Shown piece after piece: positions 1-64,000 of a stretch of 64,000 nucleotides of DNA. The stretch is from Candidatus Eremiobacterota bacterium. Lineage in GTDB: Bacteria; Vulcanimicrobiota; Vulcanimicrobiia; Vulcanimicrobiales; Vulcanimicrobiaceae. The stretch is from NCBI GenBank assembly GCA_019240525.1, contig JAFAYE010000001.1, positions 2,267,300-2,331,299 on the forward strand, read 5' to 3'. Position 1 is the stretch's first letter, and each line of letters begins with the position of its first letter. The notes under the pieces were generated by a model. The model saw only the letters and a list, made by a program, of their open reading frames with translations, was not told the origin of the DNA and did not search any database. Position numbers and translations under genes: made by a program.

Positions 1-354
1 ATAACGCCGAGCGGCTCGGAGAGCGTGCTTTATAGCTTCGGTTGCAATTCTTGTTCCAACGCCCCCAATGGAGCAAGTCCTTCTGCCGGATTGGTGGAGT
101 TGAATGGCGTTTTATACGGCACGACCACTGCGGGCGGCTCGGACAGTTTGGGAGTCGTCTTCAGCCTCACTCCGAGCGGGAGTGAAAAGGTTTTGCATAA
201 TTTCGCCGGTGGTTCAGATGGGGCCGACCCGTCAGGAGGACTGATCGACTTGAACGGAACGTTCTACGGGACGACCGCGCAGGGCGGTTCAACGACGGGC
301 TGCAAGCGTTTTGGCGGCAGTGGCTGCGGAACCATCTTCACTTTAACCCCCTAG
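1..354 (+). CDS. GloVer tandem-repeat protein, C-terminal part (cut by window edge)
   Basis: The open frame enters from the left edge and ends at a TAG at 352-354, leaving 117 visible residues. It contains two full units of the GloVer repeat (family TIGR03803), recognised by the LYGTT/FYGTT-xxGG signature followed by a Cys-Gly-x-Gly-x-hydrophobic-phenylalanine turn and a T/S-P-S-G-S-E-K-V-L linker. Such proteins are exported and are thought to fold as repeated beta-sheet units; no catalytic role is known. The gene ends 23 bp from the convergent GloVer lipoprotein at 378-1664, and the two share repeat wording, so they are probably diverged copies. The N-terminus and any signal peptide lie outside the window. 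Confidence 0.8.
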   Translation: MTPSGSESVLYSFGCNSCSNAPNGASPSAGLVELNGVLYGTTTAGGSDSLGVVFSLTPSGSEKVLHNFAGGSDGADPSGGLIDLNGTFYGTTAQGGSTTGCKRFGGSGCGTIFTLTP

Positions 355-377
355 TCGCCTAACGCGCGCGTTTGCGC

Positions 378-1664
378 TTACGGGGAGACCTCGAAAGCTG
401 TTCCGCAGCCGTCGCCGCACTGCGAATTGCCTCCCGCTTTGGTTGTGCCGTAGAGCTTATCTTTCGAAAAGAGTAATGCCGCCACGGGGTTGGCGCCGTT
501 GGGTTCGCCGGGAAAGCTGTATATCGTTGTTTTGCTGCCCGTTGTCGTAATGCTGAAGATCGTTCCACACCCATTGGTCGCACACCCGACCCCGCCAGAC
601 TCAGTGACGCCGTAGAGCAGTCCTTTGGCGTAAATCAAACCCCCGATCGGCGTCGAGCCGTCTTGACCGCCGTGGAAATGGTAGAGCATGGTGTAGGCTC
701 CATGCATATTCAGCTTGTAAACGGTGCCGCTTTGCGTCTCACCGCCTGCCGTGCCGTACAGCGCTCCCTGAACCTCGACCAAGCTCCCGTCGGGAAACTC
801 CTGGCCCGAACCGAACGCATAAAGCGACGTCGCCGCGCCGCTCGTGCGAATTTTGTAAGCGGTCCCGCATCCGAAACTGTAACCATCACATTGCACGCCG
901 CCGACTGACGTAACTCCGTACAATGCGCCGTTCACGTCGATTAAATGGCCGATCGGGAGCCAGCCGGCAATCGAAGAGCTTCCACCAAAGCGATACAGAA
1001 CTTGCTCCGAACCGCTCGTAGTTATGTCGTAAACGCTTCCGCAACCGCTACCGGAGCATCCCTTTACCACTCCGCCGGCACTGGTCGTGCCGTACAGCGT
1101 ACCGTTGACGGCGACCAATGCGCCTGAGGGTGAGGCGCCATCGGAACCGCCTCGGAAGCGATATAGCACTTTCTCCGAGCCGCTCGGGCTGATGCTGTAG
1201 ACGGTTCCACAGCCCAGACCGCTGCATCCCGAACCACCGCCCTCATATGTCGTGCCGTAAAGCGCACCGTTGAACTCGATCAATCCCCCCGCGGGACGGG
1301 CACCATCGGAGGCACCGCCTTGGAACTGATAAAGCACTTTCTTCGCGCCCGTCGCGTTAATACCAAACACCGTTCCATATCCGCAAACGTTCTTTTGATG
1401 CGGCGGACATGGACCGCCATACTCCGTCGTGCCGTAAAAGATTCCGTTGACGTTAATGAGCGGCGAATTTGGTTCGGCGCCGCCTTCGGAGTTGCGGTAA
1501 CCGAAGCGATGCAATACCTGTTCCGCAGAGGATGAGGCATTCGTAATCGTTCGTGACATTGCGCTTGAGGTGCTAATCGGAAGCGCCGACCCCGCGCATC
1601 CTGCGAGTAATGCCGCGACGACGATCGCACAAAACGCGTTACAACTACAACGTAAGTTATTCAT
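378..1664 (-). CDS. GloVer tandem-repeat lipoprotein
   Basis: A 428-residue exported lipoprotein. The N-terminus has a hydrophobic stretch ending in a lipobox (LLAGC, Cys around residue 23), so it should be lipid-anchored after signal peptidase II cleavage. Seven repeats follow, each about 50 residues with a FYGTT/LYGTT/LYGVT-like signature and most with a CGT-V/I/A-F or -Y turn, which is the GloVer family pattern (TIGR03803). The ATG at 1662-1664 has an AAGGT ribosome site just upstream. Some repeats are degenerate (LYGTAGGE near the middle), and pairs of cysteines recur in several units, which could form disulfides outside the cytoplasm. Function is unknown; the repeat suggests surface binding or display. 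It is convergent with the partial GloVer gene on the left. Confidence 0.85.
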   Translation of the reverse strand: MNNLRCSCNAFCAIVVAALLAGCAGSALPISTSSAMSRTITNASSSAEQVLHRFGYRNSEGGAEPNSPLINVNGIFYGTTEYGGPCPPHQKNVCGYGTVFGINATGAKKVLYQFQGGASDGARPAGGLIEFNGALYGTTYEGGGSGCSGLGCGTVYSISPSGSEKVLYRFRGGSDGASPSGALVAVNGTLYGTTSAGGVVKGCSGSGCGSVYDITTSGSEQVLYRFGGSSSIAGWLPIGHLIDVNGALYGVTSVGGVQCDGYSFGCGTAYKIRTSGAATSLYAFGSGQEFPDGSLVEVQGALYGTAGGETQSGTVYKLNMHGAYTMLYHFHGGQDGSTPIGGLIYAKGLLYGVTESGGVGCATNGCGTIFSITTTGSKTTIYSFPGEPNGANPVAALLFSKDKLYGTTKAGGNSQCGDGCGTAFEVSP

Positions 1665-1746
1665 CGTTATTCTACCTTTATATCCAGCACAACGAGCCTT
1701 TCGCCACGGCGTTTCCTCGCCCCGTACGGAGCCTGCCGGTGCGTTT

Positions 1747-2823
1747 TTAATGAACCGCGATGCCTTGGGGAAAGTCGAGAGACGTGTGGCTGCCTGCGAT
1801 CACTTTGACGGGACGCACGTTGCCGTCTGAGCCGGACGTGTATACCGTAATGCGGCTATTGCCGGCAATCCCGCTCGCCGCATAGATATTGCCGGCCCTA
1901 TCGATTGCCACGCCAAATGCGCTCCCTAGTTTGGTCCGACGGCCGTGAATATCGACGATCGGTGCGACGTTTCCGTTCGCGCCGGCATCATACACGGTCA
2001 GGTCGTCGCCATCGTAGTTCGCTAGGTACGTGTTTTGCTTTGAGTCCAGCGTAATCTGGGTCGGTAAATCGATTTTGGTAAGGGCGCCTTGGATAACTCG
2101 GGTCGGTGCAATATTGCCTGTACTGCCCGCGGCATAGAAGGTTAACCATCCTTGTTGATATCCTTTGGCGAGGTGGACATTGGTCACTGCGACGTTTCCG
2201 CGTGCATCTAATGCGAGGCAGTTGGGATGCAAAAGGCGCGTGTTCGAGCCCTGGATCACCCCAAGTGGCGCGACGTCACCGCTCGAACCTGCAGCGTAGA
2301 TAGTTACCGAACCACTCATCGATGAACCGCCTGCGATGTTGGAGACATAAATATCTCCAGTGCCCGGATTGATAGCGATTCCAGTGGGTTCTTCCAGTTG
2401 AGTACTTGCGCCCCGGATGGTTGCCTCCGGCTTCACGTTTCCGGTAGCACCGGGCGGATAGACGGTCACCGACGCGGGAGCTACGTTGACAACGTAGATA
2501 TTGCCCGTTTTGTCTACTGCGACATCATGCGGATGGCTCAAGCCGGTTTTGGAACCGGAAATCTCTTGGATTGGCCTTACGTTGCCGGTCGCGCCTGATG
2601 CATAGACCGTTACGGAGTCATGGTTCAGGTTAGTCACATATAGGCACGGACATTGGGTGCGATCTTTGCCAAAAACCGAGCGATCGCCGTGGGTATCCAT
2701 CATCTGGTTTTGCGGCACAGTGCCCGGCAGGCTGTTCGGCGGCTGCGATCCGACGCAGCCCGAAAGCATTGCCGCAGCTGTGCAGCTGAATAGGGCGTAG
2801 CTTCCAAGCTTCAAAACTTTCAT
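1747..2823 (-). CDS. NHL-type beta-propeller lipoprotein
   Basis: A 358-residue predicted lipoprotein: MKVLKLGSYALF n-region and hydrophobic core, then lipobox MLSGC. About six repeats of 45-55 residues follow, each carrying a G-N-I-Y-V-x-N beta strand and an S-V-T-V-Y-x-x-G-A-x-G-N-V-x-P strand, typical of NHL/YVTN beta-propellers. I chose the ATG at 2821-2823 rather than the GTG at 2838 because a GAGGA ribosome site lies 8 bases upstream of the ATG and inside the longer version. No catalytic residues can be named; extracellular propellers of this kind usually bind partners or sugars. It lies downstream of the GloVer fragment at 2843-3061 on the same strand. Confidence 0.8.
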   Translation of the reverse strand: MKVLKLGSYALFSCTAAAMLSGCVGSQPPNSLPGTVPQNQMMDTHGDRSVFGKDRTQCPCLYVTNLNHDSVTVYASGATGNVRPIQEISGSKTGLSHPHDVAVDKTGNIYVVNVAPASVTVYPPGATGNVKPEATIRGASTQLEEPTGIAINPGTGDIYVSNIAGGSSMSGSVTIYAAGSSGDVAPLGVIQGSNTRLLHPNCLALDARGNVAVTNVHLAKGYQQGWLTFYAAGSTGNIAPTRVIQGALTKIDLPTQITLDSKQNTYLANYDGDDLTVYDAGANGNVAPIVDIHGRRTKLGSAFGVAIDRAGNIYAASGIAGNSRITVYTSGSDGNVRPVKVIAGSHTSLDFPQGIAVH

Positions 2824-2842
2824 CTGGGTGTTCCTCACTCTC

Positions 2843-3061
2843 TCAGGGAGTCAATGCGAAAACCGTTCCACATCCCGAAGCGCACGACTGCCCGGTTCCG
2901 CCGCTTAGGGTCGTGCCGTAGAGCGTGTTGCCGACGTCGAGCATGCCGCCATTTGGATATTCGCCGTCGGTCGAGCGGCTAAAGTCGTAAAGAACGCTGT
3001 ACGTAGCACTCGCGCGCGCGCCGATGCTTAGTGCGTAGCTGAAGCTCGAAATTCTTATCAC
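2843..3061 (-). pseudogene. GloVer-repeat fragment (probable gene remnant)
   Basis: A 72-codon open frame beginning with GTG and containing a single GloVer unit (LYGTT-LSGG followed by CGTVFALTP) right at its C-terminus. There is no signal peptide or lipobox, while intact family members have many repeats and an export signal. It starts within 3 bp of the stop of the propeller gene at 3064-4023. I read it as the tail of a former GloVer gene whose 5' part was replaced or deleted when the upstream gene arrived. It might still be translated by readthrough or reinitiation from the upstream gene, but nothing shows that it is. Confidence 0.55.
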
Positions 3062-3063
3062 GG

Positions 3064-4023
3064 CTAGCGTGCGCCGACACTAACGGTTACGCCGCTGAAG
3101 AGGTCCTCGCTCGACGAGCTAATGGCTTTGATCGGTTTGCCCCCCTGTGGGTAGTTCCAGAAGAGCAGCGCTCCTTTACGATCAACTCGCCCCGACCCGA
3201 CAATCACGTTGCTGTGCGTCCAGTATTGATCGAACCCGAATGCTCCGAAGGCGCTCTGAAGTTGGATGGGGGCTTCGACTTTGCCCGTGTCGCCGGAAAC
3301 CGCCACCGGATATATCGAGACGGCGCCGGTGTGCTTAAACGTAGCCGCGCCAATCAGCAAGCGATTCTTCACCCACTGAATGCTCCTCGCCCAAATCGGC
3401 TGCGAAGTTTTAAGCAGCTCCAACTTCGTGCCGCCCTTGGGAAGCCGCACGAGAAAAGGCAATCCGTGCCAGGTCTCTCCCGAGGCGTACAAGTTACCGC
3501 TCTCGTCGTATGCGCAATACAAGAATTCTGCAGTGTTCTTGAATCGGGATGTCTTCGGCTTTTGCGATCCGCTGTGAAAGACGACGACGTCGCCGTTCCC
3601 CGCAGAATCGTGTAAGTTCGTGACCGCAAGATCACCGGTTGTCGGATCCACGGCGCACCCGCTCTGCGAACTATCCGGGTCGCTGAAGCTCTGAATGGGA
3701 CTGGTTCCTCCGTGCGCGTACTCGTAAATAAAGCCGCTGTCCGTTGTGACGTAGACATTCCCAGAGGCATCCGAGCAGAGTCCCTCGGGGTTCGTAATCC
3801 CGGTTAACTCGCTCACTTTCTGCCCGCTCGGAAATGCAAAGACCGAGACCGTGCCGGCCGAAGAACGCGACGCGTAGAGCAAGTCAGATTGCGTCGCGGC
3901 TGCGGAAGTTTGCGACGTCGGGTTCGTCGCGCCGGTTGGCGAAGCCGATCCACCGCACGCAGTCAGAAACGCCGCAGCGGTAGTGATGCTAACTACGCAA
4001 TGAAATGTAGCTAAAGTTCTCAT
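3064..4023 (-). CDS. Predicted beta-propeller lipoprotein
   Basis: A 319-residue exported lipoprotein with signal peptide and lipobox (LTAC, then GGSAS). A Ser/Thr-rich linker precedes strands such as LLYASRSSAGTVSVF and GNVYVTTDSGFIYEY, which are propeller-like. A strong GGGAGGGTG ribosome site sits 6 bases before the ATG at 4021-4023. It is a distant paralogue of the gene at 8619-9620: both have the order GDLAV, GDVVVF/GDIVVF, YDExGNL, then an LPKGGTK/LPQGSTK element. No enzymatic motif is visible. It is divergent from the gene at 4123. Confidence 0.75.
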   Translation of the reverse strand: MRTLATFHCVVSITTAAAFLTACGGSASPTGATNPTSQTSAAATQSDLLYASRSSAGTVSVFAFPSGQKVSELTGITNPEGLCSDASGNVYVTTDSGFIYEYAHGGTSPIQSFSDPDSSQSGCAVDPTTGDLAVTNLHDSAGNGDVVVFHSGSQKPKTSRFKNTAEFLYCAYDESGNLYASGETWHGLPFLVRLPKGGTKLELLKTSQPIWARSIQWVKNRLLIGAATFKHTGAVSIYPVAVSGDTGKVEAPIQLQSAFGAFGFDQYWTHSNVIVGSGRVDRKGALLFWNYPQGGKPIKAISSSSEDLFSGVTVSVGAR

Positions 4024-4122
4024 GCATCACCCTCCCGTGAGGTGAAACGTATTTTGCCCTTTGAGCTTCGCCGCGGCGCGGGTTGGTCCTAGCCGTAGGC
4101 TCGTCGGCGGGAGCCCGCGAAC

Positions 4123-5664
4123 TTGAGGCGCCGAGTGCGGATCGCGGGTAACATCATCGTCCAGCGATTGATAATGGTCGTTGTTCTTCCGGTTGCGGCC
4201 TGCGCGCGGGTTGCCGCGCCCGTCTCTTCGCTACCGGCATATCACGCCGTGAGCGTTGTCGTCGACCGAAGTGCCGTTCCATGCACGGTAAGCTACGACG
4301 GAGTGATTTGGTACCGCATCCCGGCCGGCGATTTTCCACCCGTCGCTGTGCGCTGGTCGAAGTGCGGCTTCAACGCTTTAGGTAGAAATCTGTCTCCGAA
4401 TCGTCCGCATTGGTCGATACCATCCGCAACAACGCAGACGCGCTTCGTCTTTACCGCTCTCGACGAAGTGATCGCGGTCAAGGGTGTACATGAGATCGAA
4501 CGAACGGCCGCCGCGCACCATGTGCCGGTATCTTGGATGGTGGGCGATATTCGTCACATGGCCTATGCCGCTGACTTCAACGCGTTTCACCGCGCTAACG
4601 GCGACGATGCCCAGGCACAGTTCTGGGGTGATCTGCATGTCGCAATGTCGGCGAAGCTTCCGTGGTACGTTCCCACCGTAAGCATTCTAACGGCCGGCGT
4701 GGAGCGCAACGTGCGGCGCGCTCTATCATTTGGCGAGCACGCGTTCTGGGGAATCACCTGGAATAGCCGTGGTACCGACGGAACATCCGACTTCGGGGCG
4801 CCATGGGGTACGTACTGTGCCGACATCCATTCGTACAAGCGGCCGCAGCCGGATGGGGGTTGTTCCTTCCTCGCCTTCGAGTGGACGGCACGTGATTTGA
4901 CGCGCGCCTACCTGAGCGAGCGTGAAGCGGCCTTTTCTACCGACCCCGATGACCTATTGCAGCGTGGTGGTTTTTCGCCGAAAACCGCCGCCCTCTATGC
5001 GCGGAAACTTGTGGATGCATACGCCGCGGCCGGCCAGACTCAGCCGATTGTCATGACCGTGCAGGAAGAGCCGGTTGACGCGGTTATTGCGGCCAACGCG
5101 GTCGTCATGAACGCGTTGTTCGATGAGGCCGTACGTGACGGAATGCATCTTGAAACGCTAAGCCAGGCAGCTAGCGATGCGCGGACGTTCTCAGCTGCGC
5201 CGCGCGCGGTTGCATTCCCGTATATAATTGGAGGCAGGGCTTTTGAGTCACGCTTGCTCCACGGCGAGACGCTGTATCCAGCGACGATCGACTACCACGA
5301 CTCCCGCGCCGGTATGACATTTCTTTCGGGGCACACGTTGCCCAGCCGTCTGTTTCGATACGCGGATTATCCCGTCTCGCGCTTCAATCGCCCGCTTCCC
5401 GAAGTGCCTCAGCGAGAAATGCCGGTGCTCTTGGGCGCGACCGTTAAGGATGGGTGGTTTACATTGAGGTTCGCCGCGCCGCAAGCACTGCGTTTCGGAG
5501 TGGCGATCTGGAGCGATCCCTCGCAACCAAAAATCGTCGGTCCCGGGAGAATCAGCGCCGGACGCGCCGCCACCGTTTTGGTCTTTGACCTTAAGCCCGG
5601 CACGAACGACGTGCGCTATCGTTGTAGCGCCTGTCGTAGTTCCACGTTTACGTACTCCCTGTAA
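4123..5664 (+). CDS. Exported protein of unknown function, possibly a deacetylase-type barrel
   Basis: A 513-residue protein. Starting at TTG 4123, with GGGAG 9 bases upstream, gives a basic n-region (MRRRVR), a hydrophobic core and a lipobox-like PVAAC at about residue 27; starting at the internal ATG 4174 would leave too short a signal. The mature part has stretches such as FVFTALDEV, VSWMVGDI, YVPTVSIL and AFWGITWNSRG that alternate strand and helix in a way resembling NodB-like deacetylase or glycoside hydrolase barrels, followed by a C-terminal beta-rich region. I cannot identify the metal-binding triad, so the enzyme class is a guess. Paired cysteines near the C-terminus (YRCSACRS) suggest an extracytoplasmic location. 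Confidence 0.6.
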   Translation: MRRRVRIAGNIIVQRLIMVVVLPVAACARVAAPVSSLPAYHAVSVVVDRSAVPCTVSYDGVIWYRIPAGDFPPVAVRWSKCGFNALGRNLSPNRPHWSIPSATTQTRFVFTALDEVIAVKGVHEIERTAAAHHVPVSWMVGDIRHMAYAADFNAFHRANGDDAQAQFWGDLHVAMSAKLPWYVPTVSILTAGVERNVRRALSFGEHAFWGITWNSRGTDGTSDFGAPWGTYCADIHSYKRPQPDGGCSFLAFEWTARDLTRAYLSEREAAFSTDPDDLLQRGGFSPKTAALYARKLVDAYAAAGQTQPIVMTVQEEPVDAVIAANAVVMNALFDEAVRDGMHLETLSQAASDARTFSAAPRAVAFPYIIGGRAFESRLLHGETLYPATIDYHDSRAGMTFLSGHTLPSRLFRYADYPVSRFNRPLPEVPQREMPVLLGATVKDGWFTLRFAAPQALRFGVAIWSDPSQPKIVGPGRISAGRAATVLVFDLKPGTNDVRYRCSACRSSTFTYSL

Positions 5665-5749
5665 AACGCGCGCCTGACGCTGGGACAAATAGGGAGCCGA
5701 AGCGAACGTCTTTAGCTGCTCGTTCGTTCAGCATCTGGAGGCGTCGAAC

Positions 5750-6880
5750 ATGAGGAACCTAGGTCACTTATCTTTCACTATCGGAGCTGCCGCGCTGCTC
5801 GCGAATTGTGGCGCCCCGGCTCTCGTGCGGCCCTCCGGGATTGACGCGCAAAACAGCTCGGTGCGAAGCGCCCGCGCTCTGACGACGCCTCACTATCTCT
5901 ACGTGACCAACGGGCACTCTAACGACGTTTCCGCCTTCATTATCAATCCGAACAGCGGCGTCTTACGGCGGCTGGAGACCTCGCCGTTCAAAGCGCGCTC
6001 GCTGCCGATCGGGCTGGCGATCGATCCGTCAGGCGCGTTCATGTATGTCGCCAACGGTTTGTCCGGCGACGTTTCCGCCTACGTCATCCACGCCAGTGGT
6101 CGCTTGACCCATGTGCCGGGCCAGCCGTTCGCGGCGGGCTCCTACCCATGGCAAGTAGCGATTCACCCGTCCGGCAAATTCGTCTACGTGGTTAACGAAA
6201 GTTCAAGCAACGTTTCCGCCTATGCCATCAATGCCGGCAGCGGTGCATTGACGCAGATACAAGGGTCGCCGTTTGCCGCGGGTTACAGCCCGGCTGGTGT
6301 TGCGATCGATCCGACGGGCGCGTTCGCGTATGTGACGAACAACGGCAACAATAACGTTTCCGGCTACACTATCAATGCGAGCAGCGGCGCCTTGACGCCC
6401 CTGCATGGGTCGCCGTTCGCGGCGGGCTCTTCGCCGAGGAAAGTGGCGATCAGCGGCAGCTTCGTCTATCTAGCAAATAACGGCTCCAACAACGTTTCCG
6501 CGTACGCGATCGACCCGAAGAATGGTGCCTTGACGCAGGTGCCGGGTTCGCCGTTTGGGGCAGGCAGCAGTCCAGTCGCGGTAGCGATCAATCCGGCCGG
6601 CACGTTCGTCTACGTTACCAATCAGGGCTCCAACAATGTTTCCGCTTATGCTATCAACACGAGCACCGGTGTTTTGACGCAGGTCCAAGGATCGCCATTC
6701 GCAGCTGGTTCTAACCCAACCGCGGTCGCGGTCGACCCGACCGGTGAGTTCGCCTATGTGGCAAATCTAGGCGGCGGGGTTTCTGCGTTCGCGATCAACG
6801 CGGGCAGCGGTGCGTTGACCAAGGTGAAGGGCTCGCCGTTTTCAGCGGGCAGTGAACCGTATGCCGTGACGGTCCGATAG
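5750..6880 (+). CDS. Seven-bladed YVTN/lactonase-like beta-propeller lipoprotein
   Basis: A 376-residue lipoprotein (signal peptide then lipobox LANC). It contains seven near-identical repeats of about 44 residues, each ending with an N-V-S-A-Y/F strand and a G-A-L-T-x-x-x-G-S-P-F-x-A-G-S linker. This is the layout of the lactonase/6-phosphogluconolactonase-like propeller family (PF10282), but secreted YVTN copies like this are not known to be enzymes. GGAGG lies 8 bases before the ATG. The DNA itself is repetitive with a period near 130 bp, so blade number can change by recombination. The closest relative in the window is the opposite-strand gene at 9643-10851. Confidence 0.85.
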   Translation: MRNLGHLSFTIGAAALLANCGAPALVRPSGIDAQNSSVRSARALTTPHYLYVTNGHSNDVSAFIINPNSGVLRRLETSPFKARSLPIGLAIDPSGAFMYVANGLSGDVSAYVIHASGRLTHVPGQPFAAGSYPWQVAIHPSGKFVYVVNESSSNVSAYAINAGSGALTQIQGSPFAAGYSPAGVAIDPTGAFAYVTNNGNNNVSGYTINASSGALTPLHGSPFAAGSSPRKVAISGSFVYLANNGSNNVSAYAIDPKNGALTQVPGSPFGAGSSPVAVAINPAGTFVYVTNQGSNNVSAYAINTSTGVLTQVQGSPFAAGSNPTAVAVDPTGEFAYVANLGGGVSAFAINAGSGALTKVKGSPFSAGSEPYAVTVR

Positions 6881-6928
6881 AATGGAGTAACGGGATACCA
6901 CCTAAGGTTCGGCAAAGCGCACCCACGC

Positions 6929-7363
6929 GTGGAACTAGAATCCGGTGATCGAGCGCCGCGGAAGCCGCCGGAACGCAGGCTCGTCATTCAGATCTTGGCG
7001 ATTGTCTTTCTCGTCACGGCGCTGCTCGTCGTCGCGCTCGTGATGGGGATCCTCAAGCTCTTGGATGCGAGGCCGGCTCATGTCTGCGGCTTGGCTTTGG
7101 TTCAGCGCAGTCCGGTGGCGATCAACCTTATCGGTTCGCCAATCGAACAGCGCGGCATCACCAGTGGGCGCACCACGTCTGGCAACGGAGACGATTACGA
7201 GCGCTTGACGTTTTGGGTGCGTGGGCCCCTCGGCGACGCCTTTGTGGTCGCAGTCGGGGATCGCTCGCCAATCGGGTCGCATTTGGACGTTCGGATCGGT
7301 CGGAACGGCCAAGGCGAAACGATCTACTCGGGCCCGTTCGACTGCCCCGAGCTTCATCGTTAG
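6929..7363 (+). CDS. Membrane-anchored Coa1-like protein
   Basis: A 144-residue protein with a charged cytoplasmic N-terminus, one membrane segment at about residues 19-45 and an outward domain. The domain starts LVQRSPVAINLIGSPIEQRG and continues with a glycine/serine turn and a WVRGPLGDAFVVAVGDRS strand pair, which matches the cytochrome oxidase complex assembly protein 1 (Coa1, PF08695) fold seen in many bacterial membrane proteins. Bacterial members have no demonstrated function. The GTG start at 6929 has no clear ribosome site. It lies between two lipoprotein genes on the same strand and no oxidase genes are nearby, so a role in oxidase assembly is doubtful. Confidence 0.55.
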   Translation: MELESGDRAPRKPPERRLVIQILAIVFLVTALLVVALVMGILKLLDARPAHVCGLALVQRSPVAINLIGSPIEQRGITSGRTTSGNGDDYERLTFWVRGPLGDAFVVAVGDRSPIGSHLDVRIGRNGQGETIYSGPFDCPELHR

Positions 7364-7456
7364 ACGGAGGTGGACGGCGGTCGCTCGCTCTTGCAGGCGC
7401 CGAAAGAAGCACTTCGAACGGGCTTAGTCATCACCGCGTTAGAAGCGAGGTTCAGA

Positions 7457-8611
7457 ATGCCAACTTTCGACAATCGCGTGCTTATGCTGGTCGCCGCGTC
7501 TCTTTTTGCAACGTCGGCCTGTGGCGGAAACGCCGCAGTTCCATATATGTCGCAAATCGCTGCTCCAGCGGGGAGTTCGAGTGCTTTAACCGACACGACC
7601 TCGATTCTGAAAAAACTTACCAAGGATGTCGAAATCGGCACGACCGTCGATCCGAAAAATGGGGATATGGGACCGCGCGCGATCTCGCTGGTCCGTTCGA
7701 CCTTCGGGCTCAAAAAGGGGCAGCTCCTCGTTTGCGACTTCGACGACGCTGCCGGAACGGCGGAGAAAGGAACCACGATCGAAGTACTCGATCCGAAGCC
7801 GCGTTCCAAGCCGGCGACCTTTACCCAAAGCGCTAAGATCGAAGGCTGTGACGGCGACGCAGTTACTGCGGGAAATCAAGTGTACGGCGCGGGATTGGCC
7901 AGCGGCCTCGTTTCGCAGTTCACCCAAGCCGGCAAGCTCAACAAGAGTTACGGTTCCCCGATCCAGGTTCCGTTTGACGACACCGATGCATTCTGCGGTC
8001 TGCCCTACGCGCCTGAGGATATCTACGTTTCGGATTCTAAGACGGGCTCGATTGTCAAGGTGGCCTTCCTTCCCGTTAGCCGCAGCGGTCCGGCAAAAGT
8101 GACGCAAGTGATAACCGGGTTCGCGGTCAATAAGGGCTCCGGTTGGAGCATTCTAGGCCCATCGGGCATGCAATACAATAGTCAAAGAACCGGTAATCTT
8201 TGTAACGACACACTCTATATCGTAGACGGCGTTGATAACACTGTCGTCGCCGTTTCGACCGCCAGCAGCTTACTCGAGAAAAACGAAATCGTCGTGCAGC
8301 CCGGTGGAAAGAAATTCAAGTGCACTCACCCAAAAACCACGTGCGCGACGCTCGTTTATAGTGGCGCCCCGCTCGATGCGCCGGTCGCGTCAGCGCTTCT
8401 ACCGAACGGAAACCTTATCGTTGCGAATACCAAAGGTGGAAACACGCTCGTAGAGCTGACGCCGACGGGCAAAATACTTGCTACGAAGACGATCGACACG
8501 AGTACGACCGCTCACGTCTTCGGGCTGCTTGCGACCGGCACGAGCGATTCGGATACAGCGCTATTCTATACCGATACGAAAACAAACACGCTGCAAGAAC
8601 TCGAGCAATAG
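7457..8611 (+). CDS. Secreted lipoprotein, beta-propeller-like (paralogue of 15460-16593)
   Basis: A 384-residue predicted lipoprotein. I start it at ATG 7457, which gives a clean signal peptide ending in a TSAC lipobox; upstream in-frame codons extend into non-signal sequence. After a short linker it has the ILKKLTKDVEIG-TTVDP segment that also occurs, as VLKTLTKQVVIG-SAVDP, in the protein at 15460-16593, and the two align to the end (LLPNGNLIVANT against LLPDGNLVVGNT, and a final LQELEQ against VQVLER). The strands LVVCDFD, VYVSD and LYIVDG-type elements suggest a propeller. Function unknown. It is convergent with the gene at 8619. Confidence 0.78.
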   Translation: MPTFDNRVLMLVAASLFATSACGGNAAVPYMSQIAAPAGSSSALTDTTSILKKLTKDVEIGTTVDPKNGDMGPRAISLVRSTFGLKKGQLLVCDFDDAAGTAEKGTTIEVLDPKPRSKPATFTQSAKIEGCDGDAVTAGNQVYGAGLASGLVSQFTQAGKLNKSYGSPIQVPFDDTDAFCGLPYAPEDIYVSDSKTGSIVKVAFLPVSRSGPAKVTQVITGFAVNKGSGWSILGPSGMQYNSQRTGNLCNDTLYIVDGVDNTVVAVSTASSLLEKNEIVVQPGGKKFKCTHPKTTCATLVYSGAPLDAPVASALLPNGNLIVANTKGGNTLVELTPTGKILATKTIDTSTTAHVFGLLATGTSDSDTALFYTDTKTNTLQELEQ

Positions 8612-8618
8612 AGGCGAC

Positions 8619-9620
8619 CTATCTTCGGACTGCCACCGTTCCGAGCGGCACGTCGAAGTTGCCCGTGAAGACCGCAATGGCCGAACCGCCGGCTGGGTAC
8701 TTGAAGACCTCGCCGTCATCGTTACCTGCATCCGCGCAATAGATAAGGCCCTTCACGATCCAGGTTTGCGCGCAATCGCTGGAAGTCGAAAGGGACACGG
8801 TGTCCTCCAACGTCGCTTTCGTTCCGCTCACGGTATACCGATAGATCGCGTTCGCTATCTGATCGGTAACGGCGAGATACGTGCCGTCCCACTGCACCGA
8901 GCCGGGGAACTCGACGTGGTTACTCGTGATGATTTTTTGGACTTTTGTGCTGCCTTGCGGTAGTTCGTCGAGTTGGAACTGTGAGTCGACGGTAAACCCG
9001 TCGAAGAAGAGATTCCCGTTTTCGTCGTAGCCGTCGAAGTACTCTCTGGCTAGCGGCGACTTAAAAACAGTGCCCGAACCACTCGCGTTCTTGAAGACGA
9101 CGATGTCGCCGCCGCCTGCCCCGCTTAAGATTCCGACCGCAAGGTCGCCGCTGCTATCCATCGCGCAACTGGAGGGCATACCGACGGAAACGGAAAGCGT
9201 CTTGATCGGCTTCTTGAGAACGTCATACTCGACGATGTCGGTATCGCCGGCGACGTCCCAAAAGCTCTTCTTCCCATAGCCGTAGAGAACGTTCGTACAG
9301 CCTTGGCCGCCATCGCCCCTAATCGAACCGATCTCCTTCACGCTAGTCGGATAGTCGAAAATGCTGGCATAGGTGCCGTAGTCATTGAAGATATACTCGA
9401 AGTGCTTCGCCTTCGTCGACGCATCGGGAGCGATCGTCGCAAACCGAGGCAGCGTCCTGACTTCTGCTGCCGTTACCGGCCTTCCGTTCACTGCGAGCGT
9501 CCGACCGATGTATCGGACGTCGGGCGCAACGGTCGACGGTGCGATCGCCGAGCTCCCGGTGCATGCCGAGCATAACTCCAGTGCGACCAGAGCACCGGCG
9601 CATTTAACGAAGCCATTCAT
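8619..9620 (-). CDS. Predicted beta-propeller exported protein
   Basis: A 333-residue exported protein. I use the ATG at 9618-9620 because GGAG lies 8 bases upstream and a signal peptide (MNGFVKCAGALVALELCSAC) begins there; the longer frame to 9716 adds an unlikely basic leader. The signal ends in a lipobox-like CSAC. The body is beta-rich and shares an ordered set of motifs with the lipoprotein at 3064-4023 (GDLAV, GDIVVF, YDENGNLFF, LPQGSTKVQ, SVQW), so the two are paralogues. No catalytic motif is visible. Confidence 0.75.
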   Translation of the reverse strand: MNGFVKCAGALVALELCSACTGSSAIAPSTVAPDVRYIGRTLAVNGRPVTAAEVRTLPRFATIAPDASTKAKHFEYIFNDYGTYASIFDYPTSVKEIGSIRGDGGQGCTNVLYGYGKKSFWDVAGDTDIVEYDVLKKPIKTLSVSVGMPSSCAMDSSGDLAVGILSGAGGGDIVVFKNASGSGTVFKSPLAREYFDGYDENGNLFFDGFTVDSQFQLDELPQGSTKVQKIITSNHVEFPGSVQWDGTYLAVTDQIANAIYRYTVSGTKATLEDTVSLSTSSDCAQTWIVKGLIYCADAGNDDGEVFKYPAGGSAIAVFTGNFDVPLGTVAVRR

Positions 9621-9642
9621 AATGGTTACTCCTTGCAGCACC

Positions 9643-10851
9643 CTATAATGGCGGCGGAATGCACTTTCCTTTTTTGCTGCGGCACGTCGCAACGTAAACC
9701 GGAGTACCCCCACCAAATGGAGAACCGGCTACCGGGGTCAACTCGCCGCTGTTCGCATTGATCGTGTAAGCGGAAACATTGTCGGAGTTGAGGTTGGCCG
9801 CGTAAGCGAACTTCCCCGCTGGGTCGACCGCCACGCCATAGGGATGGTTGCCCGCCGCAAATGGAGAGCCGGTCACCGCAGTCAGCGCGCCGCTGCTCGG
9901 ATCGATCGAATAGCCGGAAATAGCGTCAGTGCTCTGGTCGGAGACATAGGCGAACTTACCATTAGGCTCAATCGCCATGTCAGTGGGAACGCTACCTGCC
10001 ACGAACGGAGATCCCGTTATGGGCGTCAGCACGCCGTCCGCGTCGATCGTGTAGCCGGAAACATTATTGCCGCCGAAGTTAACCACATAGGCGAACTTCC
10101 CAGAAGGATCGATTGCTTCGCCAACCGGCCCCGTGCCGGTAGCAAATGGCGAACCCGTAACCGGTGTCAACGCACCGCTGGACTTGTTGATGGCGTAGCC
10201 GGACACAGTCTTGGAACCATGGTTGGTCACATAGACAAAACTGCCCTTAGGATCGACCACCACCCACACGGACTCAGAACCGGCTCCGAACGGTGACCCT
10301 TTCACCGGCTTCAGCGCGCCGCTGCTCGCGTCAATTCGGTACGCCGAAACATTATCGGAACCAATGTTTGCCGCGTAAACGAACTTGCCCGTCGGATCGA
10401 CTGCAACGGTCTGCGGCGTCGTACCCGCGTTAAAAGGCGACCCAGCAACGGGTGCCAGCTCGCCGTTAGCAGCGTTTATTGTGTACCCGGAGATATTGTT
10501 TGACCCAGGATTGGCTACGTAGGCGAATCTACCCTTAGCATCGATTGCAATGATTTGGGGCGTCGTACCCGCAGCAAATGGAGAGCCGGGCACCGGCGTC
10601 AGCGCACCGCTCGTCGTGTCGATCGCATAGGCAGAAATACTATTAGACCCACCGTTTGAGACATAAGCGAACTCAAGCGCGCCTTTGCGGCCCAACATGC
10701 CGGGCGCGGCGTGACGCGTCTGCGCGTTGGGAGCTTGGGCGGCCCCAGGCACAGAGAAGGATGCGTTACCGCCTGGAGCCCCGCATCCGGCCAAAAATAC
10801 GGTGCTGATAGCGAGCGTCATGAAGACGCGCGAAGTCCGCATAGGTTTCAT
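9643..10851 (-). CDS. Seven-bladed YVTN/lactonase-like beta-propeller lipoprotein
   Basis: A 402-residue lipoprotein (signal, lipobox FLAGC) with seven repeats of about 44 residues ending in V/I-S-A/G-Y strands and separated by G-A-L-T-P-V-x-G-S-P-F-A-A/T-G linkers. It is the same architecture as 5750-6880, in opposite orientation. AAAGG lies 8 bases before the ATG at 10849-10851. The C-terminal tail RSKKGKCIPPPL is basic and carries a lone cysteine that the other copy lacks. A surface role is likely; enzyme activity is not implied by the fold alone. Confidence 0.85.
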   Translation of the reverse strand: MKPMRTSRVFMTLAISTVFLAGCGAPGGNASFSVPGAAQAPNAQTRHAAPGMLGRKGALEFAYVSNGGSNSISAYAIDTTSGALTPVPGSPFAAGTTPQIIAIDAKGRFAYVANPGSNNISGYTINAANGELAPVAGSPFNAGTTPQTVAVDPTGKFVYAANIGSDNVSAYRIDASSGALKPVKGSPFGAGSESVWVVVDPKGSFVYVTNHGSKTVSGYAINKSSGALTPVTGSPFATGTGPVGEAIDPSGKFAYVVNFGGNNVSGYTIDADGVLTPITGSPFVAGSVPTDMAIEPNGKFAYVSDQSTDAISGYSIDPSSGALTAVTGSPFAAGNHPYGVAVDPAGKFAYAANLNSDNVSAYTINANSGELTPVAGSPFGGGTPVYVATCRSKKGKCIPPPL

Positions 10852-10897
10852 GTTCGAGCCTTTCTATAAAGTTGGTTTAAATTTTATTAAATTCGAG

Positions 10898-11389
10898 CTA
10901 CTGCTTTGTACACGTCGTTACCGCGTTACGGACGTTGCCCTGCTCGTCGTAAAACTGACTCGAGGAGCGCATTGCATCTCCTGTCCGCGAGACTTGGATG
11001 TCAAAGCGCTTGCGCCCTTGATTGTCGAGCGCCGGCCACATCTCGATGTACGTTGCGTTGTCGGGGTCCAACGACGTGGTCTGCGCGATGTCGCTGGCGC
11101 CGGAGTCGAAGATCGATATATCGATGTACGCTTTGAGCACGTGGCTCCAGCGCTCGTAGGATGTCGCGGAGTTGGAACCCGCTCTACGCGTGACAAACCA
11201 GTTGCCTTGCTGCGTTTCGGTAGAGATAGTCGTCGCTCCGGGAACGGAGACGCACCGCCACGTGCCGAGATGTGAGCGCAGTTTGGCCTGCTGAGTCAGG
11301 TCGAATTGCGTGTACCCCGGCGGACTTGTCTGCGCAACCGCCGGCAAAGTGAAAAACGCACACAGAGCAGCGGTGAGAACGAGACGCAT
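10898..11389 (-). CDS. Small secreted protein, lipocalin-like beta-rich domain
   Basis: A 163-residue protein with a classical signal peptide cleaved after AVA (MRLVLTAALCAFFTLPAVAQ). The mature part begins with a helical stretch and LGTWRCVSVPG, then alternating strands ending in a CTKQ tail; two cysteines, near residues 46 and 161, could pair. The pattern of a LGTWxC start followed by strands is seen in several small secreted families with a lipocalin-like barrel, but I cannot place it in one. AGGAG lies 6 bases before the ATG. It follows the VOC gene by 9 bp on the same strand, so the two are probably co-transcribed. Confidence 0.6.
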   Translation of the reverse strand: MRLVLTAALCAFFTLPAVAQTSPPGYTQFDLTQQAKLRSHLGTWRCVSVPGATTISTETQQGNWFVTRRAGSNSATSYERWSHVLKAYIDISIFDSGASDIAQTTSLDPDNATYIEMWPALDNQGRKRFDIQVSRTGDAMRSSSQFYDEQGNVRNAVTTCTKQ

Positions 11390-11398
11390 ATGCAGCTC

Positions 11399-11797
11399 CT
11401 ATTCGGCGGGCCCGGCAAAGAGAAGAAGATTTCCATCGGGATCCAGCACGATGAAAGTGCTGGCGCCCCATGCCTCCCTTTTCAGGGGCTGATGGAAGTG
11501 CACGCCTTCTGACTGATAATCGCTATACAGGCGCTTGATCTCATCAACAGTAGCGACGGTGATGGCGGCGGAAATCAAATCTTCGCGCTTACGAATATCG
11601 CCGGCGAATACCGATTCCCGGACCTGCCGCAATGCAAACCGAGCGTCATCACGACTGACTTGGCCATAGAATGGCGGATCGCCGTAAACGAAGTCGACCG
11701 TGAACCCGAGTTTCGTAGTGAAGAACTCACAAGAAGCCTCGATATCGGCTACGAAGAGCGACGCGGCGATCGAGGTGAGGATCGGCCGCTGATTCAT
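11399..11797 (-). CDS. VOC-family (glyoxalase/bleomycin-resistance fold) protein
   Basis: A 132-residue single-domain protein of the vicinal oxygen chelate superfamily: SLFVADIEASCEFFTTKLGF at the N-terminus is the usual first beta-alpha unit, and FIVLDPDGNLLLFAGP is the typical last strand with its metal-site glutamate replaced by a non-acidic residue. Metal ligands are not all evident, so it could be an enzyme or a binding protein. It is upstream of and co-directional with the secreted protein at 10898-11389. Confidence 0.75.
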   Translation of the reverse strand: MNQRPILTSIAASLFVADIEASCEFFTTKLGFTVDFVYGDPPFYGQVSRDDARFALRQVRESVFAGDIRKREDLISAAITVATVDEIKRLYSDYQSEGVHFHQPLKREAWGASTFIVLDPDGNLLLFAGPAE

Positions 11798-11919
11798 AAG
11801 GTCCGCGCTTGGTTCGGTGGGAATGACGCTCGTTCCTGATGACGGCCACCAGGCGCGAAGTAGGGAAATGCGAACGAGCGTCTGAATGCCCGCTCGATCA
11901 TAGAAAGGACCCTAAAATC

Positions 11920-12387
11920 ATGCGCTATTCGTATTTGCTCCTGAGCGCGATTGTGCTTTCAAGCTGTTCGGCGCAGACCGCGGGATCGTTGCCGCAGTCG
12001 AACGGTTTCCAGGCGCAGCGTGCCGGCGCTCCCGGAGCGAAGCCAAAGATTAAGAAAATTAGCCGCATCGACGCGGCGCAATACCAAACGATCACTATTT
12101 CCGGAAGCGGCTTCGGCACGATGAGTGCGTACAACGGGGACTCGGCTTATCTTCAGATACTCGATTTGACCGGCAAGTGGAGCGCGGGATATGTCAGCAG
12201 CTCCCAAACCGACTCAGTATACTTGGACGTCACCGGCTGGACCGATAACACGATTACGATCGCCGGTTTCACCGGCGAGTACGGTCAGAGCAACTGGACC
12301 CTCAACAAGGGCGATAAGCTCGAGGTCAACGTCTGGAACGCCCAGACTGGAAGCGGACCTGGAACGAAAGACGCAAGGGTCAGATAG
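11920..12387 (+). CDS. Small lipoprotein with IPT/TIG-like domain
   Basis: A 155-residue lipoprotein. The ATG at 11920 has AAGGA about 10 bases upstream and begins a signal peptide with lipobox LSSC. The mature part contains KPKIKKISRIDAAQYQTITISGSGFG, the opening strand pair typical of an Ig-like IPT/TIG domain, then NTITIAGFTG and LEVNVWNAQTG strands that close the sandwich. Such domains bind ligands or act as spacers outside the cell. No partner is obvious next to it. Confidence 0.65.
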   Translation: MRYSYLLLSAIVLSSCSAQTAGSLPQSNGFQAQRAGAPGAKPKIKKISRIDAAQYQTITISGSGFGTMSAYNGDSAYLQILDLTGKWSAGYVSSSQTDSVYLDVTGWTDNTITIAGFTGEYGQSNWTLNKGDKLEVNVWNAQTGSGPGTKDARVR

Positions 12388-12467
12388 AACGCCAGCTCAA
12401 TAGCCTGTCACAGGGCCGGGTATCGCGGCGTTTCCACGATACAACGCTGCAGCGAGGAGAACGATTT

Positions 12468-13094
12468 ATGAAGGCACCACTGACGGTGGCCCTTTTCGCG
12501 GCTTTCTGGGCTTTCGCCGCGCCCGCCCTGGCCGACGAGGACGCGACCAATCACGGTCCGCTCACGCCGACCGAGTCGCAGTTCGTGCAATCGGTGCAGC
12601 GCGACCTTACCGCGCGCTTTCCGCATGTAACCGACGCCGAGAAGGCCGGGTACGTGCGCTATACCAATCCCGACGACACCGGAGCGATCAGCTACGCCAA
12701 CCGGCAATGGAACTCGGACCCGACGCATCCCAGCCAGCTCTGGTATGACAAGGATGGAAATTTGATGGGTGCCGACTTTTCGGTGCCCCGCCCTAATCAG
12801 GAAGCACGGCCGAAACTCTGGGGAATCGATCCCGGTCGCTGGTACGAGTTCAATGGGCACGTCCACTACGTAGTCACCGAACCCGGCAGCGGCAAGTCGG
12901 TGTACGACCAATGGGTTTGGAACCGCGACTTCGTTGATGCCGGAGGCAGCCTATCGAACCCGTCGGCGGATACGCTGGTCAAACTCGGAAGAGTCCCGAG
13001 CGCGTCGTACGTAACGACGATCTTCGAATACCCAACGATCTGGGATCTCATCGTGTGGGTGAAACCACACCCGGCCGGGCTTCTCCACTGGTGA
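12468..13094 (+). CDS. Secreted protein of unknown family (paralogue of 36560-37234)
   Basis: A 208-residue protein with a signal peptide ending PALADE. It begins after GAGGAG at 8 bases. Aligned with the protein at 36560-37234 it shares SQFVQSVQRDLTARFP, AGYVRYTN-(D/E)D, AISYANRQW, HPSQLWYDKDGNL-GADFSV, GIDPGRWYEFNGHVHYVV and, at the C-terminus, PTIWDLIVWVKPHP. I do not recognise the family. Conserved Trp, His and Tyr residues (W, HVHY) may form a binding site. No cofactor motif is seen. Confidence 0.65.
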   Translation: MKAPLTVALFAAFWAFAAPALADEDATNHGPLTPTESQFVQSVQRDLTARFPHVTDAEKAGYVRYTNPDDTGAISYANRQWNSDPTHPSQLWYDKDGNLMGADFSVPRPNQEARPKLWGIDPGRWYEFNGHVHYVVTEPGSGKSVYDQWVWNRDFVDAGGSLSNPSADTLVKLGRVPSASYVTTIFEYPTIWDLIVWVKPHPAGLLHW

Positions 13095-13113
13095 GATTCG
13101 GAGCCCGAGTCCG

Positions 13114-13884
13114 GTGACGCGCGACTTCGGGCGACACGTGTACGGCGCCGCCGCCGTTTTTTTTGGATTGCTGACGCTCTATTGGCGTCACGACGTCAAC
13201 CCCTGGCAGCAGTTTCAAGCGCTGGCGACCACTCCTTACCGCGAGCCAATCAACGACCTCGTCGCTACGTTCGCAATTGCCGGAGGCATTGCGATTCAGC
13301 GACAGGCATGGGCACGACTCGGTGCGTTGCTATTGGGAGCTCTCTACCTCTTTTGCGCGCTGTCGTGTTTACCGGGCATCGTCCAAGCGCCGCGCGTGTA
13401 CAATAGCTGGGGTAATTTCTTCGAGCAATTTTCGATGTTTTCCGGAGCGATCATCGTGTACGCAAGCGTGGCGGCAGGCCGATTGACGGGGACGATCGCG
13501 ACGGCCGAGATCGGGCGCGCGTTTTTTGGAATCTGCGTGCTCTCATTCACGCTCGAGCAGGCCTTCTATTTGCACGCGACGGCCGGCTTGGTTCCAAAGT
13601 GGATTCCTCCCGGACAAACGTTTTGGGCGGTCGCGACCACGATCGCTTTCGGGCTTGCCGCCATTGCGATTCTGTCGGGGCGTCTCGCCCTTCTCGCGTC
13701 TCGTCTCCTTACGGCGATGCTACTGCTCTTTGGGATACTGCTCTGGCTTCCGACGCTTTTCGTAACGCCGCCCAATCACTTCGACTGGTCGGAAAATGCC
13801 GAAAATCTGGCGATTGCCGGCGTCGCTTGGATTCTTGCCGATCATTTGCAGGGAGCGAGGCGAGTCGGCGTTCGAAGGGGCTGA
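13114..13884 (+). CDS. DoxX-like integral membrane protein
   Basis: A 256-residue membrane protein with about six hydrophobic segments, beginning VYGAAAVFFGLLTLYW and including LGALLLGALYLFCALSCLPGI, FFGICVLSFTLEQAFYL and LLTAMLLLFGILLWLP. The pattern is that of DoxX-type small membrane proteins, whose members work in thiosulfate or quinone redox or are uncharacterised. GGAG lies 10 bases before the GTG start. It follows the secreted protein at 12468 by 19 bp on the same strand. Confidence 0.55.
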   Translation: MTRDFGRHVYGAAAVFFGLLTLYWRHDVNPWQQFQALATTPYREPINDLVATFAIAGGIAIQRQAWARLGALLLGALYLFCALSCLPGIVQAPRVYNSWGNFFEQFSMFSGAIIVYASVAAGRLTGTIATAEIGRAFFGICVLSFTLEQAFYLHATAGLVPKWIPPGQTFWAVATTIAFGLAAIAILSGRLALLASRLLTAMLLLFGILLWLPTLFVTPPNHFDWSENAENLAIAGVAWILADHLQGARRVGVRRG

Positions 13885-13891
13885 GCGCCGA

Positions 13892-14845
13892 TCACCAGGA
13901 GATCACGATGCGGCCATTCCCTGGAGGGGCCGCGCCCCGCAGATTCTTTACTCGAGTCGCGCTCGCCTCAGTGAAAGACGAGCCGCCGGCGCCGCCGCCT
14001 CCGCCACCCTCGCCACTGGTGCTTGAGGACCCCGAGCCTCCGCCGCCGCCGCCATAGTAACCTCCGCCGGCGCCTCCGCCGCCGCCCCCGCCGGATTTGT
14101 TGCTGCCACCGCCCGAACCGCCAAGACCGAGGGAACCGCGTTGCCCACGGTCGCCATGCTGAGATACGTCCCGACGTGAAGCACGGCCGCCTCTTCCGCC
14201 GTTCTTTTGAGTGCCGCCCCTTCCACCGAAACCCGAGGGGCCGTTGCGATAGCGGTCGCCGCCGCCATTGGCGCCGATGGGGCCGCCCCCGGCTCCGCCG
14301 TCGCCGTAGCCGTAGTTGCCGTACCCGCCCGAGCCGCCGCCGCCTCCAGCAACCAAAACGCGGTTGCTCAACCCATCCCCGTTCTGCCGTATGTCCGAAG
14401 CGCCGCCGCCTCCGCTGCCGCCATCCGCGCTAAAATGGCCTATTCCACCGGTTCCCCCTCCGTTGAAACCGCCGCTGCCGCCAGACGCACCGCCGCTGGC
14501 GCCCCCTTCGCCACCCACGAAAACGGCAAGCTTTTCTCCGGGCGTCACCGGAATGGTCGCCTTTACTCGGCCGCCGTTGCCGCCGACGTAGCGCTTACCG
14601 CTCGGTCCGCCGGCACCGCTGGCGACGACTGTAATCTTCGTTACGCCGGCGGGCACTTTGAACGATTGCTCCGCGCCGACATAGCTAAACGTTTTTTGAT
14701 GCGAAGCAATGCCCGCGGCCGCGATTGTGCTAGGCGTCGCGACGCCGCTGAAACTATTCCCGCAACCTGACAACAACGCTGCGAGCGCGCACCCACTGAG
14801 CGCAAAGCTTCGATTTAATCGTTGCCGGGCGATCCGCCGCCGCAT
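13892..14845 (-). CDS. Glycine-rich lipoprotein
   Basis: A 317-residue exported lipoprotein (lipobox LLSGC), then a short beta segment (KTFSYVGAEQSFKVPAGVTKITVVASGAGG) that fits a Gly-rich cell-surface family, followed by a very long glycine/serine tract. Its ATG at 14843-14845 shares one base with the stop codon (TGA at 14845-14847) of the small frame at 14845-15021, so translation is probably coupled. The opening strands resemble those of bacterial glycine-rich (PF21722-type) proteins. The low-complexity tract produces many false frames on the other strand. Confidence 0.8.
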   Translation of the reverse strand: MRRRIARQRLNRSFALSGCALAALLSGCGNSFSGVATPSTIAAAGIASHQKTFSYVGAEQSFKVPAGVTKITVVASGAGGPSGKRYVGGNGGRVKATIPVTPGEKLAVFVGGEGGASGGASGGSGGFNGGGTGGIGHFSADGGSGGGGASDIRQNGDGLSNRVLVAGGGGGSGGYGNYGYGDGGAGGGPIGANGGGDRYRNGPSGFGGRGGTQKNGGRGGRASRRDVSQHGDRGQRGSLGLGGSGGGSNKSGGGGGGGAGGGYYGGGGGGSGSSSTSGEGGGGGGAGGSSFTEASATRVKNLRGAAPPGNGRIVISW

Positions 14846-15021
14846 CAACGTCCGGTCCGGGCCGAGGGGCCGGCACCACCGACCATCATGCGAAGGCTCA
14901 GCGCGATTGAGATGAGTGAAAGCGCGACCGCTTTATTGATTGTTTCTTGGCTCGGGTGGCCGTGTGTAACGTCGTGCCAAGCTTTTTCCAACGCATGTCG
15001 TCCCTGTAATGTGGTCGGCAT
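14845..15021 (-). CDS. Small protein, 58 residues, coupled to the glycine-rich lipoprotein
   Basis: A short frame from ATG 15019-15021 to TGA 14845-14847. A GGAG ribosome site lies 8 bases upstream. It has a soluble charged half and a hydrophobic stretch (INKAVALSLISIALSLRMM), compatible with one membrane helix. Its stop overlaps the start of the next gene (TGATG), which supports that it is translated. No known family is recognised. Confidence 0.45.
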   Translation of the reverse strand: MPTTLQGRHALEKAWHDVTHGHPSQETINKAVALSLISIALSLRMMVGGAGPSARTGR

Positions 15022-15175
15022 CTTCAGCGCTCCATTCCGCGCAGGTCTGCTGCGCAGTCGTTGATGTCAAAGACGCAGAAGTTCCACGCCGCGCGAGCGG
15101 ATTCCATCGCCTTCAGGCTTTTTTCACGACCGCTCCGTATGATGGCTACGGAATGCTGACGGAGGACTCTCTGAC

Positions 15176-15451
15176 GTGACCAAAACCCGCTCATCCTTGA
15201 CCCGGCGATCCTTCCTTGGCGGCGTTGTGATGCTACCCACGCTTGCGGGGCTGCTCGCTGCGAAAGCCGCGGCCGACTCGAAGGCCTCGCCTGCGTCGAT
15301 GCACTATCAGACGTCACCCAACGGCAGCATGCAGTGCTCGAAATGCCAGTTTTTTATTCCTGGCCAGGACGCACAATCCAATGGAACTTGCCGCGTGGTC
15401 GATGGTTCGATCTCCCCCAGCGGCTATTGCATCGCCTTTACCGCCAAATAG
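15176..15451 (+). CDS. High-potential iron-sulfur protein (HiPIP), Tat-exported
   Basis: A 91-residue protein with a twin-arginine signal (LTRRSFLGG, arginines at 10-11) followed by a hydrophobic stretch. The mature domain has four cysteines at 54, 57, 72 and 85, with an SKCQFF and GYCIAF context, which is the HiPIP 4Fe-4S ligand set. HiPIPs are periplasmic electron carriers, usually between a cytochrome bc1-like complex and an oxidase or photosynthetic reaction centre. GTG is used as start. A 9-bp gap separates it from the downstream lipoprotein at 15460, whose GGAG ribosome site overlaps the HiPIP stop. Confidence 0.82.
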   Translation: MTKTRSSLTRRSFLGGVVMLPTLAGLLAAKAAADSKASPASMHYQTSPNGSMQCSKCQFFIPGQDAQSNGTCRVVDGSISPSGYCIAFTAK

Positions 15452-15459
15452 GAGTTTCG

Positions 15460-16593
15460 ATGTTCACCAATTTCTACGCGACGGTACGCGTCGCGGTCGC
15501 CGTTGCCATTGCGTCAACAGTCAGCGCTTGCAGCAGCTACGCGATGTCGCCTCTCGGTCAGCGAGCGGTCGACTCACCCGACCGCCCTCTGTCGGAGTCG
15601 CTCGCTTCGGACGTCTCGGTGTTGAAAACACTCACCAAGCAAGTCGTGATCGGTTCGGCCGTGGATCCGGTCAATGGCGCACAAAATCCATACGGATTGA
15701 CGGTTGCACCAGCGACGGCAGGCGCTTTGACGGCGGGCGATTTGGTCGTCTGTAACTTCAACGCGAAATCGAACGTGCAGGGCACCGGCAAGTCGATCGT
15801 CGCGCTGCATGCGGTTCCAAACTCTACGCCCATCCACCTTTCGGCGACGAAATCGTTGCTCGGCTGCGACGCGATCGCGCTGGACGGTACCGACACGATG
15901 TGGGCTTCATCGATGGTAGGCAACGACAATCCGGTCCTCGACGCAACCGGCAAGCTCATCGTAAACATCTCCGGCAAGCCGTTCGACCAACCGTGGGGCC
16001 AAGTCTACGCGCAGCCCTCCTCGGGCTCACCGGCTTTCTACGAATCGAACGCCGGCGATGGCAGCATCGTTCGCATCAACTTGGGATCGAAGTTCACCTA
16101 CGACGTCATTGCAACGGGTTTTCCGGTCAACCATGGAAAGCCGGGAACCGCTTTGGCGCCGTCGGGGCTCGCGTACGATTCGAGCATCGACACGCTGTAT
16201 TTCGCCGACGGTCAAAATAACACGGTCGTTGCCTTCAAGAACGTATCGACCATTCCCAAGGGCGGCATCAAAGCGGTCGACGGCGGCATGAAGTTCGGCG
16301 GCCCATCGGGGGACGACGCGCACATTCTCTTCGCCGGCTCGCCGTTAAATGGTCCGATCAGCACGGCGTTGCTGCCCGACGGCAATCTTGTCGTGGGCAA
16401 TACGCTCGACCCCACCGGCAAGAATTTGCTCGTCGAGCTCTCGGTTTCGGGCAAGGTTCTTGACGTGCGCAACGTCGACAAGGGCGCGAGCGGCGCGCTT
16501 TTCGGCATCGTCGCAACCGGCTCGAGCAACGCGAATACGAAAATTTACTTCAACGACGATAATGACAACAACGTTCAGGTGTTGGAACGCTGA
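15460..16593 (+). CDS. Secreted lipoprotein, beta-propeller-like (paralogue of 7457-8611)
   Basis: A 377-residue lipoprotein starting at ATG 15460, with GGAG at 15451-15454. Signal peptide with VSAC lipobox. It aligns along its whole length with the protein at 7457-8611, including VLKTLTKQVVIGSAVDP, LVVCNFNAKS, SPSGLAYDSSIDTLYF-like strands and the LLPDGNLVVGNT element. The upstream neighbour is the HiPIP gene, and close spacing suggests co-transcription. Function unknown; the propeller-like strands are the only structural clue. Confidence 0.78.
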   Translation: MFTNFYATVRVAVAVAIASTVSACSSYAMSPLGQRAVDSPDRPLSESLASDVSVLKTLTKQVVIGSAVDPVNGAQNPYGLTVAPATAGALTAGDLVVCNFNAKSNVQGTGKSIVALHAVPNSTPIHLSATKSLLGCDAIALDGTDTMWASSMVGNDNPVLDATGKLIVNISGKPFDQPWGQVYAQPSSGSPAFYESNAGDGSIVRINLGSKFTYDVIATGFPVNHGKPGTALAPSGLAYDSSIDTLYFADGQNNTVVAFKNVSTIPKGGIKAVDGGMKFGGPSGDDAHILFAGSPLNGPISTALLPDGNLVVGNTLDPTGKNLLVELSVSGKVLDVRNVDKGASGALFGIVATGSSNANTKIYFNDDNDNNVQVLER

Positions 16594-16604
16594 TGCCGGG
16601 CCGT

Positions 16605-17042
16605 TTACCGCTTTGCGTGCGCGATCGTAATCGTCGTCTTGCCGGTTGCCGACGTGATCGAGACCGAAGTCTGATCGTTATCGGGCCCAACTGAGAAAAT
16701 AGCGCTCTCGACCGGCGCGGTCATGTGCGCCTTTTCAGAACCGGCCGGCATGTGCTGCTGATACCAGGCATATACCGTGGCGAACGAATCGTTGGTCGTC
16801 ATCACCGTGCCCGATTGCCCCTGACTCGTGGCGGAGTACGCAGTCGTCGCGCCGGGATAGTTCGGGATGCTGCCGGCGGGTGCGGCCGTCGTCGTAGCCG
16901 CTGCCGTCGTAGCCGCGGCGTCTGCGGATGCTGGGCTGCTGACGGTATTCGTTTGATCCGAAGTGTTGGACGACGATTTGCCCGCGCAAGCAGCCACGGC
17001 AAACATCGTGGCGACCAGCAGCGAGAGCTTGAGAAACTGCAT
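16605..17042 (-). CDS. Small lipoprotein with threonine/alanine-rich linker
   Basis: A 145-residue lipoprotein with lipobox VAAC at about residue 19, a low-complexity Ser/Thr/Ala linker to about residue 60, then a compact C-terminal domain with TNDSFATVYAWYQQHMPAGSE and SVSITSATGKTTITIAHAKR. GAGGAG lies shortly before the ATG at 17040-17042. The domain resembles a recurring soil-bacterial lipoprotein pattern (YPGA-x-DSF-x-x-VYAWY), whose role is not known. Confidence 0.65.
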   Translation of the reverse strand: MQFLKLSLLVATMFAVAACAGKSSSNTSDQTNTVSSPASADAAATTAAATTTAAPAGSIPNYPGATTAYSATSQGQSGTVMTTNDSFATVYAWYQQHMPAGSEKAHMTAPVESAIFSVGPDNDQTSVSITSATGKTTITIAHAKR

Positions 17043-17140
17043 GAAATCTCCTCACATACGAGAGCCGCATCAACGAGCGGACGCTCGGCCTCTTTTGGTG
17101 CGGAGTCGACTTCTCCTGCGGCAAGCTCGACCCCGCGATT

Positions 17141-17989
17141 TCACACGCGCCGGACAATCGAAACAACTCGGGAGGCAAGTTTCTTGAAGAGGCCGGCAAC
17201 GTCTCCGGAAACCGCCGAGCCGTTCGGCAGTTTGGAATCGAGCTTGAGCGCTTTGAGCTGATCCTCGAGCTCTGCCAAAATCTGCGGGCTCGGCGTTTCG
17301 GGAAAGCCGTCTTCGCCGAGATGGCTCAACAAGTAGCCGAGGCCGAAAGCTTCGGAGATGACGGGACCGTAGGCGATCACGAGGACGGTTTCGACGGCCG
17401 CCTTATCGAGTTTAATTTCGGGCAGACTTTCGTTAATCAGTTTGAGGCGGGATGCGGCGGTGCGGAAGATCGATTGCGTTTGCGCCGATGGCAGCGCCTC
17501 GCTTCGGCGGTGAAAATAAAAGCCGACGAGCAGCGCATCGCCGACGCGGTCGCGATCGAGCGCGCCGGTAAGATCGATTTTGCTTTGCAATGTGGAAACG
17601 CGCGATCGCATGTCACGGAGCTCCGCCTGGACGCCGCGATATTGTTCGAAATCCAGCCGGCGCTCTTCCTGATGGCGCAGGCGGTCAGCCTGGCGCTCGC
17701 GTTGCATGCGACGAATCTCCGGCTGGAACCGCAAGAGGTCGCTAAGGCAGAGGGCGACCAAACCGGCGAGTGCGCCGCCAATAATCAATCCCCCATCCCG
17801 GACTTCGCCGGAAATGAGCTGTTTTGCGGCGAGCACCTCGGTCAGCGCAATGAGCAAAACTCCGCCTACAATTCCAAAGCAGACGGTGACATGAAATCGC
17901 CAGCCGGCCGTCTTATTGCCGGCCAATCGCCCCGGGCTGGACACTCTTGGCGCCTCCGGTGAGGGCGCTTCAACAAAGGATCGGCTCAT
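17141..17989 (-). CDS. Membrane protein with coiled-coil cytoplasmic domain
   Basis: A 282-residue protein. Two hydrophobic segments lie at about residues 32-52 (FHVTVCFGIVGGVLLIALTEV) and 67-88, followed by a highly charged helix at about 93-140 (QPEIRRMQRERQ.. LRHQEERRLDFEQY) that should form a coiled coil. The rest is mostly helical. No catalytic motif is recognised. The start codon has no clear ribosome site. It is separated by a 98-bp gap from the lipoprotein gene downstream on the same strand. Confidence 0.5.
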   Translation of the reverse strand: MSRSFVEAPSPEAPRVSSPGRLAGNKTAGWRFHVTVCFGIVGGVLLIALTEVLAAKQLISGEVRDGGLIIGGALAGLVALCLSDLLRFQPEIRRMQRERQADRLRHQEERRLDFEQYRGVQAELRDMRSRVSTLQSKIDLTGALDRDRVGDALLVGFYFHRRSEALPSAQTQSIFRTAASRLKLINESLPEIKLDKAAVETVLVIAYGPVISEAFGLGYLLSHLGEDGFPETPSPQILAELEDQLKALKLDSKLPNGSAVSGDVAGLFKKLASRVVSIVRRV

Positions 17990-18102
17990 CCCGCCCCTGA
18001 CGGCGAACGACCTGAGCTTAGGGTGCCGAAATCACCAAATGCCTTTGTTCCGCTCCGGGCTCTTGAGCGAACAATTCATCGATCGCCAAACCCGGTTGCA
18101 CC

Positions 18103-18125
18103 AGCGGGCGCGCCGCGCGCCCGCT
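18103..18125. terminator. GC-only perfect hairpin at a gene end
   Basis: AGCGGGCGCG at 18103-18112 pairs with CGCGCCCGCT at 18116-18125 around a 3-base loop. The right arm overlaps the stop codon of the 75-residue gene on the minus strand. A stem of this kind could stop transcription or protect RNA, but I see no uridine tract on the minus strand, so a classical intrinsic terminator is not shown. Confidence 0.35.
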
Positions 18126-18351
18126 AATGCGTCTGCGTATTCGTTGTGGAGTTGGTGTCGCTCTTCGCCGCTCCGGAGTTGGGCTGAGTAATGGTCGTCG
18201 TGCTGCTATTGGTGGTGGACGTCGAGTTCCACGGATGCCAATAGAAAAGCACGATCAAAACTGCGGCGACGACTACGACGATTCCGATGACCCATGCTAC
18301 TGGGCCAGCCGAATTGCCTTGAACTTCGACGACTCGGGGTTCATCACGCAT
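18124..18351 (-). CDS. Small single-pass membrane protein with Ser/Thr-rich tail
   Basis: A 75-residue protein: short soluble N-terminus, membrane segment (VAWVIGIVVVVAAVLIVLFYW, about 18-38), then a tail rich in Asn, Ser and Thr. GAGG lies 8 bases before the ATG at 18349-18351. Its stop falls inside a perfect hairpin. It is downstream of the GDPH-motif protein at 18424-19428 on the same strand, but the two are 72 bp apart. No family is recognised. Confidence 0.5.
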   Translation of the reverse strand: MRDEPRVVEVQGNSAGPVAWVIGIVVVVAAVLIVLFYWHPWNSTSTTNSSTTTITQPNSGAAKSDTNSTTNTQTH

Positions 18352-18423
18352 GCTTCATACCTCAGGAAGCATTCTTCCCCAGCCTCGCCAGGATTAACCT
18401 TAAAGAATGATGGGCCGCGATTG

Positions 18424-19428
18424 CTAGTAGAGCGGCTGCGGCTCGTCCTCAATCGGCGATGGGATGGGGCCGAGTATCGGGCTTGGCATTGGCACGCCGA
18501 TCGGTTCAGGACTCGGCGGAATCGGCTCTGGCGTAGGCAGCCCCGGAGGCGGTCCTGGGATGGGGCCTGAGACCGAACCGTGGCGGCGTTCGTAACCGTT
18601 GACGAGTGTCCCGCCGAGGTCGACGTCGTGCGCCGTGACCTCGACGTTGACGCCTTTGCCTTCGGGCGTGAGCGTCGACTCGATACGCCCTCCGTTTCCG
18701 TTCTGCGCGGAGACGAGGAGCGAGCCATTTTGTTCGTATGTTACCGCCTCGCCGTTGCCCAGCTGCAACGTTTGTCCCTTGGCGATCGGGATCGAGTCTC
18801 CATAACTGTCGATCGTCGCGTCGCCGTTATTGTTCATGCTGACGGTGGTCGCGCCATTGTTCAGCGTGACCGTCGCTTTTTGGTTCCACGTGACTCCGTT
18901 GGAGTTGGGCGGCGTAACTTGCGTCGAGATGCGAAAGCCGCCGGCAAAAGAATTCGAATTGAGCAGATCGGGCTGGGACGTCATGTTGTTCCATTTTGCG
19001 CCGTTGAAGGATAGGTGTGGATCGCCCTCGCTCGAGCCATTTGCATTTTGGAAGAATCGCTCGTTGCCGTAGGGCGGGCACCCCGAACCATTTGCCGGAC
19101 AGGGGGTGGGGCCGTTGGGCGGACAGTTGCCCGATCCGTAGGGAGGGTTACAGCCATAACCCATGAGCGACTGCAGCATCTGCATCAGTTGCTGCAGGAT
19201 GCTCATCAGCGGTCCGAGCGCGCTTTGCGTGGATCCCCAACCGCCGTTGCCTCCGCCAAACTGCGGCATGGTGCTGCTTTCGCTGCTCATCCAAGGCGGA
19301 ACGAAGCGCGAAATATTGTCGCCCGTGGCCGGCGCGGAGCCTTGAAAGGTGCCCTCCGCTTGAGTATTGAGGGCCGGCGATCCGAGTGGATTTGAATTGA
19401 TGGCGCTCTCGAGCGGTTGTACGTACAT
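18424..19428 (-). CDS. GDPH-motif protein (DUF1521-like) with proline-rich tail
   Basis: A 334-residue protein. ATG 19426-19428 follows an exact GGAGG site and gives a mature start without a classical signal peptide. The N-terminal third is low-complexity, including a hydrophobic helix (ILQQLMQMLQSLM) and a cysteine/proline/glycine-rich segment. From residue 135 comes GDPHLSFNG followed by beta-rich repeated strands (VSMNNNGDATI, VTYEQNGSLLVS, VTAHDVDLGG), and the last 40 residues are proline-rich. The GDPH box is the site of calcium-dependent Asp-Pro cleavage in DUF1521/NopE proteins and of acid cleavage in mucin VWD domains; the likeness is motif-level, so similar processing here is inference. 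It may be exported by a non-Sec route. Confidence 0.6.
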   Translation of the reverse strand: MYVQPLESAINSNPLGSPALNTQAEGTFQGSAPATGDNISRFVPPWMSSESSTMPQFGGGNGGWGSTQSALGPLMSILQQLMQMLQSLMGYGCNPPYGSGNCPPNGPTPCPANGSGCPPYGNERFFQNANGSSEGDPHLSFNGAKWNNMTSQPDLLNSNSFAGGFRISTQVTPPNSNGVTWNQKATVTLNNGATTVSMNNNGDATIDSYGDSIPIAKGQTLQLGNGEAVTYEQNGSLLVSAQNGNGGRIESTLTPEGKGVNVEVTAHDVDLGGTLVNGYERRHGSVSGPIPGPPPGLPTPEPIPPSPEPIGVPMPSPILGPIPSPIEDEPQPLY

Positions 19429-19521
19429 AATAAACCTCCGTCGTCGTAAGTGCGCGTCCATCACGACGATCTCGGCGGCCGACAAGGGAGCGCCGGCGCC
19501 GCGGAAAAACCGGGTGCAAGC

Positions 19522-20623
19522 ATGAGCGAAACGCAGATAGCCGCAGTTAGCCGCCTCGAAGAACGCCTCGACGCACTCAAGGAGCGGCTTTGACGACGTA
19601 GGCAAGCGCCGGCGAATAGCCGAGCTGGACGAGCGTTCGCGCGCTCAGGAGTTTTGGAGCGACCCGGAAGCGGCGCAACGTGTCATGAAAGAATTGGCCG
19701 AACTGCGGGATCAAGCGGCCTCGTTCGACGGTGTGGCCGAGATGCTCGGCGATGCACGCGAACTCCTCGCCCTCTTCACCGACGATCCCGCGGCCGAACG
19801 AGAAGCCGATAGCGGTATCGCATCCGCTACGGAAGCCATCGAGCGCCTCGAGATGGCGGCGAGCTTCAGCGGTGAATTCGATGCGCGCAACGCGATCGTC
19901 AGCATCTTCGCGGGCGCCGGCGGCGTCGACGCCGCCGACTGGACGGCGATGCTCGCGCGCATGTACGTGCGCTGGGCCGAATCGAACGGCTATCAAACCC
20001 AGATCGTCGAGGAGTCCGCGGCCGAAGAAGCGGGCCTAAAATCGATCACATTTTTCGTACGCGGGCGCAACGCGTACGGAATGCTCGAAAGCGAGCGCGG
20101 CGTGCATCGTTTGGTGCGTCTGTCGCCCTTCGATGCCGCGCATCGGCGGCATACGTCATTCGCCGCCGTCGACATCATCCCCGAAGTCGAGGAGGGCGAT
20201 GCAGCCGACGTGGAGCTCAAACCCGACGATTTGCGAATCGAAACGTTTAAATCAGGGGGCGCGGGCGGCCAGTACGTCAACAAAACGGAGTCCGCGGTGC
20301 GCGTCGTCCATCTTCCGACGGGCATCGTCGTTGCCTCGCAGCAAGAGCGTTCGCAGGCTCAAAATCGCGACGTCGCATTCAAGATCCTTCGCGCGAAGCT
20401 GGCGGTGCGGGCTGCCGAGGAGCGCGATCAAAAGCTTGCCGATTTACGCGGCGAGCGTCAAGCGAATGAATGGGGATCGCAAATTCGTTCCTACGTGCTT
20501 CAGCCGTACCAACTCGTCAAGGATCACCGAACGGGAGTGGAAACCGCGAACGTCGGTGAAGTGCTCGACGGTACCATCGATACCTTTATCTGGCCCTACT
20601 TGCAACAACGGGAGCCTTCGTGA
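19522..20623 (+). CDS. prfB: Peptide chain release factor 2, programmed +1 frameshift
   Basis: RF2 terminates translation at UGA and UAA. The frame from ATG 19522 reaches TGA at codon 24 (19591-19593); shifting +1 at the CTT-TGA-C site continues into the large frame to 20623, giving 366 residues, which is normal for RF2. The GGQ catalytic motif (KSGGAGGQYVNKTESA) is present, as is the FWSDPEAA segment at the start of the N-terminal domain, encoded in the shifted frame before the internal ATG at 19685. Beginning at 19685 would lose part of that domain. It is followed by OsmC with a 4-base overlap. RF2 abundance should regulate its own frameshifting. Confidence 0.93.
19579..19594 (+). promoter_or_regulatory. 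prfB: prfB programmed frameshift signal
   Basis: AAGGAG at 19579-19584, a CGG spacer, CTT at 19588-19590 and TGA C at 19591-19594. This is the arrangement found in E. coli prfB, where an internal Shine-Dalgarno-like site three bases before CTT stimulates slippage onto the following UUU frame. Slow UGA decoding when RF2 is scarce favours the shift. Confidence 0.9.
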
Positions 20624-21120
20624 ACTCAGAACAGCTTCGTGCGCTCCAGACCCCGATCAAGGAGCGCTACAAAACTGAGCCCCAAACCGCGTCGCTTACG
20701 CTGCGAGCCCAGGGGCAATTGGGCGATGGCATCACCTGCAACGTGCAGACCGGCAAAGCGCTCGTAGCGGCCGGACTCCATCCGGCAACGGGCGGCGACG
20801 GACTGAGCGCGTGCTCTGGCGACATGCTGCTCGAGGCCTTGGCGGCCTGCGCCGGTGTCACGCTCAACGCGGTCGCCACGGCAATGGGAATCGACATTCG
20901 CGCCGGGGGCGTCGTAGCCGAAGGCGACCTAGACTTTCGTGGAACGCTTGGCGTCGCGAAAGATGTCCCGGTCGGGTTGTCACGCATTCGGTTGCGATTC
21001 GAGCTCGACACGGATGCACCGAGCGATCAGCTCGATACGCTGATCCGTCTGACGGAACGCTATTGCGTCGTCTATCAAACGCTGCGGCACTCGCCCGAGA
21101 TGTCGGTGGAGCGCGTCTAG
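20620..21120 (+). CDS. OsmC-family protein
   Basis: A 166-residue OsmC/Ohr-superfamily protein. The GTG start at 20620 overlaps the prfB stop (GTGA). The sequence has the family's MLLEALAACAGVTLNAVATAMG helix with a catalytic-type cysteine (Cys in the LAACAG stretch) and a later conserved cysteine (RYCVVYQTL), the usual two-cysteine arrangement for thiol peroxidase activity, and the HSPE-x-x-V end. It may detoxify organic hydroperoxides, but subfamily assignment cannot be made from the sequence alone. Confidence 0.82.
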   Translation: MNSEQLRALQTPIKERYKTEPQTASLTLRAQGQLGDGITCNVQTGKALVAAGLHPATGGDGLSACSGDMLLEALAACAGVTLNAVATAMGIDIRAGGVVAEGDLDFRGTLGVAKDVPVGLSRIRLRFELDTDAPSDQLDTLIRLTERYCVVYQTLRHSPEMSVERV

Positions 21121-21122
21121 AC

Positions 21123-21944
21123 ATGCCGATGTACATGGACATCCACGAAATCGAGGGAGCAACACCGAAAGCCGTTGCCGATGCGCACCGGGCCGACATG
21201 AACGTGCAGGCGAAGTATGGAGTCGAGTATCACAAGTATTGGTTCAACGAGAAGCAAGCCAAGATTTTCTGCCTTTGCAGCGCACCGAGCGTCGAAGCCG
21301 CTAACACCGTTCACCGTGAAGCGCATGGATTGATCGCTCAAAAAATCATCGAGGTCGCGCCCGAAGTCGCTCAAGGATTCCTCGGTGGGTCCGAAGTCGA
21401 CGCAGGGGGCGCCGCGCTACTGCCTGGAACCGGCGACGTTCGCGATCCAGGAATTCGCACGATTCTCTTTACGGATATCGTCGAATCGACATCACTCACC
21501 CAGCGCCTCGGCGACGACGGCTGTATGGCGCTCATGTCGATTCACGACACGATCGTGCGCGATTCGCTCGCGCTGCACGGCGGCCGAGAGATCAAGCACA
21601 CCGGCGACGGCATCATGGCGGCCTTTCCTTCGGCGGCGGCGGCCGTTCGCTGTGCCGCACGCATCCAAAAGGCCTTGGGCGAGCACCCTTCGCGAGGCAG
21701 TGATTGTCCAGTAATCGTTCGGATTGGCGCCGCGGCCGGCGAACCGGTGGAGAATAACAGCGACCTTTTCGGAACGACGGTGCAGCTGGCCGCGCGACTC
21801 TGCGCGCAGGCGCAGCCCGAGCAGACATTGGTATCGAACGCCGTCGCCGAGCTCTGCATGGGCAAAGGAGTTTCATTTCGCGATCTGGGCGAGATTGCGT
21901 TGAAGGGCTTCGAGCGTCCGATTCGGGTTCACGCCGTCGAGTAA
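21123..21944 (+). CDS. DUF4242 domain fused to class III adenylate/guanylate cyclase
   Basis: A 273-residue protein starting at ATG 21123, immediately after the OsmC stop. Residues 1-90 are a DUF4242 (SCO4226-like nickel-binding) domain: MPMYMDIHEIEGATPKAVAD, EYHKYWFN, KIFCLCSAPSVEAANTVHREAH. Residues ~115-270 are a cyclase catalytic domain: ILFTDIVESTSLTQRLGDDG, the GDGIMAAF metal site, and DLFGTTVQLAARLC. The usual transition-state asparagine (VN) is replaced by glutamine (VQ), so activity is likely but not assured. A nucleotide signal tied to a metal-binding domain is the obvious reading. The next gene (DUF2079) begins right after. Confidence 0.82.
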   Translation: MPMYMDIHEIEGATPKAVADAHRADMNVQAKYGVEYHKYWFNEKQAKIFCLCSAPSVEAANTVHREAHGLIAQKIIEVAPEVAQGFLGGSEVDAGGAALLPGTGDVRDPGIRTILFTDIVESTSLTQRLGDDGCMALMSIHDTIVRDSLALHGGREIKHTGDGIMAAFPSAAAAVRCAARIQKALGEHPSRGSDCPVIVRIGAAAGEPVENNSDLFGTTVQLAARLCAQAQPEQTLVSNAVAELCMGKGVSFRDLGEIALKGFERPIRVHAVE

Positions 21945-21996
21945 AGATAAATTTCTCTGGATTGGGTGCCTCGTTTACGCGGCGCTCTTCACGTGG

Positions 21997-23277
21997 TTGG
22001 GGTCGGTCAAATATGCGGCGCACCGAAACCTCGTCGATTTCGGAATCTTCGCTCAAACCGTGGCCAGCGCGTGGGGCTGCTTTTGCAATCCTATTGAAGG
22101 AAGCCATTGGGCATATCACTTCTCGCCGATTCTCTACCCGGTGGCGATCGCGTTTGCAGCGATACGAACACCGCTGACCCTTGTAACGCTGCAGGCCGTG
22201 GCGGGCGCGCTCGTCGCCCCGCCGATTTACGCGTTAGTTCGAGCCAGAAGCGGCGTGTTGGCCGGACGACTCGCTGCGACGGTCGCATGGCTGTATCCGC
22301 CGCTGGCCGGGCTCATTTTCGGCGACTTTCACGAAAATGGATTCGCGCCGGCGGCGGTGGCCTGGACCGTCTACGCTTTCGATTCCGAGCGTTTGGGTTT
22401 GGCGCTGAGCGGTGCGCTCGTGACACTCTGCATCAAGGAAGATCAAGCAGTCTTTCTTGCGATCGCGGGCGGCCTCTCGGCGTGGCGGTATCGCGGAACG
22501 CAGCGAGGAGCCGTAGCGGCAGCGATCGCAATCGTAAGCCTCGCGGTCCTCGTGGCATTCTTCGCTTTAATTCGGCCTCACGCGGCCGTGGCGGCGGCGC
22601 CGTGGCAGCCCGAGCGCTTTTACGCGTGGGGAGCGCCTTTATCGAGCAGCGTGCCTGCGGAAATCGCAGCGAGACTCGGCTTTCTCCTCCTGATTTTCGT
22701 ACCGCTGCTCTTCTTGCCGTTTCGCTCGCGCGCAATGTGGGTCGCCGCTGCGCCGCTGGGCGAGGTGCTGTTGTCGCGAATGCCGACGACGTTCACGCTT
22801 GGAACACACTATGCCGGAGCGTGGATCGGTTACGTGATGGCGGCATTTGCATTTGCCGTACGCAAACTGCCGCCGCGGCGAGCGCGCACGATCTTGGCGG
22901 TCTGCGCGGGACTCTGCATTCTCGAGCTCGCGGTGGCCGATCCGCTCCATCCGGGATTGAACCTACGTCGCCCGCAAGCGCGGGACGTTGCACTCGGTCG
23001 ATTCTTGCGAACGCTTCCGCGCGATGCGAACGTCGCGACGCAAGAAGAAGCGTACACGCATCTCGCTGCGGTCGATCCGTACGCGCAGCTCGTGCCCGAA
23101 TCGCCAACGGAGCCGGTCGAAGCGTGTCTCGTGCTGCTCGATTGGAGCTTTCCGCAATCCCCACGCTTGCAAGAATACGGCGCGGCCTTTTTGGCAGCGA
23201 TGCGGGAGGGGCGGTACATTCGCATCGCCGCTTCGGATGGTATCGCGCTCTACCGCCGGGTGGGTGCTTGCAGATGA
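21997..23277 (+). CDS. DUF2079 membrane protein
   Basis: At least 426 residues with about 10 hydrophobic segments. DUF2079 features are clear: a KYAAHRNLVDFGIFAQ motif near the start, WAYHFSPILYP, LAATVAWLYPPLAGLIFGDFHENGFAPAAVAW and a periplasmic C-terminal part. The family resembles membrane glycosyltransferases of the GT-C type but its reaction is not known. The start is uncertain: the coding frame and its first membrane helix clearly run upstream of TTG 21997 to about 21952, where no ATG, GTG or TTG is available before the in-frame stop at 21901. An ATT at 21961 may be used. It is the last gene of the prfB set. Confidence 0.78.
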   Translation: MGSVKYAAHRNLVDFGIFAQTVASAWGCFCNPIEGSHWAYHFSPILYPVAIAFAAIRTPLTLVTLQAVAGALVAPPIYALVRARSGVLAGRLAATVAWLYPPLAGLIFGDFHENGFAPAAVAWTVYAFDSERLGLALSGALVTLCIKEDQAVFLAIAGGLSAWRYRGTQRGAVAAAIAIVSLAVLVAFFALIRPHAAVAAAPWQPERFYAWGAPLSSSVPAEIAARLGFLLLIFVPLLFLPFRSRAMWVAAAPLGEVLLSRMPTTFTLGTHYAGAWIGYVMAAFAFAVRKLPPRRARTILAVCAGLCILELAVADPLHPGLNLRRPQARDVALGRFLRTLPRDANVATQEEAYTHLAAVDPYAQLVPESPTEPVEACLVLLDWSFPQSPRLQEYGAAFLAAMREGRYIRIAASDGIALYRRVGACR

Positions 23278-23281
23278 CTTC

Positions 23282-24256
23282 CTACGTTGCTAGGAGTTGC
23301 GCGACCGCATCGGTCGCACGTCGTTGCCATCCGCCATCGGCGCGGACGATCCGATGCGGCGCGGCCCAGGGTGCCCAGCGAGCGATCTGAAGTGCGTATT
23401 CGCGTTGCGGCGGAAAGATCGCAACGACGGGCGTGCCGGTCATGCCTGCGACGTGCAGCGCGCCCGAGTCGGGCGTAACGATCAGCGGGGCCGCGGCAAT
23501 CGCTTCTTTCCAGGGCTCGAGCGCGTCGAAATAATCTATTGCGAGCTGCGACGCCGCCGCAATGCGGTTGGCGTACTCGGATTCGCGCGCGGCGCATAAG
23601 AGTTGTAACGCCCGGTATTCGCGCAGTTGAAAGAGCAGTTCGCAAACATGCTCGACAGGAATGCCGATGCGTTCCCATTTGTCGGTGATCTGGACGGCGA
23701 TGCGATGGCCGGGATCGGGCTCTCGCTCGAGCAGGAGCGGACGAAGTTCGGCGACGTCGCTGGTGGGGGATTCATCGCCGAGGAGCGACTCGCCCAGCGT
23801 GAAAAGCACTTCGCACTCGTGCGGTCCGCGGGGGTCCAAGCCCGCACTGCGATAGACGCTGCGGCTGAGCAGGCGGCGTCCCCAGATGGCCTTGAGCGGC
23901 TTGCCCCACGGATCGGCGAAGCCGATGCGAACGGGCGCACCGACGGCGGCGGCAAGCCGGTAGCCGGCTGGATCTTCGGTTGGCACCAGGACGTGCGAAT
24001 ATTGGCGCGACGCCAGCTCGTGGCCAAACATGGCGATGAGGTTGCGATTCGATCGCGAGTCGTTGCGTAGTGCGAAGGGAGCCATTACAATGCTACGCGC
24101 CGCTCGCGAGGCGAAGATGCCGCCGTTCGAATCGCGCAGGACGATGTCCACGGGTATCGATCGGCGGCGGAGAGCGGCCAGCAGGGGCGTCAACGCAACG
24201 GCATCGCCGATACCGTCGAGGCGGATGATGAGCACCGACGGTGAAACCTCCGGCAT
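23282..24256 (-). CDS. Glycosyltransferase family 9 (heptosyltransferase-like)
   Basis: A 324-residue GT9 protein. The N-terminal VLIIRLDGIGDAVALTPLLAAL motif and the C-terminal APLIVTPDSGALHVAGMTGTPVVAIF nucleotide-sugar motif are diagnostic. Heptosyltransferases add sugars to lipopolysaccharide core; whether this bacterium has classical LPS heptose is not shown. It is tail-to-tail with the DUF2079 gene and divergent from ybjQ. Confidence 0.85.
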   Translation of the reverse strand: MPEVSPSVLIIRLDGIGDAVALTPLLAALRRRSIPVDIVLRDSNGGIFASRAARSIVMAPFALRNDSRSNRNLIAMFGHELASRQYSHVLVPTEDPAGYRLAAAVGAPVRIGFADPWGKPLKAIWGRRLLSRSVYRSAGLDPRGPHECEVLFTLGESLLGDESPTSDVAELRPLLLEREPDPGHRIAVQITDKWERIGIPVEHVCELLFQLREYRALQLLCAARESEYANRIAAASQLAIDYFDALEPWKEAIAAAPLIVTPDSGALHVAGMTGTPVVAIFPPQREYALQIARWAPWAAPHRIVRADGGWQRRATDAVAQLLAT

Positions 24257-24304
24257 GCTCGCTCATTCCGACCGAGAATTCGCCGCGGCCTGCTTTGTAA
24301 TGTC

Positions 24305-24643
24305 ATGATCGCTCGTGAGGACGTCGTGACCTTCGATCAACTCGATGGTTATCGCACGTTGCGCAGCCTCGGCCACGTTTCGGGCAGCGCATCTCGTCCC
24401 CGCAACCGCCTGCGCTCCACCTTCCGCAGCCTTGGGATGCTGATCGGGTTATCCAGCGCCGAGTTCTTGAGCGATGCGGAGCAACTGCGTAGCGACGCGC
24501 TCGAAGCGCTTCGCCGGCGTGCCGACTCGATGGGCGCGAACGCGGTCATCGGGTTGCAGTTTTTCGTTTCCGAGGGAGACGACGGTTCGTGCGAAGTCGT
24601 CGCCTTCGGACAGGCCGTTACCGTACGCGAGGATCGGGGTTGA
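24305..24643 (+). CDS. YbjQ-family heavy-metal-binding-like domain protein
   Basis: A 112-residue YbjQ/DUF74 protein, with GYRTLRSLGHVSG at the start and SMGANAVIGLQFF plus AFGQAVTV in the second half, the family's signature. Members form pentameric rings; no reaction is known. It ends one base before the uracil-DNA glycosylase start, so the two are in one operon. Confidence 0.82.
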   Translation: MIAREDVVTFDQLDGYRTLRSLGHVSGSASRPRNRLRSTFRSLGMLIGLSSAEFLSDAEQLRSDALEALRRRADSMGANAVIGLQFFVSEGDDGSCEVVAFGQAVTVREDRG

Positions 24644-25321
24644 GTGAACGAATCCGAACGAGCGCGCCGGCATGAGCTGCTCGCCGCGGAGTCGCTTGCG
24701 GCGGCGGCCTGCCGCAAGTGTGCGATCGGCTACGAACGGCGTCATAACGTTTACGGCGAGGGCGACCCCTGCGCGCGACTCGTGGTGATTGGTGAAGGTC
24801 CGGGTGAGACCGAAGATCAGCTGGGGCGACCATTCGTCGGGCGCGCAGGTCAATTGCTCGACCGCATGCTCGCGGCAATCGGCCTCGAGCGCGGGGAAGT
24901 CTACATCTGCAATACGGTGAAATGCCGGCCTACGCTGCCGGGGGCAAACGGGCCGCGCAATCGCGCTCCCGACCCACAGGAAATGGAGAACTGCCGTCCG
25001 TTCTTGAACGAACAGATCGCGATTGTCGCGCCGGCGGTCATTCTCGCGCTCGGAGCCCCTGCGGCGAAATCGTTCCTCGGAAAGGAGTTTCAGATTACGC
25101 GCATGCGTGGACGCTGGTATGCCGGTCCCGATGACATACCGCTCATGGTAACCTTCCATCCCGCCTACATTCTGCGTCAAACCGGCGGCGAGATCGAAGG
25201 CGTCAAGCGCATGGTCTGGGCCGATCTCAAAGCGGTGCGCGCCAAGCTCGACGAGCAACCTGCGCCGCCCGCAATCGATATGGTCGAAGTTCGGCAGGCG
25301 GGTCTGTTTGAATCCCCTTGA
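24644..25321 (+). CDS. Uracil-DNA glycosylase, type 4/5 family (Fe-S)
   Basis: A 225-residue DNA repair enzyme that removes uracil from DNA. GEGPGETEDQLGRPFVGRAG (about 50-69) is the family 4 motif; TFHPAYILR is the second active-site motif. Cysteines at 23 and 26, with further ones at 94 and 117, fit the 4Fe-4S set. GTG start adjacent to the ybjQ stop. It overlaps rlmN by 14 bp. Confidence 0.88.
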   Translation: MNESERARRHELLAAESLAAAACRKCAIGYERRHNVYGEGDPCARLVVIGEGPGETEDQLGRPFVGRAGQLLDRMLAAIGLERGEVYICNTVKCRPTLPGANGPRNRAPDPQEMENCRPFLNEQIAIVAPAVILALGAPAAKSFLGKEFQITRMRGRWYAGPDDIPLMVTFHPAYILRQTGGEIEGVKRMVWADLKAVRAKLDEQPAPPAIDMVEVRQAGLFESP

Positions 25322-26402
25322 CGCGTGGTTGCGCGACGTGGTGGCGCGCGCCGGTTTTCGCGATGCCGATGAGTTCGTCCGCGCCTACGACCTCAAGCCA
25401 TATCGGTTGCGACAGCTGTACCGCGCCGCCACCAAAGAGCTGGTCGAGCAGGTCTCAGACGTAACGCCGCTGCCCAAGGGACTGCGCGCGGCACTCTCGG
25501 AGCGCGGCGTGGCGTTCTCGGGGATAGAGCTCGTCACCGTCGTGCGCTCGCAGGACGACCAGACGACCAAAGCGCTCTTCCGTTTGAAAGACGGCAAAGA
25601 AGTCGAAGCCGTGTTAATGGAACACCATGGCGGTCGTACGACGGTCTGTATCTCATCGCAGGCGGGATGCGCGTTTGCCTGCGCCTTCTGCGCTACGGGT
25701 CAAGGCGGATTCGATCGAAATCTTTCCGCGGGCGAAATCTTTGACCAGGCGCTGTTTTTTGCGCGACGGCTTGCGCCGACTGATAGACGCGTCACAAACG
25801 TCGTTTTCATGGGGATGGGCGAGCCGTTTCACAACTACGCGGCGGTGATGGAGGCCGTCGCGCTGCTCAACGATCCGCTTGGCTTCGGACTCGGGCATCG
25901 GCACATCACGATTTCGACCGTCGGCCTAGTGGACAAGATCGATCGCTTCGCCGACGAGCATCTGCAAGTCAACTTGGCGATATCGCTTCATGCTCCGACC
26001 GATGCCATCCGCTCGCGTTTCATGCCGGTCAATCGGCGATTTCCGCTTTCGGACCTAATGGGCGCCTGCGAGCGCTACGTGGCCAAGACGAATCGAAAGA
26101 TCTTCTTTGAATACGTCATGCTTGACGGCATCAACGACGACGCGGCCTGCGCGCACGCGCTCGCCGATCTTCTGCACGGCCGGCTCTACCACGTGAATCT
26201 TATTCCGTACAACGCCACGCCGGACGGTCCGTTTAGCGCGACGCCGGAGGCTCGTATTTGGGAGTTCGCGCGGATCGTCGACGCGGCCGGCATTCCGGTC
26301 ACCGTGCGCCAGAACATGGGGCGAGACATCGCGGCAGCATGCGGGCAACTGCAAGCCGAGAGCCAGCCGAAAGCGCACCACCCCGCTCCCGTGTCACCGT
26401 GA
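25308..26402 (+). CDS. rlmN: 23S rRNA (adenine-2503-C2)-methyltransferase
   Basis: A 364-residue radical-SAM methyltransferase. CAFACAFC is the CxxxCxxC cluster that binds 4Fe-4S with SAM. It also has GMGEPFHNY and the GRDIAAACGQL motif carrying the second essential cysteine. It methylates A2503 of 23S rRNA and A37 of some tRNAs. TTG start overlaps the UDG gene with an AGGCGG site upstream. The last bases, including the TGA stop, lie inside the first unit of the repeat array, so the C-terminal residues (APVSP) are partly repeat-encoded. Confidence 0.92.
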   Translation: MNPLDAWLRDVVARAGFRDADEFVRAYDLKPYRLRQLYRAATKELVEQVSDVTPLPKGLRAALSERGVAFSGIELVTVVRSQDDQTTKALFRLKDGKEVEAVLMEHHGGRTTVCISSQAGCAFACAFCATGQGGFDRNLSAGEIFDQALFFARRLAPTDRRVTNVVFMGMGEPFHNYAAVMEAVALLNDPLGFGLGHRHITISTVGLVDKIDRFADEHLQVNLAISLHAPTDAIRSRFMPVNRRFPLSDLMGACERYVAKTNRKIFFEYVMLDGINDDAACAHALADLLHGRLYHVNLIPYNATPDGPFSATPEARIWEFARIVDAAGIPVTVRQNMGRDIAAACGQLQAESQPKAHHPAPVSP

Positions 26403-26706
26403 GCCTGTCGAAGGATGCTTTGTCATCCTGAGCCTGTCGAAGGATGCTTTGACACAATGCGCGCAGCCGATGCTTTGTCATCCTGAGCCTGGTCGAAGGG
26501 CGCTTTGTCATCCTGAGCCTGTCGAAGGATGCTTTGTCATGACAGGATGCGCGCTGACGATGCCTTTGTCATCCTGAGCCTGTCGAAGGATGAACGCATC
26601 ATGCTTCGACAAGCTCATGCTTCGACAAGCTCAGCATGACACAATGCGCGCAGCCGATGCTTTGTCATGCTTCGACAAGCTCATGCTTCGACAAGCTCAG
26701 CATGAC
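26393..26706. repeat. Palindromic REP-like repeat array, ~9 copies in both orientations
   Basis: A dense run of a ~26-bp unit (TGTCATCCTGAGCCTGTCG then AAGGATG). Direct copies start at 26393 (variant), 26421, 26476 (variant with an extra base), 26506 and 26567; inverted copies, where the outer arms are ATGCT/AGCAT instead of ATCCT/AGGAT, lie at 26601-26640 and 26663-26706. The spacer with ACAATGCGCGCAGCCGATG recurs. Arms change together to keep pairing. Such elements are dispersed non-coding palindromes; here the array fills the rlmN-VOC gap. Confidence 0.85.
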
Positions 26707-26764
26707 ACGAAGCTCGCAGGGGCCGCGTATGAGTTCCTAAAAATGCTCAGCCGTGAGCGTCGTT

Positions 26765-27124
26765 ATGGAGCGTGCCATTCCCATCTTGCGAATCTTCGAT
26801 GAATCCAAGGCGCGCGAGTTTTATCTAGACTATTGCGGTTTTTCGGTCGAGTTCGAACATCGGTTTTATGAAGGCGCGCCGCTCTTCATGGGCATCGCCC
26901 GCGACGGGGTGAGAATTTTCTTGAGCGAACACCATGGAGACGGCACGCCGGGGACGTACGTCAGGATCGACGTGTCGGGCTTAGACGAGCTGCACGCCGA
27001 GTTGAAAACAAAGAACTATCGCTTCATGAATCCGGCAATACAAGAGCAGGAATGGGGGCGCGAACTTACGGTCTACGACCCCTTCGGCAATCGGCTCATC
27101 TTCAGCGAACCTCCCGGCGACTAG
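26765..27124 (+). CDS. Glyoxalase/bleomycin-resistance (VOC) superfamily protein
   Basis: A 119-residue VOC-family protein. I use ATG 26765 (MERAIPILRIFDESKAREFY), the usual start for this family; an in-frame GTG 12 bases earlier is also possible. ELTVYDPFGNRLIFSEPPGD is the typical final strand. Relatives are called bleomycin-resistance-like, but the metal residues alone do not define a substrate. It follows the repeat array and is 3 bp from the YjbR gene. Confidence 0.78.
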   Translation: MERAIPILRIFDESKAREFYLDYCGFSVEFEHRFYEGAPLFMGIARDGVRIFLSEHHGDGTPGTYVRIDVSGLDELHAELKTKNYRFMNPAIQEQEWGRELTVYDPFGNRLIFSEPPGD

Positions 27125-27127
27125 GTT

Positions 27128-27523
27128 GTGGCGACGTGGCGTGACGTCCGCAGGTACGCGCTAGCGCTGCCGGGCACGACCGAAGAGCGGAGGTCGAACG
27201 ATAATTCTGCGTGGCTCGTGAATAAGAGATTCTTCTTATGGGAGCGCCCCTTGAGGGCTTCGGACGTTGCAGCGCTCGGCAACGCAGCGCCACAAGGTCC
27301 GATCTTAGGCGTTCGGACTTCGGATTTAGAGATGAAGGAAGCGCTGCTGCGCTCCAACCGAGAAGTATATTTCACGACGCCACATTTCGAAGGATACCCA
27401 GCGGTATTGGTCCAGCTAGAAAACATTGCGACAAAAGAGCTCAAGGATCTGATCGTTGAAGCGTGGCTTTCCCGTGCCGGTAAACGCGCCATCGCCGAAT
27501 TCATGAAAAAGCGCAAGCCGTAA
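27128..27523 (+). CDS. MmcQ/YjbR-family protein
   Basis: A 131-residue protein with WRDVRRYALALPGTTEE at its start and AVLVQLENIATKELKDLIVEAWL later, the CyaY-like fold pattern of MmcQ/YjbR proteins. Members are assumed to bind DNA, but this is weakly supported. GTG start. Confidence 0.75.
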   Translation: MATWRDVRRYALALPGTTEERRSNDNSAWLVNKRFFLWERPLRASDVAALGNAAPQGPILGVRTSDLEMKEALLRSNREVYFTTPHFEGYPAVLVQLENIATKELKDLIVEAWLSRAGKRAIAEFMKKRKP

Positions 27524-27569
27524 GCGGGTGTGGCGGGGGTTTTCGAGCGACGAGATAAATCTAGTTGCG

Positions 27570-28916
27570 ATGGAGGCCGCCGAAACGGCGCAACGCGTCA
27601 CGATGGAGGAGATCACGGCGCTCGCGAAGCGTCGTGGGTTTGTTTTTCAGTCGAGTGAGATTTACGGTGGCCTGAACGGCTTTTGGGATTACGGCCCACT
27701 CGGTGCGGTCCTCAAACGCAACGTCAAAGATGCCTGGTGGCGCGACACCGTTGAGCGCCGCGACGACGTCGTCGCCTTCGACTCCTCGATCATCATGCAT
27801 CCGATGGTCTGGAAAGCCTCGGGTCACGTCGATGCCTTTCACGACGTCATGATCGACTGCCGAGTCTGCAAGCATCGTTTTCGGGCCGATCACGTGGCCG
27901 ACCGCTCCCAGTGCCCCGACTGCGGCAGCAAAGACTCGTTGACGGAGCCGCGCAATTTCAATTTAATGATGCGAACGTCGATCGGACCGATGGAAGACAC
28001 GTCGGCGCTCGCCTATCTGAGGCCCGAAACGGCTCAGGGCATTTTCGTCAATTTCAAGAACATCTATCAAACCGCGCGCAAGCGTCCGCCCTTTGGCGTG
28101 GCGCAGATTGGCAAGTCTTTTCGGAACGAGATAACGCCGGGGAACTTTACCTTTCGACTGCGCGAGTTCGAGCAGGCCGAACTTGAATACTTCGTGCCGG
28201 ACGACGGTAACGATATGCAGGTCTTCCGGGAGTGGGTCGAGCGACGCAAAGCATGGTACGCGCAGTACGGCATTGACTCCGAACGGTTGCGTTTCTATGA
28301 GCTCGGCGAGGCAGAGCGCCCTCATTACGCCAAGGCGGGAATTGATGTCGAGTACCTCTTTCCCTGGGGATGGGGCGAACTCGAATCGATCGCGCATCGT
28401 GGAACGTACGATCTCGATGCCCACGTAAGGCTCTCCGGGAAGGATCTACAGTTCTTCGATGAAGCGGCGAAGACGCATTATACACCGCTTTTGATCGAAA
28501 GTTCCGCAGGCATCGATCGGACGGTATTGACGTTCCTGATCGACGCTTACGAGCGAGAGCGCAGCGTCGATCCCAACGGTAAGGAAACCGAACGCACGGT
28601 CTTGCGGTTTCATCCGGCGATTGCGCCCGTTCAGGTCGCGATTTTTTCGTTGGCGCGCAACAAACCCGAACTCGTCGAACGCGCGCGAAAGATCGAAGCC
28701 ACACTGCGCCCGTTCTTTCGAACGCAGTATGACGAGGGAAACATCGGCCAGCTCTATCGGCGGCAAGATGAAATCGGTACGCCGTTCTGCGTGACGGTCG
28801 ACTATGAAACTCTCGACGACGGCAGCGTGACCGTGCGATCGCGCGATAGCATGGAGCAAGAGCGAGTCCCTTCGGCGGAACTGGCCGATTACTTTCGGGA
28901 GAAGTTAGAGCGATGA
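27570..28916 (+). CDS. glyQS: Glycyl-tRNA synthetase, single-chain alpha2 type
   Basis: A 448-residue class II aminoacyl-tRNA synthetase that charges tRNA-Gly. RRGFVFQSSEIYGGLNGFWDYGPLG is the N-terminal signature; a zinc-binding pair (CRVCKH ... CPDCGSK) is at about 90-115, with RTSIGPMEDTSALAYLRPETAQGIFVNF as motif 2 region and an anticodon-binding C-terminus. Most bacteria have separate alpha and beta chains; this is the single-chain form seen in archaea, eukaryotes and some bacteria. ATG at 27570 was chosen; its ribosome site is weak. It overlaps ppdK (ATGA). Confidence 0.93.
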   Translation: MEAAETAQRVTMEEITALAKRRGFVFQSSEIYGGLNGFWDYGPLGAVLKRNVKDAWWRDTVERRDDVVAFDSSIIMHPMVWKASGHVDAFHDVMIDCRVCKHRFRADHVADRSQCPDCGSKDSLTEPRNFNLMMRTSIGPMEDTSALAYLRPETAQGIFVNFKNIYQTARKRPPFGVAQIGKSFRNEITPGNFTFRLREFEQAELEYFVPDDGNDMQVFREWVERRKAWYAQYGIDSERLRFYELGEAERPHYAKAGIDVEYLFPWGWGELESIAHRGTYDLDAHVRLSGKDLQFFDEAAKTHYTPLLIESSAGIDRTVLTFLIDAYERERSVDPNGKETERTVLRFHPAIAPVQVAIFSLARNKPELVERARKIEATLRPFFRTQYDEGNIGQLYRRQDEIGTPFCVTVDYETLDDGSVTVRSRDSMEQERVPSAELADYFREKLER

Positions 28917-31603
28917 GGGCGCAGATCGGAACGAAATACGTCTATTTCTTCGACGAAGGCGAGTCGTTGCGCCGCCCTGACGATCCCAACGTTTTCAAGA
29001 ACATGCTCGGCGGCAAAGGCGCAGGGCTAGCGGAGATGACGGCCGCAGGTTTGCCGGTGCCGTCGGGCTTTACCATCACCACCGAAGCTTGCCTCGATTT
29101 TTACAAAGCCGGCGGGGGTTTTCCGCCGGGCTTGGAGGAGCAGATCGACGTCGCGATGCGCGAGCTCGAGGCGCGCACCGGCAAAGGTTTCGGCTCGGTC
29201 GACAACCCGTTACTGGTCTCGGTGCGCAGCGGTGCTCGCGTGTCGATGCCCGGAATGATGGACACGATCTTAAATCTCGGGCTCAACGATTCGACCGTCG
29301 CCGGTCTGGCACGCTTGACCGGGAACGAGCGTTTCGCGTGGGATGCCTACCGTCGCTTCGTGATGATGTATTCCAGCGTCGTGCTCGGCATCGGCAAAGG
29401 ACGTTTCGAGGAGCAGATCGAGGCGACGAAAGAGAGCCTCGGCGTCAAGATCGATGCCGAGATCGGCGCGCCGGAATGGCGGGCGCTCGTCGAACGGTTC
29501 AAGTCGATCGTCCGCGAGCAGGCCGGATGCGACTTTCCGCAAGACGTCCGCAAACAGCTCAGAGGCGCGATCGAAGCCGTGTTCGATTCGTGGAACTCGA
29601 AGCGGGCTGTGGATTACCGCCGCTTCAGCAAGATCCCCGACGATTGGGGCACGGCCGTCAACGTGATGGAGATGGTCTTCGGGAACATGGGGGAAGACTC
29701 GGGAACCGGCGTCGCCTTTACACGTAATCCAAATACGGGCGAGCGCGCGCTCTTCGGTGAGTACCTGACCAACGCGCAAGGCGAAGACGTGGTTGCCGGA
29801 ATTCGCACGCCTGAAAAGATTTCGGACCTTGCAAAGCATCAGCCCAAGGTGTACGAGCAGTTTGCGCAAATCGCCGAGCGCCTCGAGCGGCACTATCGCG
29901 ATATGCAGGATCTGGAGTTTACCGTCGAGCGCGGCAAGCTCTTCATGCTGCAAACTCGCAACGGGAAGCGTACTGCGGAGGCCGCGGTGAAGATCGCGCG
30001 CGACCTCGTCAACGAGGGTCTGATCGACAAGCGACGCGCCATCGCAATGGTGAACGCCCAGTCGCTCGATCAGCTCTTTCACGCGCGCATCGATCCAAGC
30101 AGCGAGGTCGCAGTCGCATGCAGAGGCCTCAACGCGTCGCCGGGCGCTGCCGCTGGACAGGTCGTGTTCTCGGCGGAAGACGCGGTTCTCTGGAAAGAGC
30201 AGGGACGCAAGACGATTTTGGTTCGGACGGAGACGACGCCCGACGATGTCCACGGAATGATCGCGGCCGAAGGAATCCTCACGGCAAAAGGCGGCGCGAC
30301 GTCGCACGCGGCGGTCGTCGCGCGCGGAATGGGCAAGCCGTGCGTCGCCGGTTGCGACGCACTGCGAATCGATCGCGCTCGAAACGTTGCGAGCGTGGAC
30401 GGAAAGGAGATCCGCGAAGGCGATTGGATTACGATCGACGGCACGACGGGCAACGTTACGATCGGCGAGCTTCCGCTGCTTCGGCCGCCGTCGAAGCTCC
30501 CGGATTGGCTAGCAATGTTTCTTTCGTGGGCCGACGAGCTGCGGCGCATGCAGGTTTGGGCGAATGCGGATACACCCGAGGACGCGGCAAAGGCGCGCGA
30601 GTTAGGCGCTCAAGGTATTGGGCTCTGTCGCACCGAGCACATGTTCATGCAGCCCGAGCGTTTGCCGGTCGTGCACGAGATGATTCTCGCGACAACGAGC
30701 GAGGAGCGAGCCAAGGCGCTCGACCGGCTGCTGCCATTCCAACGCGACGATTTCGTCGGGATCTTGCGCGCGATGGAAGGCTTGCCGGTGACGATCCGTC
30801 TGCTGGATCCGCCCTTGCACGAGTTTCTTCCGTCGCTCGAGCAGCTGCTCGTTGAAACGACCGAGTTGCGTCTCACCAAGGGTACCGAGGCACCGGAGTA
30901 CCGCTCCAAAGAAGCGATGCTTCGCCGGGTGCAGCAACTACACGAGCAGAACCCGATGCTGGGGCTGCGCGTTTGCCGCCTCGGCATCGTCTTTCCCGAG
31001 ATTTACGCGATGCAAGTACGCGCCATCTTCGAAGCGGCCTGCGACCTAATAGCCGAGGGTGCCGACGCTCGACCGGACGTCATGATTCCAGGGGTCGGCA
31101 CGAAGGAAGAAATGCAGGCCACGCGCGATGCCGCAAAAGGAATCGCCGACGAGGTTTTGGCGCGGCGCGGCGTCTCGCTGAGCTACCGAATCGGGACGAT
31201 GATCGAGTTGCCTCGCGCCTGCATCGTCGCTGACGAGCTCGCGCACTCCGCCGAGTTCTTTTCTTTCGGCACGAACGACCTAACTCAGACGACGTACGGT
31301 TATAGCCGGGACGACGCCGAGGCGTCGTTTATTCCCGTCTATTTGAGCAAAAAAATCCTCAAGGACGATCCGTTTCAAGTGCTCGACCGGCGCGGCGTCG
31401 GCGAGCTCATGCGACAGGCCGCCGAGCTCGGGCGCGGCGCTCGTCAGGATCTGAAGATCGGAATCTGCGGCGAACATGGGGGCGAGCCGAGCAGCGTTGC
31501 GTTCTGCGATCGCCTCGGTCTCGACTACGTCTCATGCTCGCCCTATCGGGTTCCGATCGCGCGCCTCGCCGCAGCACAGTCGGCAATCGGCTCGCTGACC
31601 TAG
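28913..31603 (+). CDS. ppdK: Pyruvate, phosphate dikinase
   Basis: An 896-residue enzyme interconverting pyruvate, ATP and phosphate with PEP, AMP and pyrophosphate. N-terminal ATP-grasp domain (KNMLGGKGAGLAEM), the phosphohistidine site GGATSHAAVVARGMGKPC with His at about residue 465, and the C-terminal TIM barrel with the GICGEHGGEPSS cysteine motif. Length is normal. Its start overlaps the glyQS stop. It supports gluconeogenesis or reversible glycolysis; a malic enzyme is elsewhere in the window. The 3' end overlaps the converging HD gene by 4 bp. Confidence 0.95.
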   Translation: MRAQIGTKYVYFFDEGESLRRPDDPNVFKNMLGGKGAGLAEMTAAGLPVPSGFTITTEACLDFYKAGGGFPPGLEEQIDVAMRELEARTGKGFGSVDNPLLVSVRSGARVSMPGMMDTILNLGLNDSTVAGLARLTGNERFAWDAYRRFVMMYSSVVLGIGKGRFEEQIEATKESLGVKIDAEIGAPEWRALVERFKSIVREQAGCDFPQDVRKQLRGAIEAVFDSWNSKRAVDYRRFSKIPDDWGTAVNVMEMVFGNMGEDSGTGVAFTRNPNTGERALFGEYLTNAQGEDVVAGIRTPEKISDLAKHQPKVYEQFAQIAERLERHYRDMQDLEFTVERGKLFMLQTRNGKRTAEAAVKIARDLVNEGLIDKRRAIAMVNAQSLDQLFHARIDPSSEVAVACRGLNASPGAAAGQVVFSAEDAVLWKEQGRKTILVRTETTPDDVHGMIAAEGILTAKGGATSHAAVVARGMGKPCVAGCDALRIDRARNVASVDGKEIREGDWITIDGTTGNVTIGELPLLRPPSKLPDWLAMFLSWADELRRMQVWANADTPEDAAKARELGAQGIGLCRTEHMFMQPERLPVVHEMILATTSEERAKALDRLLPFQRDDFVGILRAMEGLPVTIRLLDPPLHEFLPSLEQLLVETTELRLTKGTEAPEYRSKEAMLRRVQQLHEQNPMLGLRVCRLGIVFPEIYAMQVRAIFEAACDLIAEGADARPDVMIPGVGTKEEMQATRDAAKGIADEVLARRGVSLSYRIGTMIELPRACIVADELAHSAEFFSFGTNDLTQTTYGYSRDDAEASFIPVYLSKKILKDDPFQVLDRRGVGELMRQAAELGRGARQDLKIGICGEHGGEPSSVAFCDRLGLDYVSCSPYRVPIARLAAAQSAIGSLT

Positions 31604-32808
31604 TCTCGACCACTCGCGATCCGCGCGCACAGCTCACGCGCGTTGCGAACGTCGACGGCTTCCCGTCGCACGAACAGTTTACGCCAGTAGGCGTTGCCGC
31701 TGAGCTTCGCGATGAGATCCGATGCTACACGCGCGTCGACTGGACCGCCGGCCGCGTCCACCCATACGGTCGCGTCGGCACCGATGCCGAAGGGCAGACG
31801 ATGCAAAACCTGTGCCTGAGAGTCGGCCCACACGTTCTCTTCGCCGAAACGCTCGCACATCGCTCGAGAGCAGGCTTCGAAGACGCTCAAGTCGCGCTCG
31901 GCATTGAACTCTGCCGCCAAGGCGTAGATTTTTATGCGATCGCGCAAGGCCCGCGCCGCTTCGCTTGGCGCGTCATCGAGGAAATCGAGCACCCGAAAAT
32001 CATCCCAACGAAGAAAGGCTTCCACGTCGTCGAGAGCGCGCGGGTCGGGCCACAGCTCCCGCAATACGTCGTGCAGGATTCGCTCGAACATGCGCGTGGT
32101 GTGGTGGAAATAGACCGACGCAAACATCATGTAGCGTGCCATGACGAAGGACTCCAGGGCGACGACGCCGCGGCGGTCGATTCCAACGACAGGTTTTCCA
32201 TTGGGCTCGAGGACCCGCAGCGACGCGAGGAGCTGCTCCGCGTCGTAGCGCCCGGTCGAAACGCCGGTGAAATACGCGTCGCGCAGGAGATAGTCCATGC
32301 GGTCCGCGTCGAGATTTGGTCCGCTGACCAGTTCGCGCAGAACCGGATACGGGCTCTCGGGATCGCCGACAATGAGACCGAGCAACTCGCCCGCGTCGAC
32401 CTCGAGGTCGGCGATCGCACGTTTGACCGATGGAAGTGCGAGCAGATCCTTCGTCCTGACTTCGTGACGGATGCCAAGGACGCTTTCGCATGAGTGGCTG
32501 AACGGCCCGTGTCCGATGTCGTGCAGAAGCAACGCGGCGCGCACGAGTCGCCGCTGGTAGGCCGCATCGCGGGCTTGCGCAAACGCACTCTCGCTACGAG
32601 CTAGCAATCCGTCGAAGGCGCGGGTGCCCATGGCGAGTGCGCCAAGCGCATGGGAGAAACGCGAATGTTCGGCGGAGGGAAATGCGAGGTAAGCTAATCC
32701 GAGTTGTCGCAGCCGGCGCAGACGCTGCATGACGGGCAGATCGAGAAGACGCGCTTCCGCTGTGGATAACTCGATGAAGTGATGCACCGGATCGAAGATG
32801 CGTTTCAT
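31600..32808 (-). CDS. HD-domain phosphohydrolase, YwfO/COG1078 type
   Basis: A 402-residue protein of the dGTPase-like HD group. FDPVHHFIELS at the start, HSRFSHALGALAMG and LLLHDIGHGPFSHSCE give the H...HD metal set. Family members hydrolyse nucleoside triphosphates such as dGTP or (p)ppGpp-related nucleotides; substrate is not shown. Divergent from dnaG and tail-to-tail with ppdK. Confidence 0.85.
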   Translation of the reverse strand: MKRIFDPVHHFIELSTAEARLLDLPVMQRLRRLRQLGLAYLAFPSAEHSRFSHALGALAMGTRAFDGLLARSESAFAQARDAAYQRRLVRAALLLHDIGHGPFSHSCESVLGIRHEVRTKDLLALPSVKRAIADLEVDAGELLGLIVGDPESPYPVLRELVSGPNLDADRMDYLLRDAYFTGVSTGRYDAEQLLASLRVLEPNGKPVVGIDRRGVVALESFVMARYMMFASVYFHHTTRMFERILHDVLRELWPDPRALDDVEAFLRWDDFRVLDFLDDAPSEAARALRDRIKIYALAAEFNAERDLSVFEACSRAMCERFGEENVWADSQAQVLHRLPFGIGADATVWVDAAGGPVDARVASDLIAKLSGNAYWRKLFVRREAVDVRNARELCARIASGRD

Positions 32809-32874
32809 CGCGGACGCCTTCGCACGACCTCGACGCGGAAACCTCTCTTCGCGCGAAGAAGTCTTATCCTAGTA

Positions 32875-34665
32875 GTGGGATACGACCAAGGCGTTCTACG
32901 CGAAATTCGCGCTCGCGTCGACATCGCGGCCTTGATCGGCGCGCACGTTGCGCTCAAAAAGCGCGGCAACGATCTGGTCGGCCTTTGTCCGTTTCACGCC
33001 GAGAAGACTCCCTCGTTTCACGTTCACCCCGATCGGGGCTTTTTCAAGTGTTTCGGCTGCGGCGTGGGCGGCGACGCGATCACCTTCGTGCAGAAATCGG
33101 AGAACGTCGCCTTCGGCGACGCCGTGCAGACGCTTGCGATCAAGGCGGGTGTCGAGTTGCAGCCCGAGAATCCGCGCGCGGCTCGAGCGCGCAGCGAGCG
33201 CGAAGCGATGTACGAGGCCAACGGCCTTGCCGCCGGTTATTTCGCGCGGATGCTGACCGATGAGCGAGGTGCGAGCGCGCGGGCGTATTGCCGAAAACGC
33301 GGCTTTTCCGAGGAGACCGTGCAGAGATTCGGCCTCGGATACGCGCCCGACGCATGGCAAGGCCTCGTCGCCGAACTGGAGCGTAACGGCATCGACCTCG
33401 CGCTTGCGTCGAAGGCCGGGTTAGTCAAGACCGGGCAGCGCGGCTATTACGATTTCTACCGGGACCGTTTGATGGTGCCGACGTACTCGACGACCGGCGA
33501 AGTTATTGCCTTCGGCGGACGCGCCCTTGGGGATGCCGAGCCGAAATACCTGAACACCAGCACGACGCCGGTCTATACGAAAGGCCATCATCTTTACGCG
33601 CTGAATCTGGCCCGCCGCGCGGCGCAGCACGATCGAACGGCGATCGTCGTCGAGGGCTATTTCGATTGCATCGCGCTGCATCAGGCCGGATTCCAGAACG
33701 CCGTCGCCGCCCTCGGAACGTCGTTTACGGCCGAGCAAGCGGCCGAACTGCGCAAGTACGCCGAGTACGTCTTCCTCTGCTTCGACGGTGACGCCGCCGG
33801 GAACGCCGCTGCAACCAAAGCCATCGACGTTGCGTCTAAGGAGGTCGAGCACACGGGCTCGTCGGTGCGAATCGTGTTGCTCCCCGCTCAAGAGGATCCT
33901 GATACTTTTATTCGCAGCCGCGGCGCCGAGGCGTTTCGCGCCCTGTTGGACGCCGCGAAACCAGCGTTAGAGTTTCGCATCGACAGTGAGATCGATCGGC
34001 TGCGCGCCGGGTTCGACTCGCCGGCGCGCGTCGCGCCAAAAGCGGAAGCGCTGATTCGGCGACTGGCGCCGCGCGAAGAGTGGGACCGTTGGCGCGTCTA
34101 CGTTGCAAACCGTCTGCAGGTGAACGTCGACGATCTTCGGAACAGCCGATTCCTCGCCGAAAGCGCGAATTTCGCGCCGCAGCGCGGAGGGTCGTACGCT
34201 CCGAGTCGTCACATCGCTGCGTCGGTCGAGCCGCTCTCGTTCGAACGCGAGGTCTTGAGCGTTTTGGTTGAAGAACCCGCGCTCGGCGCCGAGTATCGTC
34301 GACGAATCGACCCGGCACGGTTTCGCAACGCGATCTATCGCCGCGTCTACGAGCGAATCGTCGAAGCCGCCGAAACGCTCGAAACGACGGCCGACGTCTT
34401 CGGTCTTTTCGCGGAAGATCAAGCGATGCTCGACCTTCTCGCCGAGATCGGGCGACGCGATCGAAGTTCGGCGGTACGGTACGGCGACTCCGAGGCACGG
34501 CGCGCGCATCTCGAACGGGTGGTCGAGCGATTGGGACTCGAGGACGAGCGACGCCGGTATCGCGAACTCTCGGATATCATCGACAAGCGACTCGCCAGCG
34601 GCGCATCGATCCCCGACGAGCTCCGCGGAGAATTTGAAGCGCTAGTCGCGAAACTGAAACGATAG
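32875..34665 (+). CDS. dnaG: DNA primase
   Basis: Synthesises RNA primers for DNA replication. GTG 32875 (MGYDQGVLREIRARVD) gives 596 residues, the usual DnaG length; the frame extending to 32779 would overlap the divergent HD gene's start. The CHC2 zinc site is at Cys38, His41, Cys59 and Cys62 (LCPFH, FKCFGC). The TOPRIM core follows with VVEGYFDCIALH and LCFDGDAAG. The C-terminal helicase-interaction region is the least conserved. Directly upstream of rpoD in the macromolecular synthesis arrangement. Confidence 0.93.
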   Translation: MGYDQGVLREIRARVDIAALIGAHVALKKRGNDLVGLCPFHAEKTPSFHVHPDRGFFKCFGCGVGGDAITFVQKSENVAFGDAVQTLAIKAGVELQPENPRAARARSEREAMYEANGLAAGYFARMLTDERGASARAYCRKRGFSEETVQRFGLGYAPDAWQGLVAELERNGIDLALASKAGLVKTGQRGYYDFYRDRLMVPTYSTTGEVIAFGGRALGDAEPKYLNTSTTPVYTKGHHLYALNLARRAAQHDRTAIVVEGYFDCIALHQAGFQNAVAALGTSFTAEQAAELRKYAEYVFLCFDGDAAGNAAATKAIDVASKEVEHTGSSVRIVLLPAQEDPDTFIRSRGAEAFRALLDAAKPALEFRIDSEIDRLRAGFDSPARVAPKAEALIRRLAPREEWDRWRVYVANRLQVNVDDLRNSRFLAESANFAPQRGGSYAPSRHIAASVEPLSFEREVLSVLVEEPALGAEYRRRIDPARFRNAIYRRVYERIVEAAETLETTADVFGLFAEDQAMLDLLAEIGRRDRSSAVRYGDSEARRAHLERVVERLGLEDERRRYRELSDIIDKRLASGASIPDELRGEFEALVAKLKR

Positions 34666-34678
34666 GGACGAAAACGGG

Positions 34679-34688
34679 AAGGAGGTGA
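34679..34688 (+). promoter_or_regulatory. Perfect but distant ribosome binding site of rpoD
   Basis: AAGGAGGTGA is fully complementary to the usual 16S rRNA tail. It ends 12 bases before the ATG, so the core GGAGG is 15 bases away, longer than the normal 5-9. No nearer in-frame start exists. The wide spacing might lower or regulate initiation. Confidence 0.7.
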
Positions 34689-34700
34689 AGACAAAAGATA

Positions 34701-35873
34701 ATGGCACGCAAAAAGAGTGGAGGGCCGGCGGTCGCGGAGCCGCCCGTCGTCACGTTAGACGAGCTTAAGAAAAAGCTAATCTCCCGCGGTAAAAGCCAGG
34801 GTTCGCTGACGTACGAAGAGATCAGCGCGGCTTTCGACGTCCTCGAAGAGATTAGCCCCGAACAGCTCGAGGAATTTTTCGAAGAGCTCGCCGCGGCCGG
34901 AATCGAGCTGGCGGAAGAGCAGAAGGACGAAAAGCCCGAGACCGAACGCGAGGAAGAGACCCCGGAAGAGACGATTGCCGACGGCCTTTCGCTCGACGAT
35001 CCCGTTCGGATGTATCTCAAGGAGATCGGACGCGTTCCGTTGCTTTCGATGGAACAAGAGAAATCGTTGGCCATGCGTATCGAGGCCGGCGAACTCGAAG
35101 CGAGCCGCGACGGCGCCGCCGAACAGCGCATCGTCGACTCCGGAGAAGAGGCCAAACGACAGCTCACGGAGGCAAATCTGCGACTCGTCGTATCGATCGC
35201 CAAGAAGTACGTTGGTCGCGGAATGCTTTTCTTGGACTTGATTCAAGAAGGCAATCTCGGGCTCATACGCGCCGTGGAAAAGTTTGACTACCGTAAGGGT
35301 TATAAATTCTCCACGTACGCGACGTGGTGGATCCGTCAAGCGATTACGCGCGCGCTCGCCGATCAGGCTCGAACGATTCGCATCCCGGTGCACATGGTCG
35401 AAACGATCAATCGCCTCATCAAAGTTTCCCGTCAGCTCTTGCAGGAGCTGGGTCGCGAGCCAACGGTGGAGGAGATCGCCGAATCCATGGGACTCACGCC
35501 CGAAAAAGTTCGGGAAGTAATGAAAATTTCACAAGAGCCGATCTCGCTCGAGACGCCCATTGGCGAAGAAGAAGATTCGCATCTCGGCGATTTCATCGAG
35601 GACCAAGAGGCGGTCGCGCCCGCGGAGGCAGCCTCGGTGATGCTGCTCAAAGAGAAGATGCAAGACGTCTTGCAAAATCTGACGGAGCGCGAGCGTAAAG
35701 TGCTCGTCTTACGATTCGGTTTGGAAGACGGCCATCAACGCACGCTTGAAGAGGTTGGCCAAGAGTTCGGCGTCACTCGCGAGCGCATACGGCAAATCGA
35801 AGCAAAAGCGCTACGCAAGTTGCGTCATCCCTCGCGCGGCAAGGCGCTCAAGGATTATTGGACGAACGAATAA
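34701..35873 (+). CDS. rpoD: Primary sigma factor RpoD/SigA
   Basis: A 390-residue sigma-70 protein. Region 1.1 ([19 protein letters not shown]), an acidic linker, region 1.2 ([18 protein letters not shown]), regions 2.1-2.4 with [20 protein letters not shown], region 3, and region 4 with [21 protein letters not shown] are all intact. The compact region 1.1 matches SigA of Gram-positive and related bacteria rather than the long proteobacterial version. ATG 34701 follows dnaG by 35 bp in the conserved dnaG-rpoD order. Confidence 0.95.
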
Positions 35874-35890
35874 CTCAGAGATTTCATTCG

Positions 35891-36541
35891 ATGTCCTTGC
35901 TTAACTTGCTCACCGTACTGGCAATCGTGCTGCCATCGCCAACATCGTCGCCGGAACCCCGGACGATCATTACGGTGACGTCGTCGCCGTACTGCCGTTC
36001 GCTCGCAACCCATTTCGACGATGCGCTGGTTCCGATGCTCGCGAACGACCGCACGCTCACCGGCGTCGGCGTTCAGCTCGACCAGTTGAACACGCTTTTC
36101 GATCAGCCGAACTACGAGCAATTGTTCTTTTCGGTGCGCGATTCGATCGGTCGCCAAGAGGTCGTGCTTAACCGTTCGCTTGCCGCGATACAGAGCGAGA
36201 TCAACGCCCTACGCCAAGGCTCCTCGCTGACGACCGATCCGCAAGCCGCGGCTCAAGTGCATCTCGCCGCGCAGAACTTGCAGACCGCTTACGACCACCA
36301 ACGGCAGCTCGCGATCGACCTACAAGAGATGCACCGGTACATGCTCAACTATCCGATCGCGCGAGTGCACCCGGCGATGGGCGGCTTCGATCCGCAAGAG
36401 ATGGCGGCGCCGCAAGCGGCGCGTGACGTCAAAAGCTACCTGCACTTCAACGCTCAACGCGACATCATCGGCGTGAACGAAGACCGAGCGGCCGACGCCG
36501 CTCTCTCGGCCGCCGACAAGTACTGCTCCCCACAACAGTAG
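35891..36541 (+). CDS. Exported protein of unknown function
   Basis: A 216-residue protein starting at ATG 35891 with a hydrophobic leader (MSLLNLLTVLAIVLPSPTSSP). The mature part is mostly helical, with a CRSLATHFDDALVPML start, NRSLAAIQSEINALRQG and a conserved terminal CSPQQ. The leader lacks a lipobox. It follows rpoD on the same strand. Family not recognised. Confidence 0.55.
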   Translation: MSLLNLLTVLAIVLPSPTSSPEPRTIITVTSSPYCRSLATHFDDALVPMLANDRTLTGVGVQLDQLNTLFDQPNYEQLFFSVRDSIGRQEVVLNRSLAAIQSEINALRQGSSLTTDPQAAAQVHLAAQNLQTAYDHQRQLAIDLQEMHRYMLNYPIARVHPAMGGFDPQEMAAPQAARDVKSYLHFNAQRDIIGVNEDRAADAALSAADKYCSPQQ

Positions 36542-36559
36542 CATCATTCCCGCGGAGCT

Positions 36560-37234
36560 TCACATGTCGTCATGTTGGGCGCAGTCGCTGGGGATCACTA
36601 ACGGGTTCTTGTCCGCAAATGCGCCGTCTGGATTGGGCTTGATCCACACGATCAGATCCCATATCGATGGGAACAGGAATACGCGCTTGACGTCGGCGAC
36701 GTTCTTGACGGCGCCCATCTTCACCAGCGTCGCAGCTTGGGGATCGTCGACGTTGCCGCCCGCCGCAAGGAATTTTTTGGCACTCGTTGCGCCATAGATT
36801 GCTTTGCCGCTGGGTCCATTCAGGACGTAGTGAATGTGTTCGCGGAAGGAGATCCATCGGCGAAAATCCACGCCCCACACCGACGGAGGCGCCGGCGACG
36901 TGCTCTGCATTACCGAAAAATCGGCGCCGAGTAGATTCCCGTGAATGTCATACCAAAGCTGGCTGGGATGTTGGGGATCGCCGCTCTGCCACTGCAGGTT
37001 CGTATAACTGATCGCGCCGTCTTCATCTTCATTGGTGTAGCGGAAATAGCCGGCCCTTTGCGCATCGGAGCCCGTCGGGAAACGAGCCATCAGATCTTTT
37101 TGAATCGACTTGACGAAGGCAACCTCGGTGCCTTGCGGAACGGGCGGAAGCGTCGCTTTTGGAGCCGGCGCCGCGGCCAGCGTCGCCACGGCGGTTAGTG
37201 CCAACCCAACGGCGTATCCCAATCGAAGCAACAC
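36560..37234 (-). CDS. Secreted protein of unknown family (paralogue of 12468-13094)
   Basis: A 224-residue protein with a signal peptide (MLLRLGYAVGLALTAVATLAAA). It aligns with 12468-13094 across most of its length (FVKSIQKDLMARFP, AGYFRYTNEDEDGAISYTNLQW, HPSQLWYDIHGNLLGADFSV, HIHYVL, SIWDLIVWIKPNP). It differs by a longer C-terminal tail ending CAQHDDM. Function not recognised. Convergent with 35891-36541. Confidence 0.65.
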   Translation of the reverse strand: MLLRLGYAVGLALTAVATLAAAPAPKATLPPVPQGTEVAFVKSIQKDLMARFPTGSDAQRAGYFRYTNEDEDGAISYTNLQWQSGDPQHPSQLWYDIHGNLLGADFSVMQSTSPAPPSVWGVDFRRWISFREHIHYVLNGPSGKAIYGATSAKKFLAAGGNVDDPQAATLVKMGAVKNVADVKRVFLFPSIWDLIVWIKPNPDGAFADKNPLVIPSDCAQHDDM

Positions 37235-37295
37235 GAAAACACCTCACTTTCTTGCGAGGCGGTTGTTTCGGTAGACCGGTTCTGAAAGCTTCGCC

Positions 37296-38066
37296 CTAGC
37301 CCGGGGAAGCGGTGGGCGTGGGCGCCGGCGTAGGGATGGGCGTTGGGCTTGGCGTCGCTTTTGCGCGCGGCGTGGGAGCGGGGGATGACAGCGGCGTCGC
37401 CAGCGGCGATACCGGAAAGGTCGAACTGGGCGCTTCTGTGCTTTCGAGGATTGGCGGGGGTGTCGTCATGACGATCGAGCCGTTAGGTTGCGCCGTCAGC
37501 GCCGCTTCGGTGTTCGCGGGAAGCACCGATCCGGGACCGAGCACGAAATTCTTTCCTTTGCGCGCGATTTGCCAGAGCGGATAGTACGGCACGAAAATGT
37601 CGCCCACCGTATCCTCTGCTCCGACCGTCGATTGGTGTCCGGAAGAGACGCCGGGCATCAGGCGTGCGACAGGCGTGCGCAGTGGCAGCATTCGTCCGTC
37701 CGGCAGACGGAGTGGCTCAAAGAAAATGTCGACGAATCCGTAGATGTCGGTGATGTCGGCCGGAGAGACGTCAACGATACGAATTTGTGCGGGCGTTCCG
37801 GCGGGGGCCACCGTATGACCGGCTACCTGGATGGCGCTCTTGAGGTGAGCGCGCACGATCGATCCATTCTTGGACGACTTCGACGAAATCGGATCGTCGA
37901 GCACGAAGAGCAACATCGAGTCGTACGCCAAAGCGTCGCCCGGCGGGGCGGCCGACGGGCTGGGCGTTGGCTTTGGCATCGGCGTCGGAGGCATCGGATA
38001 TGCATCCGCTCTGCCGATGCCGAGTGCCGCAAACGCGAGAACGAAGAGAATCAGGCTCCCGCGCAT
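37296..38066 (-). CDS. Exported protein with proline/threonine-rich tail
   Basis: A 256-residue protein from ATG 38064-38066, chosen because a signal peptide (MRGSLILFVLAFAALGIGRADA) begins there; the longer frame adds a charged leader overlapping the KGG gene. A PMPPTPMPKPTPSPS spacer, a beta-rich domain (MLLFVLDDPISSKS, IRIVDVSPADITDIYGF, LRLPDGRMLPLRTPVARL) and a low-complexity Pro/Thr tail follow. It starts 11 bp after the KGG gene ends, so they are likely co-transcribed. Confidence 0.6.
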   Translation of the reverse strand: MRGSLILFVLAFAALGIGRADAYPMPPTPMPKPTPSPSAAPPGDALAYDSMLLFVLDDPISSKSSKNGSIVRAHLKSAIQVAGHTVAPAGTPAQIRIVDVSPADITDIYGFVDIFFEPLRLPDGRMLPLRTPVARLMPGVSSGHQSTVGAEDTVGDIFVPYYPLWQIARKGKNFVLGPGSVLPANTEAALTAQPNGSIVMTTPPPILESTEAPSSTFPVSPLATPLSSPAPTPRAKATPSPTPIPTPAPTPTASPG

Positions 38067-38076
38067 GCGGCCGCGA

Positions 38077-38400
38077 TTAACTCGCGCGCTTGCGGTCCGT
38101 CGCGGCCCGTTTTCCTTCTTCGATGAGCTGCTTGACCTTTTGTCCACCTTTTTGTCCGATTCGTTCATAAAAGTCGGGACCATAGCGATCGCGCGTCGCT
38201 TCGCCGCCTTTTTTGCCGCCCTTCTTGCCGATTTGTTCGTAGAATTCGTGGCCGTGGGCGAGTTTGGTCGCCAGTCCCCCTTTGCGACCGATCGCTTCGT
38301 AGAACTCGGCGCCGTACTTTTGCTTGACGGTCTCGCCGCCTTTTTGGCCGGCCTCTCGCACCGACATTCCGCCGCCGCGCCTGGTCTGTTCCGGAATCAT
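38077..38400 (-). CDS. KGG-repeat stress-induced-type protein
   Basis: A 107-residue basic protein with repeated KGG motifs (GQKGGETV, GRKGGLAT, GKKGGKKGGEAT, GQKGGQKV), separated by EFYEAIG/EFYEQIG helices. This is the general stress protein (YciG/GsiB-like KGG) pattern, thought to aid desiccation or stress survival. AGGA lies 6 bases before ATG 38398-38400; the longer frame is unlikely. Confidence 0.82.
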   Translation of the reverse strand: MIPEQTRRGGGMSVREAGQKGGETVKQKYGAEFYEAIGRKGGLATKLAHGHEFYEQIGKKGGKKGGEATRDRYGPDFYERIGQKGGQKVKQLIEEGKRAATDRKRAS

Positions 38401-38549
38401 GTTTCGTCCTATCTGTCTGTAGGTTCTTCTGCCGCCCGATAGCGGCAAGCTTGCTCCACTTACTACAACGCAACTGGAGGGTCGAAAGTTTGGCCGCAAG
38501 GTTGAAGCCAGATGAGAAGAAGCGGCTCGAATGCGGGGAAGCAAGCAGG

Positions 38550-38999
38550 CTAAAATTGACGCTTCGTATCGAGGAGGATCGTGACCGGGCCGCTGTTGAC
38601 CAGCTCGACGTCCATCTGGGCGCCGAATTCGCCATAGGCGACTGGCACGCCGGTAGCCTCGAGCTCGGCGCCGGCGAACTCGTAAAGTTCGCGCGCCTGA
38701 GGTTCCTTGGCGGCGGCAACGAACGACGGGCGCCGTCCACGACGGACGTCGCCATGGAGGGTGAACTGCGAGACGAGCAGTGCCGCCCCGCCGATGTCGA
38801 GCAACGAGCGGTTCATGAGCCCGTCGTGGTCGGGAAAGATTCGCAATCCCGCGATCTTCTGGGCGGTCATACGCGCATCGCTTAATTCGTCGTCAATGCC
38901 GACGCTGACGAGTGCGAGCACTCCGGTGCCGATCTCGCCAACCGTCCGTTCCCCGACACGCACGCGCGCGCTCGAGACGCGCTGCACGACCGCGCGCAT
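38550..38999 (-). CDS. dtd: D-aminoacyl-tRNA deacylase
   Basis: A 149-residue DTD homologue that frees tRNA from D-amino acids. MRAVVQRVSSARV at the N-terminus, SQFTLHGD (the first catalytic motif, usually SQFTLxAD) and the NSGPVTILLDT motif are present. It overlaps proline dehydrogenase by one base (ATG of dtd at 38997-38999 with the upstream stop). Confidence 0.92.
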   Translation of the reverse strand: MRAVVQRVSSARVRVGERTVGEIGTGVLALVSVGIDDELSDARMTAQKIAGLRIFPDHDGLMNRSLLDIGGAALLVSQFTLHGDVRRGRRPSFVAAAKEPQARELYEFAGAELEATGVPVAYGEFGAQMDVELVNSGPVTILLDTKRQF

Positions 39000-39865
39000 C
39001 AGCGTGAGAACATGGAAGAAATCGCAAAGAGAAGGTTTTCCCGGCGCTCGAGCACGCGCCGATAGAAGTAGCCGGCCCAGTGCGTTCCAAACGGGACGTA
39101 GATTCGCAAGCGGTACCCCTGAGCGACGATGTCACGCTGAACGCTCGGGCGGCAGCCATAGAGCATCTGAAACTCGAAACGGTCGTTCGAGATTCCCCGC
39201 TCGGCGACGAACTGCTTGACCGCGGAGATCAAACGACGATCGTGCGTTGCGATACCGGGATACTTCCCGCGTTCCAGGAGCGCGCGAGCGAGCATCAGAT
39301 ATTGCGAGCGGATCTTCGGCATCTCTTTGTAGGCGATCTCGGGAGGTTCGTTATAGGCGCCCTTGCAGAAACGCACGCGCGCGCCCAGGGCGATGGCTGT
39401 GTCGACGTCGGCCGGTGTGCGCTTTAGGTAGGCTTGGAGTACGGGGCCGACCGTGGGGTAAATTGCGAATGCGCGACGGAAAACGCGCAACGTTGCCTCG
39501 AGTACGGCCGAGCCTTCCATATCGATGCGAACGAACGGATCGGGATTCGCGCCCGCGCGCTCGAGGATCGTCAGAAGATTTTCGAGCGCGATGTTTTCAT
39601 CGATGAGCAGGCCCATCGACGTTAGCTTCACCGAAACGTTTGAGTCGACGCCGCTCGATCCGATCGCGTCGAGCATTTCGAGGTAAACATCGCGTTGACG
39701 CGTCGCGGCGTCCAGCTCGGAGACGTCTTCGCCAAGGAAATCCAGGGTGGCCGTCATCCCCGAATCGTTGAGCCTGCGGACCGCTCGAATGGCGTCGCCG
39801 ATGCCTTCACCGGCAACGAAACGTCGCGCCAGGAAATAGAAGTTCTTTTGCGCGGTCGGCAGCAT
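38999..39865 (-). CDS. Proline dehydrogenase
   Basis: A 288-residue single-domain ProDH that oxidises proline to pyrroline-5-carboxylate with FAD. ATLDFLGEDV, SVKLTSMGL, VRIDMEGS, LQAYLKRT, RVRFCKGAYNEP and YVPFGTHWAGYFYRRVLER are the active-site motifs. No P5C dehydrogenase is adjacent, so the second step must be elsewhere. 4-bp gap from the upstream permease. Confidence 0.92.
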   Translation of the reverse strand: MLPTAQKNFYFLARRFVAGEGIGDAIRAVRRLNDSGMTATLDFLGEDVSELDAATRQRDVYLEMLDAIGSSGVDSNVSVKLTSMGLLIDENIALENLLTILERAGANPDPFVRIDMEGSAVLEATLRVFRRAFAIYPTVGPVLQAYLKRTPADVDTAIALGARVRFCKGAYNEPPEIAYKEMPKIRSQYLMLARALLERGKYPGIATHDRRLISAVKQFVAERGISNDRFEFQMLYGCRPSVQRDIVAQGYRLRIYVPFGTHWAGYFYRRVLERRENLLFAISSMFSR

Positions 39866-39869
39866 CGCG

Positions 39870-40643
39870 CTACTGTACGACGCCTCGTCGCAGAATCCAG
39901 GCCGCCGCCAGAACTACGGCGGCGAGTAGGACGAACCCGTAGCAGAGGGCCAGCGCTTCGCGTACGCCGGAAGCCGAAAGCGCGACGTAAAGCGCGACGG
40001 GCAGCGACGTTGGGTGAAATGCGACGATGCTCGTTGCCCCGTACTCGCCGATCGCTCGCAGCCATGCAAAGGCGATTCCAGCACCGATGCTCCCCGCCGC
40101 GGCGGGGAGCGCGACGCGCGCGAAGATACGCCATTCACTCGCGCCCAGCGTTCGCGCCGCGTCGGCATACATGGGATCGAGTGCGCCGAACGCGGCGGTG
40201 GCGGCGATCGCAACGAAGGAGCCCGAAACGAAGAACTCTGCAATGGCGACGCCGAGCAGCGAATCGGCAACGGTCACGCCGTGCATTGCGAGCCATCCGC
40301 CCACCGGTGAATTGATTCCAAGCGCGTAAATCAACATCAAGCCCGATGCGACCGGCGGAAACGCGAGCGGCAGCGCCAGCAAGAAGACCGCGGCGGCGCG
40401 CAGCTTCGCCGGGAGGCGCGAGAGCGCGTATCCGCCCGGCACGCCCAGCAGTGTGGCGGCGAGCGTCGCCCCGGCGGATGCTACCAGCGAGACGCGCAGC
40501 GCGTCGGCCCCGTTGTGCGCAAAGGCCGCCAGCGCTTGGGCCGGGGGCATCGCGACGATTACCGCAGCGACCGGCGTGACGAACGCTGCAAGCAGCAGCA
40601 GCGCGGCGAAGAGAAAGAGCGAGGTCGGCCACCGGCGGATCAT
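39870..40643 (-). CDS. ABC transporter permease, molybdate/sulfate type
   Basis: A 257-residue permease starting at ATG 40641-40643. It has about six membrane segments and the cytoplasmic coupling loop EYGATSIVAFHPTSLPVALY with DAARTLGASEWRIFARVALPAA, typical of the CysT/ModB group. There is no adjacent binding protein or ATPase, so it must rely on genes outside this window. Divergent from mntP. Confidence 0.8.
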   Translation of the reverse strand: MIRRWPTSLFLFAALLLLAAFVTPVAAVIVAMPPAQALAAFAHNGADALRVSLVASAGATLAATLLGVPGGYALSRLPAKLRAAAVFLLALPLAFPPVASGLMLIYALGINSPVGGWLAMHGVTVADSLLGVAIAEFFVSGSFVAIAATAAFGALDPMYADAARTLGASEWRIFARVALPAAAGSIGAGIAFAWLRAIGEYGATSIVAFHPTSLPVALYVALSASGVREALALCYGFVLLAAVVLAAAWILRRGVVQ

Positions 40644-40696
40644 GCAGGAAGCTTCACCGGCACGTCGCGCAAAGCCGTGCTGGTGGGTCAGCATTC

Positions 40697-41263
40697 GTGG
40701 GTGCGGCAATCCTAAAAGTCGTCGTTGTCGCGCTAGCGCTCGCACTCGACGTCTTCGCCGTGAGCGTCGGCGTCGGCGTTCGGGGCGTTCCTTCCAGTCA
40801 AAAACTCCGCATCGGGATCACCTTTGCCTTTGCGGAGATCGTGATGAACCTCATCGGGGCGGGGCTTGGCGCCGTTGCCGGACATCTGGTGGGAGATTAC
40901 GCGGGCTATATCGGATTTGCCGCGCTCATTGGTCTAGGAATCTATATGATGCGCGAAAGCAGCACGGATCTCTCCAGTTCGCAGCGGCTCGACCTTTCGA
41001 GCGGCCGCGGATTAACGATCGCGGCCTTCGCCATCAGCCTCGACTCGCTTGGCATTGGCTTCAGCATCCTCTATATCGGCGTTCCGATAGCCGTTTCGTT
41101 GACGGTCATTTTTGCCACATCCATCGCGTTCACCACCCTGGGGCTGACGCTTGGACGCTGGTTGGGACGCTATGCCGCGCGCAATGCGGCGTTCATCGGC
41201 GGTCTCGTATTGGCCCTGACCGGCGTTGCATTTGCCGTCCTCAAGGCGCTGCGCATCGGGTAG
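40697..41263 (+). CDS. mntP: Manganese efflux pump MntP
   Basis: A 188-residue MntP/DUF204 protein with six membrane helices. VVVVALALALDVFAVSVGVGV and ISLDSLGIGFS are the two pseudosymmetric motifs with the aspartates that carry Mn2+. GTG start. The 53 bp before it are too short for a yybP-ykoY riboswitch, which often controls this gene elsewhere. Confidence 0.88.
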   Translation: MGAAILKVVVVALALALDVFAVSVGVGVRGVPSSQKLRIGITFAFAEIVMNLIGAGLGAVAGHLVGDYAGYIGFAALIGLGIYMMRESSTDLSSSQRLDLSSGRGLTIAAFAISLDSLGIGFSILYIGVPIAVSLTVIFATSIAFTTLGLTLGRWLGRYAARNAAFIGGLVLALTGVAFAVLKALRIG

Positions 41264-41291
41264 CTGAAGGACGTTCGGGGATAAGAAACGC

Positions 41292-42146
41292 TTGCGAGTC
41301 GGCTTCGAGCTTCTCGATCTGGCGCGCGCGGCAGGCGCGAGCTCGATCTTCGTCGTCGGCACCGGCCGCGACGTCGGCAAGACCACGGCGTTGCGTGCAA
41401 TCTACGATGCCGCGCGCGGCGCAGGGCTATCGACGGCGATCGCGTCGCTCAATCCCGAACATCGGCTCTGGCTTTATCCGCAGACGGCATTCGTAACCGC
41501 GCGCAACGCGCTGCCGTCGTTCCCCGCCGCTGAGATTCTCGACTTCACGCGATTGCAAAGCCCAACGGGTAGATTATTGTACGCGCGGACCGCATCCAGC
41601 GGGCGCTACGAGCTGGTGGGCCCTCCCACCGCATCGGGCGTCCGCGAAATCGTTGCCGAGCTTTCCCGCTTCAGCGAGGCCGTCATCGTCGACGGTGCCG
41701 TCGATCGAGTAGCCGCGTTGGCCGGTTCCAATGGCGCGATCGTCGTCGCCGCCGGTGCAGCGTCGGCGAAGACGATGCAGGAGGCCGTCGACGAGGTAGC
41801 CGCCCTGGTGACGCGGCTCTCCGTACCGCGCGCCGATCCGCACGCGCCGGCGATCGAAATCCAAGGCGCTCTTACATCGGCCCAGGCCGTTGCGCTGCTT
41901 GCCGCCGGCGAGCGGCGCCAAATCGTCGTACGCGATCCGACGCAAATCGCGCTGAGCGGCAACGCAGCGACCGGTGCGTTGGGGCGGCTCGCCGTGCGTT
42001 GTCTGCGGCCGCTTCGCGTGATTGCCGCCACGGTCGCTTCGATCTCGCCCGAGCGCGCGTTCGAGCCGCGCGCCTTCGCGCGCGCGGTTGCCGATTCAAC
42101 CGGATTGCCGACCTTTGACGTTTACGCCGGAACGCGTGCCGCTTGA
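41292..42146 (+). CDS. P-loop protein of the KamB type
   Basis: A 284-residue protein from TTG 41292. FVVGTGRDVGKTTALRAIYDAA is a Walker A loop at about residues 19-40; most of the remainder is beta/alpha, compatible with a G3E or MinD-like fold. Its stop overlaps the MutS-like gene's start (TTGA), and a Kce enzyme follows. In lysine-fermentation clusters of fusobacteria and clostridia, a P-loop protein (KamB) precedes a MutS-like protein (KamC). That precedent is the main evidence for this name; direct function is unknown, possibly cofactor reactivation. Confidence 0.55.
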   Translation: MRVGFELLDLARAAGASSIFVVGTGRDVGKTTALRAIYDAARGAGLSTAIASLNPEHRLWLYPQTAFVTARNALPSFPAAEILDFTRLQSPTGRLLYARTASSGRYELVGPPTASGVREIVAELSRFSEAVIVDGAVDRVAALAGSNGAIVVAAGAASAKTMQEAVDEVAALVTRLSVPRADPHAPAIEIQGALTSAQAVALLAAGERRQIVVRDPTQIALSGNAATGALGRLAVRCLRPLRVIAATVASISPERAFEPRAFARAVADSTGLPTFDVYAGTRAA

Positions 42147-43747
42147 GGGCGCTCGATCTGCTCGATGCGTCGAGCGCGGACGTTCTGGGATTCGAGTGGC
42201 TTTGTAACGCGGTCGCGCCGGTCTCGCCCTACGGTGAGCGGCTCTTTTCCGAGTTGGTTCCGTTTCAACCGGGGTCGGAAAGCAGTGCCGAAGCACGCGC
42301 GAGGAAGGTCGCCGCGACGGCAGCCGAGCTGGGGGAGGAACGCATTGACGGCGTGCGTGCCGTATTGCGCGCGATGCCGGACGCGGCAAGCGCGATTGCC
42401 CGAGCCTCCATGGGTGACGTTCTCGACGATCCAAGTTTTCTCGAGCTTCGCCGCTTTTGCGCCGCGATCGAACGTATCGATGGATTAGTCTCGCCGAGCA
42501 GCCGAGGAGTTCCGATCGCCAACGATGGCGTCCGCGTGCTCGACGAAGCCTTGGCCATCGCCGGCAATGACGAGAGGAGCTTTTATCTCGCCGACGCGTT
42601 CGATGCGGATTTGCAAATCGCGCGGGAACGACTGGCGCGGGAGCAGGCGGAGCTCGACGCTTCACGCGGTCGCGAAAGCGCACGCGCGGCGCAGCAACTC
42701 GGCCGCGACGAGATCGCCGGCAGTGAGTTCATCGTCATGCGCGCGGAGTTGCCCGGCCCGTTGCCCGCAGGAGTTCGCGTCGTTCGCGAAGCGCCAACGT
42801 ATCTTCTCTGCGCCCTTGAGTACGGCGAAGCCACGCTTGCGGCGCTTGCGCGCCGCGACGAAGCCGCCACTGCGGTCGCTCAAGCCGAAGCGCGCGTGCG
42901 CGCGCAGCTCTCCGCCACGGTGCGCGAACGGGCGGCTGAACTCGGCGCGGCGGCGGCCGCGCTCGCCGAGCTCGACGTCTTGCTCGCGGCCGCGCGCTTT
43001 AGCCAACGCTATGAGTGCGCCCCGGCGAGCGTCCCTGCCGAACCGGTACTGGCCTTTGAGAAGGCGCGTTTTCTTCCATTAGCCGGCGAGCTAGAAGTCG
43101 CTGGACGCAGATTCGTGCCGCTCGATATCGACCTGCACGACACGGCGGTGCTCACCGGCCCGAACATGGGCGGCAAGAGCGTTTCGTTGCAGACGTGCGG
43201 TTTTGTCGCGCTCTGCGTCGCCTTCGGTCTGCCGGTTCCGGCGATCGGGGCTCGCGTGGGTCTCTTCGATCACGTCGCGTGGCTTGGGCTGGGGCGGGAG
43301 GCGCAGATTGGTGGTCTGCTCTCCTCGTTTGCGCGAGAGGTCTTGGAGCTCAGAGCGATACTCGCGCGCCGCGCGCCTCGCCTCTTGATCTTCGTCGATG
43401 AGTTTGCGCGCACGACCACGCCTCACGAGGGGCGTGCGCTTTTGGTGGCGCTGCTTGCGCGGCTGCGCCAGCGCGGCGCCTGCGGAATGGTGGCGACGCA
43501 CCTCGCGGGCATCGCGAGCGTCGCCGGTACGCGACATTTCGCGGTTCGTGGTCTACGGGATATGCCGGCACGACCGCAGACGGCGGAAATCCCCGCGGCG
43601 CTCGCCGCGCTCGCTCAAGCAATGGATTACACGATCGAGGAAGTTCACGGCGACGAAGCTCCTCGGGCCGACGCCGTCGCGCTCACGGCGCTGCTTGGCA
43701 TCGATGATGATTTTGTTGAGGCCGCATATCGCGCGCTCGCGCAATGA
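42143..43747 (+). CDS. MutS-like ATPase of the KamC type
   Basis: A 534-residue protein with only the core and ATPase parts of MutS. GPNMGGKSVSLQT at about residue 339 is the Walker A, LLIFVDEFARTTTPHEG the Walker B/signature, and MVATHLAGIASV the sensor. It lacks the mismatch-binding domain I, so it is not a repair MutS. Relatives occur beside amino-acid mutase genes (KamC/OraT type). Coupled to the upstream P-loop gene. Confidence 0.7.
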   Translation: MRALDLLDASSADVLGFEWLCNAVAPVSPYGERLFSELVPFQPGSESSAEARARKVAATAAELGEERIDGVRAVLRAMPDAASAIARASMGDVLDDPSFLELRRFCAAIERIDGLVSPSSRGVPIANDGVRVLDEALAIAGNDERSFYLADAFDADLQIARERLAREQAELDASRGRESARAAQQLGRDEIAGSEFIVMRAELPGPLPAGVRVVREAPTYLLCALEYGEATLAALARRDEAATAVAQAEARVRAQLSATVRERAAELGAAAAALAELDVLLAAARFSQRYECAPASVPAEPVLAFEKARFLPLAGELEVAGRRFVPLDIDLHDTAVLTGPNMGGKSVSLQTCGFVALCVAFGLPVPAIGARVGLFDHVAWLGLGREAQIGGLLSSFAREVLELRAILARRAPRLLIFVDEFARTTTPHEGRALLVALLARLRQRGACGMVATHLAGIASVAGTRHFAVRGLRDMPARPQTAEIPAALAALAQAMDYTIEEVHGDEAPRADAVALTALLGIDDDFVEAAYRALAQ

Positions 43748-43780
43748 ACTGCGTTCTCGCGCTGCGAACGTGAACGGCTA

Positions 43781-44617
43781 ATGGATCCGCTCGTGATCAC
43801 GTGCGCGCCGGTGGGCGCCGAGTTGCGTCCCGATCAGACGCCATATCTACCGTACACACCGCAACTGCTGGGCGAAACGGCGAAGGCGGTGCGCGAGGCC
43901 GGAGCGTCGATCATTCACGTCCACTGCCGCAACGACGACGGCACGAATACCCACAGCGTGGAACGGTTTCGGGAAGCCTACGATTCAATTCGCGCGCAGA
44001 GTGACCTCGTGGTGCAGTTCTCATCCGGCGGGGCGATCGGAATGACTCCGGAAGAACGGGCAGCGCCCCTCGCGCTTCGGCCCGAGATGGCGACCTTGAC
44101 GTGCGGCAGCGTGAATTTCGGCGACGACATCTTTGAAAACAGCTTTCCAATCATGCGCGGCATACTTAAAAAGATGAACGAGTACGGCGTTCGTCCCGAG
44201 CTTGAAATTTTCGATAAGGGGCACATTAGCAACGCGCGCAAGCTCGCGCGCGAGCGGCTGCTCTCACTGCCGCAACACGTCGACCTCGTGCTCGGAGTTC
44301 CGGGTGGCCTCGACGCGACGGTGCAAAATCTCGCCGACCTGGTCGATGCCTTGCCGGCCGGATGCACGTGGTCGGTTGCCGGAATTGGCCGTCAGCAGCT
44401 GCCGATGGCGATGGCCGCCATCGCCATGGGCGGCCACGTCCGGGTAGGATTGGAAGACAATATTTACTACAGTCGCGGGCGCTTGGCGCGTAACGAAGAG
44501 CTCGTCGCACGCGTCGCGCGCATCGCGGGCGAGGCCGGCCGGCCGGTCGCTACACCGAACCAAGCGAGAAAAGTCCTAGGCCTGGAGCCGCTGGCGGCGG
44601 GGAGAGAGCCCGCTTAA
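43781..44617 (+). CDS. BKACE-family enzyme, 3-keto-5-aminohexanoate cleavage-like
   Basis: A 278-residue BKACE (DUF849) protein. SIIHVHCRNDDG places the two zinc-binding histidines at 46 and 48, the same positions as in characterised Kce; RVGLEDNIYY carries the conserved glutamate near residue 225. These enzymes condense a beta-keto acid with acetyl-CoA and split it to acetoacetate and a CoA ester. Lysine fermentation is the best-known use, but many BKACEs act on other acids; the substrate cannot be read. Confidence 0.82.
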   Translation: MDPLVITCAPVGAELRPDQTPYLPYTPQLLGETAKAVREAGASIIHVHCRNDDGTNTHSVERFREAYDSIRAQSDLVVQFSSGGAIGMTPEERAAPLALRPEMATLTCGSVNFGDDIFENSFPIMRGILKKMNEYGVRPELEIFDKGHISNARKLARERLLSLPQHVDLVLGVPGGLDATVQNLADLVDALPAGCTWSVAGIGRQQLPMAMAAIAMGGHVRVGLEDNIYYSRGRLARNEELVARVARIAGEAGRPVATPNQARKVLGLEPLAAGREPA

Positions 44618-44638
44618 CGTCCAATAACGGCGCCCACA

Positions 44639-45613
44639 TTGTTCACCTACGTCGTGCGCCGGACGCTTCAGGCTATTCCGCTGCTGTTCGCGATCTCGAT
44701 CATCCTCTACGGCATTTTGTACAACATGCCGGGAGGACCGCTTGCGCCGTATCTGCAGAATCCGCATATTACGGCGGCCGACATTGCCCGTCTGCGGCAC
44801 AACCTTGGCATGGACCAGCCGGTGCCGATTCAATACATCAAGTGGCTCGGGCACGTGCTCGTGGGTGATTTTGGCTACTCGACGAGCAACTCCGAGCCCG
44901 TCTTTGCGGCGCTGATCGAACGTTTTCCGGCGACGCTGGAGCTAATGGGCGCGTCGCTGGTGATCTCGATCGGCTTGGGCCTCGGGGCCGGCATCCTCTC
45001 TGCCGTTTACCGCTATTCCGTGCTCGACTACTCGATTACGACCCTGGCCTTCTTCGGGCAGTCTATGCCGGTCTTCTGGTTCGCCCTTATGATGCAGCTG
45101 GCGTTTGCCGTGCACGGCATTCCGCTGCCGGGGGGATATCAAATTCAGTTGCCTTCGGCCGGGATATCGAACAGCGACACCTTCGATTTGGGCGACCGCC
45201 TCGCGCATCTCGTCCTTCCCGCGACGGTGCTTTCGCTCTTGGGCCTGGCCACGTTCAGCCGATTCATGCGATCCTCACTGCTCGAGGTGCTCGGAACCGA
45301 TTACATGCGCACTGCTGCCGCGAAGGGTCTTTCCTTTCGAACGATCCTTTTCAAGCACGGTCTGAAGAATGCGCTGATTCCGGTTATCACCGTCATCGCG
45401 CTCTCGCTTCCGACCTTGCTCGCCGGTGCGATCATCACCGAAACGATCTTCGCCTGGCCCGGAATGGGCCGGCTCTTCATCAATGCGCTCAATCAGAGCG
45501 ACCTCGCCCTGCTGATGGGCTATTTGTTGCTAGTGGCCTTCCTGGTCGTCTTCTCAAACCTCTTCGCCGACGTCGTCTACGCGTGGCTCGACCCGCGCGT
45601 CAAGTACGACTAG
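44639..45613 (+). CDS. Dipeptide/oligopeptide ABC permease, DppB/OppB type
   Basis: A 324-residue permease from TTG 44639. VVRRTLQAIPLLFAISIILY and an EAA loop (DYMRTAAAKGLSFRTILFKHGLKNALIPVIT) are diagnostic, together with VFAWPGMGRLF-like FAWPGMGRLFINAL. It pairs with the next permease. No binding protein or ATPase is seen nearby. Confidence 0.88.
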   Translation: MFTYVVRRTLQAIPLLFAISIILYGILYNMPGGPLAPYLQNPHITAADIARLRHNLGMDQPVPIQYIKWLGHVLVGDFGYSTSNSEPVFAALIERFPATLELMGASLVISIGLGLGAGILSAVYRYSVLDYSITTLAFFGQSMPVFWFALMMQLAFAVHGIPLPGGYQIQLPSAGISNSDTFDLGDRLAHLVLPATVLSLLGLATFSRFMRSSLLEVLGTDYMRTAAAKGLSFRTILFKHGLKNALIPVITVIALSLPTLLAGAIITETIFAWPGMGRLFINALNQSDLALLMGYLLLVAFLVVFSNLFADVVYAWLDPRVKYD

Positions 45614-45616
45614 CCC

Positions 45617-46558
45617 GTGGCAGCACCGTCGGTACCCGCCGGCAGCGGACTCGTCGCGGACGAAGAGCTTCATTTCAGCCGAGTAACGTTCTGGACGCGG
45701 CTGCGCCGGCACAAGCTCGCGGTAGCGGGATTAGCCGTTTTGACGCTCATGATACTCGCCGCCGTTCTTGCCAAGCAGCTCTCACCGTTCGATCCCAACG
45801 CGATCGATAACGTCCACTGGCAAGGAACTCCCTTGCCGCCGTGCTTCCAAAATGCATCGCAATGCGGCGGTCATTCGCTGGGAACCGACGAGGTGGGGCG
45901 CGATCTGCTTTCGAGGCTGCTTTACGGCGCGCGCATTTCGCTTGCGGTCGGACTCTCCGCGGTCGTCATGGAGGTGTTGATCGGCACGGTCCTTGGGGCG
46001 ATTGCCGGCTATTACGGCGGATGGATCGACTACGCGCTGATGCGCGTCACCGACGTGTTCCTCTCGATTCCCTTGCTTCCGCTCTTGCTCGTGCTGACGG
46101 CAATCGTCGCCGCGAGCTCGACGAAAGCCGCGCTGAGCTTCGGCGTGATCGTCATTATCATCGGGGCGCTCTCATGGCCGACGGTTGCGCGCCTGGTCCG
46201 CGCCTCGTTCTTAAGTTTGCGCGAGCGCGAATTCGCCGAAGCGGCGCGCGCCGTGGGCAACAACGATCGCCGTATCATCTTCCGCCACCTCCTGCCGAAC
46301 GCCGTCGCGCCGATCGTGGTGCAAGCGACGCTGGATGTCGCCAATGTTATCATCATCGAATCGACGCTCTCGTTTCTTGGCCTGGGCATTCAACCACCAA
46401 CTGCGTCGTGGGGAAATATGCTCGCCAACGCACAAAGCAATCTTTCGATTGCGTGGTGGGCCGCGGTCTTCCCGGGCCTCTGCATTCTGGTGACGGTTCT
46501 AGCGATCAATTATATTGGCGATGGTCTGCGCGATGCTCTCGATCCAAACCTAGGGTGA
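45617..46558 (+). CDS. Dipeptide/oligopeptide ABC permease, DppC/OppC type
   Basis: A 313-residue permease with GTG start. LGTDEVGRDLLSRLLYGARISL is the DppC periplasmic signature and REFAEAARAVGNNDRRIIFRHLLPNA the EAA loop; ESTLSFLGLGIQPPTASWGNML closes it. Its TGA overlaps the next gene's ATG (TGATG), so translation may be coupled to the propeller lipoprotein. Confidence 0.9.
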   Translation: MAAPSVPAGSGLVADEELHFSRVTFWTRLRRHKLAVAGLAVLTLMILAAVLAKQLSPFDPNAIDNVHWQGTPLPPCFQNASQCGGHSLGTDEVGRDLLSRLLYGARISLAVGLSAVVMEVLIGTVLGAIAGYYGGWIDYALMRVTDVFLSIPLLPLLLVLTAIVAASSTKAALSFGVIVIIIGALSWPTVARLVRASFLSLREREFAEAARAVGNNDRRIIFRHLLPNAVAPIVVQATLDVANVIIIESTLSFLGLGIQPPTASWGNMLANAQSNLSIAWWAAVFPGLCILVTVLAINYIGDGLRDALDPNLG

Positions 46559-47565
46559 TGAAGCCGGCCGCGCGCATCCTCCTGACTGTAGCGTTAGCCG
46601 CGTGCTCCACGCCGAACGTTACCCCTGGCGGGGCGCCGACGTCGTTGCAGACGAAAGCCGCAAGGCAGACCGCGGCAGCCGCCGATCTCTTCGTCGAGAA
46701 CTACAACGACATCACCGAGTACTCATCGACCGGAAAACTCGTTAGGACCATTACCAAAGCCATTCCCAAGAAGGGAATGAATGCGGGTGGCATCGCCTTC
46801 GACTCGCAGGGCTATCTCTACGCTATTACCGGATTGACGAGCGTCGCGGTATACGCGCCGTCTTCGAGAAAACTTGCGCGAAGCCTGACGAGTGGAATCG
46901 CCTGGCCGATCTCGATCGACGTCGATTCCCATGATAACCTCTACGTCGGCAACGAGCAGAACGACACGGTTTCGGTCTTTCCTTCAGGACAGAGCGAGCC
47001 GGCGCGCACGATTTCGAAAGGTATCAAGGACCCCGTCGCATTGGCCTTCGACTCGGCGGGAGATCTCTACGTCGCGAACCTTTTCGGGAACTCCGTCACG
47101 GTGTACTCGCCCAGCGGAAAGCTAATGCGATCGATTACGCAGGGTATCAGGGGTCCCCAAGCGATCGTTCTCGATGCGAACGATCAGCTTTTCGTCGGGA
47201 ACACGCACTTCGGTAATGGCAGGACGGTAACGGTTTATTCGGCCGGCGGCGACACGCCGATCGCGACGATTGAACGCGGCATCCATGGCCCGGCGTGGCT
47301 CGCGCTCACTTCATCGAGTCAGCTCTGGGTCTCCGACGAGAACGATGCCTCTGCGACGCTCTATAGCGGCGCCGGCTGGAATCTTGCGCAAACGATCGCC
47401 GATATTTCCTTGCCTGGCCCGGTGCTGGTCGATTCGAAGAACGATCTCTACGTTGAGTGCTGCGCGCCGCAGATCAATGTCTATCCGGCGGGGAGCGACA
47501 AGCCCTCGCTCACGATCACGCAAGGCATTACCTCGGTGCGCGCGATGGCGTTGGGTCCGCCCTAG
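46558..47565 (+). CDS. NHL-type beta-propeller lipoprotein coupled to DppC
   Basis: A 335-residue lipoprotein. ATG 46558 overlaps the DppC stop. Signal peptide with LAAC lipobox; repeats such as NLYVGNEQNDTVSVFPSG, DLYVANLFGNSVTVYSPSG and QLWVSDENDASATLY give a propeller. It sits where an ABC binding protein would normally be, but has no substrate-binding protein fold. Also similar in repeat style to 1747-2823. Confidence 0.8.
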   Translation: MKPAARILLTVALAACSTPNVTPGGAPTSLQTKAARQTAAAADLFVENYNDITEYSSTGKLVRTITKAIPKKGMNAGGIAFDSQGYLYAITGLTSVAVYAPSSRKLARSLTSGIAWPISIDVDSHDNLYVGNEQNDTVSVFPSGQSEPARTISKGIKDPVALAFDSAGDLYVANLFGNSVTVYSPSGKLMRSITQGIRGPQAIVLDANDQLFVGNTHFGNGRTVTVYSAGGDTPIATIERGIHGPAWLALTSSSQLWVSDENDASATLYSGAGWNLAQTIADISLPGPVLVDSKNDLYVECCAPQINVYPAGSDKPSLTITQGITSVRAMALGPP

Positions 47566-47632
47566 GCACGAAGCCACGCGCCGCGCAGAGCGGGTTTCGC
47601 CCCGTACGCGCGAAACCACTAAGCCCCTTAGC

Positions 47633-47716
47633 GCGCAAGTGGCGGAATTGGTAGACGCACTAGCTTGAGGGGCTAGCGGGGGCAACTTCGTGGAGGTTCG
47701 AGTCCTCTCTTGCGCA
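47633..47716 (+). tRNA. tRNA-Leu (anticodon GAG)
   Basis: An 84-base sequence. The acceptor stem GCGCAAG (47633-47639) pairs with CTTGCGC (47709-47715), then A73; CCA is not encoded. Anticodon stem CTAGC/GCTAG around loop TTGAGGG gives anticodon GAG, reading CUC/CUU. The long variable arm marks class II leucine. T-arm GAGGTTCGAGTCCTC is normal. Confidence 0.95.
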
Positions 47717-47740
47717 TTTTGTCAGGTGTGAAGCGCTGCG

Positions 47741-47914
47741 TGTCATGCTGAGCCCGCCGCTGTGTGTCATGCTGAGCCTGTCGAAGCATGAGCCCGCCGC
47801 TGTGTGTCATGCTGACCCTGTCGAAGCATGAGCCTGCCGCTGTGTGTCATGCTGAGCCTGTCACCCTTCGACAAGCTCAGGATGACAAGTCTCGACAGGC
47901 TCAGGATGACAAGT
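47741..47914. repeat. Second REP-like array, 40-bp tandem units
   Basis: A run of TGTCATGCTGAGC-based units. Two 40-bp tandem repeats (47765-47804, 47805-47844) each contain the CATGCT...AGCATG palindrome plus an AGCC(C/T)GCCGCTGTG spacer. The end (47845-47914) has a head-to-head direct/inverted pair with ATCCT-type arms. Same family as 26393-26706. The rest of the gap before 48034 shows nothing further. Confidence 0.85.
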
Positions 47915-48033
47915 TTTCCGTAGTCCGGTATAGTGGACGGTGGCCCTGGGCTCAGGAGCGACTCGGGGTCGGCTTGGGCTGAAACAGTCGGCAGGCCTCG
48001 AGCGTAGAGCAGAAGAGCAATGGAACTTCTATC

Positions 48034-51000
48034 GTGGGGTTGACCCGCTTCGCAATTAGCCGCCCGGTGATCACCGCGATGGTGTTTATCGCGCTGGCGA
48101 TCTTCGGTACGATTGCTTTCACCAAGATCGGCCGCAGCGCGAATCCGCCGGGGACGGACTTCCCGGTCGTCGTCGTGTTTTCGAGCTATCCCGGAGCATC
48201 TCCGCAAGAGATGGAGCGGCTCATCGTCAAACCGATCGAAGACCAGCTCGACGGCATCGACAACCTCGACCAGATGAGCGCCACGGCCCAAGAAGGCTCA
48301 GCCTCGATCGTGGTGCAGTTCAAGCTGGGCACCAATCTGGACATCGCCGCCATCAACGTACAGAGCGCCGTGGATACGGCGCGCGTCTATCTTCCGGTCG
48401 ATCTCAATCCGCCGACCGTCGACAAGAACGGCGCATCGCAGCCGTTGCTCGACCTTGCCGTCAGCTCCAGAACGCTATCTCCCACGCAGCTCGCCGATCT
48501 CGTCAACAATAAACTCGAGCCGGTCCTTAAAGGTATTCCTAACGTTCAGACCGTGGACGTGAGTGGCGCGGCCGACCGCGAGTTCCACGTCGAGCCGATC
48601 CCAGAACGCTTGCTCGGGGCAAATGCGACCCTCGGAGACGTCTTTGCTGCGGTTGCTGCGAATAACGCCAACCTTCCCGGCGGCATTCTTCGTCAGCGAA
48701 CGCAGGAAACGAGCGTTTCTGTTCACGCGGAGGTCAACAGCGCCCAAGATTTACTTGGAATCCCACTCGTCGTGCCCGGCAGTTCGAACAAGAACATGAA
48801 GGTCGGCGACGTCGCGTATGCATTCGACAGCCACGTGGAACCGACGTCGATCTCCCACTTTAACGGCGAGCCTCGCATCTATATCGAACTTGGCCGCAAT
48901 ATCAACGCCGACGAGATTACTTCGACGAAGATCGCGCGCGAACACATCAAGCAGATCGGCACGCAGTTCCCCGAGATCACCCTGAGCGAAATCGATGCGC
49001 CTGCCGATTACACGCAGAAGTCGCTCAACGGCGTCTGGCAATCGCTGATCGAGGGCATCGTGCTGACGATGCTCGTCATGCTGCTCTTCCTGCATGCGTG
49101 GCGCAATGCGATCGTTATCATGGTTGCGATTCCTACGTCGATCCTATCGACGTTCGTGCTGATGAAAATGTTCGGCTTCCATCTCGACACGATGTCGCTC
49201 ATGGGCCTGTCGCTGATCATCGGTATCCTCGTCGACGATTCCATCGTCGTACTCGAGAACATCACGCGCCATCGAGACCTCGGTGAAGAGCCGACCGACG
49301 CGGCAATCAACGGCCGCAGTGAAATTGGAGGCGCGGCCGTGGCAATCACCATGGTCGACGTCGTCGTCTTTCTGCCGATCGCGTTTTTGCCCGGCATCGT
49401 CGGCGCCTATTTGCGCGAGTTCGGCGCGGTGATCGTCATCTCCACGCTATTCTCCCTGCTGGTGTCATTCACGCTAACGCCGCTGTTGGCCGCTCGTTGG
49501 AGCATTTTGAAGCGTTCGAAGGCGCAGCCGGCATGGATGGAGACGCTCGGATCGATCAAGGTTACCTTAGCGCTCTGCGTTGCCGCTGTCCTCGCATACT
49601 TCATCCCATGGCCGATTGCGGAGCTTCGTCAGATCATTCCGATCATGATCGGTGCCGTGCTGCTGCTGAACTTTTTCGTGCTGCGCTACGAGCGGATCTT
49701 AACCTGGTATCGAACCAAATCGCTGCCGTATGCGCTGCGGCACGGGCTCTTCGTCGTATTTGCATGCGTAGTTCTCGTGCTCAATTCGCTGACGCTCGCG
49801 ATGGGAGCGGGAACGACGACCGTAGCGCTCGACATTTTCATTCTGATCGTCACCGCGTTCTGGCACGTCGTCGGTCTTGTTATGCGGGCGGCGGTTCCCG
49901 AGCAGAGGCTGCGCTACCGGTGGACGCAATCGCGCAACGGACACGGAAGAACGAAGCGCCTCTACGATTGGGGCGGCGACGTGCTAATGAACCTCGTCCG
50001 CGGGGTAGGGCGCTGGTTCTACGCGACGGGTCGGAGCCGAAGTCTCACCGTGGTCACCTTCGCGTTGCCGGTTCTCTTGGCGGTTTTGCTCCCGCTGCTG
50101 GGGCCCATCGATTTCGACTTCGTTCCGCAAGTGCAGAGCGGCGAAATCGCGATGACTGTGACGTATCCGCCGGGCACGCCCCTGCAAACGACCGCGAAAT
50201 ACGTCACGGCGCTCGAAGACAGCATCATGAAGGTCGACGGAATCAAATCGGTGAGTTCGGTGGTCGGGCGAAAACCGCAGGGATGGGGCTCGGCGATCGG
50301 CGATAACTATGCGAAGCTCGACGCACAAACATTTCCCGAACGCCGGCACGATACGTACAAAATCATCGACCAGATTCGCAAGCTAGCGTACCTCGTTCCA
50401 GGTGGCGACTTCCAAGTATCGGGCGATAATGGCGGCGGCAGCGGCGCTTCGATTTTCTATTCGCTTTCCGGACCGGAAGACGAGATCGCTGCCGGCGCCG
50501 AGAAGGTGGCGCAGTATTTGCGGAATACGCCGGGCAGCGTCAACATCCAGACCAGCAACGAGGCGGCGGCGCCCCGCCTTAACGTGAACATCGACGCGCA
50601 GAAAGCCGAAGTGCTCGGAATTGCGCCGTCGGACGCGGCAAACGCGGCGCGCTTGGCGATCGACGGTGCGGTGGCAACCCGCGTGCGTGCGGAGAACGGC
50701 TTGGTCGACGTGCGCGTGCAATTTCCGTTGACGGATCGCAAGACGGTCGACGAGCTGCAGGACGTTCGAGTACGCGCGCAGGACGGCACGCTCGTCCCGC
50801 TGGCCGACATTGCGAATCTGCAGTGGACCAAAGCACCACTGCAGATCAAGCGCTTGAACCGGCAGCGTGTCGTCGACGTCTACGGCGGCACCTTGCCGGG
50901 TTACTCGCTCGGCGCCGTCACGGGACCGCTCGAGCGGGAGCTCAAGAAGCCCGGATTTCTTCCTTCCGGCCTTCAGGTTATAGCTCAGGGCGACACGCAA

Positions 51001-51594
51001 TTCATGAACGAAACGATGGCCAACATGGGCATTGCCCTGGTCCTGTCGTTTACGCTCGTCTACATGTTGATGGTGATTCTCTACAGTTCGTTCTTGGAGC
51101 CGCTGATCGTGATGCTCTGCGTCCCGCTGGCAATCATCGGCGCGCTCGTCGCGCTGTCGTTGATGCACCGGATCGAACCGAATGGCGGACAGTCGCTCAA
51201 CATCATCTCGATGATCGGGATCATCATGCTCTTTGGCTTGGTCGCGAAGAACGGAATCTTGCTGGTCGACTACTCGAATACGCTTTGCCGCCGCGGCATG
51301 CGCGTGCACGATGCGGTCTTGCTCGCGGCAAGCACGCGGTTTCGACCCATCTTGATGACGACGTGCGCAATGATCTTCGGCATGCTTCCGCTCTCGTTGG
51401 GCTTTGCTGAGGGCGGCGAGTGGCGCCAAGCGGTTGGCACGGTGATTATCGGCGGCCTTTTGAGCTCGCTCGTTCTTACGCTGTTCCTCGTGCCCATGGT
51501 CTACGAGACGTGGATGGGCTTCTTCGAACGGCGCGGTGACCAGCGCGCGGTCACTGCCGAGATGTCGCGTCCCGCTAAGGTCGGCATCGTTTAG
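48034..51594 (+). CDS. RND-family efflux pump permease, enlarged
   Basis: A 1186-residue AcrB/MdtB-like permease. GRSANPPGTDFPVVVV, the GILVDDSIVVLENI proton-relay motif (two Asp) in helix 4 and GLVAKNGILLVDYSN in helix 10 are typical. It is about 140 residues longer than usual because of an extra block between about residues 500 and 640 with additional hydrophobic segments (LALCVAAVLAYFIPW, LFVVFACVVLVLNSL, ALDIFILIVTAFW). GTG start. There is no membrane fusion or outer-membrane partner adjacent, so it is an orphan in this window. Confidence 0.88.
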   Translation: MGLTRFAISRPVITAMVFIALAIFGTIAFTKIGRSANPPGTDFPVVVVFSSYPGASPQEMERLIVKPIEDQLDGIDNLDQMSATAQEGSASIVVQFKLGTNLDIAAINVQSAVDTARVYLPVDLNPPTVDKNGASQPLLDLAVSSRTLSPTQLADLVNNKLEPVLKGIPNVQTVDVSGAADREFHVEPIPERLLGANATLGDVFAAVAANNANLPGGILRQRTQETSVSVHAEVNSAQDLLGIPLVVPGSSNKNMKVGDVAYAFDSHVEPTSISHFNGEPRIYIELGRNINADEITSTKIAREHIKQIGTQFPEITLSEIDAPADYTQKSLNGVWQSLIEGIVLTMLVMLLFLHAWRNAIVIMVAIPTSILSTFVLMKMFGFHLDTMSLMGLSLIIGILVDDSIVVLENITRHRDLGEEPTDAAINGRSEIGGAAVAITMVDVVVFLPIAFLPGIVGAYLREFGAVIVISTLFSLLVSFTLTPLLAARWSILKRSKAQPAWMETLGSIKVTLALCVAAVLAYFIPWPIAELRQIIPIMIGAVLLLNFFVLRYERILTWYRTKSLPYALRHGLFVVFACVVLVLNSLTLAMGAGTTTVALDIFILIVTAFWHVVGLVMRAAVPEQRLRYRWTQSRNGHGRTKRLYDWGGDVLMNLVRGVGRWFYATGRSRSLTVVTFALPVLLAVLLPLLGPIDFDFVPQVQSGEIAMTVTYPPGTPLQTTAKYVTALEDSIMKVDGIKSVSSVVGRKPQGWGSAIGDNYAKLDAQTFPERRHDTYKIIDQIRKLAYLVPGGDFQVSGDNGGGSGASIFYSLSGPEDEIAAGAEKVAQYLRNTPGSVNIQTSNEAAAPRLNVNIDAQKAEVLGIAPSDAANAARLAIDGAVATRVRAENGLVDVRVQFPLTDRKTVDELQDVRVRAQDGTLVPLADIANLQWTKAPLQIKRLNRQRVVDVYGGTLPGYSLGAVTGPLERELKKPGFLPSGLQVIAQGDTQFMNETMANMGIALVLSFTLVYMLMVILYSSFLEPLIVMLCVPLAIIGALVALSLMHRIEPNGGQSLNIISMIGIIMLFGLVAKNGILLVDYSNTLCRRGMRVHDAVLLAASTRFRPILMTTCAMIFGMLPLSLGFAEGGEWRQAVGTVIIGGLLSSLVLTLFLVPMVYETWMGFFERRGDQRAVTAEMSRPAKVGIV

Positions 51595-51596
51595 AG

Positions 51597-52337
51597 TTGA
51601 ATCGCCGCGCGTTGGTCACTGGAGCGGCCGGCGGCCTCGCGGCGGGAATCGCTCCGGCGCTCGCTCGCGACGGCTTCGGAGTTGTCGCCGTAACCTATCG
51701 CTCGACTCCACCAGACGCGACCATCGCGGCGATTCGTGAAGGCGGCGCCGCGGCGGCGGCGGCTCGAATCGATTTCCTCGCGGACGCATCGTCAATCGAG
51801 CGCGCACTCGACGAGTTAGTTCGCCAACACGGGCCGTTCGACACGCTCGTGCATGCCGTCGGCCCGCTCGTCGTCAAGCGCTTCGCCCGTACCACGCTCG
51901 ACGACTATCGCGAGATGCTCGACGGCAATCTCCGCAGCGCCGTTCTGGCGTCGCGTGCTACGTTGCCCGCCATGCGCGAGGGGAATTTTGGTCGCATCGT
52001 TTTCTTTGGCATGCTAGGCTCGAACGAGACGCGCCCGTTTCGCGGTTTTTCGCTCTATCAAGCAGCAAAGAGCGCGCTCGTCGCCTTCGCGCGGTCGCTG
52101 GCGATTGAGGAGGCACCCCGGGGCATCACCGTCAACGTCGTCGCGCCCGGCGACATTCGAGAGAAGACCCTCTCGCGCGCACAAGCGCGGGAACGCGCGG
52201 CGCGCAATCCGCGGGGGCGCGCCGGAAGCTATGAGGACGTTGCTGACGTTGTGCGATTCTTCGTCGCGCACGATCGAGATTTCGTCACCGGCGCAGTGCT
52301 CGAGGTAACGGGCGCCTTGCAAACCGCCGGGGAGTAG
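51597..52337 (+). CDS. SDR-family oxidoreductase, FabG-like
   Basis: A 246-residue short-chain dehydrogenase. ALVTGAAGGLAAGIA is the NAD(P)-binding glycine motif and SLYQAAKSAL carries the Tyr-x-x-x-Lys catalytic pair. It could reduce a beta-ketoacyl substrate, but the specific acyl group is not known. TTG start, 3 bp after the RND gene. Confidence 0.85.
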   Translation: MNRRALVTGAAGGLAAGIAPALARDGFGVVAVTYRSTPPDATIAAIREGGAAAAAARIDFLADASSIERALDELVRQHGPFDTLVHAVGPLVVKRFARTTLDDYREMLDGNLRSAVLASRATLPAMREGNFGRIVFFGMLGSNETRPFRGFSLYQAAKSALVAFARSLAIEEAPRGITVNVVAPGDIREKTLSRAQARERAARNPRGRAGSYEDVADVVRFFVAHDRDFVTGAVLEVTGALQTAGE

Positions 52338-52375
52338 GACTGCCGCACTCGCGGCGCGTAACTTCGGCAAGCACG

Positions 52376-54889
52376 ATGGGCGACGGTAAGAACGAACACC
52401 ATTCTTTTGCGCTGCCCGGCGCCCGTCCTCATTTCAGTCCCGACCGAATCGTCGCCGTTGAAGAGATCGACCTTCACCTTACACCTCATTTGGACGAAGA
52501 GTCGCTCGACGGAACCTGCGCCATAACGGTGCGCGCGTTCGACGAACCGGTGACCCGCCTCGTGCTCGATGCCGTAGATCTCGAGATCCGCAGCGTCCAA
52601 GGCGCCTCGCGCTTTACGTCACGCGATCGCACGCTCGAGTTGGAGTTTGATCCCGCGATCGCGCCCGAGGCGCGCGCGACGGTCGTCATCACGTATCATC
52701 TCTCCAAGCCGCGTCACGGGCTCTTTTTCGTGAAGCCGACCGCCGAGCACCCGGAGAAGATCTCCCACGCGTGGACGCAGAGTCAAGACCAATACGCCCG
52801 ATATTGGTTTCCGTGTCTTGACGATCCGCAGGAAAAGCAACGCACTTCGACTACAATCGTCGTTCCAAAAGGAACCACTGCGCTCGGCAACGGCGAACTC
52901 GTGGAGCGATCGGACGATGGCGAGACGACGGTCTTTCGCTACCGTCAGGACGTTGCGCACTGTACGTATCTCATGACGATGGTTGCCGGCCCGTTCATCG
53001 AAGTGGCGCAAGGCGACGCCGGTATCAATGCCGTTCCGGTCTCATATTACGTCTTGCCGGGCCGCGAGCGCGAGGGGGAACGCTCCTTCGGCAAAACGCC
53101 GAAGATGATCGGATGTTTTGAAGACCGGTTGGGCCTCGCCTATCCGTACGCGCGATACTCTCAAATCGCCGTTTCGGATTTCATCTTCGGCGGAATGGAA
53201 AACACTTCGGCGACGACGCAGACCGATCGAACGCTACACGATGAAATCGCGCAGCTCGATTTTTCGAGCGATCCACTGGTTGCACACGAGCTTGCGCATC
53301 AGTGGTTCGGCGACTTGCTGACCTGTCTTGATTGGTCGCACGCGTGGCTGAACGAAGGCTTCGCCACGTTCATGGAAGCGGTTTGGCGTGAGAACGATCT
53401 CGGGCACGACGAGTATGTCTACGACATCTTCGAAGGTTTCAAGAGCTACCTGCGTGAGGACGCGCAGCGCTACAGCCGTCCAATCGTCTGCAACGTTTAC
53501 ATCGCCCCGATTGAAATCTTCGACCGGCATCTCTACCAAAAAGGTGCGGCAGTGCTGCACATGCTTCGGGGCGAGCTCGGCGACGCGAGGTTTTGGCGCG
53601 CCGTCCGCCGCTACGTCGCAGATAACGCGGGCCGTTCGGTCGAAACGATCGATTTGATTCGCGCAATCGAGCGTGCCACCGGACGTAACATGCGCGGATT
53701 CTTCGATCAGTGGATATTTCGCGAAGGTCATCCCAAGCTTGAAATTCGCGCCGATTGGGATCCCAAGGACGGTATCGCGACCATCACGATCGATCAGAAG
53801 CAACGCATCGATGACGAACACGCTGCATATGAGTTCGACGTCGAGCTGGCGCTGGCGCCCGAGGCCGGCGCTTCGCCAGAACGGCGCGTTCGCGCGCATG
53901 TCGAACGGGCTCACGAAACGATCTCGGTGCCGCTCGATTTTGAGCCGCGCATGATCCGATTCGATCCCGGAGCGTTTCTTTTGGCCGATGTGAGTTATGC
54001 GCTCGGCGCCGATCGCAGCGCGGCAGCATTGCGCGACGATCCGAATATCATCGGGCGAATTCGCGCCGGCCGCGAGCTGGCGGCGGAAGGGGGCCGGGTC
54101 GCGCGTGACGCCATCGACGACGCGTTTGAGCGAGAAGCTTTTTGGGGCGTGCTCGCCGAAACGGCCGCAGCCATCGGCGCGTCTCGCTCGCCCTGGGCTC
54201 GAGCGACGTTGTTGCGCGCGCTGGCGCACGAACATCCAAAAGTCGTTCGCGCGGTCGCCGAGGCGCTGGGCAACTATCGCGACGCGGAGGTTGCGGCGGC
54301 GCTCATCGCAACGTCGCAGCGCCAGCAATCCTACTTCGTGCGAGCTGCCGCGCTGACGGCGCTGGGAAAGACGCGCGACGCTCGAGCCTTCGACGTGCTC
54401 GTTGCGGCGAGTAGAGAACGCAGCTGGAACGGTGTCGTGGAAGCAGGCGCGATTGCGGGTCTGGCCGAGCTCGCCGACGCTCGAGCGATGCCGGTCATCC
54501 TCGAAGCGCTCCGGCTCGAATCGAGCGAAGGAGCGCGAATTGCGGCGGCGCGTGCGCTGGGGCGCATAGGTTCGCTTGTCCAGGACGAGCGCACGCGAGC
54601 GGTTGACGCCCTCGAGCAACACGTTCACGACGGCAATCTTCACGTGGCGTTCGCTGCGCTCGACGCGGCCGAGGCGCTCGGAGACGTCAGGCTGCTCGCT
54701 GCGCTGGAGCGTACGGGCGAGCAAGCCTTTGATGGAAGATTGCGCCGCCACGCGATGGAAGCGGCCATGCACATTCGAAAAGGCTCTAAGGTTCCGGCCG
54801 AAGTGGCCATGCTACGAAACGACATTGATGAACTACGCGAGCAGCAGCGTCGGCTACAGGAGAAGATCGAGGCGGTCGCGCGCACGTAA
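52376..54889 (+). CDS. M1-family metallo-aminopeptidase with HEAT-like repeats
   Basis: An 837-residue protein. IFGGMENTSATT is the exopeptidase motif; HELAHQWFG at 304-312 and NEGFATFMEA provide the zinc ligands (His304, His308, Glu in NEGFAT). From about residue 560 there are repeated helical pairs (VAAALIATSQRQQSYFVRAAALTALG, VILEALRLESSEGARIAAARALG) that resemble HEAT/PBS-lyase repeats instead of the usual ERAP1-like C-terminus. A scaffold or binding tail is likely. Confidence 0.9.
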   Translation: MGDGKNEHHSFALPGARPHFSPDRIVAVEEIDLHLTPHLDEESLDGTCAITVRAFDEPVTRLVLDAVDLEIRSVQGASRFTSRDRTLELEFDPAIAPEARATVVITYHLSKPRHGLFFVKPTAEHPEKISHAWTQSQDQYARYWFPCLDDPQEKQRTSTTIVVPKGTTALGNGELVERSDDGETTVFRYRQDVAHCTYLMTMVAGPFIEVAQGDAGINAVPVSYYVLPGREREGERSFGKTPKMIGCFEDRLGLAYPYARYSQIAVSDFIFGGMENTSATTQTDRTLHDEIAQLDFSSDPLVAHELAHQWFGDLLTCLDWSHAWLNEGFATFMEAVWRENDLGHDEYVYDIFEGFKSYLREDAQRYSRPIVCNVYIAPIEIFDRHLYQKGAAVLHMLRGELGDARFWRAVRRYVADNAGRSVETIDLIRAIERATGRNMRGFFDQWIFREGHPKLEIRADWDPKDGIATITIDQKQRIDDEHAAYEFDVELALAPEAGASPERRVRAHVERAHETISVPLDFEPRMIRFDPGAFLLADVSYALGADRSAAALRDDPNIIGRIRAGRELAAEGGRVARDAIDDAFEREAFWGVLAETAAAIGASRSPWARATLLRALAHEHPKVVRAVAEALGNYRDAEVAAALIATSQRQQSYFVRAAALTALGKTRDARAFDVLVAASRERSWNGVVEAGAIAGLAELADARAMPVILEALRLESSEGARIAAARALGRIGSLVQDERTRAVDALEQHVHDGNLHVAFAALDAAEALGDVRLLAALERTGEQAFDGRLRRHAMEAAMHIRKGSKVPAEVAMLRNDIDELREQQRRLQEKIEAVART

Positions 54890-54899
54890 GAGGCGCGCG

Positions 54900-56282
54900 A
54901 TGGCTTTCGTCGTTCTGCTGGCAATTGTTGCGATAGGAGTGCTGTTCGCGAAGCTGCATTCCGCCTCGCGGGCGCTCTCGCAGGACCTCGTGCCCTGCGC
55001 TCGCTTGACTCAATTTTCCGGAGAGCGAGCTTTGAACAACACATCCTGTGTTGCCGGAAAATTGAGAAGCCGCGAGTCGGACCGCAGCTTCGCTCCAGCA
55101 TCCCCGGATTCGTGGAGCAACGACGAGCGCAATCGGTTGAGGGGGGCGTTGCAGAGCGCGTTTGCGCCGGTGCTCGACGGGGCCACCGGTTGGAGTTTCG
55201 CAGTGATCTCAACCGGGGGACGAACGATCTTCGACGACCGCGCCGATCGGGCCGTCGCGCCCGCATCGGTTCAGAAGCTCGTTGTTGCGGCGACGGCGCT
55301 CGATGCGTTGGGTCCGGCCTATCGGTATCAAACGTTGTTCGCCGCACAAGATGCGATCGACGACCAGGGCGAGCTTGCCGGGAATTTGTGGTTGATCGGT
55401 TCGGGCGATCCGTCGCTGACCTCCGATGACCTTCGCAACGGAATTGCGATGCTCGCGCGCGCCGGCTTGCGGCGAATCAGCGGCGCATTGGTGGTAGACG
55501 ACACGACTTTGAGCGGCCCTCCGCTCAACCCGCATTGGGGACGTGACGATAACGGTCAGGATTACGCCGCTCCCACCAGCGCGATCTCGGTCGACGGCGA
55601 CACGATCGAGTCGCGTCAAGAAGTCGGCGGTATGCAAGAGCGGGCTTGGACACCAATGCAGGACGTTGCGCGTTATGTCGCCGGAAGAGTAAACGGGATG
55701 ATGCTCGAGCGCGGAATAACGCCGGCTGCGCCGCCGGCGAGCGGAGCCGCTCCGCTGCAAAGCGTCGTGCTCTGGGACCACCGCTCCCCGCCGCTGCAAA
55801 GCCTCGAGACCCACATGCTCTTCGTCTCCGACAATCATTATGCCGAGCAGTTACTGCGAACGGTCGGCGAGCAGGTGACGGGCGTTGCGGACGATGAGGG
55901 AGGCCTCAATGCCGAGCGAGAGTTTTTGGGACGCTCGATGGTACCGCTCCCCGGCTTGCGTCTCTTTGACGGCAGCGGCCTCTCTGCCGATAATCGTGTC
56001 GCAGCGATCACGTTGGCGCGGCTCCTGGCCGACCGGGAAGCAACGCTGTATCTGCTTTTGCCGCGCGGCGGGCGCGATGGTACATTACGTGATTATGATT
56101 TCACCACGGCGCTCGGCCGGGTTCGTGCCAAAAGCGGACATCTTTCGAACGTCTCGGCGCTCGCGGGTTACGTCACGACGATGCATCACGGCCGCGTAGC
56201 GTTCGCCTTTCTCATCAACGGCTCGCCCGGAGATCCCGATGCTGCGATCGTGCGCGCGGTCGACCGGCTGGCGACATTTTGA
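54900..56282 (+). CDS. dacB: D-alanyl-D-alanine carboxypeptidase/endopeptidase (PBP4, S13)
   Basis: A 460-residue S13 peptidase from ATG 54900. An N-terminal hydrophobic anchor is followed by the catalytic Ser123-x-x-Lys126 (PASVQK), an SDN box and AKSGHLSN as the KTG-equivalent. It trims peptidoglycan peptides. Its codons for residues ~37-56 contain a nested palindrome that is AT-richer than its surroundings, lying between the anchor and the catalytic domain, where insertion would be tolerated. Confidence 0.9.
   Translation: MAFVVLLAIVAIGVLFAKLHSASRALSQDLVPCARLTQFSGERALNNTSCVAGKLRSRESDRSFAPASPDSWSNDERNRLRGALQSAFAPVLDGATGWSFAVISTGGRTIFDDRADRAVAPASVQKLVVAATALDALGPAYRYQTLFAAQDAIDDQGELAGNLWLIGSGDPSLTSDDLRNGIAMLARAGLRRISGALVVDDTTLSGPPLNPHWGRDDNGQDYAAPTSAISVDGDTIESRQEVGGMQERAWTPMQDVARYVAGRVNGMMLERGITPAAPPASGAAPLQSVVLWDHRSPPLQSLETHMLFVSDNHYAEQLLRTVGEQVTGVADDEGGLNAEREFLGRSMVPLPGLRLFDGSGLSADNRVAAITLARLLADREATLYLLLPRGGRDGTLRDYDFTTALGRVRAKSGHLSNVSALAGYVTTMHHGRVAFAFLINGSPGDPDAAIVRAVDRLATF
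55009..55066. repeat. Nested palindromic element inside dacB
   Basis: CTCAATTTTCCGG at 55009-55021 and CCGGAAAATTGAG at 55054-55066 form a perfect 13-bp outer stem. Inside, CAACACA (55037-55043) and TGTGTTG (55047-55053) form a second 7-bp stem around TCC, sitting directly against the outer right arm. The outer pairing can be extended with small bulges. A different hairpin (GCTCGCT 54999-55005 with AGCGAGC 55024-55030) is mutually exclusive with it. Confidence 0.85.
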
Positions 56283-57694
56283 AACCCGGTGCGCCGCCCG
56301 TCGACAAGGATCTGCTCGCGCGGCTTCTCACTCGAGCGTTGCGCGGCGGCGGAGATTTCGCCGACGTTTTCTGCGAGCGGCGCCGGACGCTTTCATACCG
56401 CTTGCAAGACGGGCGCATTCACGATGCATCGTACGGGGTGACGCTTGGAATCGGGATTCGGGTCGTGGCGGGGGAGTCGGCGGGCTATGCCTGCTCCGAC
56501 GACTTGAGCGAGCGCGCGCTAACGGAGGCCGCCGACGCGGCGTCACTCATCGCGCGCGGCTCCCCCGCGGGCGATATACCAAAGGTCGAACTGGTCACCG
56601 AGCGGCATGCGTCATTTTACAATGGGCGATCGGACCATCCCATCGATGCACGTCGTTACGTAGCAATGCTCGAGGCCGCCGATGTTGCGGCGCGCCGATA
56701 CGACGCGCGCGTGGTGGCCGTCAATGCGCACGTGAGCGACGAGGTTCAAGAAGTATGGATTGCGACCAGCGACGGGCGAATCGTCGAAGATTGCCGGCCG
56801 TTGGTCAGTTTCGGCGTCCAAGTCGTTGCCAGCGACAAGAAAGAACGCGGCTCGGGTTACGTTGGCGACGGCGGCCGCACGTCGATGGATTACTTCTTTC
56901 GCGAAACGCCCGAGGCGCTGGCCTCCGAGGCCGCGCGAATCGCCATCGTCAACGTTTGCGCGATTCCGGCGCCAGCCGGTGAGATGGAGATGATTGTCGG
57001 CGCCGGGGGTGGTGGCGTTTTACTTCACGAGGCCGTCGGTCACGGGCTGGAAAGCGATTTCAACCGGCGGGGGACCTCGCTCTACAGCGGCCGGGTTGGG
57101 GAGCGTGTCGCGAGCGACCTCGTGACGATCTACGATGACGGCAATCTTCCCGAAGAGCGCGGTAGTCTCAACGTTGACGATGAGGGCGTGCCGGGACAGC
57201 ACAAGGTGTTGGTCGAGAACGGCGTCCTGCGTGGCTACATGCAGGATCGGCTCAATGCTCGCTTGATGGGCGTCGATTCGACCGGCAGCGGACGCCGCCA
57301 GTCCTACCGCTTCGTGCCGCAGCCGCGAATGTGCAATACGTACATGCCGGCGGGCGATGCCGACGTCGACGAGATCGTGACTTCGACGCGGCGCGGAATC
57401 TATGCGAAGTCCTTCGCCGGCGGTCAAGTCGAGATCGCCAAAGGCGACTTCGTCTTCATGGTTGGTGAAGGTTATCTCGTCGAGAACGGCAAGATCACGG
57501 CGCCCGTGCGCAATGCGACGATCGTCGGCAACGGGCCCGATGCGATGATGAAAGTGGTGGCGGTCGGTAACGACAGCCGTCTGGCGCGTCGCCATTATAC
57601 GTGCGGTAAGGGCGGACAGTACGTGCCGGTCGGCGTCGGCATGCCGACCGTCAAGATCGCATCGATTACCGTTGGCGGCACCCAGCATGGATGA
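56279..57694 (+). CDS. tldD: TldD-family metalloprotease subunit
   Basis: A 471-residue TldD protein with zinc motif HEAVGHGLESD (His250-His255). TldD/TldE degrade unfolded peptides and mature some ribosomally made peptides. TTG start overlapping the dacB stop (TTGA). The next gene is the partner. Confidence 0.9.
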   Translation: MKPGAPPVDKDLLARLLTRALRGGGDFADVFCERRRTLSYRLQDGRIHDASYGVTLGIGIRVVAGESAGYACSDDLSERALTEAADAASLIARGSPAGDIPKVELVTERHASFYNGRSDHPIDARRYVAMLEAADVAARRYDARVVAVNAHVSDEVQEVWIATSDGRIVEDCRPLVSFGVQVVASDKKERGSGYVGDGGRTSMDYFFRETPEALASEAARIAIVNVCAIPAPAGEMEMIVGAGGGGVLLHEAVGHGLESDFNRRGTSLYSGRVGERVASDLVTIYDDGNLPEERGSLNVDDEGVPGQHKVLVENGVLRGYMQDRLNARLMGVDSTGSGRRQSYRFVPQPRMCNTYMPAGDADVDEIVTSTRRGIYAKSFAGGQVEIAKGDFVFMVGEGYLVENGKITAPVRNATIVGNGPDAMMKVVAVGNDSRLARRHYTCGKGGQYVPVGVGMPTVKIASITVGGTQHG

Positions 57695-59015
57695 ATCCGC
57701 TGCGATTGCGATCGCCACGCGAGCATTAGACTTTGCACAAGCGGCGGGCGCGCAAAGCGCCGAAGCGTCGGTGTCGATCGTTCGCCGATTTCATGCCGAA
57801 GCACGTGAGGACGTTGTCGCCCGCCTCGAAGGATCGACCGGCAAGAGCCTGTTCCTTCGCGTTTTTCTCGACGGGCGGAAGGCGACCTTGAGCACCTCGG
57901 ATCTCTCAGATGCGGGCTTGCGCGAGGCGGTCGACCGTGCGGTCACGCACGCAAATCTCGTCGTTCCCGATGAGTATGCGGGATTGCCCGACGACGTGGG
58001 CGCCAATGGCGCGCAGCTTCGTCTGAGCGATCCGGCGATCCGGCAACGCGAGCCAGATGAGAAGGTCGAGGAGGCTCTGGATCTGGAGCGCCTGATTCGC
58101 GCCGACGAGCGCATCGTCAATTCCAGCGGCTCGCACTACACCGACGCTATCGCCGCAAGCGCCATCGCCAACTCGACCGGCTTTGCCGCCGGCTATTCGT
58201 GGACGCGGGCCGGCCGATCGACCGGACCGGTCGCGCTCGACGGCGAGATCAAACGGACCGCCCACTACGGAACCGCAGCGCGTTACCTGGGGGATCTCGA
58301 AACGGCAGGCAGCGTCGCGCGCAGCGCCGTCCGCCGCGCCGTCGATCTTTTCGGCGCGCGTAAGCCCGCGACGATGCAAGTTCCCGTCATATTCGAGCGC
58401 GACGTCGCAGCATCGCTGCTCGAAGATATCTTCGCGGCGGTTTCGGCGGCGAACGTTGCCGTCGGCAACTCCTGGCTAAGCGGCCTGGTGGGGAGTAATG
58501 TCGGCAGCGAGCTGGTGAACGTGATCGACGACGGCCAAGTTATGGGCGCACTCGGCAGTGCTCCCTTCGACGGCGAGGGCGTGCCGACGCGCCGGACACC
58601 GGTTTTTGAGCGGGGTACCCTGCGATCGTTTCTTTACGATACGTACTACGCGCGCAAGCTCGGTGCGAGCACGACGGGCAACTCCACCGGTGCGGGCATC
58701 GGCCCCAGCAATTTCTACCTAGAGCCGGGCTCGATGTCCCTCTCCGAGATGATCGCGGCCACGCCTCGCGGGGTGCTGGTGATGGACACGATCGGCTTTG
58801 CGACCGAGCACGCATCGGGAACCTATAGCCGGGGCGCGCGCGGTTTTTTGATCGAAGGCGGCGAACTCGCCTATCCGATCGATGAGTTTACTATTGCGGG
58901 CCAGTACACGGAAATGCTTGCCGGCGTCGATGGCGTCGCCAATGATTTGCGCTTCGACGCGTCGGTCGTTTCGCCGTCGTTCCGAGTCGCCGCGATGACC
59001 GTGAGCGGGAATTAG
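57687..59015 (+). CDS. pmbA: TldD/PmbA-family partner subunit (TldE-like)
   Basis: A 442-residue protein from ATG 57687, which overlaps the tldD stop by 8 bp. AFDFAQAAGAQSAEASVS, YTDAIAASAIANSTGFAAGYSWTRAG and SFLYDTYYARKLGASTTGNSTG are PmbA/TldE features; it lacks the HExxxH zinc motif, as expected for the structural subunit. It should form a heterodimer with TldD. Confidence 0.88.
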   Translation: MDESAAIAIATRALDFAQAAGAQSAEASVSIVRRFHAEAREDVVARLEGSTGKSLFLRVFLDGRKATLSTSDLSDAGLREAVDRAVTHANLVVPDEYAGLPDDVGANGAQLRLSDPAIRQREPDEKVEEALDLERLIRADERIVNSSGSHYTDAIAASAIANSTGFAAGYSWTRAGRSTGPVALDGEIKRTAHYGTAARYLGDLETAGSVARSAVRRAVDLFGARKPATMQVPVIFERDVAASLLEDIFAAVSAANVAVGNSWLSGLVGSNVGSELVNVIDDGQVMGALGSAPFDGEGVPTRRTPVFERGTLRSFLYDTYYARKLGASTTGNSTGAGIGPSNFYLEPGSMSLSEMIAATPRGVLVMDTIGFATEHASGTYSRGARGFLIEGGELAYPIDEFTIAGQYTEMLAGVDGVANDLRFDASVVSPSFRVAAMTVSGN

Positions 59016-59022
59016 CGTTTCG

Positions 59023-60474
59023 ATGAGCATGATCGCGCAACCGGCAATCAGCCTGACGATGGTTTTGCGCATTGATATGCCGAACGAGGCGGGCGCGTTC
59101 GGACTGCTCGCCAACACGATCGGTGATGCGGGCGGCGCTATCGGCGCGGTCGATATGCATAGCGTCGGCCGAGCGCGCGTCGTGCGCGACGTCACCATCG
59201 GCGTACCATCTGAAACTGCCGCCAACGACGTGCGCCGTGCGGTCGAAGCAATCGACGGTGCGCGCATCATCTTCGCTTCGGATTCCACGTTCCTCGCGCA
59301 CATCGGCGGGAAGATTCGGATCGATTCGAAGATCACGATCAAGAGCCGCCAGGATCTATCAACCGTCTATACCCCCGGGGTCGCGCGCGTTTCGATGGCA
59401 ATAGCGGCCGATCCCAGCAAGGCCTTCCAGTTAACGCTCAAGCGCAATAGCGTGGCGGTGGTTACCGACGGCACGGCCGTTCTAGGATTGGGCGACATCG
59501 GCCCGCTCGGTGCACTGCCCGTGATGGAAGGCAAGGCGATGCTCTTCAAGCAGTTCGCCGACATCGACGCATTTCCGATCTGCCTCGATACCAAGAGCGT
59601 CGACGAGATCGTAGAGACGGTCGTACGGATCGCGCCCGTCTTCGGCGGCATCAACCTCGAGGACATCAGCGCGCCGCGCTGCTTCGAAGTTGAACGGCGG
59701 CTCGTGGAATTGCTCGACATTCCCGTGATGCACGACGATCAGCACGGCACGGCCGTCGTGATCATGGCCGCGTTGATCAATGCGGCTCGCGTGGTCGGAA
59801 AACCGTTAACCGATCTCCAAGTGGTCGTCTCCGGGAGCGGAGCCGCGGGTACGGCAACGATCAAGATGCTGCTGGGCGCCGGAGTGCGCGACGTCATTCC
59901 CGTCGACCGAGCCGGCGCGCTCAATCGCACGGACCGTTATGAGAATCCGCATTGGCGATGGCTAGCCGAACATTGCAACCGGGAAAACCGGCGGGGCACC
60001 TTGCGCGACGTGCTCGAAGGCGTCGACGTTTTCATCGGGGTATCGGCGCCGGGCATCTTGCAGCCTCAAGACATCGCGCGGATGGGACGCGATCCGATCG
60101 TTTTTGCAATGGCCAATCCAAATCCCGAGATCATGCCCGACGTTGCGGCGCCGTATGCCGCGGTTATTGCGACCGGCCGTTCCGATTTCCCCAATCAAGT
60201 GAACAATCTGCTCGCCTTTCCAGGCATCTTCCGAGGTGCGCTCGACGTGCGCGCGAGCCGGATAACCGAAGGAATGAAACTTGCCGCCTCCTTCGCTATC
60301 GCACAGATCGTTAGCGAAGAAGAGCGCAGCGCCGAGTACGTCATTCCCAGCGTTTTCGATACACGCGTCGTCGATGCAGTCGCCAAAGCGGTCGCCGCGG
60401 CGGCGAGCGAAGAAGGCGTGGCGCGACGTATGCCTGCGGCGAACGAAGGGGACGGCTTCGGCGCGAACGTCTGA
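59023..60474 (+). CDS. NAD-dependent malic enzyme with N-terminal ACT domain
   Basis: A 483-residue enzyme converting malate to pyruvate and CO2. Residues 10-85 form an ACT-type ligand-binding domain (RIDMPNEAGAFGLLANTIGDAG), then the malic core with TVYTPGVARV, LGDIGPLGALPVMEGKAMLF, MHDDQHGTAVVIMAALINA and VSGSGAAGTATIKMLL. The ACT domain suggests allosteric control, possibly by an amino acid. With ppdK it can feed PEP from C4 acids. Confidence 0.93.
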   Translation: MSMIAQPAISLTMVLRIDMPNEAGAFGLLANTIGDAGGAIGAVDMHSVGRARVVRDVTIGVPSETAANDVRRAVEAIDGARIIFASDSTFLAHIGGKIRIDSKITIKSRQDLSTVYTPGVARVSMAIAADPSKAFQLTLKRNSVAVVTDGTAVLGLGDIGPLGALPVMEGKAMLFKQFADIDAFPICLDTKSVDEIVETVVRIAPVFGGINLEDISAPRCFEVERRLVELLDIPVMHDDQHGTAVVIMAALINAARVVGKPLTDLQVVVSGSGAAGTATIKMLLGAGVRDVIPVDRAGALNRTDRYENPHWRWLAEHCNRENRRGTLRDVLEGVDVFIGVSAPGILQPQDIARMGRDPIVFAMANPNPEIMPDVAAPYAAVIATGRSDFPNQVNNLLAFPGIFRGALDVRASRITEGMKLAASFAIAQIVSEEERSAEYVIPSVFDTRVVDAVAKAVAAAASEEGVARRMPAANEGDGFGANV

Positions 60475-61939
60475 CGAGTCCGCGCCGTTCGTCGAATCGC
60501 TCAAGCTCGACCCGACCGAACCACGCCCCCTGTACGTGCAGCTTGCCGATCGTCTCGTCGAAGCGATTGAGAGCAAGAATCTAAGCCCCGGCAAACGACT
60601 TCCCGCCATGCGCGAGCTCGCCCGAGCGCTCGATTGCGCGTTGGTGACCGTATCGCAGGCGTACGAGCTGCTCGCCGCTCGCGGACGCGTGAACGCGCGA
60701 CCAGGCAAGGGCACATACGTTGCCGCGGCTCCCGACGAGCACGAACCGTTCGCGCGGCGATGGGAGCCCGACGTCGGCCGGTTTGCGCGGGGCGCGCGGC
60801 TCGAGGGAGTGATGGAGCGATTGACCCGCGCCACCGAACCGGGAGCAATCAGTCTGGCAGCCGGGCATCCCGCACCCGAAACCTTTCCGCTACACGATTT
60901 CGCACGAGCCTTTCATCGCACGTTGCTCGACGATGCGCCGGAGCTCATGCAATATCGCTCGTCAACCGGCGATCGAGATTTATGCGCCAAACTCGCCGCG
61001 CTTCTGCAGGGACGCGGCTGTCGCGCGGAATGGCGCGACGTCATCGTCTGTTCGGGGGCTCAGCAGGCGGCAGATATTGTGGCGACGGTCCTGCTCGGCG
61101 AGCGAACCGTCGTAGCCAGCGAAAGCCCGACCTATTGGGGAAGCCTTGGCGTCTTCGATGCGCGCGGCGTGACGTACGTCGAAGTGCGCGGCGATGAAGA
61201 CGGCGTTCGCGCGGACGACGTCGAGCGCGTCTTTGCCGAATACCGCCCGCGATTGTTCTACGTCAGCCCCATCGCGCAGAATCCGACCGGCGCCGTGCTT
61301 CCGGCACGGCGAGCGAAGCAGATCGTCGCGCTGGCGCGACGCTACGACGTCGTGGTGCTCGAAGATCAGACGGGCTGGCAGCTCACCTGCGACGCGGCGC
61401 CCCCGCCGCCGCTCGCCGCCTACGACACCGACGGTCGCGTGATCGTGATGGAGAGCCTCTCAAAGTCGATTTTTCCGGCGCTTCGCATCGGTTATCTCTA
61501 CGCAAAGGGCGGGATCGCCGAAGCGCTCGAAACGGCGAAGGTGCGTGCCGATGTTTTCACGTCGACGTTGACGCAGCGCGCGTTGTGGCGTTTCATGGAG
61601 AGCCCGGCGTGCCCGCGGCATTTTCGCGCAACCCGTTCGCTCTATCGCAAACGCCGCGACGCTTTCGCCGAAGCCGTCTGCGAGGTGGTCGGATGGACGA
61701 CCGTTCGATTACCGGCAGCTGGTGTCAATCTCTGGCTTCCGTTACCGCCGAGAATCTCGACGCAGGCTGCGTTCGATGCGTGCGCGCGCGAAGGCGTGCT
61801 GGTGATGCCGGCCGAGCCCTTCTACCCCACGCGCAGCGGTCCGCCGGCGTTGCGCTTGTCGTTCGGACACCTCGCTCCCGAGGAAGCTCGCGAAGGCGTT
61901 TTTCGCCTGGGCCGGGCGCTTACCCGCGTCTTGCGATGA
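60374..61939 (+). CDS. MocR-family regulator (GntR HTH plus aminotransferase)
   Basis: About 490-520 residues. A winged-helix GntR domain (PLYVQLADRLVEAIESKNLSPGKRLPAMRELA) leads into a class I aminotransferase domain with SISKSIFPALRIGYL-type PLP lysine motif. Start is uncertain: from ATG 60374 it overlaps malic enzyme by 101 bp, and the basic leader looks like out-of-frame code; no ATG/GTG/TTG occurs in frame between 60374 and the HTH region (from about 60477). MocR proteins sense PLP or amino acids. Confidence 0.82.
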   Translation: MQSPKRSPRRRAKKAWRDVCLRRTKGTASARTSDESAPFVESLKLDPTEPRPLYVQLADRLVEAIESKNLSPGKRLPAMRELARALDCALVTVSQAYELLAARGRVNARPGKGTYVAAAPDEHEPFARRWEPDVGRFARGARLEGVMERLTRATEPGAISLAAGHPAPETFPLHDFARAFHRTLLDDAPELMQYRSSTGDRDLCAKLAALLQGRGCRAEWRDVIVCSGAQQAADIVATVLLGERTVVASESPTYWGSLGVFDARGVTYVEVRGDEDGVRADDVERVFAEYRPRLFYVSPIAQNPTGAVLPARRAKQIVALARRYDVVVLEDQTGWQLTCDAAPPPPLAAYDTDGRVIVMESLSKSIFPALRIGYLYAKGGIAEALETAKVRADVFTSTLTQRALWRFMESPACPRHFRATRSLYRKRRDAFAEAVCEVVGWTTVRLPAAGVNLWLPLPPRISTQAAFDACAREGVLVMPAEPFYPTRSGPPALRLSFGHLAPEEAREGVFRLGRALTRVLR

Positions 61940-62414
61940 GCGCGTGTTCTTCGGCGCGAATGCGCCAGGAGAGTAGTGACGCGTTGAGGATCGAGAAGAC
62001 GATGGCGAGTTCGACGGCGCCAAAGGCGAGCGGCAGCGTTGCGATCTCCGCGCAGACCACCACGTAGTTCGGGTGGCGGAAGATGCGATACGGACCGCGG
62101 CGCACGAGGGGTGTCCCCGCAACGCTAATGATGCGCGTGGTCCAATACGGGCCCAGCGCCGCGATCGTCCAGAGGCGCAGCGGCTGCAGCGCGGCGTAGA
62201 GTCCCAGCAGCCTCCAATTCGGAACCGCCGACGGTGGAATCAGAAGTGCCATGCTCGCCAACCATGCGGCGTGCAATGCTACGAAAAACGGATACTGAAC
62301 GGCTCCGTACTCCACCCCGCCGCGCGCGATCAAGGCGCGGGTGTTCCGCGCTGAGTAGAACAGCTCCAACGTACGCTGCAGCGCAACGAGTGCGAGCACG
62401 ATATAGAGTATCAC
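61920..62414 (-). CDS. Isoprenylcysteine carboxyl methyltransferase-like (BpsB type)
   Basis: A 164-residue integral membrane methyltransferase from GTG 62412-62414. PLVRRGPYRIFRHPNYVVV is the SAM-binding RHPNY motif of the ICMT family, preceded by membrane segments. The GTG overlaps the PKS stop (GTGA), so translation is coupled. In Bacillus, BpsB of this family methylates alkylpyrones made by type III PKS BpsA. Tail-to-tail with MocR, overlapping 20 bp. Confidence 0.82.
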   Translation of the reverse strand: MILYIVLALVALQRTLELFYSARNTRALIARGGVEYGAVQYPFFVALHAAWLASMALLIPPSAVPNWRLLGLYAALQPLRLWTIAALGPYWTTRIISVAGTPLVRRGPYRIFRHPNYVVVCAEIATLPLAFGAVELAIVFSILNASLLSWRIRAEEHALIARRG

Positions 62415-63502
62415 GACTCGAGGAGAGTAAAGCCGGCGGTGAATCCTGGCCCTAGGGCGCTGACGAGCGCGCGACTCCACGGTCTGCCGTTACCAATCGA
62501 CCGTTCGAGTACGAACATCACCGTCGCCGCCGACATATTGCCGTATTCGCGCAAGACGTCGCGCGCCGTTCGCAGCGAACCCGATTCCAACTCGAACGCG
62601 CCTTCAAGCGCGTCGAGCACCTTCGCGCCGCCGGGATGGCAGATAAAGGCATCGACGTCGCGCAGCGTCAGTCCATGACCGGCGAGAAAATCCACTGCGA
62701 CGTCGTGCAGCTTGGTCGTCACGAGCTCGGGGATGTCTCGGGAGAAGATTGCTTTGAAGCCTTCGCGCGTTACCTCCCAACCCATCACGTCGAGCGAATC
62801 GGGCCACGTATATTCTCCACCGGCAACGATGGCAGGGCCCTGACCGGCGCATGTCACGAGTGCGGCGGCGGCGCCATCGCCGAAGAGCGCGGTGGCAACG
62901 ATGTTGCTCTTGGAAAAATCGTCGCGCCGGAAACAGAGAGCGCAGAGTTCGACCACAAGGAAGAGCACGAGCGCGTCGGGATTGGCACGCGCGAGGGCAG
63001 CGGCGCGCGCCAAACCAATCGTTCCGCCGGCGCAGCCCAAGCCAAAGATCGGCAGTCGTTGCACCGTGCGCCGCAGGTTCATTCGTTCCATCAGGAGGGC
63101 GTCGAGGCTCGGCGTTGCGATACCGGTGGTCGAAACGACGACGACTGCGTCGATCTCATCGCGCCGCCGTCCCGCGCGCTCCAATACGGAATTCGTCGCC
63201 GACTCGAGCAGAGCAAGCGCCGAGTCGAGGTAGACCCGGTTACGTTCAGGCCATTCGTGCAGGTCCTCGTACCATTCGATCGGGACGCATGAATAACGCC
63301 GTTCGATGCCCGTATTGCCGAACATTGGAAGCAGGCGCGCGACCTCGCGCGAGCGCGGCCCCAGCTTGTAATCGATGCGGCGCATCACTTCGCTTTGGCC
63401 GAGCTCGTACGGAGGCACCGCCGTTGCGACGGCGAGAATCCGTGCGTTCGCGGTCATCTCGGCAACGTTCCGCTCTGTCGGCAGGGTCCCCGCGGCCCGC
63501 AT
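62411..63502 (-). CDS. Type III polyketide synthase (alkylpyrone synthase-like)
   Basis: A 363-residue chalcone-synthase-fold enzyme from ATG 63502, which has GGGAGG 12 bases upstream; ATG 63457 is an alternative and TTG 63532 less likely. The catalytic triad is Cys157 (GLGCAGGT), His289 (ICHPGG) and Asn322 (YGNMSAAT). It likely condenses a fatty acyl-CoA with malonyl-CoA. Coupled to the ICMT gene. Divergent from the propeller gene at 63536. Confidence 0.9.
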   Translation of the reverse strand: MRAAGTLPTERNVAEMTANARILAVATAVPPYELGQSEVMRRIDYKLGPRSREVARLLPMFGNTGIERRYSCVPIEWYEDLHEWPERNRVYLDSALALLESATNSVLERAGRRRDEIDAVVVVSTTGIATPSLDALLMERMNLRRTVQRLPIFGLGCAGGTIGLARAAALARANPDALVLFLVVELCALCFRRDDFSKSNIVATALFGDGAAAALVTCAGQGPAIVAGGEYTWPDSLDVMGWEVTREGFKAIFSRDIPELVTTKLHDVAVDFLAGHGLTLRDVDAFICHPGGAKVLDALEGAFELESGSLRTARDVLREYGNMSAATVMFVLERSIGNGRPWSRALVSALGPGFTAGFTLLES

Positions 63503-63535
63503 GCTAATGGCATACCTCCCGTGTCGTGTCAACCT

Positions 63536-64000
63536 ATGGCAGCGGCGCTGTTGGCCGCCGTTCTATTGGGTGCGGCGAGCCGGCCGGCTCCTCTTATCGT
63601 CTATTCGGCTCCAGCCGGCACGCGGCCGACCGGCGCCGATATAATTCATCTGACGACCGCCGTTCTTCCCAGCGGGCGAATCGCGGCGCCCGCCGGCACG
63701 AGCGTCTTCGTGGGCAGCAATCCGCTGGGCTTGGCGCTATCACCCGACGGCCGCTTTGCAATCGTTTCCAACGATGGAGCACCGCCAAACTCCTCGCTGA
63801 CGGTCGTCGACACGAAGAGCATGCGAGTCGCAAGCGAGTACAAGGACCGGTCGGCGGCCTTCTTCATGGGTGCTGCCGTCGCGCGCGACCCCAACGATCC
63901 GTCGCGCACCCTCGTCCTCGCCTCCGACGGCGCGGCGGGCTCGCTGCGCGTCTTCGATCTCGACAGTGCTGGACAGCTCACGCCGGAGTCCCAGAGCGTG
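63536..64000 (+). CDS. Propeller protein, N-terminal part (cut by window edge)
   Basis: A frame from ATG 63536 open to the right edge (155 codons). Signal-like leader (MAAALLAAVLLGAASR), then LPSGRIAAPAG, NPLGLALSPDGRFAIVSNDGA and VFDLDSAGQL strands. The LPxGRxxxPAG plus SPDGR pattern is typical of bifunctional YncE-propeller/alkaline phosphatase family proteins, so a phosphatase domain may follow beyond the window. Confidence 0.7.
   Translation, partial: MAAALLAAVLLGAASRPAPLIVYSAPAGTRPTGADIIHLTTAVLPSGRIAAPAGTSVFVGSNPLGLALSPDGRFAIVSNDGAPPNSSLTVVDTKSMRVASEYKDRSAAFFMGAAVARDPNDPSRTLVLASDGAAGSLRVFDLDSAGQLTPESQSV

Follow-up and report, generated by a model that had tools for sequence, protein, structure and literature searches.

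The closest described systems are VWD domains of animal proteins that cut themselves at a GDPH sequence and bacterial DUF1521 (MIIA) proteins that carry the same four residues. In domain D10 of FCGBP, self-cleavage takes place at the sequence G4079-D4080-P4081-H4082, located between strands 1 and 2; it is abolished in the mutants D4080A, D4080N, and H4082N, and mutants at the Asp or the His still fold (PMC10880436). RGMB is likewise cleaved at GDPH. The MIIA domain is defined by folding and cleavage that are induced by calcium (PMC6506597). The window analyzed here, a stretch of 64,000 nucleotides from the 2.8 Mb genome of a Candidatus Eremiobacterota bacterium, encodes a GDPH protein that can be compared with both groups.

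The gene for this protein of 334 amino acids is present in a single copy in the genome and occupies positions 18424-19428 of the minus strand (ATG at 19428, stop codon included and ending at 18424), with a Shine-Dalgarno-like GGAGG (19435-19439, minus strand) 6 bases upstream of the ATG. Translation of this open reading frame places GDPHLSFNG at residues 135-143, exactly where the initial annotation had put it. That annotation had further described a low-complexity N-terminal third, a beta-rich domain after the motif, and the absence of a classical signal peptide, all of which hold: approximately 125 residues at the N-terminus are rich in G, P, S, N, and Q and include 7 charged residues, structure prediction yields a beta-rich domain at about residues 124-277, and inspection by eye shows no signal peptide of the Sec type. 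The N-terminal arm (residues 1-125; 19054-19428, minus strand) is predicted to be disordered save for one helix. It contains the motif DNISRFVPPW (residues 37-46; 19291-19320, minus strand), recognizable by eye in most of the sequences, and the amphipathic Met/Leu/Gln-rich segment LGPLMSILQQLMQMLQSLMGY (residues 71-91; 19156-19218, minus strand; hydrophobic moment 0.56), with a predicted helix at residues 73-86. The predicted VWD-fold domain (about residues 124-277; 18598-19059, minus strand), delimited by AlphaFold2 models and structure comparison, includes the GDPH at residues 135-138 (19015-19026, minus strand), where self-cleavage is predicted between Asp136 and Pro137. A variable Pro-rich C-terminal tail (residues 278-334; 18427-18597, minus strand) follows, with pLDDT mostly below 50 in the full-length model. 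The protein has no sequence match beyond chance in Pfam, NCBIfam, PHROGs, or the PDB, and none of the named protein families covers it, including those listed for its 68 homologs. A match to Gp5/VgrG (E 0.0025) was rejected as reflecting a repetitive beta stretch.

A protein search (E<=1) finds relatives in 83 of the 99 genomes of the host's bacterial family, and a domain profile finds them in 78 of the 99, so that the GDPH protein is spread across about 80% of the genomes of one family of uncultured soil bacteria. In the sister families f2 and f3, no genome has a relative by the domain profile, and a search of viral contigs and plasmids likewise returned no relative. Two distant relatives (L109 and L110) are found in large genomes from other families of the phylum; both keep GDPH and are clearly homologous to the domain in the window (hhalign 98.7%, 2e-16). 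One of them (L110:5132-6277, plus strand) has an N-terminal repeat region rich in Gly (GFGMPMGFSGLDGWG...), which recurs in the same genome in another protein (L141:7973-9106, plus strand), which stands in a cluster of unannotated genes.

In the window, prfB starts 93 bases from the GDPH gene on the opposite strand, and this divergent arrangement is found in most family members. The only conserved neighbors are prfB and, farther along the same side, a DUF2079 membrane gene; on the downstream side of the GDPH gene, no gene is common to the loci of the relatives. The prfB gene itself (19522-20623, plus strand) displays the classical programmed frameshift, with 23 codons, an in-frame TGA at 19591-19593 (CTT TGA C), and then the main frame. 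Among 70 loci examined, the GDPH gene is broken in one (genome G018), where a stop falls right after GDPHLSFNG (L112 around 3710-4105, L113 around 3657-4163), leaving the motif on the N-terminal piece and the remainder of the domain in its own open frame 113 kb away. This break may be due to a rearrangement or a misassembly.

Across 68 aligned domains with a mean pairwise identity of 46%, none of the four residues G, D, P, and H varies. They form the sole run of four invariant columns, an outcome reached by 0.07% of column shuffles, and the further invariant columns comprise an M, an L, an N, and three other Gly. Since the codons at the four positions differ synonymously among relatives, the conservation acts at the protein level. 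Judged from these alignments, the GDPH motif is more than a chance occurrence.

The predicted fold connects the domain to a known class. An AlphaFold2 model of the domain (residues 114-291, from an alignment of nine sequences) reached a pTM of 0.67, with pLDDT of 83-92 in the core. When this model was compared with the PDB by VIA-align, the top 25 rows were all VWD chains (Z from 11.0, for VWF, to 6.8), and the first unrelated protein after this block scored Z 4.8. The full-length AlphaFold2 model matched MUC5AC at Z 12.6, with an rmsd of 2.8 A across 130 residues; nearly all of its top 30 rows were VWD chains, the exception by name being a green pigment protein from an insect, at Z 8.4. Below these rows, Z fell to 4.2. 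Matches of the two models include VWF, mucins, FCGBP, RGMB, and Cypridina luciferase. Foldseek placed the same VWD chains on top, but with a modest E of about 0.006 and never below 0.001. The predicted fold thus supports the resemblance to mucin VWD domains raised by the initial annotation, since two models retrieve VWD domains far above all else and the similarity extends well past four residues; on the strength of these models, the domain very probably adopts a VWD fold. At the level of sequence, the window protein has no match to the PF00094 profile at E<=10, its genome has no match, the phylum has no true match, and PF00094 is absent from the families listed for the 68 homologs. Comparison of the window family with VWD by hhalign gave a score of 20.3, within a GDPH-keeping null distribution with a mean of 17.3 and a 95th percentile of 22.3. 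The conserved cysteines and disulfides of animal VWD domains are absent as well, with no Cys in residues 126-277 of the window protein and a mean of 0.5 per domain among relatives. The domain model places GDPH after strand 1 and before strand 2 (E13-19 and E25-29), and the row for FCGBP begins with model residue 23 (Asp) against residue 4081 (the FCGBP Pro), i.e., within one residue. At the N-terminal edge around GDPH, pLDDT drops to about 40-55, and the full-length model lacks the strand at residues 126-132. The exact register of GDPH is consistent with that of animal VWD domains in the domain model and stays tentative in view of the full-length model.

The conservation of the motif, the predicted fold, and a genus that encodes the arm alone together suggest that the protein is a VWD-fold module that probably cuts itself at Asp136-Pro137, parting a disordered arm with its amphipathic helix from a beta-sandwich. 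Folding of the beta-sandwich would strain the GDPH turn near the N-terminal edge until the turn cuts itself: the side chain of Asp136 would attack the carbonyl of the same residue, and the bond to Pro137 would break, as in FCGBP and the RGM proteins. With no cysteine in the domain to hold it, the arm would afterwards be attached only through its final beta-strand (about residues 126-132), and the product could be either a nicked two-chain protein that stays bound or an arm that is set free; the trigger and the release, like the cut, are predictions. The main rival to self-cleavage is a purely structural role, in which the GDPH turn of a VWD-fold domain is kept because folding requires it and the chain stays intact. 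Conservation by itself fits either role, there are several further invariant columns, and where no Cys holds the first strand, cutting might merely cost stability. However, among PDB chains the uncut VWDs of VWF and mucins often carry GSFH, GGAH, GDGH, or GSGH at the site of the motif, and FCGBP still folds when its Asp or His is mutated (PMC10880436). A requirement for folding alone should therefore leave Asp and Pro free to vary in some relatives. That the VWD fold tolerates loss of Asp-Pro, whereas all relatives here retain it, suggests cutting as the selected trait, and a purely structural role appears rather unlikely.

The two halves of the protein can also be considered apart. Three genomes of genus g35 carry, at the locus next to prfB, a gene for an arm-only protein of about 126-132 amino acids (L136:3927-4322, plus strand, and minus-strand frames of L137 and L138) in which the GDPH domain is absent and the MYVQP or MYIQP start, the DGVSSM-PW motif, and the helix are kept. 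The arm can therefore serve by itself, and the halves can work apart. The initial annotation had proposed that cleavage would separate the arm from the domain; that they are distinct parts is indirectly supported by the g35 proteins and by a distant relative with a different N-terminal module in common with a DUF1521 protein, while their separation by a cut retains the status of a prediction. It might even be that the arm is the working part, an amphipathic, surface-active or self-assembling peptide presumably resembling harpins, and the domain a detachable keeper. The strongly amphipathic character of the Met/Leu/Gln helix and the arm-only genes at the same locus agree with such a role, but the arm has no Pfam match and most of the family keeps both halves; the proposal, which is compatible with self-cleavage, is accordingly regarded as doubtful.

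Membership in the DUF1521/NopE (MIIA) class, whose cleavage box the initial annotation had seen in the motif, would imply a domain that is disordered inside the cell and undergoes folding, calcium binding, and self-cleavage only after type III export, once outside or within a host cell. The identical GDPH, the low-complexity arm without a signal peptide, and the occurrence in a DUF1521 protein (L122) of the N-terminal module of the distant relative L109/L115 speak for this assignment, the first ~100 residues of the two being common (43% identity, 2e-17). In that relative (L115:1501-2307, minus strand) the module precedes a GDPH/VWD-like domain, and in the other protein (L122:1291-2115, minus strand) it precedes DUF1521. 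The profile comparisons nonetheless argue against membership. Neither the window protein nor its genome has a match to the DUF1521 profile (PF07481) at E<=10, and DUF1521 is missing from the families listed for the 68 homologs, whereas the profile does find true members in large genomes of the same phylum, and all of the DUF1521 proteins fetched from the phylum carry GDPH. The hhalign comparison with the window family is weak (25% over 20 columns) and pairs a stretch outside the GDPH register, with a score of 29.8 near the top of the null distribution (maximum 29.9). In addition, 8.6% of the residues of the window domain are acidic, compared with 42 of 171 in the MIIA domain of VIC_001052 (PMC6506597). 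Regarding export, the host genome has a FliP/FliR/FlhB/FlhA gate and flagellin only as a subthreshold match, and such a gate would allow a type III route for the GDPH protein. However, the presence of the gene shows no association with FHIPEP across genomes (8 of 11 genomes without FHIPEP retain it; Fisher p 0.7), so that co-occurrence does not predict export through a flagellar-type gate; no T3SS genes adjoin the GDPH gene. Taken together, membership in this class appears improbable.

Several observations on export systems were made alongside. The genome with the subthreshold flagellin carries a FliP/FliR/FlhB/FlhA/FliMN/rod gene set (L134; G000:C1:2084000-2103000). Genomes of the family that bear flagellin often have two types of FHIPEP, one of them divergent (E about 1e-190), which suggests a second, non-flagellar export system. 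Several larger genomes of the phylum (5-8 Mb; G103, G109, G112, and G132-G140) contain four to nine FHIPEP genes each, apparently corresponding to several type III systems per genome, and DUF1521 proteins are found in most of them.

A more distant relationship is suggested by the comparison of a DUF1521 profile built from Eremiobacterota proteins (L121-L130, alignment A5) with an animal VWD profile, for which hhalign gave a score of 30.8 against a maximum of 24.3 in a null that kept GDPH. This likeness reaches beyond the motif, and DUF1521 may itself be a divergent VWD. In combination with the single N-terminal module found ahead of both bacterial domains, the score allows the tentative proposal, less probable than self-cleavage itself, that DUF1521, the Eremiobacterota domain, and the animal VWD are branches of one VWD-fold superfamily in which GDPH self-cleavage is ancestral. 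Bacteria would then use an interchangeable 'cut here' module behind varied arms, and mucins and RGMs would use the same trick.

If the self-cleavage reading is true, the cysteine-free and probably easily expressed bacterial VWD would allow work on GDPH self-cleavage that needs neither disulfides nor a secretory pathway, opening the GDPH mechanism of mucins, FCGBP, and RGMs to study in a bacterial domain. A fold would also be suggested for DUF1521, a family without a known structure in the papers considered here, and a nearly universal, unannotated protein of an uncultured bacterial family would gain a name. Amongst the described systems, DUF1521/MIIA proteins (e.g., NopE1, NopE2, and VIC_001052) resemble the window protein in having GDPH and a low-complexity N-terminal arm, and they have one N-terminal module in common with a GDPH-domain relative in the wider phylum. 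The window domain differs from them in lacking a profile match, the (W)GDPH...LxDGT pattern, and any sequence sign of calcium sites, and in being less acidic. VWD domains have been reported in bacteria as well, in the myxobacterial prok-SAA proteins (PMC12419801, 2025); in the parts of that report considered here, a recognized vWD forms part of secreted multi-domain proteins that also have a zincin peptidase, and GDPH is not discussed, whereas the window domain stands alone behind a disordered arm. The GDPH-cleaving VWDs of animals (FCGBP, RGMB/RGMC, MUC2, MUC5AC, and BMPER) are like the window domain in predicted fold, and their GDPH lies at the first two strands as it does in the domain model; self-cleavage at Asp-Pro is a possible further likeness. 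In contrast to them, the window protein is bacterial, has no significant sequence similarity, no cysteines, and no C8 or TIL domains, and no signal peptide was seen. Animal secreted proteins described in PMC10880436 come close in another respect, having an unannotated VWD-like beta-sandwich with GDPH between the first two strands, as in the domain model. Compared with the GDPH-cut VWDs already known from animals, what is new is an unannotated bacterial domain with a predicted VWD-like fold.
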